Positions 1 through 42,212 of a DNA stretch of 42,212 nucleotides are shown one piece after another. The stretch is taken from contig JABFRC010000324.1 in the NCBI GenBank assembly GCA_013141375.1, positions 1 through 42,212 of the forward strand, in the 5' to 3' direction. The position numbers were made by a program, and so were the translations under genes. The DNA is from Methylococcaceae bacterium (GTDB lineage: Bacteria > Pseudomonadota > Gammaproteobacteria > Methylococcales > Methylomonadaceae). The number at the start of each line of letters is the position of its first letter. The stretch's first letter is position 1. Below the pieces are notes generated by a model that did not search any database, was not told where the DNA came from, and saw nothing but the letters and a program-made list of their open reading frames with translations.

Positions 1-934
1 TCATAAACCAGAGATAACCGAAGACTGCCAGCATCTGACCAATGCTAAGGTTGGAGTAAAACACCATCAGCATCGCGCAGGCACGAAAAATATCGAAGCC
101 GAATAAGAACACCAGAAAGCTCAGGCGTGAGGCAGCATCGCTTTTCCAGGCAAAGGCCGTTGAAGTGTCTTTAACGGAACGGGCAGAATCAATGAGCTGG
201 CTGCAGTAATGTTGCTCACGGTTGCTGGCGCGAATTTGATGAATGGCTTCCAGTGTTTCTGTCAGCGATTGCTGAAATACTTCGTAAGCCGAATTTTCTT
301 TCGATTTTAGGTCCTTAACCCGAGAGCCGACTGCGCGGGTAAAGTAAATAACGATGGGATTCAGCAACAAAATGAATAAGCCCAGTTGCCAGTGCATCCA
401 TAACAAAATTACGCCGGTGCCGATAATCGTGAGAATGGCAACCAAGGATTTACTGACAGTCGTGCCGATAAAGTTATCGATGGTGTCGAGGTCTTTAACG
501 AGGTAAGTCACCACGGTGCCTGTGCCCAGACTTTCGTATTCGGACATGGAAATGGTTTGTAAATGCCCGAGCAAGCGCTTGCGAATGCGGTAAACGATGT
601 CTTTGGAAATCACCGAAAACTGCCGCGACTGAATCACACCAAAAATGATGGCGATAATTCGCAACACGACACTGACGACCAGGACGACGCCGATATACAC
701 GATGGGCAAATGCCATTCCGGCGGGGACAAACGGTCGATGGTTGCGGTCACCATGCCCGGTTTATGTAGTAAGACTTCATCGACTAGCAAGGGCATAATC
801 AATGGAATCGGCACACTGACAATCATCGCCAAAATCGCGTTCAGATGCGCGTAAAGAAGTTCTTTTTTATGTTCCAGCGCAATATGCCGGATTGCGCGCC
901 AGGTATAAATTGGGGAGGGCGGTTTTGCTTGCAC
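1..934 (-). CDS. ABC exporter, transmembrane domain (5' part, runs off window)
   Basis: The minus strand is open from 934 to the left edge, giving about 311 residues of a type-I ABC exporter membrane domain. Hydrophobic stretches appear near residues 25-45 and 75-95, a pair lies near 155-195, and another near 275-305; the amphipathic intracellular loops between them are typical of MsbA/LapB-like half transporters. The nucleotide-binding domain would lie beyond the window. The proposed start is GTG at 934, because an in-frame stop lies nine codons upstream and no ATG lies between. There is no clear ribosome binding site, so the start is uncertain. It points away from truD's promoter side and shares truD's strand. 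The cargo cannot be inferred. I am confident of the family and not of the substrate. Confidence 0.8.
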   Translation of the reverse strand, partial: MQAKPPSPIYTWRAIRHIALEHKKELLYAHLNAILAMIVSVPIPLIMPLLVDEVLLHKPGMVTATIDRLSPPEWHLPIVYIGVVLVVSVVLRIIAIIFGVIQSRQFSVISKDIVYRIRKRLLGHLQTISMSEYESLGTGTVVTYLVKDLDTIDNFIGTTVSKSLVAILTIIGTGVILLWMHWQLGLFILLLNPIVIYFTRAVGSRVKDLKSKENSAYEVFQQSLTETLEAIHQIRASNREQHYCSQLIDSARSVKDTSTAFAWKSDAASRLSFLVFLFGFDIFRACAMLMVFYSNLSIGQMLAVFGYLWFM

Positions 935-1042
935 GGGATGGGAGAATAGGATGTTTCAGATGGTCTGATTGTAACATCTGAGGCTAGTTGCTGCCGTTGT
1001 TTGCTCATGATTAAAGCAAGCTTCGGCAGGTATTAATCCTAA

Positions 1043-2068
1043 TCAGCCGGGAATGCAGACTATTTCCCTAAGTAACGCAGTCGCATAGCTGCCCGCAGGC
1101 AAGGTAAATTCAAGTGCCAAAACATCATCAGTAACAAACTGCCAGCTTAAATCCGGCACATTTACCCGCAACGCACGTCTGTCCTGCTCGACATCAGAAG
1201 CGATCAAGCCTTGGGCCAGTTCGGGGTAGTCAGCAATGATATTTTCCTCTATAGCTAGCGCTTCTGCAGAGACGCCGGGCTCGCCTTTACCCCATAACGG
1301 GCCGGTGGGATGAATAATGCCGGCTTGCAGGCGTCTAAAGATCTCGTCATCGGGCTGATCGGACTTAAAAGTGCTATGCGAGCCATCAAAACTGAACGTA
1401 TCGCCGGCAACGGCTTGGTTCCACAAGCCTTGGCTAATTCGATAACCCAGGATGTGATTAAACAAAAACGAACGCACAGCCGATAAATAAAGACTGCGCT
1501 GTTCCCGGCCTACTTTCGCACCTTGAAACATCGCCAAGGCTTTGTTGATATTCTGTCCTTGATTACCAAAACGCTGGCTGCCGAAATAATTGGCAATGCC
1601 GTGGTCTTTGATGGCTTGTAGTTGTTCAACAGCCTTTACGTTGTCACCTTGCCAGTTGCGAATGGTCAATTTAAAGCGATTGCCGGCTAACACTCCGCGT
1701 TTAAGTTTTCGGGCATGACGTGTGGCTTGCAAGACTTTGATGCTGTCGGATTCAAATTGGGTCCAGTCCGGATCGGCCTTGCCTGGCAACCAAACGCTAA
1801 ACCACTGAGTGGTGACGGCGTGACGATCTTTTAATCCGGCGAAACTTATATCCCGCTGCCTGACACCGGCAAAGCGGGCAAGCATTCTGGCGACATATTC
1901 AGTGTTTTCACCGGTCTTCTGGATATATAAAAAAGCGTGTTCACCGGTGCCTGACGGTTCAAAAGACAGCTGTTCTTCGACAATAAAATCTTCAGGCAAT
2001 GTGCGAATGTCGCCGCCTGCAGCAGGCCCGCCGTAGACGGTCGGCCAATTCGGAATGATATAAGGCAC
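1043..2068 (-). CDS. truD: tRNA pseudouridine(13) synthase TruD
   Basis: The 341-residue protein is the usual TruD length. It makes pseudouridine at position 13 of tRNA-Glu in the cytoplasm. The diagnostic GLKDRHAVTTQW segment carries the catalytic aspartate (D81). Further family blocks are visible: a KLKRG...N.F.L motif near residues 142-155 and NYFGSQRFG near 190, followed by the TRUD insertion domain. It follows ispF with a 4-bp gap (ispF ends at 2073) in the classic ispD-ispF-truD order of gammaproteobacteria, so it is probably translated from the same message. Confidence 0.97.
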   Translation of the reverse strand: MPYIIPNWPTVYGGPAAGGDIRTLPEDFIVEEQLSFEPSGTGEHAFLYIQKTGENTEYVARMLARFAGVRQRDISFAGLKDRHAVTTQWFSVWLPGKADPDWTQFESDSIKVLQATRHARKLKRGVLAGNRFKLTIRNWQGDNVKAVEQLQAIKDHGIANYFGSQRFGNQGQNINKALAMFQGAKVGREQRSLYLSAVRSFLFNHILGYRISQGLWNQAVAGDTFSFDGSHSTFKSDQPDDEIFRRLQAGIIHPTGPLWGKGEPGVSAEALAIEENIIADYPELAQGLIASDVEQDRRALRVNVPDLSWQFVTDDVLALEFTLPAGSYATALLREIVCIPG

Positions 2069-2072
2069 TGGC

Positions 2073-2546
2073 TTATTTTTCGATCAGGACGACGGCTTGT
2101 ACGGCAATGCCTTCTTTACGGCCTTCAAAGCCCAGCTTTTCGGTAGTGGTGGCTTTTACGTTGATGAAGTCAATGTCCACCTGTAAATCAGCGGCAATGT
2201 TTGCGCACATTGCCGCGGTATGTGGCGACATTTTTGGTGCCTGGGCGATGATTGTGATGTCGGCGTTTATTAAACGATAGCCTTTCGCCTGTACGACGCT
2301 ATAAACATGACGCAGCAGCACACGGCTATCGGCACCTTTGAATTCAGGATCGGTATCGGGAAAATGCTTGCCTATATCGCCCAAAGCCGCAGCGCCTAAT
2401 AAGGCATCAGACAACGCATGCAACACCACGTCGCCATCGGAATGCGCTTCTAAGCCTTGCTCGTAAGGAATAGTGACGCCGCCCAAAATAATAGCGTTGC
2501 CTTCGCCGAAACGATGCACATCGTAACCTTGTCCAACTCTGATCAT
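2073..2546 (-). CDS. ispF: 2-C-methyl-D-erythritol 2,4-cyclodiphosphate synthase
   Basis: IspF, 157 residues, normal length. It closes the cyclodiphosphate ring in the MEP (non-mevalonate) isoprenoid pathway. The N-terminal metal site is visible as GYDVHRF (D9, H11), and [13 protein letters not shown] supplies the further His/Asp ligands. [18 protein letters not shown] near residues 130-147 is the family signature for CDP binding. Its ATG overlaps the ispD stop (ATGA, 2543-2546), so the two are translationally coupled. Confidence 0.97.
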
Positions 2547-3235
2547 TGTTGTTCCATATAAAAAAGCGCTAAAGGTAAGTCTTCGGGCCGGGTGATTTTA
2601 ATATTGTCAGGGCGGCCTTCAACAATTTTTGGTTGGTAGCCTTGCAACTCCAAGGCGCTGGCTTCGTCGGTGATGGCGGGGTTGCCTTCGGCGGCTTCCA
2701 GTGCAGACTTTAACATTCCATAACGAAACATTTGTGGCGTTAATGCTCGCCAAATATGACTTCTATCGAGCGTGCCGTGAATGCTGGTGTCTTGAACATT
2801 TTTTAGCGTGTCGTGAGATGACAAGGCCAAAATTCCACCGACCGGATCATCGACCAAGGTATTGATCAGCAGTTTAATGTCATCAGTTGTCAGGCAGGGG
2901 CGGGCGGCATCATGGACCAGTACCCAGTCTTTGTCCGAGGCTTGCTCCCTGATGAAACGCAGTCCGGAAAGTACCGAGTCTGCTCGTTCTTTGCCGCCGG
3001 GTGCGGTCAGGATATTGGCATGTTTTGATATTGCCAGCGTCGGCCAGTAGGGATCTTGTTCGGAAATAGCAACGACGACAGAGCTGAAAACCCCGGATTG
3101 TAATAGCCGGGTTAAGGTGTGTTCGATGACGGTTTGATCGCCAAGTGGTAGATATTGTTTGGGCCGGTCTGCCTGCATACGCTTGCCGACACCGGCAGCA
3201 GGTACAACGGCCCAGAATTTTGTTTGATGAGTCAT
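2543..3235 (-). CDS. ispD: 2-C-methyl-D-erythritol 4-phosphate cytidylyltransferase
   Basis: IspD, 230 residues, transfers CMP from CTP to MEP in isoprenoid synthesis. The N-terminal nucleotide-binding loop [19 protein letters not shown] (residues 10-28) and the [10 protein letters not shown] block near 105 are the standard signatures; the C-terminus [11 protein letters not shown] is also typical. It normally sits directly behind ftsB, but here a non-coding repeat block of about 345 bp (3236-3580) separates them, so ftsB-ispD co-transcription may be weakened. Confidence 0.97.
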
Positions 3236-3321
3236 GTGTGGCTAATCAGGCCGACAGATAGGTTGTTTGTAGGCATTATTTAGTTTTAATTTAAAAAATT
3301 ATTGTGTCGCAAACGACGTAT

Positions 3322-3555
3322 TTATTTGGATCGGGTTCTCGCACCCGAAGGCGAGATACTTTCTTTTGCGCGGCCAAAAGAAAGTATCCAAAGAAAAGGC
3401 CGCCCGGACACCGCTTGTTTCCTGCGCGCTGCCGCTGTCATCGGGGGTTGCCAAATGGGGCTCCTGCCCCATTGTCAACGCACGGCATCCATGCCGCGCC
3501 CCTAACGGGCTATTCCCGATGCCAACGTCAGTGCTCGGCGCGGTATACGGGTGTT
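3322..3555. repeat. GC-rich dispersed repeat block with hairpins, between ispD and ftsB
   Basis: The gap between ispD and ftsB holds no convincing gene but is dense in inverted repeats. The best is a perfect 14-bp dyad at 3355-3368 / 3375-3388 (arms GATACTTTCTTTTG, 6-nt loop). Others are TCGGGT/ACCCGA at 3331-3348, AATGGGG/CCCCATT at 3454-3473 and CGGCAT/ATGCCG near 3483-3496. All three forward frames give short overlapping open frames rich in R, P and C with no recognisable fold, which is typical of spurious frames over such repeats. I recall similar blocks scattered through methanotroph genomes, but this window holds only one copy. Confidence 0.65.
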
Positions 3556-3580
3556 TTAGATACGCTATGCGTAACATCGG

Positions 3581-3859
3581 TTATTTTACGATTTGGAAAA
3601 AGGTCTCATCTTCCCTGATCATCCCCAACTCATAGCGGGCTCTTTCTTCTATGGCTTCCTGGCCTTTTTTGATGTCCAGCACTTCGGCTCGTAACGATTC
3701 ATTGCGCAGATTTCTTTTGTCCGCTTCCAGTTTTAATTCATCCAGTCGTTGTTGGTATTCATTGATTTGCGCAACGCTGCCGTCGCCTACCCAAAGGCGA
3801 TATTGCAACAGACCTATCAGCACAATGATCAAGGGGACGAAGAATTTCAATGCCTGCAC
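3581..3859 (-). CDS. ftsB: Cell division protein FtsB
   Basis: A small bitopic divisome protein of 92 residues. The order is a short N-terminal tail, one membrane helix (about residues 6-22, FFVPLIIVLIGLLQYRLW), then a periplasmic coiled coil rich in Leu, Glu and Arg (about 30-80). FtsB pairs with FtsL and FtsQ to activate septal peptidoglycan synthesis. The LQYRLWVGDGSV segment after the membrane helix is characteristic, and the position between eno and ispD matches the conserved gene order. Confidence 0.93.
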   Translation of the reverse strand: MQALKFFVPLIIVLIGLLQYRLWVGDGSVAQINEYQQRLDELKLEADKRNLRNESLRAEVLDIKKGQEAIEERARYELGMIREDETFFQIVK

Positions 3860-3931
3860 TCAACTATAAAATAATTATTTACCACGAAGCACACAGAGAT
3901 GGCGAAGGAGGAGTTGGTCTAAAGATAGCCG

Positions 3932-3968
3932 TTCTGTTCATGATTCGACTAGCTCATCATGAACAGAA
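3932..3968 (-). terminator. Hairpin downstream of eno
   Basis: A perfect 13-bp inverted repeat (TTCTGTTCATGAT at 3932-3944, complement at 3956-3968, 11-nt loop) starts 17 bp after the eno stop on the minus strand. It lacks a good T-run on the minus strand, so it may be an attenuator or an RNA-stabilising stem and not a full terminator; ftsB lies immediately beyond. Confidence 0.45.
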
Positions 3969-3985
3969 TCTGGTTTGAATTTAGA

Positions 3986-5272
<1,287 letters not shown>

Positions 5273-6106
5273 TTATAACGTGGTTTCAATAAATGTGGTC
5301 GCTTTAACCGCACGATCGATGGTTACTAAAGTTTCCAGTAGTTCTTTCATTCTGTGCAAGGGCCATGAATTTGGGCCGTCGCTTAGAGCTTTGGCTGGAT
5401 CGGGGTGAGTTTCCATAAACAGTCCGGCGATACCCACTGCGATGGCAGCGCGCGCCAATACCGGTACATGTTCACGTTGACCGCCGGAGGAAGTTCCCTG
5501 TCCGCCAGGTAGCTGCACCGAATGCGTGGCATCAAATACCACCGGGCAATTCGTATCGCGCATCACTGCCAACGAACGCATGTCGGACACCAGATTGTTA
5601 TAGCCAAACGAGACGCCGCGCTCACAGACCATAATCTGCTGATTGCCGGTCGCCTTGGCTTTATTGACAACATGCACCATATCCCAAGGCGCCATAAATT
5701 GGCCTTTTTTGATATTGACAGGAATGCCTTGCTCGGCAACTTGCTGAATAAAATTGGTTTGGCGGCATAAAAACGCCGGCGTCTGCATGATGTCCACCAC
5801 TGAAGCTACTTCAGCCAATGGCGTATCTTCATGAACATCGGTCAATACCGGCACCTGGATTTGCTGTTTGACCTTTTCCAGAATCTTCAAGCCTTGCTCA
5901 ACACCCGGACCGCGGTAAGACTCATGGGAAGAGCGGTTGGCCTTATCAAAAGAGGATTTATAAACAAACGGAATGTTTAATTCGGTGGTCAGTTCTTTTA
6001 GGTAACCCGCTGTGTCGATAGCCATTTGCTCGCTTTCAATGACACAAGTACCGGCGATGAGAAAAAACGGCTGGTCCAGACCTGCTTCAAAACTACATAA
6101 CTGCAT
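5273..6106 (-). CDS. kdsA: 3-deoxy-8-phosphooctulonate (KDO-8-P) synthase
   Basis: KdsA, 277 residues, condenses phosphoenolpyruvate with arabinose-5-phosphate to make KDO-8-phosphate for lipopolysaccharide. Visible signatures are IAGTCVIES (about 17-25), the substrate loop [19 protein letters not shown] (about 50-68), TDVHE near 96 and [12 protein letters not shown] near 195. Its presence implies a Gram-negative outer membrane. In relatives it follows pyrG closely; here a toxin-antitoxin pair lies between them (6125-6615). Confidence 0.97.
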
Positions 6107-6124
6107 GTGTATTCCTTGGTTGCT

Positions 6125-6385
6125 TCATTTTTTGTAATGGTATCTGCAACTGATAATAATCAATCGATCGTTTTCAACTTTGTAAACCAAGCGATGCTCA
6201 TCATCAATGCGTCGTGACCAGTAGCCTTGTAGTTCATATTTTAAGGCTTCCGGCTTGCCCAATCCCTGATAAGGACTGCGGCCAATATCTTTAATTAGAC
6301 TAACAATACGCTTGTAAGCTTTTTTATCATCTATCGCCCATTGATTAAAATCATCAAACGCACTGGGCTCAAAGCTGATAATCAT
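6125..6385 (-). CDS. yoeB: YoeB/Txe-family mRNA interferase toxin
   Basis: The 86-residue protein closely follows the YoeB pattern: IKDIGRSPYQGLGKPEALKY (which includes the catalytic Glu), then GYWSRRI, DEHRLVY and the C-terminal CRYHYK. These correspond to the Glu, Arg, His and terminal Tyr of the ribosome-dependent RNase active site, and all are present, so the toxin looks functional. Members of this family cut mRNA in the ribosomal A site. The ATG overlaps the antitoxin stop by 4 bp (ATGA, 6382-6385). The pair lies between pyrG and kdsA on the same strand. Confidence 0.93.
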   Translation of the reverse strand: MIISFEPSAFDDFNQWAIDDKKAYKRIVSLIKDIGRSPYQGLGKPEALKYELQGYWSRRIDDEHRLVYKVENDRLIIISCRYHYKK

Positions 6386-6615
6386 AATTTTTGTATATCA
6401 ACATCAATTAGCTGATCATTTTCTACGTGAGCAAGCGCCGCTAAAAGCCGTGTTTTGTTCTCTGGATTGTTCAATAAATAAGCTGTTTCATCCTGTTCAA
6501 TCTGTTGAATTTCAGAAATAGAAATTTCAATGGTTTGATGAGGAAACTGCGCCTTTATTGCAGCGATAAAGTTTTCATTTAGCTCGTCACTATTGATTTT
6601 ATAGAGCGTATACAT
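6382..6615 (-). CDS. Antitoxin of the YoeB-type toxin (YefM-like C-terminus, non-YefM N-terminus)
   Basis: The 77-residue partner is encoded directly upstream of the toxin. Its C-terminal half (DETAYLLNNPENKTRLLAAL) resembles the toxin-wrapping tail of YefM (E. coli: EETAYLL.SP.N..RL). The N-terminal half (about residues 1-40, KINSDELNENFIAAIKAQFP) does not look like the Phd/YefM DNA-binding fold. I infer a different autoregulatory domain joined to a conserved neutralising tail. Spacing to pyrG is only about 15 bp, so the pair may be expressed from pyrG read-through as well as its own promoter. Confidence 0.85.
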   Translation of the reverse strand: MYTLYKINSDELNENFIAAIKAQFPHQTIEISISEIQQIEQDETAYLLNNPENKTRLLAALAHVENDQLIDVDIQKL

Positions 6616-6630
6616 TTGATAGCCTATTGC

Positions 6631-8732
<2,102 letters not shown>

Positions 8733-8766
8733 TGAAAAAAAACAGCCATCAGAGTTGATGGCTGTT
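8733..8766 (-). terminator. Rho-independent terminator of the oxidase locus
   Basis: A perfect 11-bp stem (AACAGCCATCA at 8741-8751, complement at 8756-8766) with a 4-nt loop is followed on the minus strand by a run of seven T residues. It starts 12 bp after the stop of the PsiF-like gene and closes the accessory locus read from the right. Confidence 0.9.
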
Positions 8767-8778
8767 GTTTCATGATTA

Positions 8779-9003
8779 TTATCGTGGTGTTGTTTTAACG
8801 CAGTTTGCTACGAAAGCACTACGATCGTTACCGGACAGTTGTTTCTGGTCAGCTTGCTGCTTGCAGGATCTGAATACAGAATCCTTTGATTTATGCGGGT
8901 TCTCAGTCGTTTGGTTTGGCTCTTCTGTTGGTTGGTTTTGAGCTTGCGCACAACTGATTACGCCAGCAATGAGTGCAATAATTAAAATTGATTGTTTAAA
9001 CAT
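8779..9003 (-). CDS. Small secreted PsiF-like protein
   Basis: The start is ATG at 9003, chosen because GGAG sits 9-12 bases upstream; the frame also extends to 9063 without ribosome-binding support. The 74-residue product opens with a Sec signal (residues 1-21, ending in CAQA). A polar linker rich in Gln, Thr and Asn follows, then a C-terminal SVFRSCKQQADQKQ...SAFVANCVK segment. Two cysteines flank a basic helix there, as in the PsiF repeat (C..QA..KKL.G..R..F...C). PsiF proteins are secreted and of unknown biochemical function. It is the last gene before the terminator, 45 bp behind the cytochrome gene, so it probably belongs to the same transcript. Confidence 0.75.
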   Translation of the reverse strand: MFKQSILIIALIAGVISCAQAQNQPTEEPNQTTENPHKSKDSVFRSCKQQADQKQLSGNDRSAFVANCVKTTPR

Positions 9004-9047
9004 GGTATTAACTCCGATAGATGTAAGTAAAAATAATTTCATATACG

Positions 9048-10877
9048 TTAGGGCACTATCCATTTGGCACCACTTTCAGCGATATTCATATCGCTGACTA
9101 AAGGTCGAACATAGGCACCTTTTGAAGCAAATCGCTGACCGATACCCAGACTGATACGAGGATAAGCCGTTGTACCAGTCCGCTTCATCAAGAAATCCAT
9201 ATCTACCTTATGTGCTGTTGGCTTGGACTTTGATGAATTATTAACAGGCTGTGGTCCGTGTCCACCACCACCCATCATCATCGACTGAACTTCTTCCTGA
9301 ACCTGCATGGCTTCACGCATTGATAGTGTTGCTTCGGCACGCTCAATTAAATAATCAGTGTGCAAGTTGTTTAACATTGAGGACAGCATCCACGAAAATG
9401 AATTCACCGCAAAATAGACCTCCGACTGCATTTTTTCATCAAGCAAGGTTAATTGCCGATATCTGATCCAGTCATTAAATCGCGTTAGATTTGCCGAACG
9501 CATTTTCGGCAACTCAGAACGTTGGATCAGCCAGGCGTTTTTGCTCCAGTCAACTGACCATGCCGGCATCTTTTCACCTGCCAGCGTCGAAGATACATAG
9601 ACTGCTGACAACGGTGCGGCAAGACCAGTTAAAGAGTTATTCAGTTCATTATCTTTTAACCATAACAGCACTGCATCTTCAGGCTTTAAGCTTTTAAGTA
9701 AGGTTGCCGTTGAATCCGCTGCTGATTGATTTAACACAATGTCCTGAATGTCTGCACCGGACTTGGCAAGATGCCTACGCACTGTTGAAGCCGCTTTTTG
9801 TGCGAGTGCTGACTCACCTATTAACTGCACAATCTTGCCGGGTTTTTTCGAAGTGGATAAAAGCTGTTTACTGATAACGTCCGCCTCTAACTGAATGCCC
9901 GCAGAAAAATAAAGACTGTATTTGCCTTTATTCGCTTCTTCAGGCACTAGATCGACGCTCGGGAACCAGCAAGCCACTTTTTGGATTTCACAAAAATCCT
10001 GCACCGGTTGCCATTCACTTTCTGACAGCCCTGATAGCACCGCAAAAACCGGCTTTTCTTGCTGCCGCTTTTCCAGTTGCTCCGCCCATGTGGAACTAGG
10101 TCCATTGAGTTCCCAGACATCAAGTGCCCATGTACGCCGGCTATGTAAACGTTTCTCAATGGGTGTGATTCTATGTTTTCCTGCCGTTGCAACATTGACA
10201 TTATGCTGATTCAGTATTGCATTTAAGGTATCTACAAACACCTTGCGTCGTTCGGGACTTACATCAGGCGTAATCACTGTGGCCAGATGTATTTCCTTTT
10301 CTGCAGCGCCGGGTGACCAAGTTTTCGACAAGGTTTTCAAGTACGCCGACACCGCACGTAACTCCTCATCTGTGAGCTCATAGCGCGGCATCAATGCACT
10401 TAATTTCCGTCCCGATACATGTTGCCCCAAACGCACCGCCGACCTGAATGATTTGTCATCATAAGGTTTGGGCGGGGTAGATAAACTCTTATTAAACAGT
10501 CTATCCACCTCAACAATCACCGGGTTGCCACCTCCGAATATCGCGCGACCTGAAATGGGGGGAATGGCTTCATTACCTTCCACGCCACCCAGACCACTGC
10601 GAAGATGACACTGAACACATGCGGCCTGTTGGCCTCTTAGCTTGATGCCACCCTCACGATCTGCAACGATAGGTCGACCATTTGACGATTTGCCTTCCAG
10701 ATACAGCTGACGACCCTGGAGCTCCAGAGCAGTCAGTGTCTCTGATGGGATCCCTCCCGCGACTGGCGCGGAAGGGTTGGCAATAGCCTTGGTTTCTCCT
10801 GGGTTGGAGGGCTCAGCGCCGACCACGAGGGTCTGCGCGCCGAGCAAAGCCAATACTATGAGTTTAAAGGGACTCAT
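9048..10877 (-). CDS. Secreted cytochrome c fused to a periplasmic-binding-like domain
   Basis: A 609-residue protein with a Sec signal (about 1-21, ending in VVGA). A mono-heme class-I cytochrome c domain follows at about 50-190: heme site CVQCH at C87/C90/H91, likely axial Met in SALMPRYELTDEEL (M163), and a closing YLKTL helix. From about 195 to 530 it has alternating beta/alpha segments resembling type-1 periplasmic binding proteins of the branched-chain amino-acid ABC family. The tail includes a Met/Gly/His-rich patch (SMMMGGGGHGP, about 532-542) that could bind copper. Its ATG lies 1 bp after the giant oxidase stop, so translation is almost certainly coupled. I infer that it accepts electrons from, or loads metal for, the oxidase. 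Confidence 0.82.
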   Translation of the reverse strand: MSPFKLIVLALLGAQTLVVGAEPSNPGETKAIANPSAPVAGGIPSETLTALELQGRQLYLEGKSSNGRPIVADREGGIKLRGQQAACVQCHLRSGLGGVEGNEAIPPISGRAIFGGGNPVIVEVDRLFNKSLSTPPKPYDDKSFRSAVRLGQHVSGRKLSALMPRYELTDEELRAVSAYLKTLSKTWSPGAAEKEIHLATVITPDVSPERRKVFVDTLNAILNQHNVNVATAGKHRITPIEKRLHSRRTWALDVWELNGPSSTWAEQLEKRQQEKPVFAVLSGLSESEWQPVQDFCEIQKVACWFPSVDLVPEEANKGKYSLYFSAGIQLEADVISKQLLSTSKKPGKIVQLIGESALAQKAASTVRRHLAKSGADIQDIVLNQSAADSTATLLKSLKPEDAVLLWLKDNELNNSLTGLAAPLSAVYVSSTLAGEKMPAWSVDWSKNAWLIQRSELPKMRSANLTRFNDWIRYRQLTLLDEKMQSEVYFAVNSFSWMLSSMLNNLHTDYLIERAEATLSMREAMQVQEEVQSMMMGGGGHGPQPVNNSSKSKPTAHKVDMDFLMKRTGTTAYPRISLGIGQRFASKGAYVRPLVSDMNIAESGAKWIVP

Positions 10878-10878
10878 A

Positions 10879-13800
10879 TTAAGGGACCAATACCAAGGTT
10901 GGAGTGACTACGCCAGTGGTTGGGTTAACTGTACCCACTGTTGCAAAGGTCGATACACCCGCCGCGTTTGTTGCCTGTACGCGGATGTAGAACGATGTAC
11001 CCGTTGTCAAACCACTGAGTGCGTAGTTAACAGGATTTCCTGTGTTGGCACCCGGCACCACTGTTGATACCAAACCTCTGGTGAACGTGGCATTGGTTGC
11101 ACGTTGCACGGTAAAGCCGGTTTCGTTAGTAGCGTTATCAGTCCAGCTCAGGTTGATTACACCAGGAACCCCTAAAGTGGTTGTTGCTGTCAGCGCTGTT
11201 GGAGCCGCTGGAACCGTTAAGTCAACCACATTGGAAAGTACTGGCGTTGATGACGGTGGTAATGCTGGTGCAACAACACCGGTAGCATTGATTGCCGTTA
11301 CCCGGTACTGATACGTACCTGAAACTACCGGTGCCACCAGGTTATTAATATAACTCACTGCTGTATTAACACTGGTTGAATTGGCAGCCGTGCGGGCAAC
11401 CGTAGCTAGCGTTGTCCAAACCGGAGGTGTAGCACCTGCAACCGTCGGAGTGATCAGACGTTCAATCACAAAGCCGGTTTCGTTGCTTGACAAGTCAGTC
11501 CAGGTCAAGGTGATGCGAGTTGCGTTAGTGATCACAGCAGTCGGTGCACCTGGGTTCGCAATGGCAGCCCCCGTTATTGTTACCGGTGTTGTTGATACTG
11601 CGGCTGAAGCAGCTGCTCCACTCACTGATGCGACTGTGTAGCTATAGGTTACGCCAGGTAACGCAGTCGTATCGATGTAAGTTCTAAGCGTACCGACAGC
11701 TGTTTTTTGAGTAGCCGTGCTGGTTACCGCATAGAACGTCGGTGCACCTGTTGCCAGACCAGTTGCCTGATCGATAATCACCCGTGAAATCTGGAAGCCG
11801 GTTTCATTGTTAGACGTATCAGTCCAGCCAACTTGAATGCCGGTTGCAACTGAAGTAGCAGTTGCCGCTGTGGGCGCACTCAAGGTCAGGCCAGCAGTGA
11901 TACTTGCCGACAGATTACCTGTTGGAGTGACTGCCGATACCGTGTATGTATAGGTTTTGCCAACAACTGCGGTAGCATCAGTGTAAGTGCCTTTAGCCCC
12001 CGTGCCCTTAATAATCGAATATCTGGTATTTACAACTACCGGTAATGCTGGGTTGGTGTTATCGGTACGCGTGATGGAATATGCAGTTTCAGCTGCAGTG
12101 TTATCGATCCAGCTTAATACTATGGACGTACCCGTCGAAGTCACTGCAGTGAGCGCAGTTGGTGCACCGGTAATAGCGGTTGCTGCTCCACTATGAGCTT
12201 CGTTAGAAGGTAAAGAGAACGTTAAGCCGCCAGTCGCCGGAGCAATGGGTGTATTGGCCGCAACAACTTGATAGCTGTAAACCTGACCTACTGGTAATAA
12301 AGCCGTGTTGGCGGTTGCATCAGAATAAGAGGCTGCGCCGATGGCTGTACGTTGAGTGGCCGAACGATTAACTATCGCTATAGTGGTGTAAACCGTTCCT
12401 GCTGGAACTAAACCCGTAGTGGGATCAAGTGTTACTACTGCACGATTGATATGGTAAGCCGTTTCAAACGTGGAATTATCAATCCAGTTCAACACTACGC
12501 CAGTCGCTGGAGCTACTGGTAATGCAGTCGTCAAGCCCGTTGGAGCAGGTATGATCACTGTGGCATTCACCGGTGCGGTGTAAGCCGAATAGCCAGGAAC
12601 TGCAACTGCAGGAGCCACTACTACCGGAGTCACCACCGCACGGACAGTGTAGGTGTAAGGCGTGCCGACAGCAGCAGTGACATCGCTATAAGTGACTGCG
12701 GCGTTAATAGAGGTGCGTTGCGCGGCAGTTCTTGCGACGGTGAACACTGCTGGAGGCGTTAAGCTAGTGGTATCGGTACGCACGACTTCAAACGCTGTCT
12801 CATTTGCCGACATATCCGTCCAGCTCAAAGTCACGTTGGCACCTGCTTGTACTGCAGTCAATGCAGTCGGTGCAACAATAGACAAGGTAACATTGGCTTG
12901 GTTGGATGGAGACGACATCGACACAGTGGCTAATGCAGGAGCAACAGCGGCCACTGTTCTCACAGCGCGGACCTGATAGATATAGCTTTGTCCAGCCGCC
13001 GCGGTCGTATCAGTAAATGTGACCAGACCGGTAGTGGCAGTGCTTAACGCAGTAGAGCGTGCCACCGTACCTACAGCAGCAAATACTGGTGCTGCACCCG
13101 GAGTTGCAATTGCACGTTCAACCTGGAACGAAGTTTCGTTAGTTGATGCATCCGTCCAGCTTAAGCTGACACCCACCCCTGTTGGGCTGGCGGCTGTCAA
13201 GCCCGTTGGCGCTGTTACTGCTACCGCACCAGTCACTTGGCTAGATGTGGCAATCGGGCCCAGTATTGTTCCACCTGCAGCATCGATCGTAAGCGCTCTG
13301 ACGCGATAAACGTAACTTGCGCCCGTTGCCAGGGTGCTATCGGTATAGGTCAGGGTGCCTGCAGGCAGAGTAGTGCTTAAAGATACCCAGTTAGCAGTAG
13401 CCAATAGACATTGTGCGCTAGTACCTGCACAACGCTCGACTCGGTAAGCGGTTTCTCCAGTGGACGTATCAGCCCAGGTCAACAGGGCTTGAGTGACGCC
13501 ATTCACGACACTGGATATTGGTGCAGCCAAAGTTGGCGCCAACAATTCAGCCGGTGTCAGCGCGCTGACAGCTGCAGTGAACTGGGTATTGAAGTTAGCT
13601 TTTGTGGCGCTAACGCGGAACTGGTACTGCGTGGCAGGCGTCAGGCCAGTTACTGCATACGTCACCAGACCACCGGCCACACTTGCAGGTGCAGTGCCTT
13701 GTGGTAACCAGGTGACACCGTCAGTACTGAATTCAACCGCAAATCCGGCTTCATTGCTGGCATTGTCGGTCCAGGTCAGTGTTAGCGTTCTGGCGGTAAT

Positions 13801-16800
13801 TGCCGGAACCGTGCTGACAGCCAGACCTGTTACCGCTGCCGGTGCTTGCGCCAACGTGACAACGCTGGATGAATTGCTCAAGGCACCGTTATCAGCAACT
13901 ACTCGGTAGTCATAATCAGTGTTAGCAGCAATGGTCGCATCTTGAGCAGTCAGGATGTTGGCAGCGACTGTTGCAACCGTTGTCCAGCCAGTGGCTGCAG
14001 TCACAGCAGTGCCAGGCGCAGCACGCAACACGCGGAAGCCGGTTTCGTTGGTTGAGGATTCAGTCCAGCTAATGGTTGCAGTAGTGCCAGTGACAGTGAC
14101 CGGAGCAACTACAGGTGCTACCGGTGCCTGATTTACGGTAAGGGCATTCGCAAGGGTGATATCGCTATCGCCTTTGCTGTTAACGGCAATCACTCTGTAA
14201 GAGTAATCAGCATTTAATGGCGCGGTAGTGTCCTTGAAAGTCAAGGTATTGGCAGCAACAAGTGTAGTGCCGACTTGCGCGTAAGTACCAATCACGCCAT
14301 TGGTGATCATGGCGCGCTCAACACGGAAACCGGTTTCATTGCTGGACTTGTCTTGCCAGGTCAAGTCAATTGCTCCAGTAGTCACTGTTGACAGCACAGC
14401 AGATGAAAGAACTGGTGCAGCGGGTAGCTGGATCAAACTGAGAGCATTTGACGCGTTACCGGAAAGCGCACCGTTGACAGCAACTACGCGGTATGAGTAA
14501 TCGCTATTTGGTAATGCTGTTGCATCCTGGAACGTTGTGATGTTGGCTGCTGTCAAGTTTCCAACTGGCGCATAGGCTCCAATAACACCATGTAACACAT
14601 CAGCGCGTTCAACGCGGAAATTAGTTTCGTTACTGGAATTATCAGTCCATGTCAGGTCAACTGCCCCTGCTGTTGTCGTTGAGATTGCAACGGTAGACAG
14701 CGATGGTGCTTTTGGTGGTTGCGTAAGCAGTAAGGTGCCTGAAACTGCGCTGTCACCTTTGCTGTTGGTTGCAAAAACCCGATAGTCGTAATCCAGATTA
14801 GGATCTTTCGTGGTGGTATCTTGTGCCGTGGTTACATTTTTACTTGCTACAGTGGCTGCTGTCGTCCAGGTATTGGCACCCGCCGGGCTGCGTTCTACCC
14901 GGAAACCTGTTTCGTTGGTGGCGTTGTCAGTCCAGTTGATATCAACAGCAGTTGGCGTAACTGTTGAGGCAGCTACTGTGTTTATTGTCGGTGCAGCAGG
15001 TGTCTGTACAAACTCCGTAAACGTGGCTGATGGTGTTTCACCTGCTTGGGTCACAGCAACCACGCGAAAGGCCAGGTTCGTATTTGGTTTTGCTGTTGCA
15101 AGACCTGCAAAATCAGTTTCAAAGCTCTCTTTGTTGGCAATGACGTTGATTTTGCCTGGTTGATCGAGTTTTAGAGTGGCAAAATCGGGGATTTTGACAA
15201 ATGACTCCGTTGTTAACGATGTCGCATTGGCATAGGCTTGCGGCACGCCATCAATGGTGGGTGCATATTCAACCCGGAAGCCGATTTCATTGGCCGGGTT
15301 GCCGGATTTGGTAGGGTTACCATTTGCATCAGTACCAGGAATGAATGCACTGCCAGAAACAGGTGTAGCATCCGTCCAGGTGACCTTGCCATTGACCTCA
15401 TCCAGGGCAACGCCTGTTGGCGCACTAGGTGCTACTACAGGAATTGGCTTGAAGATCATCGGACGCATCAGGTCGTTTTCTTCATGACCCAGAATATGGC
15501 AATGGAACACATATTCCCAGCCATAGTTCTGGATGTCGTTGATGACGGCTGGTTTTGTCACAGGCAGGTTAGTGACGGGATCGATAGCAGGCAAACCTGT
15601 GTTTGGATCGAGTACCGCTATACCAGGGATGGCTTGACCCGTCAGAAGATCGTATTGCAGGAAGGCTTCAGGGATAACGGAGCCTGGAGCTGCTGCGCTA
15701 TAGTTCATTGAAGTATTGGTGTCATCGTTAGGATTTAAGGTTGGATCCTTCAGACGTACGCTGTCCGGTAAACCAAATGGTAGAGCCGGGGTGATTGGCT
15801 TGAGCGCAACAATCACGTCCTGGAACGGCCAGTTTTGTACCGTTTCCTTCCAGCCCGCTTCATCCGGCGTCGGATTGACTAATGTGTTTGTAGCATCATG
15901 GTTAACCCGCGCAAGGACTTGCACGTTATATAAATGGAAGTGGATAGGATGGTTATCGGCATCGTTGTTTCTGATATGCCAGTACTGAACTTTTCCTTCC
16001 TCAACTATTTCGGTAGCTTGGTCGATGTAGCCGATAGGCGTTTCTTTGCCAGCAATGGTCAACACTTTATTCGTACCAAAGTTAGCGATCAATCGACCAA
16101 AATTAACGTCTTCGCCGCCTTCGATACTTTTATACTGTATATCTAACCCTGTGTGAGCGGTCATCCAGTCATTTAACGTCACTGGAATAGGTTGGCCGGC
16201 AACATCGGTTAATGGGTTGCCTGTGGCTGGGTCAATTTTTACTGTGGGTTTGCCATCGTAAACAACACCACTTTCGATGTGAGCATCCGCTTTGGCTGCG
16301 TAAGCCGCAGGCAATACGGTTGCCAGTGGGCCACCATTACCGGCTGGATCATAGGCCGGGTCAGCTGCAGAGGCAGCGACCTTGATTTGCATGATGGTGC
16401 GCGTATTTGGGCCATAGCCTGGCAAGGTCGTTGGCGCGCCACCTGCAGACGTACGATCCGGGTTGCCGGTGAAATAATCGTAATTCGGGTCGCCGGTTGG
16501 GATAGGGGCAACCGAATCATTGTACATAATCAGTGTTTTTCCGGCGTATTGCGAGAAATCGATCACGGTGTCGCCACGTTCGGCGTTGCCCAGATAGAAG
16601 CCGCCACTGACTTCATCACCCAGGACATTATTCACCAGGTCATAGGCGAAGTTGATGGCCTTTGGTGCGCGTATCACGGGGTGTGGCAGCAGACCGGTTT
16701 CATTGCCAAACTGAATGATGGCAGGGCCGGCTGTCGCTGGATCAGGAATGCCGCCTACGCGTCCTGCCACAGTAGTAAGCGTAACAGTAGCGCCAGTGCC

Positions 16801-18666
16801 GGTGGGGTCGGTAATTTGTACTTGTGGATTGGAATAACCGGAACCGACATTGGTCAGGGTAACGCTGGTAATCGCGCCCGTGGCATCGAAAGTTGCAGTT
16901 GCTGTTGCGCCGCTGCCATAGCCTGGTTTTGTACTCGGGCTGATCGGGGCATCAATGATGGTAACAACTGGATTGCTATAACCTGCACCGCCGCCATTGA
17001 CCGGTATGGTAAAGCCGTTTGGCAGGACTTCCGGCACCATTTTGACTTCAGTATTGGTTCTGCCATCGCTGCTGGTCACCGAGCCATCGGCTTCCCATAG
17101 TGAAAGATTGAAATAACGGTCGTTGGCACCGTTGAGAAAGCGCACACGATAGGCTTTCGGATCGACAGTATAAGTAGGATAGGCCACGCCATTGACCATT
17201 GCAGTATCCATATAGGCTTCAGGTGACGTAGAAACACTGCCGTAATCACCCGTTGGTAGTGGTAAAAGCGGTTGCACGAAGGTAGTGCCCGCTCCTGCTA
17301 CCGTTGGGCCATAATCCCAGCGCCCTGCAGGGTTATCGATTAACAGGGCACTATTGGTTGGACTTTTAATAACAGCCGGTTCGTAGACATGCGGGAACCA
17401 CAGGTCACCAGGTTTGCCCCAGTGGCCTTGATCCCATTTTGCATCCTGGGTTGCGATATCATTGGGTACAAAGGTTTTATCCTGGATCACCAAGGGTAAC
17501 ATGGGCATGGTTGACGGAATCGCAGCAGCAAGTGCAGCATCTTCAGCCGGATCAACCACAAGGTAAGCCGTAGCCATGCCCACATAAGCGTTTTGACGAG
17601 TCAGGCCGAAGGTGTGATCGTGGTACCACATCAAACGCGCTGTTTGATCATTGGGCCAGTAGATGGTTTGCGCCGCTTCACCTGGATCGGGCATGTCGGG
17701 TACGTTAAAAGCCCGATCGCCGCGTTTGAGTATCGGGTCTAGCAATGGATCTGTTTCTGCAGAAAACCATTGGTGTGGCGTACCGTCACTGATCCAGGGT
17801 GAGTCGCCGCCATGTAAATGGATGGCAACGCGGTTTTGTGGAAAGGTACTGCCGATAATGGGCGAGTTACCAGCGCCAGGTAGGTTTTCGTCCACCGGCA
17901 GGAACATATCGCCTTTGTGTTGCAGGATGCCATTACCATCTAAACCCGCTCTGCCTTTGGGTAGCAGGTTGTTCATTTTGATACGTGTTGCGACGCCTCT
18001 GGTGGCGATAATCGCGGCTCCCAGGTAATGCGGTTTGTCAAAAGCGATGGCTGCGACCATAACCGGTTTGCCATCAATGCCTTTAACTATGGTGTGATCC
18101 CATTTATTGGTAAGGGCGTCAAAACCTTTTTCTTTGGCAACATAAATTTGTGAGCCGTCAGGGTATTTCAGTGAGTATGGATGACTGGATAGGGTATCAG
18201 CTGCCTGGGCATTGGTTGTCGCACGATCAATCTGCACATAGCCACGCAGCGTGGTGGGTTTGATCAAATCTCTGTGCATCTTCTCGGTGTATTCCACCAC
18301 GGCTATTTCGTAATAATCCGAGCCGGGATAGGAGGCGCTGTCCTTGGTGGTGACTGAGATGTATTGACCTAAGTTGTTAGCGTTAGCGGGTGTCAAGCCG
18401 GGTAAGGTATCCACGAACTTTCTAAGTTGCGGGCTGTTGGCGTAGTAAGTGGGGATTTGCACTAAGGCGCCACCAGGGGGGCAAGTGGGCGCCGACGGCA
18501 CAGTAAAGTCGACGGCTGAGCCATCGTCACAGGCAGGCACAGCGCCAGGACCTGCTTCGGCTAAATGATTGGTTGATAAGCTGCCCAGCGCAACTAACAC
18601 GGCAATCGACAGTCGTTTAAGTTGCAGTGTTGCAGGGCTTTGGTTAGTTGTGGCGTTCGGTTTCAT
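10879..18666 (-). CDS. Giant secreted multicopper oxidase with C-terminal fibronectin-III repeats
   Basis: A 2595-residue protein. The Sec signal spans about residues 1-39 (LSIAVLVALGSL core, cleavage after AEA). The multicopper oxidase region is about 40-1075, and all four copper motifs are intact: HLHG (283-286), HDH (349-351), HPIHFH (906-911) and HCHILGHEEND (1055-1065). The residue at Cys+10, the type-1 copper axial position, is Leu1066, not Met. A Gly-rich GSGY-type repeat insert sits at about 555-635. From about 1080 to the end there are about 14 fibronectin-III modules, each with the core W.D.S.NET.(F/Y).(V/I).R; these look like stalk or adhesion modules. Ordinary laccases have about 500 residues; very large bacterial members include the Leptothrix MofA manganese oxidase. 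The RBS AAGGA lies 7-11 bases before the ATG. Oxidation of Mn(II), Fe(II) or phenols is an inference; the substrate is unknown. Confidence 0.93.
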   Translation of the reverse strand: MKPNATTNQSPATLQLKRLSIAVLVALGSLSTNHLAEAGPGAVPACDDGSAVDFTVPSAPTCPPGGALVQIPTYYANSPQLRKFVDTLPGLTPANANNLGQYISVTTKDSASYPGSDYYEIAVVEYTEKMHRDLIKPTTLRGYVQIDRATTNAQAADTLSSHPYSLKYPDGSQIYVAKEKGFDALTNKWDHTIVKGIDGKPVMVAAIAFDKPHYLGAAIIATRGVATRIKMNNLLPKGRAGLDGNGILQHKGDMFLPVDENLPGAGNSPIIGSTFPQNRVAIHLHGGDSPWISDGTPHQWFSAETDPLLDPILKRGDRAFNVPDMPDPGEAAQTIYWPNDQTARLMWYHDHTFGLTRQNAYVGMATAYLVVDPAEDAALAAAIPSTMPMLPLVIQDKTFVPNDIATQDAKWDQGHWGKPGDLWFPHVYEPAVIKSPTNSALLIDNPAGRWDYGPTVAGAGTTFVQPLLPLPTGDYGSVSTSPEAYMDTAMVNGVAYPTYTVDPKAYRVRFLNGANDRYFNLSLWEADGSVTSSDGRTNTEVKMVPEVLPNGFTIPVNGGGAGYSNPVVTIIDAPISPSTKPGYGSGATATATFDATGAITSVTLTNVGSGYSNPQVQITDPTGTGATVTLTTVAGRVGGIPDPATAGPAIIQFGNETGLLPHPVIRAPKAINFAYDLVNNVLGDEVSGGFYLGNAERGDTVIDFSQYAGKTLIMYNDSVAPIPTGDPNYDYFTGNPDRTSAGGAPTTLPGYGPNTRTIMQIKVAASAADPAYDPAGNGGPLATVLPAAYAAKADAHIESGVVYDGKPTVKIDPATGNPLTDVAGQPIPVTLNDWMTAHTGLDIQYKSIEGGEDVNFGRLIANFGTNKVLTIAGKETPIGYIDQATEIVEEGKVQYWHIRNNDADNHPIHFHLYNVQVLARVNHDATNTLVNPTPDEAGWKETVQNWPFQDVIVALKPITPALPFGLPDSVRLKDPTLNPNDDTNTSMNYSAAAPGSVIPEAFLQYDLLTGQAIPGIAVLDPNTGLPAIDPVTNLPVTKPAVINDIQNYGWEYVFHCHILGHEENDLMRPMIFKPIPVVAPSAPTGVALDEVNGKVTWTDATPVSGSAFIPGTDANGNPTKSGNPANEIGFRVEYAPTIDGVPQAYANATSLTTESFVKIPDFATLKLDQPGKINVIANKESFETDFAGLATAKPNTNLAFRVVAVTQAGETPSATFTEFVQTPAAPTINTVAASTVTPTAVDINWTDNATNETGFRVERSPAGANTWTTAATVASKNVTTAQDTTTKDPNLDYDYRVFATNSKGDSAVSGTLLLTQPPKAPSLSTVAISTTTAGAVDLTWTDNSSNETNFRVERADVLHGVIGAYAPVGNLTAANITTFQDATALPNSDYSYRVVAVNGALSGNASNALSLIQLPAAPVLSSAVLSTVTTGAIDLTWQDKSSNETGFRVERAMITNGVIGTYAQVGTTLVAANTLTFKDTTAPLNADYSYRVIAVNSKGDSDITLANALTVNQAPVAPVVAPVTVTGTTATISWTESSTNETGFRVLRAAPGTAVTAATGWTTVATVAANILTAQDATIAANTDYDYRVVADNGALSNSSSVVTLAQAPAAVTGLAVSTVPAITARTLTLTWTDNASNEAGFAVEFSTDGVTWLPQGTAPASVAGGLVTYAVTGLTPATQYQFRVSATKANFNTQFTAAVSALTPAELLAPTLAAPISSVVNGVTQALLTWADTSTGETAYRVERCAGTSAQCLLATANWVSLSTTLPAGTLTYTDSTLATGASYVYRVRALTIDAAGGTILGPIATSSQVTGAVAVTAPTGLTAASPTGVGVSLSWTDASTNETSFQVERAIATPGAAPVFAAVGTVARSTALSTATTGLVTFTDTTAAAGQSYIYQVRAVRTVAAVAPALATVSMSSPSNQANVTLSIVAPTALTAVQAGANVTLSWTDMSANETAFEVVRTDTTSLTPPAVFTVARTAAQRTSINAAVTYSDVTAAVGTPYTYTVRAVVTPVVVAPAVAVPGYSAYTAPVNATVIIPAPTGLTTALPVAPATGVVLNWIDNSTFETAYHINRAVVTLDPTTGLVPAGTVYTTIAIVNRSATQRTAIGAASYSDATANTALLPVGQVYSYQVVAANTPIAPATGGLTFSLPSNEAHSGAATAITGAPTALTAVTSTGTSIVLSWIDNTAAETAYSITRTDNTNPALPVVVNTRYSIIKGTGAKGTYTDATAVVGKTYTYTVSAVTPTGNLSASITAGLTLSAPTAATATSVATGIQVGWTDTSNNETGFQISRVIIDQATGLATGAPTFYAVTSTATQKTAVGTLRTYIDTTALPGVTYSYTVASVSGAAASAAVSTTPVTITGAAIANPGAPTAVITNATRITLTWTDLSSNETGFVIERLITPTVAGATPPVWTTLATVARTAANSTSVNTAVSYINNLVAPVVSGTYQYRVTAINATGVVAPALPPSSTPVLSNVVDLTVPAAPTALTATTTLGVPGVINLSWTDNATNETGFTVQRATNATFTRGLVSTVVPGANTGNPVNYALSGLTTGTSFYIRVQATNAAGVSTFATVGTVNPTTGVVTPTLVLVP

Positions 18667-18876
18667 AAAATATCCTTCGTTGAAGTCATTATTGATGATT
18701 GTGTTGCTGGTTGGGGTTGAGCAATGCTGTCAGCTGGGCAGGCTTGGGTTAATTCAGACCCTGGGATGCAGTTGCTTAGGCGATGGTGTCTTGCAGGGAA
18801 TTTCATTTATTTTGTGATCCTCTTTGCACTTTTTTAGGTTGTGCAAATTATCCCAACCAGAAACCACTATCGAAAA
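18667..18876 (-). promoter_or_regulatory. Leader and likely promoter region of the giant oxidase
   Basis: About 210 bp lie between the dyad array and the oxidase ATG. It holds no gene. A ribosome binding site (AAGGA) precedes the start. I looked for a -24/-12 sigma-54 element and found none with correct spacing, and no clear sigma-70 boxes, so the promoter is placed here by position only. Confidence 0.4.
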
Positions 18877-19004
18877 GGGTGATATGTCCCGCATTTTTTG
18901 GGTGATATGTCCCAATTTTTTTAGGTGATATGTCCCGATAAAATCGGGTCATATGTCCTGCAGATTCGGGACAATTGTCCCGAGAGGTTCGGGACAATTG
19001 TCCC
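18877..19004. promoter_or_regulatory. Six-copy operator-like array, 23-bp period, upstream of the oxidase
   Basis: Six 14-bp sites start at 18877, 18900, 18923, 18946, 18968 and 18991, with periods 23, 23, 23, 22 and 23. The last two are perfect palindromes, GGGACAATTGTCCC. The first four are GGGTGATATGTCCC or close variants, keeping the TGTCCC half in every copy (TGTCCT in the fourth). Such regular spacing, about two helical turns, places all sites on one DNA face and suggests cooperative binding of a dimeric regulator. The array lies 211-338 bp upstream of the oxidase ATG. The same motif recurs at 19814-19850. Confidence 0.8.
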
Positions 19005-19331
19005 GGCATCAAATGCAAATATTTCTGTCATTTATTTGAAAAAATAAAATGCACGTCGAATGAGTCAATTGCATTTTTGATAAAAAAACTGGGGGCTTAG
19101 TCGTAGGTAAATCTGTAGTAATTGCAAGGCATGACGAGGCTTAGGCGGTTCTATCGGTCATTGTCTGGCGATATTTATAAAGCCTGAAGTGGTTCGATAG
19201 TAGGATTTTTTTATTCGAAAAGTTATGCGTTTTTAATGATTTTAGAGCGAGTGTTTAGCAAGCAATGGGGCTGGATGTGGTGAATTTTTTTGCAAATTGA
19301 ATGTCGGTATTTTTTTTGTAACTTTCTGTTT
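19005..19331. other. AT-rich gap between the oxidase array and the PilZ gene
   Basis: A 327-bp AT-rich stretch with no coding frame that I can support on either strand. It holds several T-runs and would serve as the 3' flank of the PilZ gene and the distal upstream region of the oxidase. I see no clear terminator hairpin after the PilZ stop, so read-through into the oxidase is possible. Confidence 0.5.
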
Positions 19332-19751
19332 TTATAGGGTTTTGTAACATAGCTCATAATTACATGAGACTTCGCGTGGCGGGCAGTTTATAAAGCCGCA
19401 GTGCTGTAAATTACTAATCTGAAGATCTGGTAGTGCCAGTAAGCGGGTATGGCTAAATCTCACAGCTACGCCAACTGATTTATATAGTGGCATTTCAGTA
19501 CGCACAACTTGGCCTAGGGCTGCAAACCCTGCGCTTGTTTTTAATCGGGTAAAGATAAAGACTTGGCTATGTAAATCTAGTGGCTGAGGTAGGCGCATCA
19601 ACAAGCCGCCAGGGCTTATGTTGTCGGCCAAAGCGATTAATTTGAAGCGTTGTCCGCGGTTATTGATACTGCGAACAAAAACTTGGTAGGTTATGTGGCT
19701 GCGGCATTCTGCGCGGCGACAATGAAGTGTGGGCTGGTGTGAGGTGTTCAT
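19332..19751 (-). CDS. PilZ-domain protein (likely c-di-GMP receptor)
   Basis: A 139-residue soluble protein made almost entirely of one PilZ domain. Both c-di-GMP-binding motifs are present: RxxxR as R13-AEC-R17 and [D/N]xSxxG as N44-I-S46-PG-G49. The following strands (HSQVFIFTRL, AALGQVVRTE, SVGVAVRF) fit the beta barrel. The C-terminal 30 residues contain three cysteines and fall outside the domain. It lies between the response regulator and the giant oxidase on the same strand. Two copies of the array motif sit 63-99 bp upstream of its start, so it is likely controlled with the oxidase. Confidence 0.85.
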   Translation of the reverse strand: MNTSHQPTLHCRRAECRSHITYQVFVRSINNRGQRFKLIALADNISPGGLLMRLPQPLDLHSQVFIFTRLKTSAGFAALGQVVRTEMPLYKSVGVAVRFSHTRLLALPDLQISNLQHCGFINCPPREVSCNYELCYKTL

Positions 19752-19813
19752 TACATCAATAGGCCTAAAGATTTAGTGCAATTGATGGTTACATGGAGCG
19801 GAAGCTGATAATA

Positions 19814-19850
19814 GGGACAATTATCCCGTTTCAAACGGGACAATTGTCCC
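19814..19850. promoter_or_regulatory. Two-copy operator-like array upstream of the PilZ gene
   Basis: GGGACAATTATCCC at 19814-19827 and GGGACAATTGTCCC at 19837-19850 are again 23 bp apart, matching the array upstream of the oxidase. Together with the spacer they also form a near-perfect 18-bp inverted repeat about C19832. In RNA this could fold as a hairpin just after the response-regulator stop (19855), so it may double as a terminator. It lies 63-99 bp before the PilZ ATG. Confidence 0.75.
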
Positions 19851-19854
19851 GGAT

Positions 19855-20535
19855 TTACAGTTTGGAATTGTTGTTGTCCAGGCCAAATTGATCGGCTTTT
19901 AAGCACAATTCAACTTGGCTGACGACGCCTAATTTTTCGTAAATAATCGAAAGTTGGTTGCGAACTGTCTTTTCGCTGATGCTAAGCTTTTTGCCCATGA
20001 CTTTTGCAGAGAGGCCTTGGCAAGCTAAACGGGCGATACTGGATTCTCTTTCGGTGAGGTTTTTACCAAAGCCGTTACCATTGTTATTTAGTTGCTGTTC
20101 TGCGGATTGCCAGAGCAACTTCGTTAACTGGCGATCAAACCATTCATGACCGGCATGAACTGAATGGATGGCTTTAAGCAATAAAGCCCCATTTTGGTCC
20201 TTGGCGATAATTCCCGCTGCTCCGGATCTTAGAACTTGAAGATGGGTGTTTAACTCGTTATCGTTGGAAAAAATCAGTATTTTAATCAACGGGCAGGCTT
20301 CAGTAAGCTTGGGAATTAGCTCACTTAACTCGTTATTTGAGAGGATGAGGTCTAGCAGAAGTACGTCCGGCTTAAGGCTGTCGACTAAGGGATGGACGTC
20401 TTCTAGGCTATCAGATTCGGCGACTATTTCGATTAGGGGCTCATATTCAATCAATGACCGCAAGCCAATGCGGATGATTTCGTGGCTTTCAACAATCAAT
20501 ATCCGTATGTTTTGGTTAAATAACGCTCTGGACAT
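19855..20535 (-). CDS. NarL/LuxR-type response regulator
   Basis: A 226-residue two-domain regulator. Receiver domain at about 10-125: phospho-acceptor D62, S90 and K112 are in place, but the usual acidic pair is E16-S17, so one Mg ligand is lost and phosphorylation may be weak or atypical. A linker with Asn/Gln-rich sequence (148-158) leads to a LuxR helix-turn-helix at about 159-215 (LTERESSIARLACQGLSAK, then SEKTVRNQLSIIYEKLGV). No sensor kinase lies beside it in the window. It is the first gene of the PilZ-oxidase locus and the obvious candidate to bind the 23-bp-period arrays; that is an inference from position. Confidence 0.9.
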   Translation of the reverse strand: MSRALFNQNIRILIVESHEIIRIGLRSLIEYEPLIEIVAESDSLEDVHPLVDSLKPDVLLLDLILSNNELSELIPKLTEACPLIKILIFSNDNELNTHLQVLRSGAAGIIAKDQNGALLLKAIHSVHAGHEWFDRQLTKLLWQSAEQQLNNNGNGFGKNLTERESSIARLACQGLSAKVMGKKLSISEKTVRNQLSIIYEKLGVVSQVELCLKADQFGLDNNNSKL

Positions 20536-20858
20536 TGTTTTTTATGCATCCTTCCTATGCGATCCGTTAAATACGGAGTTTATTTTATTAAGCTTATAGT
20601 CATTAGGGTAACAAAATTTCGTTACTACTCAAAACTAATCGGGAAATGATTTTGGTTGTAGATGCTCTTGTTTAACGCTAGATATTATCGTCAAGTTTTT
20701 GACGCAGATCAAAAAAAATAATTTGCCACGGCAAAACACATTGTCAAAATATGTTGATTTTAAAAGTACATGTTTTGTGTTCTAGCACGTTGAATATTTG
20801 AGTTGGAACAAAAATACGTTTGCTTACAAGAATGCGACTGTGGGGGTTAATATCAAGC
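20536..20858. other. AT-rich region upstream of the response regulator
   Basis: This stretch of about 320 bp has no gene. Its one recognisable element is an FNR/CRP-type dyad at 20699-20712, listed separately. The promoter of the response regulator should lie here. Confidence 0.45.
20699..20712. promoter_or_regulatory. FNR/ANR-like box upstream of the response regulator
   Basis: TTGACGCAGATCAA matches the FNR consensus TTGAT-N4-ATCAA at 9 of 10 fixed positions. It lies about 165 bp upstream of the regulator ATG, which would allow oxygen-linked control. One such match in an AT-rich 320-bp region can occur by chance. Confidence 0.35.
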
Positions 20859-20893
20859 AAACCCCAGCGCCAAAGTGGGCGCGTTGGGGTTTG
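20859..20893 (-). terminator. Hairpin downstream of panD
   Basis: AAACCCCA...GGGG with GC-rich inner pairs forms a strong stem with a small bulge, starting about 19 bp after the panD stop on the minus strand. The following T-run is weak, so termination efficiency is uncertain. Confidence 0.6.
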
Positions 20894-20911
20894 GATGAGT
20901 TGCAGTAAGAA

Positions 20912-21292
20912 TTAAGCTGCTTGAACAGCGATAGACGAAGCCGTATGTGAGACTTTGTTTTGTTCGGTAAAGTAAATCAAAGTGGGTTTATGTGCTTTTG
21001 CTTCTTCTGCATTCAAAATGGCATAAGCACAAACAATGATCAAATCACCGGGGCAGGCCAGTCGCGCGGCAGCGCCGTTGACCGAAAATACACCGGAACC
21101 GTCTTCTGCCCGGATGGCATAGGTTGTAAAACGCTCACCATTGTTGATGTTGTAAATCTGTATTTGCTCATATTCCCTAATGCCCGACAGATCTAAAATG
21201 GTGCCATCAATCGCACAAGAACCTTCGTAACCCAGTTCCGAACGGGTCACTGTCGCTCTATGTAATTTAGCTTTAAGCATCGTAACTTGCAT
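20912..21292 (-). CDS. panD: Aspartate 1-decarboxylase
   Basis: PanD decarboxylates aspartate to beta-alanine for pantothenate and CoA. It is made as a pro-enzyme that cleaves itself to form a pyruvoyl group. The start at 21292 gives 126 residues and places the self-cleavage site at Gly24-Ser25 (GYEGSCAID), the E. coli numbering, so I prefer it to the TTG at 21319, which would add nine residues. Other signatures are [24 protein letters not shown] and the NGAAARL...GD stretch. The C-terminus ([11 protein letters not shown]) is ordinary. The gene stands alone and is divergent from the MaoC-like gene at 21525. Confidence 0.96.
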
Positions 21293-21524
21293 AATAGGAA
21301 CGCTGTTTACCTTTAACAAAAAGACCGTCCATTATCCATTATTTGCATCAGACCTTCAACAATTGCCAAGTCAAAATCTGTTTTGAAAAAACGTGTTCAT
21401 CCTCTTGCGGCAACTTGCGATGATGGTTTTAGTCTTTTTTAGATGAATAATGCCAATGCAGGTTTTACAAAATGCTACATTAACAAACGCCAATTTGACC
21501 TATTAAGAAATCGAGGGAGTTTAG

Positions 21525-22454
21525 TTGAGCAAATTTACTTTTGAACAGATTCACGTTGAAGTCGCCCGGAATGCATCCGATGACTTTAATCTCTTTCACG
21601 ACAAGCACAAATGGCTGCAGATTACCCATAATCCGTTTAAAGGCCCGATAGTCTTGGGTTTTCAGCTGAATACACTGATTGAATACCAGATGCGTTTGTA
21701 CCGGGAAGCGCAACATGAAGAACAAATTATTGCCGATCAGCACTTACGTTTTAGCAATTACCAGATTATTTTCGTGAACGCCTTGCGGCCGCGTCAGGAA
21801 TTTACGCTGGAAATTAAAAAGACCTTGATCAACACTATCCCTGACCTTACCTTGACCAACCGTATCGTTATCAAGTCGCAGGATAAGACAATTTTGCTTG
21901 GCTACAAAAAAGAAACGCAAAAGCCGTTGTTCCTGGGTGAGACTGATTTAAGCAGTTTGCCTGATTTGAACTCAGTACCCGACAAAACGCTAGTACCAGG
22001 GACTGATTTCTTTTTAAAGCGTAAATGGATGCAAAACGGCAATGTTAAGAATTTTTTGTCCGGCTCGTTGGCTGAGCAATCTGACTATTTTGACGAGTTG
22101 GAGCATGTTGCCAATTATCCGGAAATCTTTTCCTGCAGTCTGACATCGGGCGTTTTACTGGAAAAGGCTCAGCTTGAGCATCACGACTTTAAAGCCAATC
22201 CGATGGTGTACACCTCACATGACATATCCGTCGATCGGCTATTGGTTGGAAAAATAAAAAATAATGACAAAGTGACTATATTGGTCAAGCAATTGCCGGA
22301 GTCAAAAGACAATACCCTCAACCATACCAGTATCATGCTCCGCACCTACGAATGTTACGGCTTACTTGAAAATAGAGAGATTTTGTTCAGGCTTAAGCTG
22401 AATCTGGTGCCATTAGAAGAAATTATTAAAAACCTGAGTCTTAAAAGTCAGTAG
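21525..22454 (+). CDS. MaoC/hotdog-like hydratase domain protein (tentative)
   Basis: A 309-residue protein starting at TTG (21525), supported by a strong GAGGGAG ribosome binding site five bases upstream; there is no nearby ATG. Residues 14-45 contain ASDDFNLFHDKHKW and GPIVLGFQL, which resemble the hydratase motif and the following strand of MaoC-type double-hotdog enzymes (D.N..H.D...GPI.HG). The second half lacks a clear hydratase motif. A role as an acyl-CoA or acyl-ACP (de)hydratase, or as a structural hotdog protein, is possible; the specific substrate is unknown. It is divergent from panD. Confidence 0.55.
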   Translation: MSKFTFEQIHVEVARNASDDFNLFHDKHKWLQITHNPFKGPIVLGFQLNTLIEYQMRLYREAQHEEQIIADQHLRFSNYQIIFVNALRPRQEFTLEIKKTLINTIPDLTLTNRIVIKSQDKTILLGYKKETQKPLFLGETDLSSLPDLNSVPDKTLVPGTDFFLKRKWMQNGNVKNFLSGSLAEQSDYFDELEHVANYPEIFSCSLTSGVLLEKAQLEHHDFKANPMVYTSHDISVDRLLVGKIKNNDKVTILVKQLPESKDNTLNHTSIMLRTYECYGLLENREILFRLKLNLVPLEEIIKNLSLKSQ

Positions 22455-22470
22455 GCCCTTTTTATCTTGA

Positions 22471-22615
22471 GGGGACCTCTAAAAATTGCACTTCGACAAA
22501 CTCAGTGCGGACGGTATTTTATATAAAACAGTGACTTATCCGTTCGTGCTGAGCCTGTCGAAGCCTGTCCTGAGCATAGCCGAAGGGCATAAACGGATAA
22601 TTTTTAGAGGTACCC
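22471..22615. repeat. 145-bp inverted-repeat element (MITE-like)
   Basis: Outer arms 22471-22487 and 22599-22615 match as an inverted repeat with two mismatches (core ACCTCTAAAAATT). Inner arms 22491-22514 and 22540-22563 form a second inverted repeat (core CTTCGACA...CTCAG / CTGAG..TGTCGAAG) with a few mismatches. The GCTGAGCCTGTCGAAG core is a widespread intergenic repeat in many proteobacteria. It holds no coding frame. It lies between the MaoC-like gene and nifJ and may act as a processed or terminator-like stem. Confidence 0.75.
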
Positions 22616-22714
22616 TTGAGCCAAAGAGTCGTCAGTCAAGCGTTGTCAGCTAAGCTATCAATAAGAAACAACGATTTTTTATAGATGGCTTATTTTTCGA
22701 AAAAAGGAAGTGTT

Positions 22715-25700
22715 ATGAATACCCAACAAACTCTCACCATTGACGGCAATCAGGCTGCGGCCAGTATTGCTCACAAACTCAATGAAGTCATCGCAATTTA
22801 CCCGATTACACCGTCATCCCCGATGGGCGAATGGGCGGATGAATGGTCTTCTCGCGGCCAGCTTAATTTATGGGGAACGGTGCCGCAGGTAGTGGAAATG
22901 CAGAGTGAAGCGGGCGTGGCTGGCGCTGTTCACGGCGCATTACAGGCCGGCACACTGGCAACGACCTTTACCGCCTCGCAGGGCTTGTTGCTGATGCTGC
23001 CGAATATGTACAAAATCGCCGGCGAATTGACCCCGACTGTATTTCATATCGCGGCACGATCGTTAGCTTGCCAGGGCTTGTCTATTTTTGGCGATCACAG
23101 TGATGTGATGTCGGCACGCATGACCGGCTTTGCGATGCTGTGTTCAAACTCTCCGCAAGAAGTCCAGGATCTGGCCTTGATTGCTCACGCGGCCACCTTG
23201 GAAAGTCGCATACCTTTTATGCATTTTTTTGACGGCTTTCGCACCTCACATGAAGTGGCAAAAATTGTTACTGTTGATGATGCTGTTATCAGTGCGATGG
23301 TCGACAATCAATGGGTCAGCGCGCATCGCAACCGCAGCCTGACACCGGATAGCCCAGTATTGCGGGGCACCGCCCAAAACCCGGATGTCTATTTTCAGGC
23401 ACGCGAATCGGTCAACCCGTTTTATCAAGCGCTGCCCGACATCACCCAACACGCGATGGACCGATTTGCTGAGTTAACAGGTCGTCAATATCGCTTGTTT
23501 GAGTACGTCGGTTCACCACAGGCTGAGCGCGTCATTATCGTGATGGGCTCCGGTGCCGAAGCGGTCGAAGAAACGTTGGAGTATCTGAACCAGCAAGGCG
23601 AAGAAGTGGGCTTGCTAAAAGTGCGTTTGTATCGACCTTTTGCGGCGGATCGATTGATCGAGGCCTTGCCCGCATCCTGCCGCAAGATTGCGGTGCTGGA
23701 TCGCACCAAAGAACCAGGTTCTGATGGTGAGCCCTTATATAAAGATGTGCTGGTGGCTCTAGCGCAAAACATTAGCGGAGACGGGAAGTTTAAAGAATTA
23801 CCAAAGGTTGTGGGCGGACGCTACGGATTGTCGTCCAAGGAGTTCACGCCCGGCATGGTAAAAGCCATTTACGATGAACTTAAAAACGATCAACCCAAAA
23901 ACCAATTTACCATCGGCATCAATGATGACGTGAGTCATGCCAGCCTGAATTGGGCGGCGGATTTTCGAACCGATGCCCATGTCGGTACTTTTCAAGCAAT
24001 GTTTTACGGCTTGGGTAGTGATGGTACGGTGGGTGCGAATAAAAACACCATCAAGATTATCGGTGAAGAAACCGACTGGTTTGCTCAAGGTTATTTTGTC
24101 TACGATTCGAAAAAGTCCGGCGCAATTACGGTGTCGCATTTACGTTTTGGTCCTAAGCCTATTCGTTCGACCTATTTGATCGCCGAGAATGATGCCAACT
24201 TCATTGGCTGTCATCAAACCATCTTTTTGGAACGCTACGACATGCTGGCCAATGCGGCCGATAACGCGGTGTTTTTACTGAACAGCCCGGTAGCAATTGA
24301 GCAAGTCTGGCAGACTTTGCCGCTCAAAATGCAGCAGCAAATGCTGGCTAAAAACATCCGTTTTTACTTGATTGACGGTAATGCCGTCGCGGAAAAAAGC
24401 GGTATGGGCAAGCGTATCAACACCATCATGCAAACCTGTTTCTTTGCCATTAGCGGTGTGCTGCCGCAAGATGAAGCTATTGCTGCGATAAAGCATGCGG
24501 TTGAAAAAACCTACAGCAAAAAAGGCCGTCGGATTGTTGAATTAAACTTTAAAGCCATCGACGAAACCCTGGCCGGATTGCAGCAAGTGCCGTTGCCAGG
24601 ACAGGCCAACAGTCGCTTCGATATTCTGTCCCGCATTGCCGATGGCGCACCGGCATTTGTTCAACATGTAACGGGTGAGATTATCGCCGGTCGCGGCGAT
24701 TTGCTTCCGGTCAGTGCGCTGCCGGTCGACGGCACATTTCCGACGGGCACCGCTGCGTATGAGAAACGCAATCTGGCCCTGCAAATTCCGGTTTGGGAAG
24801 CTGATTTGTGCACCCAATGCGGCAAATGTCCAATGGTGTGTCCACATGCGGCGATTCGCAGCAAAATCTTCCCGACCGAATCGGTAGCCAATGCTCCGGA
24901 GTCCTTTAAAAATACGAGTATTTTGGGTAAGGATTTTCCGGCCGGATTGTCAATCAGCTATCAAGTGGCGCCGGAAGATTGTACTGGTTGCGGATTGTGT
25001 GTGGATATTTGCCCGATTCGTGACAAATCCAACGCCAGTCGCAAAGCCTTGAACATGCAGCCGCAAGCCCCGTTACGGGAGCCGGAACGCCAAAACTGGG
25101 ATTATTTTTTATCTCTTCCGGAATATGATCGCCGCGAAATTAAAACCAACACCATCAAAGGCGCCATGGTGTTGCAGCCTTTGTTTGAATTCTCAGGCGC
25201 TTGCGTGGGTTGCGGTGAAACGCCTTATGTGAAACTGGCCTCGCAGTTATTCGGTGACCGGATGATTGTTGCCAATGCCACCGGTTGTTCGTCCATTTAT
25301 GGCGGCAATTTACCAACGACACCCTGGACCAAGAATGCTGAAGGACGAGGCCCTGCCTGGAGCAATTCCTTATTTGAAGACAATGCCGAATTCGGCTTAG
25401 GCATGCGGGTTGCCATCGACAAGCAGACCGATCAGGTGGCTGAGTTGCTATCGTCGTTTCGAAGTCAATTAGGCGATGAATTGGTCGATGCATTGTTACA
25501 TGCTGACCAGTCGGATGAAGCCGGCATTTATGAACAACGACAACGCGTTGCTGAACTCAAAGAGAGCTTGGAAAAGATTCCCGATCCAGCCGCGCAAAAC
25601 TTGCTGGAACTGGCTGACTTTTTAGCTAAAAAAAGCGTCTGGATTATCGGCGGCGATGGCTGGGCTTATGATATCGGCTACGGCGGTCTGGATCATGTGT

Positions 25701-26350
25701 TGGCCAGCGGTCGTAATGTCAATATTCTGGTTCTGGATACAGAAGTCTATTCCAATACCGGCGGTCAAACTTCCAAGTCGACGCCGTTGGGTGCGGTAGC
25801 CAAATTCTCCGCGGGCGGGAAGGCGACGGCAAAAAAAGACCTGGCTTTGCTGGCAATGGATTACGGCAATGTTTATGTGGCGCATGTCGCTTATGCCGGT
25901 AAGGATACGCAAACCTTGAGCGCCTTTTTAGAGGCCGAGGCGCATGACGGGCCGTCAATTATCATTGCTTATGCGCCGTGTATTGCCCATGGTGTGGATT
26001 TATCCAACAACCATCGTCAGCAAAATCTGGCGGTTAAAAGTGGCCATTGGCCGTTGTTCCGTTTTGATCCGAACAAGATCAAACAAGGCAAAAACCCGAT
26101 GCATCTGGATTCTGCGGAGCCTTCTATTCCGTTGCGCGATTTTGTGATGACTGAAACCCGTTTCAGCATGCTCTGGCAAAGTCATCCGGAAGCGGCTGAG
26201 GCATTTTTGACACAGGCTCAGCAAGATGTGAAAAATCGTTACCGTTTCTATCAGCAGCTGGCATCGCTGGAATGGACCGATGCGACCAGTGTTGCGGCGG
26301 TCAAAGCGCAGCTAAAACTCGATATTACCCAGGAGAACCAACATGGTTGA
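22715..26350 (+). CDS. nifJ: Pyruvate:ferredoxin (flavodoxin) oxidoreductase, single-chain
   Basis: The start ATG at 22715 follows AGGAAG, giving 1211 residues, the usual length of the fused enzyme. It oxidises pyruvate with CoA to acetyl-CoA and CO2 and passes electrons to ferredoxin or flavodoxin. Domain order: pyrimidine/transketolase domain I with YPITPSSPMGEWADEW near 29-44; domain II and the CoA region; two [4Fe-4S] sites, CTQCGKCPMVCP (C699 onward) and CTGCGLCVDICP (C756 onward); then CVGCGETPY near 830 and the TPP domain with GGDGWAYDIGYGG near 980 and EVYSNTGGQTSKSTP after it. All key residues look intact. It overlaps the next gene by 8 bp. It may serve fermentation under low oxygen or electron supply for nitrogen fixation; the context here does not decide. 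Confidence 0.97.
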   Translation: MNTQQTLTIDGNQAAASIAHKLNEVIAIYPITPSSPMGEWADEWSSRGQLNLWGTVPQVVEMQSEAGVAGAVHGALQAGTLATTFTASQGLLLMLPNMYKIAGELTPTVFHIAARSLACQGLSIFGDHSDVMSARMTGFAMLCSNSPQEVQDLALIAHAATLESRIPFMHFFDGFRTSHEVAKIVTVDDAVISAMVDNQWVSAHRNRSLTPDSPVLRGTAQNPDVYFQARESVNPFYQALPDITQHAMDRFAELTGRQYRLFEYVGSPQAERVIIVMGSGAEAVEETLEYLNQQGEEVGLLKVRLYRPFAADRLIEALPASCRKIAVLDRTKEPGSDGEPLYKDVLVALAQNISGDGKFKELPKVVGGRYGLSSKEFTPGMVKAIYDELKNDQPKNQFTIGINDDVSHASLNWAADFRTDAHVGTFQAMFYGLGSDGTVGANKNTIKIIGEETDWFAQGYFVYDSKKSGAITVSHLRFGPKPIRSTYLIAENDANFIGCHQTIFLERYDMLANAADNAVFLLNSPVAIEQVWQTLPLKMQQQMLAKNIRFYLIDGNAVAEKSGMGKRINTIMQTCFFAISGVLPQDEAIAAIKHAVEKTYSKKGRRIVELNFKAIDETLAGLQQVPLPGQANSRFDILSRIADGAPAFVQHVTGEIIAGRGDLLPVSALPVDGTFPTGTAAYEKRNLALQIPVWEADLCTQCGKCPMVCPHAAIRSKIFPTESVANAPESFKNTSILGKDFPAGLSISYQVAPEDCTGCGLCVDICPIRDKSNASRKALNMQPQAPLREPERQNWDYFLSLPEYDRREIKTNTIKGAMVLQPLFEFSGACVGCGETPYVKLASQLFGDRMIVANATGCSSIYGGNLPTTPWTKNAEGRGPAWSNSLFEDNAEFGLGMRVAIDKQTDQVAELLSSFRSQLGDELVDALLHADQSDEAGIYEQRQRVAELKESLEKIPDPAAQNLLELADFLAKKSVWIIGGDGWAYDIGYGGLDHVLASGRNVNILVLDTEVYSNTGGQTSKSTPLGAVAKFSAGGKATAKKDLALLAMDYGNVYVAHVAYAGKDTQTLSAFLEAEAHDGPSIIIAYAPCIAHGVDLSNNHRQQNLAVKSGHWPLFRFDPNKIKQGKNPMHLDSAEPSIPLRDFVMTETRFSMLWQSHPEAAEAFLTQAQQDVKNRYRFYQQLASLEWTDATSVAAVKAQLKLDITQENQHG

Positions 26351-27356
26351 TTTGACGACGAATTATTTGGGCCTGAAACTTGCCCACCCTTTGGTACCCT
26401 CTGCCTCACCGCTTAGTCGGGATTTTGATGGCGCACGCAGATTGGAAGACGTAGGAGCTTCGGCGATTGTTTTGCCGTCGTTGTTTGAGGAAAAAATCGA
26501 AGCCGAGCAACTCCAAATGGAGCGTTTTTTTTATGAGCAGGCGATAGGCTATGGTGAGGCGGATTCATTCCATCCCGTGCCTGATCAAATCAAGACCTAT
26601 CAGGAAAATTACCTGGAGCATCTGCAAAAGCTTAAAACTGCATTGAAAGTTCCGGTGATTGCCAGCTTAAACGGCACCTCCCTCGGTGGCTGGATTGAAT
26701 ATGGCAAGGCGCTGGAGCAAGCTGGAGCCGATGCGCTGGAACTGAATATCTACAACTTGGCTGCCAATATCGAAGACAGCAGTGACACCGTGGAAAATCA
26801 TTATCTGGATATTCTCCGGGAGTTGAGACTTCAAGTTAAAGTGCCATTGACGCTGAAGTTGTCGCCGCAATTCAGTTCTCCGGTCAATTTTGCGCAGCGT
26901 CTGCATTTTGCGGGTGCTGACGGGATTGCGGTTTTTAATCGTTTTTATCAGCCGGACATCGATCTGGACACCTTGCAGGTTGTGCCCCGGTTGCATTTGT
27001 CGACACCTGACGAAGCGCTGCTAAGAATTCGCTGGACGGCGCTGCTTTATGGTCGGGTGAATTTGTCGCTGGCGGTAACAGGTGGCTTTCATCAAAGCTC
27101 AGATGTCATCAAGGCACTGCTGGCTGGGGCAGATGTCGTACATTTATGCAGTGTATTACTGGCACATGGTGTCGGTAAATTGAGTGAAATCCGCAATGAA
27201 TTGGAACAATGGTTGATTGAGCATGAATACGCGTCAATCAGCCAATTGAAAGGCAGTGTCAGTCAACAGCATGCCATCGATCCCAGTGCTTATGAACGCG
27301 CTAACTATGTGCAGGTGTTGGACAGTTATACGCCAGCCAGTGGCGTGTTGAGATAG
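26343..27356 (+). CDS. Dihydroorotate dehydrogenase-like FMN protein
   Basis: A 337-residue TIM-barrel protein of the DHOD class. N-terminal LTTNYLGLKLAHPLVPSASPLS, the ALELNIYN block, the LKLSPQF strand and the C-terminal VTGGFHQSSDVIKALLAGADVVHLCSVLL phosphate-binding region (shown in parts) fit the FMN-binding fold. It overlaps nifJ by 8 bp (ATGGTTGA). Genes of this kind often follow nifJ, and I infer a redox role tied to ferredoxin and not pyrimidine synthesis; that role is not proven. Confidence 0.85.
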   Translation: MVDLTTNYLGLKLAHPLVPSASPLSRDFDGARRLEDVGASAIVLPSLFEEKIEAEQLQMERFFYEQAIGYGEADSFHPVPDQIKTYQENYLEHLQKLKTALKVPVIASLNGTSLGGWIEYGKALEQAGADALELNIYNLAANIEDSSDTVENHYLDILRELRLQVKVPLTLKLSPQFSSPVNFAQRLHFAGADGIAVFNRFYQPDIDLDTLQVVPRLHLSTPDEALLRIRWTALLYGRVNLSLAVTGGFHQSSDVIKALLAGADVVHLCSVLLAHGVGKLSEIRNELEQWLIEHEYASISQLKGSVSQQHAIDPSAYERANYVQVLDSYTPASGVLR

Positions 27357-27365
27357 CAAGCTGCT

Positions 27366-27725
27366 ATGCGTGATCTGGATGAGGTATTCGCCGGGCTGGC
27401 CAAGTCCTCATTTCGACGTAAGTTTCATCTTAACGGCAAAGACAGGGGTTATTTGCGAGATAAAGGCATGGCCCTTGTGCTTAATCACGCGCAGGACTTT
27501 ATTGACAAACGTCTGGCAGCCGCCGAACCGGTCAACGATGGCAAGCAAACCCCGTTTCGGGGTCATCCGGTGTTTGTTGCTCAGCATGCCACGGCTTGTT
27601 GTTGTCGTGGCTGTTTGGAAAAATGGCATCGTATTCCGCAAGGGCTTGCTTTGAGCCAGCAAGAACAAGCCTATGTTCTCCAAGTCTTGGAACGTTGGTT
27701 GCTGTTGGAAAGTACGGATGATTAA
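27366..27725 (+). CDS. DUF4186 protein
   Basis: A 119-residue protein of the small DUF4186 family: FAGLAKSSFRRKFHL, then HPVFVAQHATACCCRGC, then KWHRIPQG. The His/Cys cluster at about residues 66-85 suggests a metal site. The function is unknown. It lies 9 bp after the DHOD-like gene and is probably in the nifJ operon. Confidence 0.85.
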   Translation: MRDLDEVFAGLAKSSFRRKFHLNGKDRGYLRDKGMALVLNHAQDFIDKRLAAAEPVNDGKQTPFRGHPVFVAQHATACCCRGCLEKWHRIPQGLALSQQEQAYVLQVLERWLLLESTDD

Positions 27726-27818
27726 TTGGTTTTGCCAGGGTCAAACGTTAGTCAGGGTTGACCTGTTGACCCCATCGAACATACCATCAACCATCGAGTC
27801 AGTTACTGAGATTACATC

Positions 27819-29249
27819 ATGGGGCAGGAAGTTCGTGAGAGAGTTTATTCAGATGCCGATTTTCAGCGGTTTCATCATCGCTTGATTGCGGAAACCGAGC
27901 TGCTCGCTAAACTCATTGATCATCGAGTATTTTCCAAAGCCAATCCCGTCGCCGGATTTGAAATTGAGGCCTGGCTGCTTGATGACGACATGCGTCCGGC
28001 ACCTTTAAACGATGCCTATTTAAAGTCATTTAATCACCCGCTGGCCGGGCCTGAGTTGGCCAAGTTCAATGTTGAATTGAACACCTTACCTTTACCTATC
28101 ATTGGCGATGTATTCAGCCGCATGCATCAAAACTTGCAACTTACCTGGCAGCAAGCCGAGCAACATGCCCGGCAAATGGATTTAAACCTGCTGATGATCG
28201 GTACCTTGCCCACGCTGCAGCAGCAAGACATGAATCTGGACAATATGTCCAACATGAATCGCTTCCGGGCGTTAAATGAGCAGATTTTACAAACGCGCCA
28301 CAAACCCATCATGCTGGATATTCCCGGTCACGAGCATCTTAAAATCGAGCACCATGATGTGATGCTGGAAGCGGCGACTACGTCGTTTCAGTTGCATGTA
28401 CAGTGTCCCTTTCAACTGGCTCATCATTACTACAATGCCTCGATAATGGCCTCTGCGGCGATGGTAGGCATTTGCGCCAATTCACCGTACCTATTTGGCA
28501 AGGATCTCTGGGAAGAAACCCGTATTCCTATATTTGAGCAAGCCGTCGCTAGTGGTGGTTATCGTGGAGCTTCAGAAGGGCCGCTGCATCGGGTTAGTTT
28601 TGGTTCGGATTTTGCCAGGCATTCGATATTGGAATGTTTTGTGGAAAATTTGCAGCATTTTCCCGTGCTGCTTGCCGAGACTTTCAATGATACGGCGGAA
28701 AGCTTTCGGCATCTTAGACTGCACAACGGCACTATCTGGCGCTGGAATCGGCCGCTGGTTGGCTTTGATGCCGATGGTGCGCCACATTTTCGCATCGAGC
28801 ATCGCACGCCGGCCGCCGGACCGACAGTCGTGGATATGATCGCCAATGCCGCGTTTTATTATGGACTGGTGAAAAATCTCAGTGATGAATGTGCGGCAGG
28901 GAAGGCGAATTTATCATTCACCCAAGCCAAGGATAATTTCTACCAAGCCGCACGGCATGGACTCGATAGCCATGTGGTCTGGTTTGGCGAGCATAAATTA
29001 AGATTATCTACATTGATTGAGCACGAACTGTTGCGACGAGCAGATTATGGTTTGCAGTCGCTGGGGATTGCGCCCTGTGATGTTGATGATTATCTTGATG
29101 TGATTCGTCAGCGAGTCGCCAGCCAGCACACCGGCAGCCGCTGGCAGCGCAGCTATATTAAGCAAAATCCGGGCGATTTTGCTGGGCTGACGCAGCGCTA
29201 TCTGCAGTTGCAACGCCAAGGCAATCCGGTTGCGGAGTGGGGTTTGTAG
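27819..29249 (+). CDS. GCS2-family carboxylate-amine (glutamate-cysteine-type) ligase
   Basis: A 476-residue protein of the GCS2/YbdK-like ligase superfamily. Signatures are AGFEIEAWLLD (about 45-55), KFNVELNTLPLP (about 87-98), the central HIEHHDVMLEAATTSFQLH-type block (about 175-195) and GTIWRWNRPLVGF near 305. These enzymes join an amino group to the gamma-carboxyl of glutamate or similar acids with ATP; the natural product here is unknown. There is no Shine-Dalgarno before the ATG at 27819. It is immediately followed by an aspartoacylase-like hydrolase gene, so the pair may make and process one amide compound. Confidence 0.85.
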   Translation: MGQEVRERVYSDADFQRFHHRLIAETELLAKLIDHRVFSKANPVAGFEIEAWLLDDDMRPAPLNDAYLKSFNHPLAGPELAKFNVELNTLPLPIIGDVFSRMHQNLQLTWQQAEQHARQMDLNLLMIGTLPTLQQQDMNLDNMSNMNRFRALNEQILQTRHKPIMLDIPGHEHLKIEHHDVMLEAATTSFQLHVQCPFQLAHHYYNASIMASAAMVGICANSPYLFGKDLWEETRIPIFEQAVASGGYRGASEGPLHRVSFGSDFARHSILECFVENLQHFPVLLAETFNDTAESFRHLRLHNGTIWRWNRPLVGFDADGAPHFRIEHRTPAAGPTVVDMIANAAFYYGLVKNLSDECAAGKANLSFTQAKDNFYQAARHGLDSHVVWFGEHKLRLSTLIEHELLRRADYGLQSLGIAPCDVDDYLDVIRQRVASQHTGSRWQRSYIKQNPGDFAGLTQRYLQLQRQGNPVAEWGL

Positions 29250-29266
29250 ATGAAATATGAAGTCGT

Positions 29267-30343
29267 TTGAAAACAATCAATCCGTTTAATATGAAATCTA
29301 TCTCAACCGGTAATTACGAACTCAAGCAATTCGACCGTCTCCCTGATGGAATTCTGGATGTTTCCGCTGAAGGCCTGCACTCGCTAATTCCAGAACCAGC
29401 GTTGTTTCATTTGCCTGGCAAGCGCGCTGATACTTTGTTTGTCTCAGTGCTGCTGCATGGAAATGAATCTACTGGGTTTTTGGCGGTGCAAAAGCTACTG
29501 CAAAAGTACCATGACCAAGTTTTGCCACGCGGGTTGACGCTGTTTTTTGGCAATACCCTGGCGGCACAAGCTAATCAGCGTCGACTGGATAATCAGCCGG
29601 ATTTCAACCGCATTTGGCCGGGAACCGTGTTGCCGGATTCCCCCGAAACGCGTTGGGCAAAACAGATTTGCGAGGTGTTGCGTCAGCGTCAGGTGTTTGC
29701 CAGTATTGATGTGCACAATAATACCGGCCTCAACCCGCATTATGCTTGTGTGAACAAGCTCGATAATGAATTTTTGCATCTGGGCTCTTTGTTTGGCCGA
29801 CTGCTGGTGTATTTCACGCTGCCCAAGGGCATACAATCCGGTGCCTTTGCCGAGTTTTGTCCGGCGGTGACACTGGAATGCGGTCATCCTGGTCAACCGC
29901 ACGGCACCGAGCATGCGTTTGAGTTTATCGATAGTTGTTTGCATTTATCGGAGTTTCCAAACCAACGGGTGACAAATCATGATGTGGATATTTTTCACAC
30001 AGTCGCGCAAGTCACCGTTGCCGATGAAGCTACCTTCAGTTTTAGTAACGATCAAGTCGACCTGCGCTTGAGTCATGCACTGGAAAATCTTAATTTTAAC
30101 GAAGTCGCGCCTGGCACCGTGATAGGTAAAACACGATCAAGCCAGATTCCGGTGCTAGCAAAAGATAACTTCGGACAATTAGTTACCGAACGGTTTTTCG
30201 CGATCAAAGATCAGCAGTTGCAGCTTACCCGACACACAATGCCGTCGATGCTGACGTTGGATGAGCGGGTGATTCGCCAGGATTGTTTTTGTTATTTGAT
30301 GGAGCGGTTGGAGATTAGTCCCATATCGGAGTCCGGGGCTTGA
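29267..30343 (+). CDS. Succinylglutamate desuccinylase/aspartoacylase-family zinc hydrolase
   Basis: The frame opens at TTG 29267, 17 bp after the upstream stop, giving 358 residues; ATG at 29291 is an alternative and neither has a strong RBS. The zinc site reads H64-GN-E67 (LLHGNESTG) with the later DVHNNTG histidine, and the catalytic glutamate is in LECGHPG near 205. These are the hallmarks of M14-type aspartoacylase/AstE amidases, which remove an N-acyl group. The substrate is unknown; position suggests a partner to the GCS2 ligase upstream. Confidence 0.85.
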   Translation: MKTINPFNMKSISTGNYELKQFDRLPDGILDVSAEGLHSLIPEPALFHLPGKRADTLFVSVLLHGNESTGFLAVQKLLQKYHDQVLPRGLTLFFGNTLAAQANQRRLDNQPDFNRIWPGTVLPDSPETRWAKQICEVLRQRQVFASIDVHNNTGLNPHYACVNKLDNEFLHLGSLFGRLLVYFTLPKGIQSGAFAEFCPAVTLECGHPGQPHGTEHAFEFIDSCLHLSEFPNQRVTNHDVDIFHTVAQVTVADEATFSFSNDQVDLRLSHALENLNFNEVAPGTVIGKTRSSQIPVLAKDNFGQLVTERFFAIKDQQLQLTRHTMPSMLTLDERVIRQDCFCYLMERLEISPISESGA

Positions 30344-30393
30344 TCTGAACTAGCGATAGTCAACATTGATATCCAACTCATCCGGATTTTTCC

Positions 30394-30822
30394 TTGTCTT
30401 CAGATTCTTTAATTACCCCAGACCTTATTCAGGCTTATCTCGAAACGCACTATCTTGTGGGAGGCGATTTGCCGATGACTTTAAAGGTTGGTCTGTTTAG
30501 TTCGGCATTAGCAAATCTTCATAAGACATTTCATGTTGAGTGCAGCGTATTTACTACCGCGTTCAATCCCTTTAGTTGTGTCGTTGACGATGACATCAAT
30601 ATTGCTAGGCAAGCTTTATTGAAACAAGATTTGCTCGAGCAGGGGCTGATATTTATTGAGGGTATTGGTCGACACCCTTCAGGAAATTGGCCGGGTGAGC
30701 CGAGTTTACTTGTGTTGGGCGTGCCGTTGAAAGCTGCGAAAAATCTGGGAACACGGTATGAGCAAAATGCTGTTATCTGGAACGGATTAGATGCGGTGCC
30801 GCAATTGATGTTATTGCGATGA
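30394..30822 (+). CDS. DUF3293 protein
   Basis: A 142-residue protein that starts at TTG 30394; no in-frame ATG precedes residue 28. The segment TAFNPFSCVVDDDINIARQ, GIGRHPSGNWPGEPSLLVLG and the C-terminal YEQNAVIWNG match the DUF3293 family, which has no known function. It lies 50 bp after the hydrolase and may be the last gene of the plus-strand run. Confidence 0.85.
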   Translation: MSSDSLITPDLIQAYLETHYLVGGDLPMTLKVGLFSSALANLHKTFHVECSVFTTAFNPFSCVVDDDINIARQALLKQDLLEQGLIFIEGIGRHPSGNWPGEPSLLVLGVPLKAAKNLGTRYEQNAVIWNGLDAVPQLMLLR

Positions 30823-30849
30823 TTTGTTCAATAGCATCACCTGGTGATG

Positions 30850-31050
30850 TCAGCAACAATCGTTTAATAGAGTGATTACCGCATCTTCACAACCGCCACA
30901 GCCCATGCATGCACCGGTTTTTCTTGAGACTTCATCCAAACTCTTGAAGCCGCTATTAACCAATTGCTTGATTTTTTCTTCAGTCGTTCCGCTGCAGTGA
31001 CAGAGGACGATGGCTGATTTTTCCGGTTGAGTTTCGTTCATGGCTAGCAT
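30850..31050 (-). CDS. BFD-like [2Fe-2S] ferredoxin
   Basis: A 66-residue protein with C17-H-C19 followed by C48, C51 and C54 (ACMGCGGC). This fits the bacterioferritin-associated ferredoxin pattern, where C-x-C and C-x2-C hold a [2Fe-2S] cluster. Such proteins help release iron from bacterioferritin or serve in reductases. The frame begins at 31050, directly after the stop of the upstream membrane protein; ATG at 31041 is an alternative. It is convergent with DUF3293. Confidence 0.85.
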   Translation of the reverse strand: MLAMNETQPEKSAIVLCHCSGTTEEKIKQLVNSGFKSLDEVSRKTGACMGCGGCEDAVITLLNDCC

Positions 31051-31257
31051 TTACAGTCTGATAAAATAGGGCAGGGCTATCAGGGCAATACATGCACTGA
31101 CTAATAGCGCAACTGAATCGATAAAGTAAGGCAGCACCATGAGTGCCAAGCCGGAAATTAGGGGGATGAGCCGATGTTGCTTTTTACCGTATATAAAAAA
31201 TCCCAAACCAATCGAACTAAATACTACGCCCCATAGCATTAATGCTTCATCTGTCAT
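31051..31257 (-). CDS. Small membrane protein
   Basis: A 68-residue protein with two or three membrane segments: about 7-24, then 31-45 and 48-66, with a basic loop (GKKQHRL) between. I recognise similar short conserved membrane proteins in proteobacteria, but no function. Its stop codon abuts the ATG of the BFD-like gene, so the two form a tiny operon. Confidence 0.7.
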   Translation of the reverse strand: MTDEALMLWGVVFSSIGLGFFIYGKKQHRLIPLISGLALMVLPYFIDSVALLVSACIALIALPYFIRL

Positions 31258-31403
31258 TTTAGTCCTGTTGTTATATTGGTAATTTATAAATCAACGCCGT
31301 ATATAGACGTTGACAAAATACTGCAGATTTGAGAAATATCAAAATCAGCAATCACTGCTATTCTGATTCAATATATTAGGTAATATTTGTTAAAGGCTAG
31401 AGT

Positions 31404-32558
31404 ATGTCGTCCACGCATCCCATAGTGATTCCCCGTCTCTTCGAGAGTGATTCTACGCTCAACGAAAGGCTGAGTATTTTGCATGATCGTATACTTGCTG
31501 CAATTCCGGTAGTAGATCGTATTGCGGTGGCAATATATGACGCGGCAGAAGATAAGCTTAAAACATTTGTCAATAGTACCCGTAAGGGCGAAGCGATCAC
31601 CTCCTACGACTTTAAACTTTCAGATAGCCCTTCACTTCACAAATTGGCAATGAGTGGAGAACCTAGGGTAATTAACGAAATTCAGGAGATTATCAGGGCA
31701 AGTTCATTGCACTCAAACTGGTTGTTAAAACAGGGTTATCGATCGTCTTACACATTGCCGATTTATGATAATGGTGAGTTTATTGGCTTCGTATTTTTCG
31801 ATTCAATGGAACAAGCGGCCTTTACCCAAGAAGTTCAGCGAGATCTTAGCTTGTATTGCAGCCTGATAAATATGAGTATTTCCAGCGAGTTTGCAGCGGT
31901 CAGATCCATTGTTGCTTCTGCAAAAGTCGCAAGAGATTTTGCGCATTTACGTGATTTTGAAACAGGTTCACATCTTGAACGAATGGCGCGTTACTCAAGA
32001 CTGATTGCAAAATCAATAGCGCCTGCCTATACCCTGAGTGACGAGTTTGTCGAGCATGTGTTGTTATTCGCTCCACTGCATGATGTCGGCAAGATTGGTA
32101 TTCCTGATAATGTGCTGCTCAAGCCGGGAAAACTCGATGCCGCCGAGCGTAAAATAATGCAATCTCATGTCGTTAAAGGAGTTGAGATTGTCAAAAAAAT
32201 TCTTGGCGATTTTGCGCTCCAACATCTGCCTGACTCAAAGATCATGCTCAATATGGTCAAATATCACCATGAATTCCTTGATGGCTCGGGCTATCCACAT
32301 GGCTTAAAAGGCGATCAAATTCCAATTGAAGCAAAAATTGTGACTGTTGCCGACATTTTTGATGCACTCACCGGTAAGCGACCTTATAAGCCAGTCTGGT
32401 CAACGAATGAAGCCTTCGACGAACTGAATAGAATGGTTGCTGCAGGTAAACTCGATGCTGACTGTGTTGCCGCCATAGAGCGCAATGCCGAGGAAATCGA
32501 TAGTATTCGGGAACGCTATCAGGATACCGGTACTTTTGGACCACACTTCCGGCCTTAA
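31404..32558 (+). CDS. GAF and HD-GYP domain phosphodiesterase
   Basis: A 384-residue cytosolic protein. A GAF sensor domain covers about residues 15-165. The HD-GYP domain runs from about 185 to 350, with H226-D227 (LHDVGKIGIPDNVLLKPGKL), H288-H289-E290, DGSGYPHGLKG and DIFDALTGKRPYK. The metal and GYP motifs are intact, so it should break down c-di-GMP. An AAAGG ribosome binding site precedes the ATG at good spacing. It shares c-di-GMP logic with the PilZ protein at 19332, though 12 kb away. Confidence 0.92.
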   Translation: MSSTHPIVIPRLFESDSTLNERLSILHDRILAAIPVVDRIAVAIYDAAEDKLKTFVNSTRKGEAITSYDFKLSDSPSLHKLAMSGEPRVINEIQEIIRASSLHSNWLLKQGYRSSYTLPIYDNGEFIGFVFFDSMEQAAFTQEVQRDLSLYCSLINMSISSEFAAVRSIVASAKVARDFAHLRDFETGSHLERMARYSRLIAKSIAPAYTLSDEFVEHVLLFAPLHDVGKIGIPDNVLLKPGKLDAAERKIMQSHVVKGVEIVKKILGDFALQHLPDSKIMLNMVKYHHEFLDGSGYPHGLKGDQIPIEAKIVTVADIFDALTGKRPYKPVWSTNEAFDELNRMVAAGKLDADCVAAIERNAEEIDSIRERYQDTGTFGPHFRP

Positions 32559-32565
32559 CGAAATC

Positions 32566-33078
32566 CTACAACACCATGATCAGAAAATATAAGGCAGCCA
32601 CCAAGGCATAGAAAGCCAAGGTATAGGCCAAATATACTTTCCATAAGCTGAAGCCCGAGCCTTTAAAGGCGGCGGGGCTAAAATCATAAAGCTTTTTTCG
32701 CGTAGTATCAGACAAGATTTTGTAAGCCTGATTGATGTCCGCCAGCCTGGTGGGCGAGACGCGATACTTCAGTGCCAAGGCAGTATAGGCCGCATCAATT
32801 ATCTGGGCGTCAGCGCTATGGCGTAAGCCCAACACCTGATAATAATCTGATGCAGGTATAGAAGTTCCTCTGCGTTGATCATATTTTACTTTCGAGAGTG
32901 GTTCTGACAAGTGCCGGTAGGCTTCATTGATTTCTGCCATGATACGATTGGCTTGTTCCTTCTTGCCGACTTGTTTATCCGGATGATTGCGGTGTGCCAG
33001 CTGCTTAAATACCGCTCGAATGACTTCCGGCTCAGCATTTTCAGCCAGTCCCAAAATACGGTAGTAATCTTTAGCCAT
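32566..33078 (-). CDS. Membrane protein with tandem J-domains
   Basis: A 170-residue protein with an N-terminal J-domain (about 4-66) that has the HPD motif at 32-34 and the EINEAYRHLSE helix. A second J-like repeat (about 75-132, YYQVLGL... DINQAYKILSD) has no HPD: SPTRL stands in its place. A C-terminal membrane helix lies at about 148-168. Only the first repeat could stimulate DnaK. It ends 7 bp from the convergent HD-GYP gene, with no terminator between. Confidence 0.88.
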   Translation of the reverse strand: MAKDYYRILGLAENAEPEVIRAVFKQLAHRNHPDKQVGKKEQANRIMAEINEAYRHLSEPLSKVKYDQRRGTSIPASDYYQVLGLRHSADAQIIDAAYTALALKYRVSPTRLADINQAYKILSDTTRKKLYDFSPAAFKGSGFSLWKVYLAYTLAFYALVAALYFLIMVL

Positions 33079-33266
33079 TAAAGAATTCTCTTAGAAAGAC
33101 TCTACCAGGAGATTTTGCGAATACTTGCTCAAACAAAAACATGTCCAGGATCTTTATCCGTATGATTACCTGGACGGGTTCAATTACAGACATGACGGGC
33201 TTAGATAGTGTGTTATTTAATGAATTTAGGCGCCTTATCTTTTTTCTATTAATGACACTAGGCCAC

Positions 33267-33584
33267 TTACTTCTGAATAAGAGTACGAATGCCTGCGGGC
33301 ATTTGTAATTCCGTTCTATCCCAACCTTCCAGCTCCAGAATTTCATCCAGACATTGCTCCATAAGCTGATGGGCTTGTTTTGTGACGGCGGCAATTTTTT
33401 CGTGAACTTGAGTATGCACTTCGCTTTCTGATGGCATATCGAGGCAGGTTTTCTGGTAGTCGAATAATTTACGCAAGTTAGTGATTTGCATGCTGATGTG
33501 AACCGGGCAGGCGCAAGTGTAAAGGCTTGCTTGCTCGTTGATGATGGCAAGTTGTAGGGCGGTAAATTTGTTGTCAAGGTTCAT
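33267..33584 (-). CDS. Conserved hypothetical, predicted helical
   Basis: A 105-residue protein starting at ATG 33584, where GAGGAG lies 6-7 bases upstream; the ATG two codons earlier would overlap its own ribosome binding site. It is helical and acidic at the C-terminus, with a CACPVH cluster at about residues 24-29 and other cysteines near 47 and 79. It could bind a metal or form disulfides. I do not recognise the family. Confidence 0.65.
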   Translation of the reverse strand: MNLDNKFTALQLAIINEQASLYTCACPVHISMQITNLRKLFDYQKTCLDMPSESEVHTQVHEKIAAVTKQAHQLMEQCLDEILELEGWDRTELQMPAGIRTLIQK

Positions 33585-33832
33585 CGTCATCTCCTCTTTA
33601 AATTATTATTATTTTTATGCGCAAGTTGATCATTATTGCGCGGCACATCATACCCCCATTGCTTTGGACTGTGTTTAGTTAGTCAATGTTAAAAAGGCTA
33701 AAATCCTAGAGTGGAGCAGAGATTTATGCGAAGACATCATCTAAGTAGATGCGTATTACTTGGGTTTTAGGGCGGTTGTTTTGAACGATTGAAATTGCAA
33801 TAAAAAGGTCGGCACTACACAAAAGCTATATA

Positions 33833-34654
33833 TTAGCTTCCCCAACGTGTCGGATTTAGTAGCTCAGTAAAAGGAATTCCACCGAGTATTACTTTGAGAG
33901 TCCATTCATCCGATGGAGCTGTCCACCCGTGCCCAACTCCAACATGTAAGCGATAATTGCCTAAAGAAATATCACTGACCAGATAGGTGGTGTGGCTTTG
34001 TTGATTTCCGGAAGAAAAATGGCTGAACTGGCCAAAATCGGCATAGTGCTCAATGCCGACATGAATATTTTCAATTGCCTGGTGAGTGATTTTTAAGCCG
34101 GGAGCTAATACCGGAACCTGGCTAGGTCCGGTTAAATCTAATTGCAAAGATGGGTTGAACGCAACTAACCAATCACCGCTATAGTGACCAATAATCGGCC
34201 GTATTTCCATGCCGACAGGTTGCTCGGAATATCGCCTGGGCACTAGGCCAATTTCCGTATTCAGGCCGAAGAAGAGTTCGGGATTATCTGCATTGAGCCA
34301 CTTCACCCGGATTTTGGCATCGTCCAGCAGTGTGGTGCCTTTGTTGGGTGAGATGCTCATCGGCAGATACAAGCCGAATTCAATATGATCAGACCAGCCG
34401 TAAGAAAATTCCGGGGTGAAAGCTAAGATGCCATCAGGCGGCAGTTCACCATTGTATACAGCTTGTTTGCGCCCGTTGATGACATAGTTACTGTGCATCT
34501 CCAAGGCAAATTGTCCGGGCTGGTTGATGCTCATATCGTAAACCTGGATTTCGTCGTAGGCAGACGCAGGGGAACTCATCACGACCGAGTAAATCATGAA
34601 GAGAGGAATAATCGATTTAGAGTTGTTAGGCTTAGAGTGGCTATTTGAAATCAT
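33833..34654 (-). CDS. Outer-membrane-like beta-rich protein
   Basis: A 273-residue protein with a signal peptide (about 1-31, ending in SSPASA). A mature part of alternating amphipathic strands follows, with GLNTEIGLVPRR, PSLQLDLTGP and HVGVGHGWTAPS among them, consistent with a small beta-barrel. No named family is recognised. It is preceded by a hairpin that ends the upstream gene. Confidence 0.7.
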   Translation of the reverse strand: MISNSHSKPNNSKSIIPLFMIYSVVMSSPASAYDEIQVYDMSINQPGQFALEMHSNYVINGRKQAVYNGELPPDGILAFTPEFSYGWSDHIEFGLYLPMSISPNKGTTLLDDAKIRVKWLNADNPELFFGLNTEIGLVPRRYSEQPVGMEIRPIIGHYSGDWLVAFNPSLQLDLTGPSQVPVLAPGLKITHQAIENIHVGIEHYADFGQFSHFSSGNQQSHTTYLVSDISLGNYRLHVGVGHGWTAPSDEWTLKVILGGIPFTELLNPTRWGS

Positions 34655-34763
34655 GCTAAGACGGAGCAGCGTCCAAATTCAATGGACAGGCAAAAACTTG
34701 GGGCGAATATAGCTTTTTAATTAACGTTGAGCAACGTAATGATTAACTTGAAGAGATTAAGAA

Positions 34764-34787
34764 AGGGGCTGCTGAAATTGAGCCCCT
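34764..34787 (-). terminator. Terminator-like hairpin after the 98-residue gene
   Basis: AGGGGCT (34764-34770) and AGCCCCT (34781-34787) pair over a 10-nt loop, followed on the minus strand by TTTCTTAAT. It lies between the 98-residue gene and the beta-barrel gene. Confidence 0.6.
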
Positions 34788-34846
34788 ATTTTAACGAATG
34801 TTCGGTGAGTCGATGTGCTGATTAATGATGTTTTAGATGTAAATAA

Positions 34847-35143
34847 CTACATCGACATGGACATCTGGGGGTTTTCAAACGCCGGCTGTGCGCGTTTGCG
34901 TTCATTATGCATTTTGCCTAGCGTTGCTTGTGCCTCGTTTCGAAATTTAAAAGGCCCATGAAATGCGGCATCATTATTGAATTGTCTTGCGCGAATATGT
35001 TCCGGCCAGTTGACGACATAATAGCCAGGGGCTAATGGTTCGCCATGTTGGGTGCAATAACTGCGCTGATACGATTCTGCATCTACCAACCAGAAATCGC
35101 GAATGACGGTCACTACTTCGAAAATATCGTAATCTGCTTCCAT
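34847..35143 (-). CDS. Hypothetical protein, 98 residues
   Basis: A strong AAGGAAG ribosome binding site precedes the ATG. The protein is soluble and aromatic-rich (RDFWLVDAESYQRSYC, then PGYYVVNWPEHIRARQF). It ends in a basic, Gln/Met-rich tail. There is no signal peptide or membrane helix, and I do not recognise the family. Confidence 0.65.
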   Translation of the reverse strand: MEADYDIFEVVTVIRDFWLVDAESYQRSYCTQHGEPLAPGYYVVNWPEHIRARQFNNDAAFHGPFKFRNEAQATLGKMHNERKRAQPAFENPQMSMSM

Positions 35144-35568
35144 TAAAAAACTTCCTTTGAATAACAGTGATTAAAGAATAATGGCTGTGATTTTGGATAT
35201 TTACGGCCATCTGCAAAGCGGGCGATTTTACTGAGCCAAATCAATCTAGTCTGTATTCAACTTCACACTTTATAGGGCTTTGTTATGAGCAGGGTAGTTG
35301 TTGGTGCGTTGGAGTAGAAGTCGACCGCTTGAAGATCACTAAAAAGAGATTCTCGACTTCGGTCGGCCATGGCCTTTGTGCCGGAACTTTGCTAAAAATA
35401 AATGACTCGCGGTATTTGAGTATGTGTACGAGAGTTATCCGTAGTCGAATGCAGGGGGAAGTCAATTTGTGGATTGAAAGCCAATGTCTTCTAAGCTTAA
35501 TTCACCCGCTATTCAGCAATTGCCAATTATTATTTACCCAGGCATTTTATCAATAGGGGGATACGGCA
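35144..35568. other. Intergenic region between divergent genes
   Basis: 425 bp between the 98-residue gene (minus) and the Gly/His-rich lipoprotein gene (plus). Short frames on both strands lack recognisable content. Promoters for both genes should lie here; I cannot assign boxes. Confidence 0.4.
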
Positions 35569-35757
35569 ATGAGCATGGCAATGAAATCTTTAGTTCTCGG
35601 CAGTCTGATGCTGTTATTAAGCGCCTGTGTGTATTATCCTCACGGCGGACGCGGTAGTTATGGAGGTGGATCGTATTACGGTGGTGGTCATGGCGGCTAT
35701 CATGAAAACAATTTTCATGGTGGCAGAAGGCATGGTCACGGTGGTGGTAACCGATAG
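35569..35757 (+). CDS. Gly/His-rich small lipoprotein
   Basis: A 62-residue protein with a lipoprotein signal: hydrophobic core about 7-18 and lipobox LLSAC with Cys20 as the lipidated residue. The mature part is short and made of GGG, GGH, YGGG and HGG units with at least seven histidines. This suggests a metal-binding (Ni, Zn or Cu) surface, but low complexity also allows a purely structural role. A purine-rich GGGGGAT stretch lies about 7-13 bases before the ATG. Confidence 0.75.
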   Translation: MSMAMKSLVLGSLMLLLSACVYYPHGGRGSYGGGSYYGGGHGGYHENNFHGGRRHGHGGGNR

Positions 35758-35863
35758 AAACGATAATGGCGGATTAGTCAGTCGATAAATTTAAGAAAAA
35801 GCCGCAAGCAAAACACCGTGGGGCAGAGATTCAAGTCCGAAGCTTGATTAATGCAACTGAAAT

Positions 35864-36073
35864 TTATTTCCTTAACGGATCAAGTAGCGGCTTAAGTCCA
35901 TTGTGATCCATTTCCTGCATCAGGGCCAATAACCTGCCCAGTTCACCGCTTGGAAAGCCCTCTCTGGCAAACCAGTTAAGGTAGTGCCCCGGCAAATCAG
36001 CGATCACTCTGCCCTTATACTTGCCATAAGGCATGACAACCGTGACCAGTTTCTGTAAATCTTCAGGCTGCAT
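35864..36073 (-). CDS. DUF3820 protein
   Basis: A 69-residue protein matching the DUF3820 pattern: MPYGKYKGRVIADLPGHYLNWFAREGFP, seen here in parts (PYGKYKG, DLP..YLNWF). It is sometimes annotated as a quorum-sensing-regulated virulence factor, but its biochemical role is unknown. The ATG has a weak upstream site. Confidence 0.82.
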   Translation of the reverse strand: MQPEDLQKLVTVVMPYGKYKGRVIADLPGHYLNWFAREGFPSGELGRLLALMQEMDHNGLKPLLDPLRK

Positions 36074-36287
36074 ATTGGTATTGAGGTCAGAGATTGAGTA
36101 GTGCCGGTGCTTGAGAATTTTAAGCCAATAACTTATTGATTCTGAATGATGGTTTTGAGCATATACTAACCTTACGCAAAAAGTTAGTAGTGATAAGAAG
36201 ATATATTTTTTACGTCTACTGGTTTGAAAATAGACTGGTTTTCTTTAGAACTAAGCTACGTAAGTTGTGGGTCAAATTAGAAAAAAA

Positions 36288-36479
36288 ATGACGGCTAAAA
36301 TTTTCCAAAATATTCTTATTGGCGTTGTGGTACTTACCATTTTTGGAGCCATCCTTTGGCTAAATAACTCATACGAGCGTATGAAAAGTGATTGTGAAAA
36401 AATGGGTGGAAGTTTTTATTCCATCTCTTTTACCCAAAACATTTGTGTTGAGGGAACTATTGTTCACGAACTTAAGTGA
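36288..36479 (+). CDS. Small single-pass membrane protein
   Basis: The frame opens at GTG 36267, but ATG 36288 gives a more natural start: 63 residues, MTAKIF, then a membrane helix at about 6-24. A short periplasmic part with two cysteines follows (DCEKMGG...QNICVEG), likely disulfide-bonded. No family is recognised. Confidence 0.55.
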   Translation: MTAKIFQNILIGVVVLTIFGAILWLNNSYERMKSDCEKMGGSFYSISFTQNICVEGTIVHELK

Positions 36480-36551
36480 ACTCAGATTATTGTTAGTCAG
36501 CAACAGTCTTGCAAACAGTACAGCTCGATTTGATGATTGCGCGAGTGGCCG

Positions 36552-37117
<566 letters not shown>

Positions 37118-37578
37118 AGGGTGCCGCTTGGTCTGAATATTGGTGATGGCGTCGATGCACAAGGTACTGCGCGCTGGGAAGCGGTTGCTAATGGTAACAA
37201 CGGCCCAGCTGCTGGTCGTGAACTGGAAATTGCCGACTTGTTAAAATTCATCAAGCATCAGCAGGTCAACAATATCGTGTGGCTGACTGCCGATGTATAT
37301 TATGCAGCTGCCCACTACTATGATCCAAGTAAAGCGCAAACTAAGGATTTTGCACCGTTCTGGGAGTTTATCGCTGGACCTTTGAATGCTGGTACTTTCG
37401 GTCCGCAAGTGTATTCACCAAGGTTCCGCCAGCAGGGCAGGTCAATCTATCGCCATATGCGGGACTACAGTTCTTTGGTGAAGTCAATATAGACAGAAAG
37501 ACACGTGCGTTAACCGTTGATTTCAAGGATATCAACGAAGCAAGCGTATTCAGCAAAACCTTGTCTGCTGAAGAGTAA
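37118..37578 (+). pseudogene. 3' remnant of a phoD-type alkaline phosphatase gene, frameshifted
   Basis: The frame starts in mid-gene at the IS21 junction (PLGLNIGDG). It carries EAVANGNNGPAAGRELEIAD and NIVWLTADVYYAAAHYYDP, both typical of the C-terminal half of PhoD phosphodiesterase/phosphatases. A frameshift near 37400 breaks it. After it, VFTKVPPAGQ...LQFFGEVNIDRKTRALTVDF reads on in another frame to a TAA at 37576-37578. The 5' half is absent from the window, including the other side of the IS remnant, so the locus has suffered deletion. Confidence 0.87.
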
Positions 37579-37697
37579 TATAGATACGATTATTACAAGT
37601 TAAGTCGTTTATATTGAGCTGTAAGCTGCTCGCCTAACAGTCGATTTATGAACGGCTTAACCTTGGAAATTGGATTTTTAATTCAGTGTCATTAAAT

Positions 37698-38135
37698 TTA
37701 TGAAGCTTTGGGACGACCGGTTTGAACTTTTTCAACTAGTCCAACAGCTTGTTTAAGTTCATCGGGACTTAACTGCGAAAGTAGCTGAAGTCCAGCGCGG
37801 AGGATTTCGCCTTTTTTTACATGTACCCCTTCGGCTAAGCAGGCTTTTTTGAGTGCTGAAATTTTCCGGTAATCCTCTTCTGGAAATGAAAAGCTGTCCC
37901 TGATTACTTTTGCTTTGCTTGCTTTTGTTTTTTTGATGGGATTTTTTACTTCGTTTTCAACTATCTCAACTATTTCAATTATCTGCACTACAGTAACGGC
38001 ATCACTGGGTTCTGAAGCTGCACTAATTTCTACTGGTGCCGCCTTTTTAAGCGAGTTTTTGCGTACCTCATTATTGATTGGAGTCGTTGTTTCAATAGCT
38101 TTGTCACCTATTTTTTTTGATTTTGCTGTGTTCAT
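37698..38135 (-). CDS. Ribbon-helix-helix-like protein with basic, low-complexity N-terminus
   Basis: A 145-residue protein. Residues 1-75 are Lys/Ala/Ser/Glu-rich and probably disordered. The C-terminal part, VIRDSFSFPEEDYRKISALK then KKGEILRAGLQLLSQLSPDELKQAV, resembles a short conserved proteobacterial domain that may be a ribbon-helix-helix DNA-binding fold. A GGAG ribosome binding site precedes the ATG. It is divergent from the eutB promoter. The DNA-binding role is inferred. Confidence 0.7.
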   Translation of the reverse strand: MNTAKSKKIGDKAIETTTPINNEVRKNSLKKAAPVEISAASEPSDAVTVVQIIEIVEIVENEVKNPIKKTKASKAKVIRDSFSFPEEDYRKISALKKACLAEGVHVKKGEILRAGLQLLSQLSPDELKQAVGLVEKVQTGRPKAS

Positions 38136-38233
38136 CAGTGTCTCCTTTTAATAATGTAAAAACAGTATAAACCGTTTATATTGTTTTATGCATAAAAATT
38201 GTTTCTGTCCGTAACGGCTGATTGCTATAAATG

Positions 38234-38267
38234 CTGTCACAATTTAGTCACATTGTTGTCGTATTCT
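38234..38267 (+). promoter_or_regulatory. Pho-box promoter upstream of eutB
   Basis: CTGTCACAATTTAGTCAC (38234-38251) matches the PHO box at most positions. Half-sites CTGTCAC, TAGTCAC and a weaker TTGTCGT begin at 38234, 38245 and 38256, exactly 11 bp apart as PhoB sites require. A -10-like TATTCT (38262-38267) lies 10 bp after the box, the usual PhoB-dependent layout. The eutB ATG is 49 bp further on. Confidence 0.65.
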
Positions 38268-38315
38268 CGTTATTTAATGAAATACCAACATGAGCACTAA
38301 CTAAGCAGGCCGAAC

Positions 38316-39704
38316 ATGAATTATTTCGCGACCGTGCGTGGCAAGGGTTTTAATTTTCGCGATCTTCGAACCTTAATGGCGAAGGCATCTCCGATGAGAT
38401 CTGCCGATGTATTGGCTGGACTTGCCGCAGATTCCGAAGTTGAACGTGCCGTTGCTCAGCGCTTGCTGGCAGAAGTGCCGTTACGACAATTTCTTGAAGA
38501 GCCATTAATACCCCCAGAAATTGACGAGGTCTCGCAGTTAATACTGGATCAGCATGACACCTTGGCATTTGCTCCGATAGCCGGGCTAACAGTCGGGGAG
38601 TTTCGCGATTGGCTATTGGCAGATACCAGTGATTTATCCAGGCTTTCGGCAGGACTGACTCCTGAGATGGTAGCCGCTGTCTGCAAAATCATGCGCAATC
38701 AGGATTTAATTGCTGTGGCGCGTCGCTGTCGGGTTGTCACGCGTTTTCGCAATACCATCGGTTTGCCTGGAAGGCTTTCCACCCGACTGCAACCGAATCA
38801 TCCCACCGACGATCCACGTGGTATAGCTGCCAGTATTCTGGATGGTTTGCTTTACGGCAGTGGCGATGCGGTCATTGGCATTAACCCGGCGACCGACAAT
38901 CTTGGTAATGTCCACACGCTGTTAACTCTGCTTGATGAAATAATTAACCTCTACAAGATTCCCACCCAATCATGTGTACTCACTCACGTGACTACCAGCA
39001 TGGAATTGATGCGACGCGGTGCGCCGGTCGACTTGGTTTTTCAATCCATCGCCGGCACTGAGGCGGCCAATCGTAGCTTTGGCATTAACTTGGCTATGCT
39101 GCGGGAAGCCAAGGCAATGGCTGAATCCGTTGGACGCAATAGATTTGGCAGTAATTTAATGTATTTTGAAACCGGGCAGGGCAGCGCATTATCGGCCAAT
39201 GCCCATCATGGGGTCGATGCGCAAACTTGCGAGGCACGGGCGTATGCTGTAGCCAGGGAGTTCTCGCCCCTGCTGGTCAATACTGTCGTTGGTTTCATCG
39301 GTCCGGAATATCTATACGACGGCAAACAAATCATCCGCTCCGGTCTTGAAGATCACTTCTGCGGCAAACTGTTGGGCTTGCCCATGGGTTGCGACATTTG
39401 CTACACCAATCATGCCGAAGCGGATCAGAATGACATGGACAATCTGCTGACATTATTGGGTGTAGCCGGCTGTAATTTCATCATGGGCATTCCGGGGGCA
39501 GACGATGTGATGTTGGCGTACCAAAGCACCTCATTTCACGATGCCCTCTATCTGCGTCAAGTGTTGGGTCTTAAGCCAGCGCCGGAGTTTGAGGCATGGC
39601 TGGAGCAAATGGGCATTTTCGATGGCCAAAACCGCTTGGCGGGCAGTCGAACTGTCACGCCACTACTCAGTAATTTCCATGGACTTTCGGGCGCATTATC
39701 TTGA
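38316..39704 (+). CDS. eutB: Ethanolamine ammonia-lyase large subunit
   Basis: EutB, 462 residues, the catalytic subunit that, with adenosylcobalamin, splits ethanolamine into acetaldehyde and ammonia. The barrel motifs are intact: RLQPNHPTDDP near 157, DAVIGINPATDN near 184, CVLTHVTTSMELMRRGAP, YFETGQGSALSANAHHG, VGFIGPEYLYDGKQIIRSGLEDHF (in parts) and MGCDICYTNHAEADQND. The stop overlaps the eutC start. No microcompartment shell, reactivase (eutA) or other eut gene lies nearby, so this is a minimal eutBC set. Confidence 0.97.
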   Translation: MNYFATVRGKGFNFRDLRTLMAKASPMRSADVLAGLAADSEVERAVAQRLLAEVPLRQFLEEPLIPPEIDEVSQLILDQHDTLAFAPIAGLTVGEFRDWLLADTSDLSRLSAGLTPEMVAAVCKIMRNQDLIAVARRCRVVTRFRNTIGLPGRLSTRLQPNHPTDDPRGIAASILDGLLYGSGDAVIGINPATDNLGNVHTLLTLLDEIINLYKIPTQSCVLTHVTTSMELMRRGAPVDLVFQSIAGTEAANRSFGINLAMLREAKAMAESVGRNRFGSNLMYFETGQGSALSANAHHGVDAQTCEARAYAVAREFSPLLVNTVVGFIGPEYLYDGKQIIRSGLEDHFCGKLLGLPMGCDICYTNHAEADQNDMDNLLTLLGVAGCNFIMGIPGADDVMLAYQSTSFHDALYLRQVLGLKPAPEFEAWLEQMGIFDGQNRLAGSRTVTPLLSNFHGLSGALS

Positions 39705-40444
39705 ACGATCCCTGGCACACGCTTCGTCGATTTACGCAAGCCAGAATTGCGCAAGGTATTGTTGGCTGCAGCTTGCCGACCTCTGCGTTACTTGACTTTC
39801 AGTTGTCACATGCAGCAGCTCGAGATGCGGTAAACCACCCTTGGGATGTCGATAGCTTTTTGGGCGGAATTAATACGCTTGGGCTTGAAGCTCTTTGCCT
39901 GTCCACACAAACCAAAAGTCGAGAGCAATATTTGCAACGGCCGGATAAAGGGCGATGCCTAGATGAGTTGAGTCGCCAAGTCCTTTATTCCCGAAATAAA
40001 GAGCAGATCGATGTGGTGCTGATAATGACTAACGGCTTATCATCGGTCGCCATGGATAGTCATGGATTATTGCTGCTAGAAGCAATTACCGTAGCCTATA
40101 AAAGTAGCTCATTACGCCTAGGTCCAGTTTGTGTGGTGCCTAATGGGCGGGTTGCTTTAGCTGATGAAATAGGCGCTTTACTTAACGCCAGATTGTCCGT
40201 GATTATTGTTGGCGAACGCCCCGGACTGAGTGCTGCAGATAGCCTTGGTGTCTATATGACGTACGCGCCAAGAATTGGTAATACCGATGCCGGGCGAAAC
40301 TGTATTTCAAATATCCGGCATCCAGATGGTCTTTCCTACCGAGCGGCCGCTATCAAACTTGATTATCTCAGCCATCAATCATTGCAGCATAAACATTCAG
40401 GTATAGTTTTGAAAGATGACATGCCGCAACACTTGCTTGACTGA
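39701..40444 (+). CDS. eutC: Ethanolamine ammonia-lyase small subunit
   Basis: EutC, 247 residues, starts at TTG 39701, which overlaps the eutB stop (TTGA), so translation is coupled. It forms the cobalamin-binding partner of EutB. Visible family blocks are FTQARIAQGIVGCSLPTSALLDFQLSHAAARDAV (in parts), IVGERPGLSAADSLGVYMTYAP and NCISNIRHPDGLSY. Length is a little below E. coli EutC (295), mainly at the N-terminus, as in other short EutC proteins. Confidence 0.96.
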   Translation: MNDPWHTLRRFTQARIAQGIVGCSLPTSALLDFQLSHAAARDAVNHPWDVDSFLGGINTLGLEALCLSTQTKSREQYLQRPDKGRCLDELSRQVLYSRNKEQIDVVLIMTNGLSSVAMDSHGLLLLEAITVAYKSSSLRLGPVCVVPNGRVALADEIGALLNARLSVIIVGERPGLSAADSLGVYMTYAPRIGNTDAGRNCISNIRHPDGLSYRAAAIKLDYLSHQSLQHKHSGIVLKDDMPQHLLD

Positions 40445-40472
40445 GCCTGCAGCTAAAAAATCATTATTCAAC

Positions 40473-41798
40473 ATGCAAAATTTACCGCCAAGTACTAATA
40501 GCCAGCAAGCTGTTATCAATATTTTATCTAAACATAAGCTCATAGCCGATTTGGTGCATAAACAAGCCATGCCTCATCATGATTTGGTTGAAGCGCTTGT
40601 TTATAAAGAAAACATGGCGCAACTGAAACAGATACTTAATCATTTACCTGCTACAGAAATAACGAATATTCTTGAAGAATTATCCACTGAAGATCAATTG
40701 CTGATATGGGAGCAGTTGGATAATGATCATAAACAATCCATTCTGCTGGATGCCCCGATTTCCGTATTGCAAATACTGGGTAAGCAAGACTATAAAACCG
40801 AAAAATCCCGAGTCAAAGCTTTTGATTTAAGTGAAGGGCGTCTGCATGAAATTTCGATTAATTCTGCTCAGGATTTGCTTAAAACCAAGCCAATTTGGAT
40901 TGATTTGGTTGCGCCAACATTTGAGGATCGAATATGGGTTGGTGATATTTTTGGTTTGGAGCTTCCAGATCCGGATAAATTGAACGACCTGGAATCCAGT
41001 GCCCGTTTTTATGTGGAAGAAAATGGTGAAATTCACTTGCACTCGGATTTCTTGCTGGATAAAGATGATGTGTCTCGCAACATTGTCGTCGCATTTATCT
41101 TGTATAAAGATATTTTGTTCTCAATTCGTAAAGAAGAACTGCCGATCTTCAGGCTTCAACGTTTACGTGCATTGAGCCAGCCGGATTATGTTTCCGACTC
41201 TCGGGACGTGCTGTTGGATCTTTATGCGGCCAATGCCGAGTATTCAGCGGAAGCATTGGAAGATGTCTATCTGGCGCTGGAAGTTGTTGGTACGCATGTG
41301 CTGAGCAAACAAATGAGTGATGAAGAAGCCGCAAAAATATTAAATGATATAGCCAATGAAGAAGATCTAAATGGACGAATTCGCCGAAATGTCATGGACA
41401 CGCGCCGGGCCGTTTCATTTTTGATGCGCAGTAAATTGCTTGCTAAAGACCAACTTGAATACTCACAGCAGATTCTGCGCGATATTGAATCGCTGGATGG
41501 TCACACGGCATTTCTATTCGACAAGATCAACTTCCTGATGGATGCCTCCGTTGGTTTCATCAATATTAACCAGAACAAGGTAGTCAAGCGCTTGACTACG
41601 GTCAGTGTTATTTTTCTGCCACTCAATGTGTTGGCGGGCATCGGTGGTATGTCGGAATTTACAATGATGACAGAAGGGATGCCTTGGCCGATTTCCTACA
41701 CTCTGTTTACCATTGGCTTGGGAATTGTCGGGTGGCTTACATATGCCATTTTACAATTTCTTGAAAGTCGCGAACACATTAAACGAGGTAAGCGCTAG
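40473..41798 (+). CDS. CorA-family metal transporter with MgtE-N-like domain
   Basis: The preferred start is ATG 40473, 28 bp after eutC; the longer frame from 40416 overlaps eutC. It encodes 441 residues. The region at about 30-105 (ALVYKENMAQLKQILNHLPATEITNILEELS, in parts) looks like the MgtE N-terminal domain. The CorA funnel follows and ends in two membrane helices (about 375-395 and 408-430). The signature between them reads GGMSEF (G392-M393-S394) where CorA has GMN, so selectivity may differ from classical magnesium channels. No Shine-Dalgarno is visible. Confidence 0.85.
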   Translation: MQNLPPSTNSQQAVINILSKHKLIADLVHKQAMPHHDLVEALVYKENMAQLKQILNHLPATEITNILEELSTEDQLLIWEQLDNDHKQSILLDAPISVLQILGKQDYKTEKSRVKAFDLSEGRLHEISINSAQDLLKTKPIWIDLVAPTFEDRIWVGDIFGLELPDPDKLNDLESSARFYVEENGEIHLHSDFLLDKDDVSRNIVVAFILYKDILFSIRKEELPIFRLQRLRALSQPDYVSDSRDVLLDLYAANAEYSAEALEDVYLALEVVGTHVLSKQMSDEEAAKILNDIANEEDLNGRIRRNVMDTRRAVSFLMRSKLLAKDQLEYSQQILRDIESLDGHTAFLFDKINFLMDASVGFININQNKVVKRLTTVSVIFLPLNVLAGIGGMSEFTMMTEGMPWPISYTLFTIGLGIVGWLTYAILQFLESREHIKRGKR

Positions 41799-41799
41799 T

Positions 41800-42052
41800 T
41801 GAGCTTTTCTTATCAAATAGCCCTAGCTGGGAATGCTGCTTCGTTAGGGCGCGAGTATTTACACTAAATGTTGCTTCAACGCCAACTTGTTTGCCATCAA
41901 TAATCTGAATGAAATTACCCCCGGCATATAGTAAAAAGCCGGTTAACTTTTTCTCCAAATTATGTTGTACAGACAACGTTAGAATCATCAAGCTCGGTAT
42001 CGGCCAATAATCGAGTAGCGGTACTCACGTAAATGAGATGAAATAATGACAT
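41800..42052 (-). pseudogene. Decayed BLUF photoreceptor gene
   Basis: Minus-strand ATG 42052 opens FHLIYVSTATRLLADTELDD, the N-terminal strand of a BLUF (flavin blue-light) domain. A one- or two-base deletion near 41985 shifts the frame. The next frame continues ILTLSVQHN...KKLTGFLLYAGGNFIQIIDGK, the core BLUF motif with its Gln, followed by VEATFS. After that the sequence loses the usual spacing and ends near 41800 without the normal C-terminus. It therefore cannot make a whole BLUF domain. Confidence 0.78.
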
Positions 42053-42196
42053 ATCGAATAGGGATTATAACGTGTGTGACTGATTGGTTAGGCCGATCAA
42101 TGCCGACCCGGAGACTATTGGGAATTGGATCAAGTAGGGACTATGAGAAACCAAGAGTGGTCGCCTGAGCTAAACAGAAACGTAGGATTGTTGAAA
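42053..42196. other. Spacer before the tRNA end
   Basis: About 144 bp with no gene or clear repeat. It lies between the start of the BLUF pseudogene and the tRNA 3' end. Confidence 0.4.
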
Positions 42197-42212
42197 TGGC
42201 GCGCCCGGAGAG
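42197..42212 (-). tRNA. 3' end of tRNA-Arg (partial, continues beyond window)
   Basis: Read on the minus strand the last 16 bases are CTCTCCGGGCGCGCCA. They divide into a T-stem strand CTCTC, an acceptor strand CGGGCGC, discriminator G and encoded CCA. This fits the 3' end of gammaproteobacterial tRNA-Arg (5' acceptor GCGCCCG). The anticodon is outside the window, so the isotype is inferred from the acceptor stem only. Confidence 0.6.

Follow-up and report, generated by a model that had tools for sequence, protein, structure and literature searches.

A regulator, PilZ and operator cassette adjoining an OmpB/MofA-like multicopper oxidase operon in a Methylococcaceae bacterium

The locus lies in a window of 42,212 nucleotides, the whole stretch of DNA analysed here, from a Methylococcaceae bacterium. 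The five genes listed in the preliminary description are present, all on the minus strand, in the order response regulator, PilZ protein, multicopper oxidase (MCO), cytochrome/binding protein and PsiF-like protein. The strong terminator said to close the block was also recovered, as an intrinsic terminator on the same strand with an 11-bp stem and a T tail (8741..8766). At the other end, the regulator gene is preceded by a sigma-70-like promoter (TTGACA-18-AATTAT, 10/12; 20718..20747, minus strand), which is a match to the consensus only. The flanking genes panD (20912-21319) and pyrG (6631-8295) are encoded on the same strand as well, and therefore the colinearity of the block alone says little. 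A search of the window against Rfam gave zero matches, and a sigma-54 promoter before the oxidase gene, sought by eye, was discarded for its wrong spacing.

The largest gene (10879..18666, minus strand) encodes a giant secreted oxidase of 2595 amino acids with Cu-oxidase_2 and fn3 domains. The protein displays the traits of OmpB/MofA-like enzymes, namely all four copper motifs (HLHG at 283, WYHDH at 347, HPIHFH at 906 and HCHxxxHExxDLM at 1055), a long FN3 tail with about 14 repeat-like motifs and an N-terminus that, judged by eye, resembles a signal peptide. Its nearest solved structure is CotA. Oxidases of this kind are suspected manganese or iron oxidisers. The start codon of the next gene (9048..10877, minus strand) lies one base past the oxidase stop codon. 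This gene encodes a MofC-like protein with a Cytochrom_C match (E 1.6e-4), a single CxxCH haem c site (CVQCH; C87-C90-H91) and, in a predicted model with a mean pLDDT of 61.6, a type-I periplasmic-binding-protein fold. The last gene encodes a small secreted PsiF-like protein (8779..9003, minus strand; in-frame ATG at 9003 in a reading frame open from 9063), whose match to the NCBIfam PsiF family is weak (E 2.9e-4; 21 bits, where the cut-off is 165). Both smaller genes lie downstream of the oxidase gene within its operon and have no operator of their own.

The regulator (19855..20535, minus strand) is an orphan of the NarL/LiaR type that belongs to a distinct subfamily, and the presence of both a Response_reg receiver and a GerE helix-turn-helix domain places it among the NarL/FixJ response regulators. 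Among 237 genomes of the family, one per species, the subfamily comprises 12 genes in 11 genomes; the regulator search at 1e-30 and the profile search at 1e-50 returned these identical 12 genes, with nothing further at E<=1e-50. The helix-turn-helix of the window regulator reads SEKTVRNQL, and the recognition helix SEKTVRN is strongly conserved across the subfamily. The phosphorylation site retains the acceptor Asp62 and Lys112, and its acidic pair is degenerate (E16-S17). Across the subfamily, the acidic pair is broken in 7/12 members and the acceptor is replaced by N or E in 4/12, the two being intact together in merely 2/12, which renders the phospho-signalling initially proposed doubtful. 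Classical two-component control, in which a distant sensor kinase would phosphorylate the regulator and c-di-GMP and PilZ would be incidental, is consequently regarded as rather unlikely: the retained Asp62 and Lys112 agree with it, as do the nearest solved folds (LiaR/VraR, RcsB and NarL, all phosphorylated regulators), but the site is eroded in most members and no kinase was found in the stretch of the window or among the neighbours examined.

The eroded site would suit a regulator that binds c-di-GMP itself in the manner of VpsT, with PilZ acting on export. Trp132 is invariant (12/12) within a W-x-x-R/K/H/N motif, and a long helix (residues 135-151) is predicted past the receiver. The c-di-GMP motif of VpsT-type receivers is W[FLM][TS]R. 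The window regulator reads WFDR and was not assigned to this type; the third motif residue is D, N or S in the subfamily against T or S in VpsT. In the fold comparison VpsT comes only 30th, and in sequence it stands far behind NarL/LiaR; such sensing appears quite improbable. The resemblance to VpsT, as far as the available text describes it (PMC3359988), and to CsgD consists of the NarL/FixJ architecture and the matrix targets; they differ from the window regulator in ranking below NarL/LiaR in both sequence and fold and in the non-identical motif.

The neighbouring PilZ protein (19332..19751, minus strand) has 139 amino acids, and a PilZ domain (E 7e-6) is the sole domain found. Its c-di-GMP motifs, R13xxxR17 and N44xSxGG, are intact, and the corresponding residues of RxxxR and (D/N)xSxxG (R13, R17, N44, S46 and G49) are invariant in 7/7 subfamily members, from which the protein is predicted to bind c-di-GMP. 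The subfamily was detected in 7/301 genomes of the order, adjoining the regulator in 6/7, and in a draw of 350 genomes of the class only the window's own member was found.

The palindrome GGGACAATTGTCCC, the predicted operator, is present far above chance. Three copies, at 18968, 18991 and 19837, are perfect and a fourth, at 19814, has one mismatch; the 3.9-Mb genome contains no others with at most one mismatch, and all four are confined to the regions upstream of pilZ and of the oxidase gene. The dyad at 19837..19850 lies directly past the regulator stop codon and before pilZ, 23 bp from the mismatched one (19814..19827). The 665 bp up to the oxidase start hold a six-copy array, consisting of the two perfect 14-bp dyads (18968-18981 and 18991-19004), also 23 bp apart, and, on the oxidase side, four degenerate, asymmetric copies of the form RGGACATATnACC (18877..18959, minus strand) in 22-23-bp steps. 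Upstream of the regulator gene, no operator match of at least 9/12 was found. The proposal of one operator common to all genes thus stands for pilZ and the oxidase gene, for which shared control is predicted, and falls for the regulator, cytochrome and PsiF-like genes. Same-strand RGGAYA pairs at 21-24 bp, a pattern chosen post hoc, numbered 10 versus 0.71 under random placement (0/20000); under a phasing control of lower selectivity, GGGAYA did no more than equal CCAAYT and two AT-rich families.

The operator recurs beside relatives of the regulator. With the window excluded, GGGACA came top among 4096 half-sites when these were ranked by 11/12 dyads (found at 4/12 regulator/PilZ loci), and GGGACA dyads of at least 10/12 were present at 7/12 regulator/PilZ loci versus 1/12 control stretches. 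The half-sites recur at a spacing of about 22 bp. Locus L101 repeats the layout of the window, with the operator before pilZ and again before a secreted target. At three of the 12 loci outside the window (L092, L093 and L098) the best operator matches 8-9 of 12 positions, and dyads lying up to 1.5 kb from the regulator reach at most 9 of 12 at L100 and L102. Exact GGGAYAWWTRTCCC occurs at 10 sites in 6/11 regulator-positive genomes (0 for the reversed-pattern control) and at 6 sites in 5/45 regulator-negative genomes (control 6); without the window's own genome, 5/10 positive versus 5/45 negative genomes carry it (Fisher p 0.012). A global regulon was rejected because the exact motif is unenriched family-wide, its 8 sites in 237 genomes being equalled by 8 for the reversed control, and because stray sites fall inside open reading frames, both those far from regulator or PilZ in G074, G051, G108, G126 and G245 and, by coordinates, those in G032 and G215. 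Two sites in G114, which precede small secreted proteins, were discarded as instances of this operator, being long hairpins between A and T runs in a genome lacking the regulator; they were kept in the family-wide count of the exact motif and in the GGGAYAWWTRTCCC counts of positive and negative genomes.

By these comparisons, regulator, PilZ and operator are a separate conserved cassette, apparently undescribed in the open-licence literature searched. Its neighbours elsewhere include DUF4347/RTX giants, FxDxF PEP-CTERM proteins, a collagen-like adhesin, an XrtA-type glycosyltransferase and polysaccharide genes, and this company strengthens the link to biofilm or surface life suggested at the outset.

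The oxidase belongs to a clade of five members (support 1.0), and the four orthologues (G173, G237, G233 and G110) retain the PsiF-like gene. The regulator subfamily and this PilZ are missing genome-wide from 4/4 of them at the thresholds used, and no operator of at least 11/12 was found at 40 oxidase-family loci. The cytochrome/binding-protein survey covered 49 matches at E<=1e-50, eight weaker ones being excluded (G002, G249, G251, G186, G203, G117, a second in G129, and G159); locus L031 begins inside the oxidase gene, and the absence of the cassette there is taken from the genome-wide searches. A scan of named organisms with the cytochrome gave a single locus, in a MAG titled Methylococcaceae. 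A co-occurrence survey had been set beforehand as the refuting test for a single five-gene system, and it found the oxidase pair in relatives, never with the regulator and PilZ; a co-inherited system of five genes was accordingly abandoned. Since no oxidase relative carries the cassette, the link between the two rests on one genome. The modules might then be unrelated neighbours, the cassette regulating pilZ alone (formerly a lost matrix gene), with the oxidase placed incidentally and its array a relic. The degeneracy of the four proximal copies is in line with this, as is the finding that pyrG in same-genus genomes adjoins a different gene, the whole block missing from that spot. Nevertheless, unused perfect palindromes would not be expected to persist, two of them stand within the six-copy array before the oxidase, and L101 shows the same arrangement; we consider the explanation unlikely.

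The region is instead probably two modules joined, the regulatory cassette driving an OmpB/MofA-MofC-type oxidase operon with a role in the surface matrix. Binding of the regulator to the operator is inferred from their co-location. The GGGAYA half-sites, spaced every 22-23 bp or two turns of DNA, would present one face of the helix. The regulator, made from its own promoter, would bind the perfect dyads first; additional molecules would then occupy the asymmetric copies in the direction of the promoter, switching on pilZ and the oxidase operon. PilZ with c-di-GMP may pass the surface or biofilm state to the regulator or to product export, and the operators before pilZ would close a feedback loop. 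The product would be a matrix-bound oxidase whose likely substrate is Mn(II), Fe(II) or a phenolic component of the matrix; electrons would pass to O2 at its trinuclear copper site, perhaps by way of the cytochrome. A regulator of the NarL type whose phosphorylation site is eroded would thus, with the aid of PilZ, serve surface-matrix genes elsewhere and a metal-oxidase operon here, a hint that induction of the oxidase belongs to life on surfaces. More tentatively, a portable c-di-GMP-linked cassette of pseudo-receiver regulator, PilZ and helically phased arrays might move among matrix targets in the family; in this genome it would have brought a metal oxidase under matrix control and thereby drawn metal-oxide deposition into biofilm building.

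For a family that is methanotrophic by label, and about whose surface-matrix control the literature searched says little, the locus supplies a candidate regulator together with a named operator and a group of matrix targets. By suggesting that at least one OmpB/MofA-type oxidase is expressed as a matrix component, it also gives genetic access to these enzymes, whose function and regulation are described as unsettled in the available text of PMC5566968. Among known systems, MrkH-MrkI of Klebsiella type 3 fimbriae likewise co-encodes a PilZ protein with a FixJ/LuxR-type regulator controlling a surface structure (available text of PMC3161979), a likeness drawn from that description. MrkH is a DNA-binding activator, whereas the PilZ of the window is short and single-domain, and targets and operator differ. 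In Pseudomonas resinovorans, the oxidases are Mop haem peroxidases and the accessible part of PMC9765421 describes no such operator cassette; the likeness is c-di-GMP/PilZ control of Mn(II) oxidation, in which c-di-GMP ties biofilm to manganese oxidation and an overexpressed PilZ protein blocks the latter (PMC9765421).

The initial claim that no described system has this set may hold for the regulatory cassette and does not for the oxidase pair. In the accessible text of PMC5566968, OmpB/MofA-MofC loci consist of a secreted, FN3-bearing multicopper oxidase and an adjoining protein with haem c and a periplasmic-binding domain, and the pair in the window shares this layout with mofABC of Leptothrix discophora and OmpB of Geobacter, the comparison being one of layout. 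The same text gives OmpB's own cluster as lacking MofB, with FKBP variable in the family. The cassette sets the window apart from its own clade and from the OmpB/MofA clusters. The clade as a whole differs from the latter in having the PsiF-like gene and in lacking FKBP (MofB) and SCO1, which are missing beside the oxidase of the window and its four orthologues. Most paralogous oxidase clusters carry a MofB-like FKBP and SCO1, and at a paralogous locus in the same genome (L040) both lie beside the cytochrome.

The five genes named in the preliminary description, encoding a response regulator (RR), a PilZ protein, a multicopper oxidase, a cytochrome/binding protein and a PsiF-like protein, were all corroborated by the window sequence and domain searches, as were their shared strand and terminator. 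All four copper-ligand motifs of the oxidase are present (HLHG 283, WYHDH 347, HPIHFH 906 and HCHILGHEENDLM 1055), and comparison with the ligand positions of CotA would make its axial T1 position a Leu. The enzyme spans 2595 aa, versus 1153–2214 aa in three of its four close orthologues (loci L031–L034), those with complete ends; the L031 oxidase is cut at 1625 aa and was left out of this range. The FN3 tail varies strongly in length within this group (whole proteins of 1153 to 2595 aa) and is longest in the window, while the catalytic part remains alignable. The cytochrome/binding-protein ORF starts one base beyond the oxidase stop in the window and in L031–L033, and overlaps the oxidase ORF in L034. 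Its product has one haem site, CVQCH, and a binding-protein fold; a Foldseek search with a modest structure model (mean pLDDT 61.6, built from 10 sequences) gave LIV-binding proteins and the amino-terminal domains of NMDA receptors among its best matches, each of them a type-I periplasmic-binding fold.

At E≤1e-10, a homologue of the cytochrome/binding protein was detected in 40 of the 301 genomes of the order, and in a tree of 41 homologues the window protein clusters with those of L031–L034 with a support of 1.0. These five loci all combine oxidase, cytochrome and PsiF-like gene. The proposal that the five genes constitute a single system was not borne out by the test set beforehand, as the oxidase relatives occur without RR or PilZ: the neighbouring DNA examined in L031–L034 contains neither, nor FKBP or SCO1. 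The window also has no FKBP or SCO1 gene; one or both are carried by most oxidase clusters outside this group, and PMC8218464 describes a mof operon that includes a metallochaperone gene. The same genome harbors a second mof-type set on contigs C193 (L070) and C227 (L040), which comprises an oxidase and FKBP, cytochrome/binding-protein and SCO1 genes.

None of the five genes lies beside pyrG in three of three same-genus genomes; a tilS-like gene (by eye) adjoins pyrG in G051 and G256, and a different ORF followed by the contig end in G277. Because the pyrG surroundings lack the block in these genomes, it sits at a breakpoint, flanked by panD and pyrG. Between kdsA and pyrG (6125–6385) there is an ORF identified by eye as a YoeB-like toxin; it is present in same-genus locus L150 and absent from L148.

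What is new is the cassette of regulator, PilZ and operator, together with the one known case in which it accompanies a metal-oxidase-type operon. Across the 237 genomes of the family, the regulator profile detects 12 genes, spread over 11 genomes, with no other matches at E≤1e-50. The PilZ profile matches 7 of 301 order genomes and, among 350 class genomes, only the present one. In six of the seven, the PilZ and regulator genes are no more than about 0.7 kb apart; in G212 the two are on separate contigs, and its oxidase cluster is on a contig different from those of the regulators and PilZ. According to Pfam and NCBIfam, the cassette neighbours are DUF4347/RTX giants (L094, L099), FxDxF PEP-CTERM proteins (L100, L101) and, under the curated cut-offs, a collagen-like adhesin (L096, NCBIfam), weak PEP-CTERM-type matches (L092, L093) and an XrtA-type glycosyltransferase (L091); no target was found among the neighbours tested in L095, L097, L098 and L102. 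The suggested link to surface life thus gains independent support from the adhesin-like, PEP-CTERM and RTX genes beside the cassette in other loci.

Of the 12 regulators, four have N or E in place of the acceptor Asp, seven have a broken acidic pair and two retain both features intact, and the c-di-GMP motifs of PilZ are kept in 7/7. Since the phosphorylation site is eroded and the PilZ motifs are intact, c-di-GMP is rated above phosphorylation as the putative conserved input of the cassette. Precedents are MrkH/MrkI, a PilZ and FixJ/LuxR pair serving a surface structure (PMC3161979), VpsT (PMC3359988), and Mn(II) oxidation in Pseudomonas resinovorans, acted on by c-di-GMP and a PilZ protein (PMC9765421).

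The operator GGGACAATTGTCCC occurs in the window as three exact copies and one with a single mismatch, arranged in two pairs (23 bp apart within each), of which one lies in the gap between RR and pilZ and the other precedes the oxidase and is flanked on its oxidase side by four asymmetric copies in 22–23-bp steps. Upstream of the RR gene there is no copy at 9/12 or better. A genome-wide scan at ≤1 mismatch found no copy elsewhere, and the second oxidase set has none of 11/12 or better; two mismatches give seven further places, close to the five of the reversed control.

All 4096 six-base half-sites were ranked as 6+2+6 dyads in 12 other regulator/PilZ loci, the window excluded. At 11/12 or better GGGACA ranks first (4/12 loci), followed by its transition variant GGGATA and TTTTTT (3/12 each); at 10/12 GGGACA dyads occur in 7/12 loci versus 1/12 control stretches, with AT-rich half-sites outranking them. 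Among the 11 regulator-positive genomes, six carry exact GGGAYAWWTRTCCC, at 10 sites in all (reversed pattern, 0); in the 45 regulator-negative genomes there are six sites in five genomes (reversed pattern, 6). Nine of the 10 lie <2 kb from a regulator or PilZ gene, and the remaining one is within an ORF.

Same-strand RGGAYA pairs ≤70 bp apart, across 16 stretches delimited by hand (5283 bases from 12 loci), are spaced by 21–24 (10 pairs), 33 (2), 44–47 (3) and 56 bp (2) and no other distances, close to multiples of 11 bp. The 10 pairs at 21–24 bp compare with 0.71 by random placement (0/20000 trials reached 10), for a degeneracy and stretches picked post hoc after inspection of the regulator/PilZ loci. 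When whole neighbourhoods were used as a stricter control, GGGAYA led the G/C-rich hexamers and, among all hexamers, tied with CCAAYT and two AT-rich ones (4 loci each). Given this tie and the post hoc choice, more weight is given to the dyad, with the phasing as supporting evidence.

In L096, L097 and L099 the regulator gene and the dyad overlap: the palindrome lies at the 3' end of the gene, within the last codons (4139–4152, 8884–8897 and 7966–7979, respectively), and the C-terminal end of these regulators is the translated operator (e.g., ...RDKCPD...). In G114, a genome without the regulator, GGGACATATGTCCC hairpins between A and T runs precede small secreted proteins (L114 7478–7491 and 8337–8350; L113 7646–7659), and are possibly another element.

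Follow-up and report, generated by a model that had tools for sequence, protein, structure and literature searches.

The window, the whole 42,212-nucleotide stretch of DNA analysed here (contig JABFRC010000324.1 of a Methylococcaceae bacterium), carries a giant multicopper oxidase gene followed by the gene of a cytochrome c/periplasmic-binding protein, and this locus almost certainly belongs to the OmpB/MofA-MofC family. The grounds for this assignment are a four-copper core, homology to MofA, grouping with MofA in the oxidase tree, C-terminal fibronectin type III (FN3) modules and an adjacent MofC-type partner. Within the family, the pair is a member of a two-gene sub-branch with leucine as the axial residue of the type-1 copper. 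Loci of the OmpB/MofA-MofC kind are already known. The apparent novelty lies in the two-gene branch with axial Leu, together with the conserved coupling of its genes and the presence of complete mof-type loci alongside it; a search of titles and abstracts, with most subscription journals outside its coverage, found no description of the pair. MofA/MofC-type pairs have long been suspected of manganese or iron oxidation outside the cell, and from its sequence the present pair is likewise predicted to oxidize metal.

The gene pair and its products

The features of the locus are listed in Table 1. The original prediction of two coupled ORFs lying 1 bp apart agrees with the ORF coordinates and with the junction, at which the oxidase stop codon and the partner start codon are separated by one base (TAA-T-ATG). 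Such a 1-bp junction (TAA-N-ATG or TAG-N-ATG) is kept in five of five Methylococcales pairs, and chance was therefore ruled out as the origin of this coupling. At the other six loci with a Leu-type oxidase, the gap between oxidase and partner is 7–100 bp, as measured to the listed ORF starts. Both N-termini have, by eye, the appearance of Sec signal peptides.

Table 1. Features of the oxidase-partner locus and its flanks (positions in the window)
Feature	Position	Strand	Remarks
Terminator-like hairpin (11-pair stem and T run), downstream of partner	8741..8766	-	Longest stem among those listed
MofC-type partner: predicted secreted mono-haem cytochrome c with type-I periplasmic-binding fold	9048..10877	-	609 aa
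Periplasmic-binding-fold domain (residues ~194-535)	9273..10298	-	AlphaFold model and fold match
Cytochrome c domain	10323..10730	-	Haem CVQCH 10605-10619; distal Met163 10389-10391
Giant multicopper oxidase (predicted secreted) of the MofA/OmpB family, sub-branch with axial Leu	10879..18666	-	2595 aa
14 FN3-like modules (residues ~1076-2584)	10915..15441	-	Pfam fn3 and self-built HMM
CotA-type oxidase core (residues ~40-1075)	15442..18549	-	Foldseek and PDB sequence matches
Copper motif 4, H1055C1056H1057ILGH1061EENDLM	15466..15504	-	Type-1 axial Leu1066 at 15469-15471
Copper motif 3, H906PIH909FH911	15934..15951	-	All three His invariant in alignment
Copper motif 2, WYH349DH351	17614..17628	-	Both His invariant in alignment
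Copper motif 1, H283LH285G...SDG	17782..17820	-	Both His invariant in alignment
Six imperfect repeats (GGGACAATTGTCCC x2, AGGACATATGACCC, GGGACATATCACC x3), upstream of oxidase start	18878..19005	-	

The hairpin after the partner gene is consistent with an end to the two-gene unit at this point, with terminator-like sites across the region occurring at the count expected by chance. Two of the six repeats upstream of the oxidase are perfect palindromes. Within the window's genome the GGGACATATCACC form is confined to this array, its tandem form was present in none of 40 relatives, and a DNA search of the array against plasmids gave no match. The repeats are possible operators or a possible remnant of a mobile element.

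The oxidase has Pfam matches to Cu-oxidase_2 (2.6e-12) and fn3 (5.3e-37). The four copper motifs and the "about 14" FN3 modules first read from the sequence are both borne out: all ten histidine ligands and the one cysteine ligand are in place and are invariant in an alignment of 35 family members, and an HMM built from the repeats themselves gives 14 FN3-like units (residues 1075-2584), compared with one detected by the same profile in Leptothrix MofA. The model of the oxidase core is moderately confident (pLDDT 70.2) and in Foldseek matches CotA laccase first, with an E-value of 1e-30 and TMt of 0.74–0.81 against CotA and bilirubin oxidase. By sequence as well as by fold, the solved structures closest to it are those of CotA laccase, bilirubin oxidase and phenoxazinone synthase. 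CotA and bilirubin oxidase share the three-domain four-copper fold and the ligand motifs of the window's oxidase, but are proteins of about 500 aa without an FN3 stalk, which occupy a separate tree branch, and in CotA the axial residue is Met. Insertions account for the core being about twice the length of CotA.

The partner matches Pfam Cytochrom_C above the cut-off, and its haem site C87xxC90H91 (CVQCH) and distal M163 are invariant in 45 relatives. A phmmer search of the partner against the PDB returned chance antibody matches only; a fold comparison of its AlphaFold model (pLDDT 86.7) then matched the residues beyond ~194 to LivJ-type type-I periplasmic-binding proteins, with E-values down to 5.4e-11. 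The partner can thus be read as a His/Met cytochrome with one haem, to which a binding fold is fused, which upholds the earlier description of a CVQCH cytochrome domain joined to a periplasmic-binding-like domain.

These structural matches bear on a serious rival for the substrate, namely organic compounds. In a laccase-type system the core would oxidize phenolic or humic compounds, and the partner fold would bind an aromatic or acidic ligand and channel electrons. The nearest solved relatives of the core speak for this, as do the aromatic-compound binders 4f8j and 4eyq among the fold matches of the partner and the best NCBIfam profile for the oxidase, that of the o-aminophenol oxidase PhsA, although its score is far under the cut-off. 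CotA, the nearest solved fold, also oxidizes Mn(II) in vitro (PMC3618234), however, and in the oxidase tree the family groups with MofA and not with CotA-like enzymes. In addition, no aromatic-catabolism genes adjoin the pair among the neighbouring genes scanned. A laccase-type role is on balance doubtful.

Kinship with MofA, MofC and OmpB

The layout of the pair had been likened to that of the Leptothrix mofA and mofC genes, and this likeness extends to true homology. The oxidase has 44%, 38% and 47% identity to Leptothrix discophora MofA in three core segments (best E-value 3e-118), and the partner has 41% identity to MofC over 579 residues. In L. discophora CCM 2812 (L101), found by scanning named genomes with the partner alignment, the gene order is oxidase, FKBP isomerase, partner and SCO, which is that of the mof operon. 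The window has the same order, with a homologous giant oxidase (CotA-like, FN3 at the C-terminus) followed by a homologous partner, but differs in its 1-bp spacing, in its axial Leu instead of Phe and in lacking the mofB FKBP isomerase and SCO. It is on this last point that the likeness fails: with no mofB between the genes and no SCO1/SenC copper chaperone adjoining the pair among the neighbouring genes scanned, identity with a complete mof operon was rejected. An adjacent SCO1/SenC gene is common in mof operons, not universal, and the Rubrivivax mof operon has five genes (PMC8218464).

OmpB/MofA homologues with FN3 modules, MofC-like cytochrome c/periplasmic-binding proteins and variable FKBP and SCO genes have been described (He et al., 2017; PMC5566968). 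Manganese oxidation by MofA is only putative and the functions of MofB and MofC are untested, while Fe(III) oxide reduction in Geobacter requires OmpB, a MofA homologue (PMC5566968). The OmpB cluster of Geobacter sulfurreducens (GSU1394-GSU1398), compared here by description only, resembles the window in having an FN3-bearing MofA homologue and a MofC homologue without mofB, but differs in that SCO adjoins the MofC homologue and in its link to Fe(III) reduction (PMC5566968).

By analogy with OmpB, the pair could attach to mineral oxides and move electrons between the cell and extracellular iron or manganese oxides, possibly reductively at low oxygen, the haem being supplied by the partner. This seems unlikely, as the oxidase retains the full ligand set of an O2-reducing four-copper enzyme and a single haem makes no long conduit. 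Furthermore, pmoA is present in the window's genome, and the host is therefore probably an aerobic methane oxidizer of the Methylococcales.

Phylogeny had been chosen beforehand as a check on the affinity of the oxidase, and it places the enzyme with MofA. In a quick-method tree built from 49 oxidase cores, the window and MofA fall in a 31-row group (SH-aLRT 97), within a wider 40-row family (SH-aLRT 81, with long outgroup branches). The window's oxidase lies outside the CotA-like branch, which was sampled through only four plasmid-borne relatives, and apart from the other multicopper oxidases of its own genome. Conservation of the partner, the second point on which the original prediction depended, is also evident, as it lies close to the oxidase at almost all loci of the order-level sample whose flanks are long enough, and likewise in the named genomes. 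Solitary Met-type oxidases may occur too, that on contig C39 of G110 having no partner on the stretches read.

The tree also bears on a role in copper handling or defence, with the oxidase acting as a cuprous oxidase or as an extracellular copper store. Both the copper demand of the host's particulate methane monooxygenase and the SCO copper chaperone carried by mof-type operons would suit such a role. Nevertheless, it is highly improbable: the other multicopper oxidases of the genome fall outside the family, the SCO gene is absent at the window's locus, and the oxidase scores 50.5 bits with the NCBIfam CueO profile against a cut-off of 525 bits, which sets it outside the CueO type.

Other arrangements involving related partners were also seen. 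At L106, L116, L119, L129, L132, L142 and other loci, a MofC-type partner and SCO adjoin a secreted giant protein of ~2100–2600 aa. At its N-terminus this giant protein is cupredoxin-like, and it contains none of the copper motifs sought; the partners of these loci form one group in the partner tree. L116 and L142 have two small multicopper-oxidase-like proteins (~525–560 aa) in between. Locus L044 (G000:C221; 1159-2739 and 3869-6475) encodes a distantly related cytochrome c/binding-fold protein (26% identity) and, adjoining it, a multicopper oxidase frame of 868 aa; the two may make up another pair built on this plan.

A two-gene branch with an axial leucine

In the oxidase tree the window belongs to an 11-row clade (SH-aLRT 100), of which five members are Methylococcales and the other six betaproteobacterial or unclassified MAGs. 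The partner tree likewise unites the partners encoded at these 11 loci (SH-aLRT 100; row L130 was disregarded). All 11 loci consist of oxidase and partner only, with no FKBP isomerase (mofB) and no SCO gene found, and all 11 oxidases have the type-1 motif HEENDL, in which the axial residue is Leu. Elsewhere this residue is Phe (20/20 in the sister MofA clade) or Met (7/8 in a third, methylococcal clade). The type-1 motif was detected in 18 of the 237 genomes of the window's family, with a Leu codon in five of these 18, indicating that the system is patchy.

In laccases, axial Leu or Phe goes with a potential equal to or above that found with Met; the potential falls by 140 mV in a fungal laccase with the L499M substitution and rises by 90 mV in the Bacillus subtilis laccase with a Met-to-Leu substitution, the axial residue being one among several determinants of type-1 potential (PMC4220974). 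Judging from these mutants, the type-1 potential of the Leu-axial oxidase should exceed that of its Met-axial paralogues, and a high potential can reasonably be expected for it.

A separate FKBP-linked MofC-type gene is present in ten of the 11 genomes with the Leu-type pair, these being the window's own genome (contig C227), the four other Methylococcales and five of the six others. The eleventh host (G680) has a partner fragment followed by SCO at a contig end. The two-gene pair is thus an add-on, and the chaperones absent from it could work in trans. Loss of the other mof genes by the hosts of this clade was considered and rejected, since these genes are kept elsewhere in the genome.

In the window's genome, a Phe-type oxidase gene runs off the end of contig C193 and the remaining operon genes start on C227; going by the gene order at L063, the two contigs apparently join into one mof-type operon. 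Like the window's locus, this operon has a giant oxidase and a partner, the latter 40–42% identical to that of the window, but it differs in its axial Phe, its FKBP and SCO genes, a secreted protein of ~167 aa and its position in the MofA clade.

Phe-type methylococcal operons have a conserved secreted protein of ~170 aa with no significant Pfam family between the oxidase and FKBP genes (L043, 297-800; L060, 11920-12456; L051, 10873-11385). In the Methylobacter MAG CAILCX01 (G173), five MofA-type oxidases were identified on contigs C7, C18, C23, C116 and C142, three with axial Met, one with Phe and one with Leu.

Proposed function of the pair

The best explanation, which is put forward tentatively and at a little less than an even chance for the chain as a whole, is that the pair, as a two-gene branch of the OmpB/MofA-MofC family, oxidizes Mn(II) or Fe(II). 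The two genes would be translationally coupled and their products exported by way of their Sec signals, with a GspD-type secretin match also present in the genome. At its Leu-axial type-1 copper, whose potential would lie above that of the Met-axial paralogues, the CotA-like four-copper core would oxidize a reduced substrate, most likely Mn(II) or Fe(II), and the trinuclear cluster would use the electrons to reduce O2. The FN3 stalk may keep the core off the cell or in a matrix. The His/Met cytochrome of the partner would serve as the dedicated redox partner of the oxidase, while its periplasmic-binding fold may dock the complex or hold a ligand. For the mofB isomerase and the SCO chaperone, the pair would draw in trans on the complete mof-type operon of its own genome. 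Counting against this explanation are the putative role of MofA, the opposite direction in which OmpB works (Fe(III) reduction) and the moderate core model. Moreover, a four-copper oxidase alone can pass electrons to O2, so the cytochrome is not strictly needed.

The gene mofA was reportedly described in 1997, and whether and how MofA-type proteins oxidize metals has been a question since then. With a minimal two-gene version, natural axial variants in one genome and methane-oxidizing hosts, both the function and the roles of the accessory genes become directly testable. It is conceivable, though rather doubtful, that methane oxidizers, and certain betaproteobacteria as well, maintain several MofA-type oxidases differing in their axial residue (Leu, Phe or Met) and tuned to different potentials and substrates, among which the Leu-axial pair would be a specialized high-potential Mn(II)/Mn(III) oxidase depending on the complete mof operon for its assembly. 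Metal oxidation by MofA-type proteins of methane oxidizers would also tie methane oxidation to manganese or iron cycling in stratified lakes.
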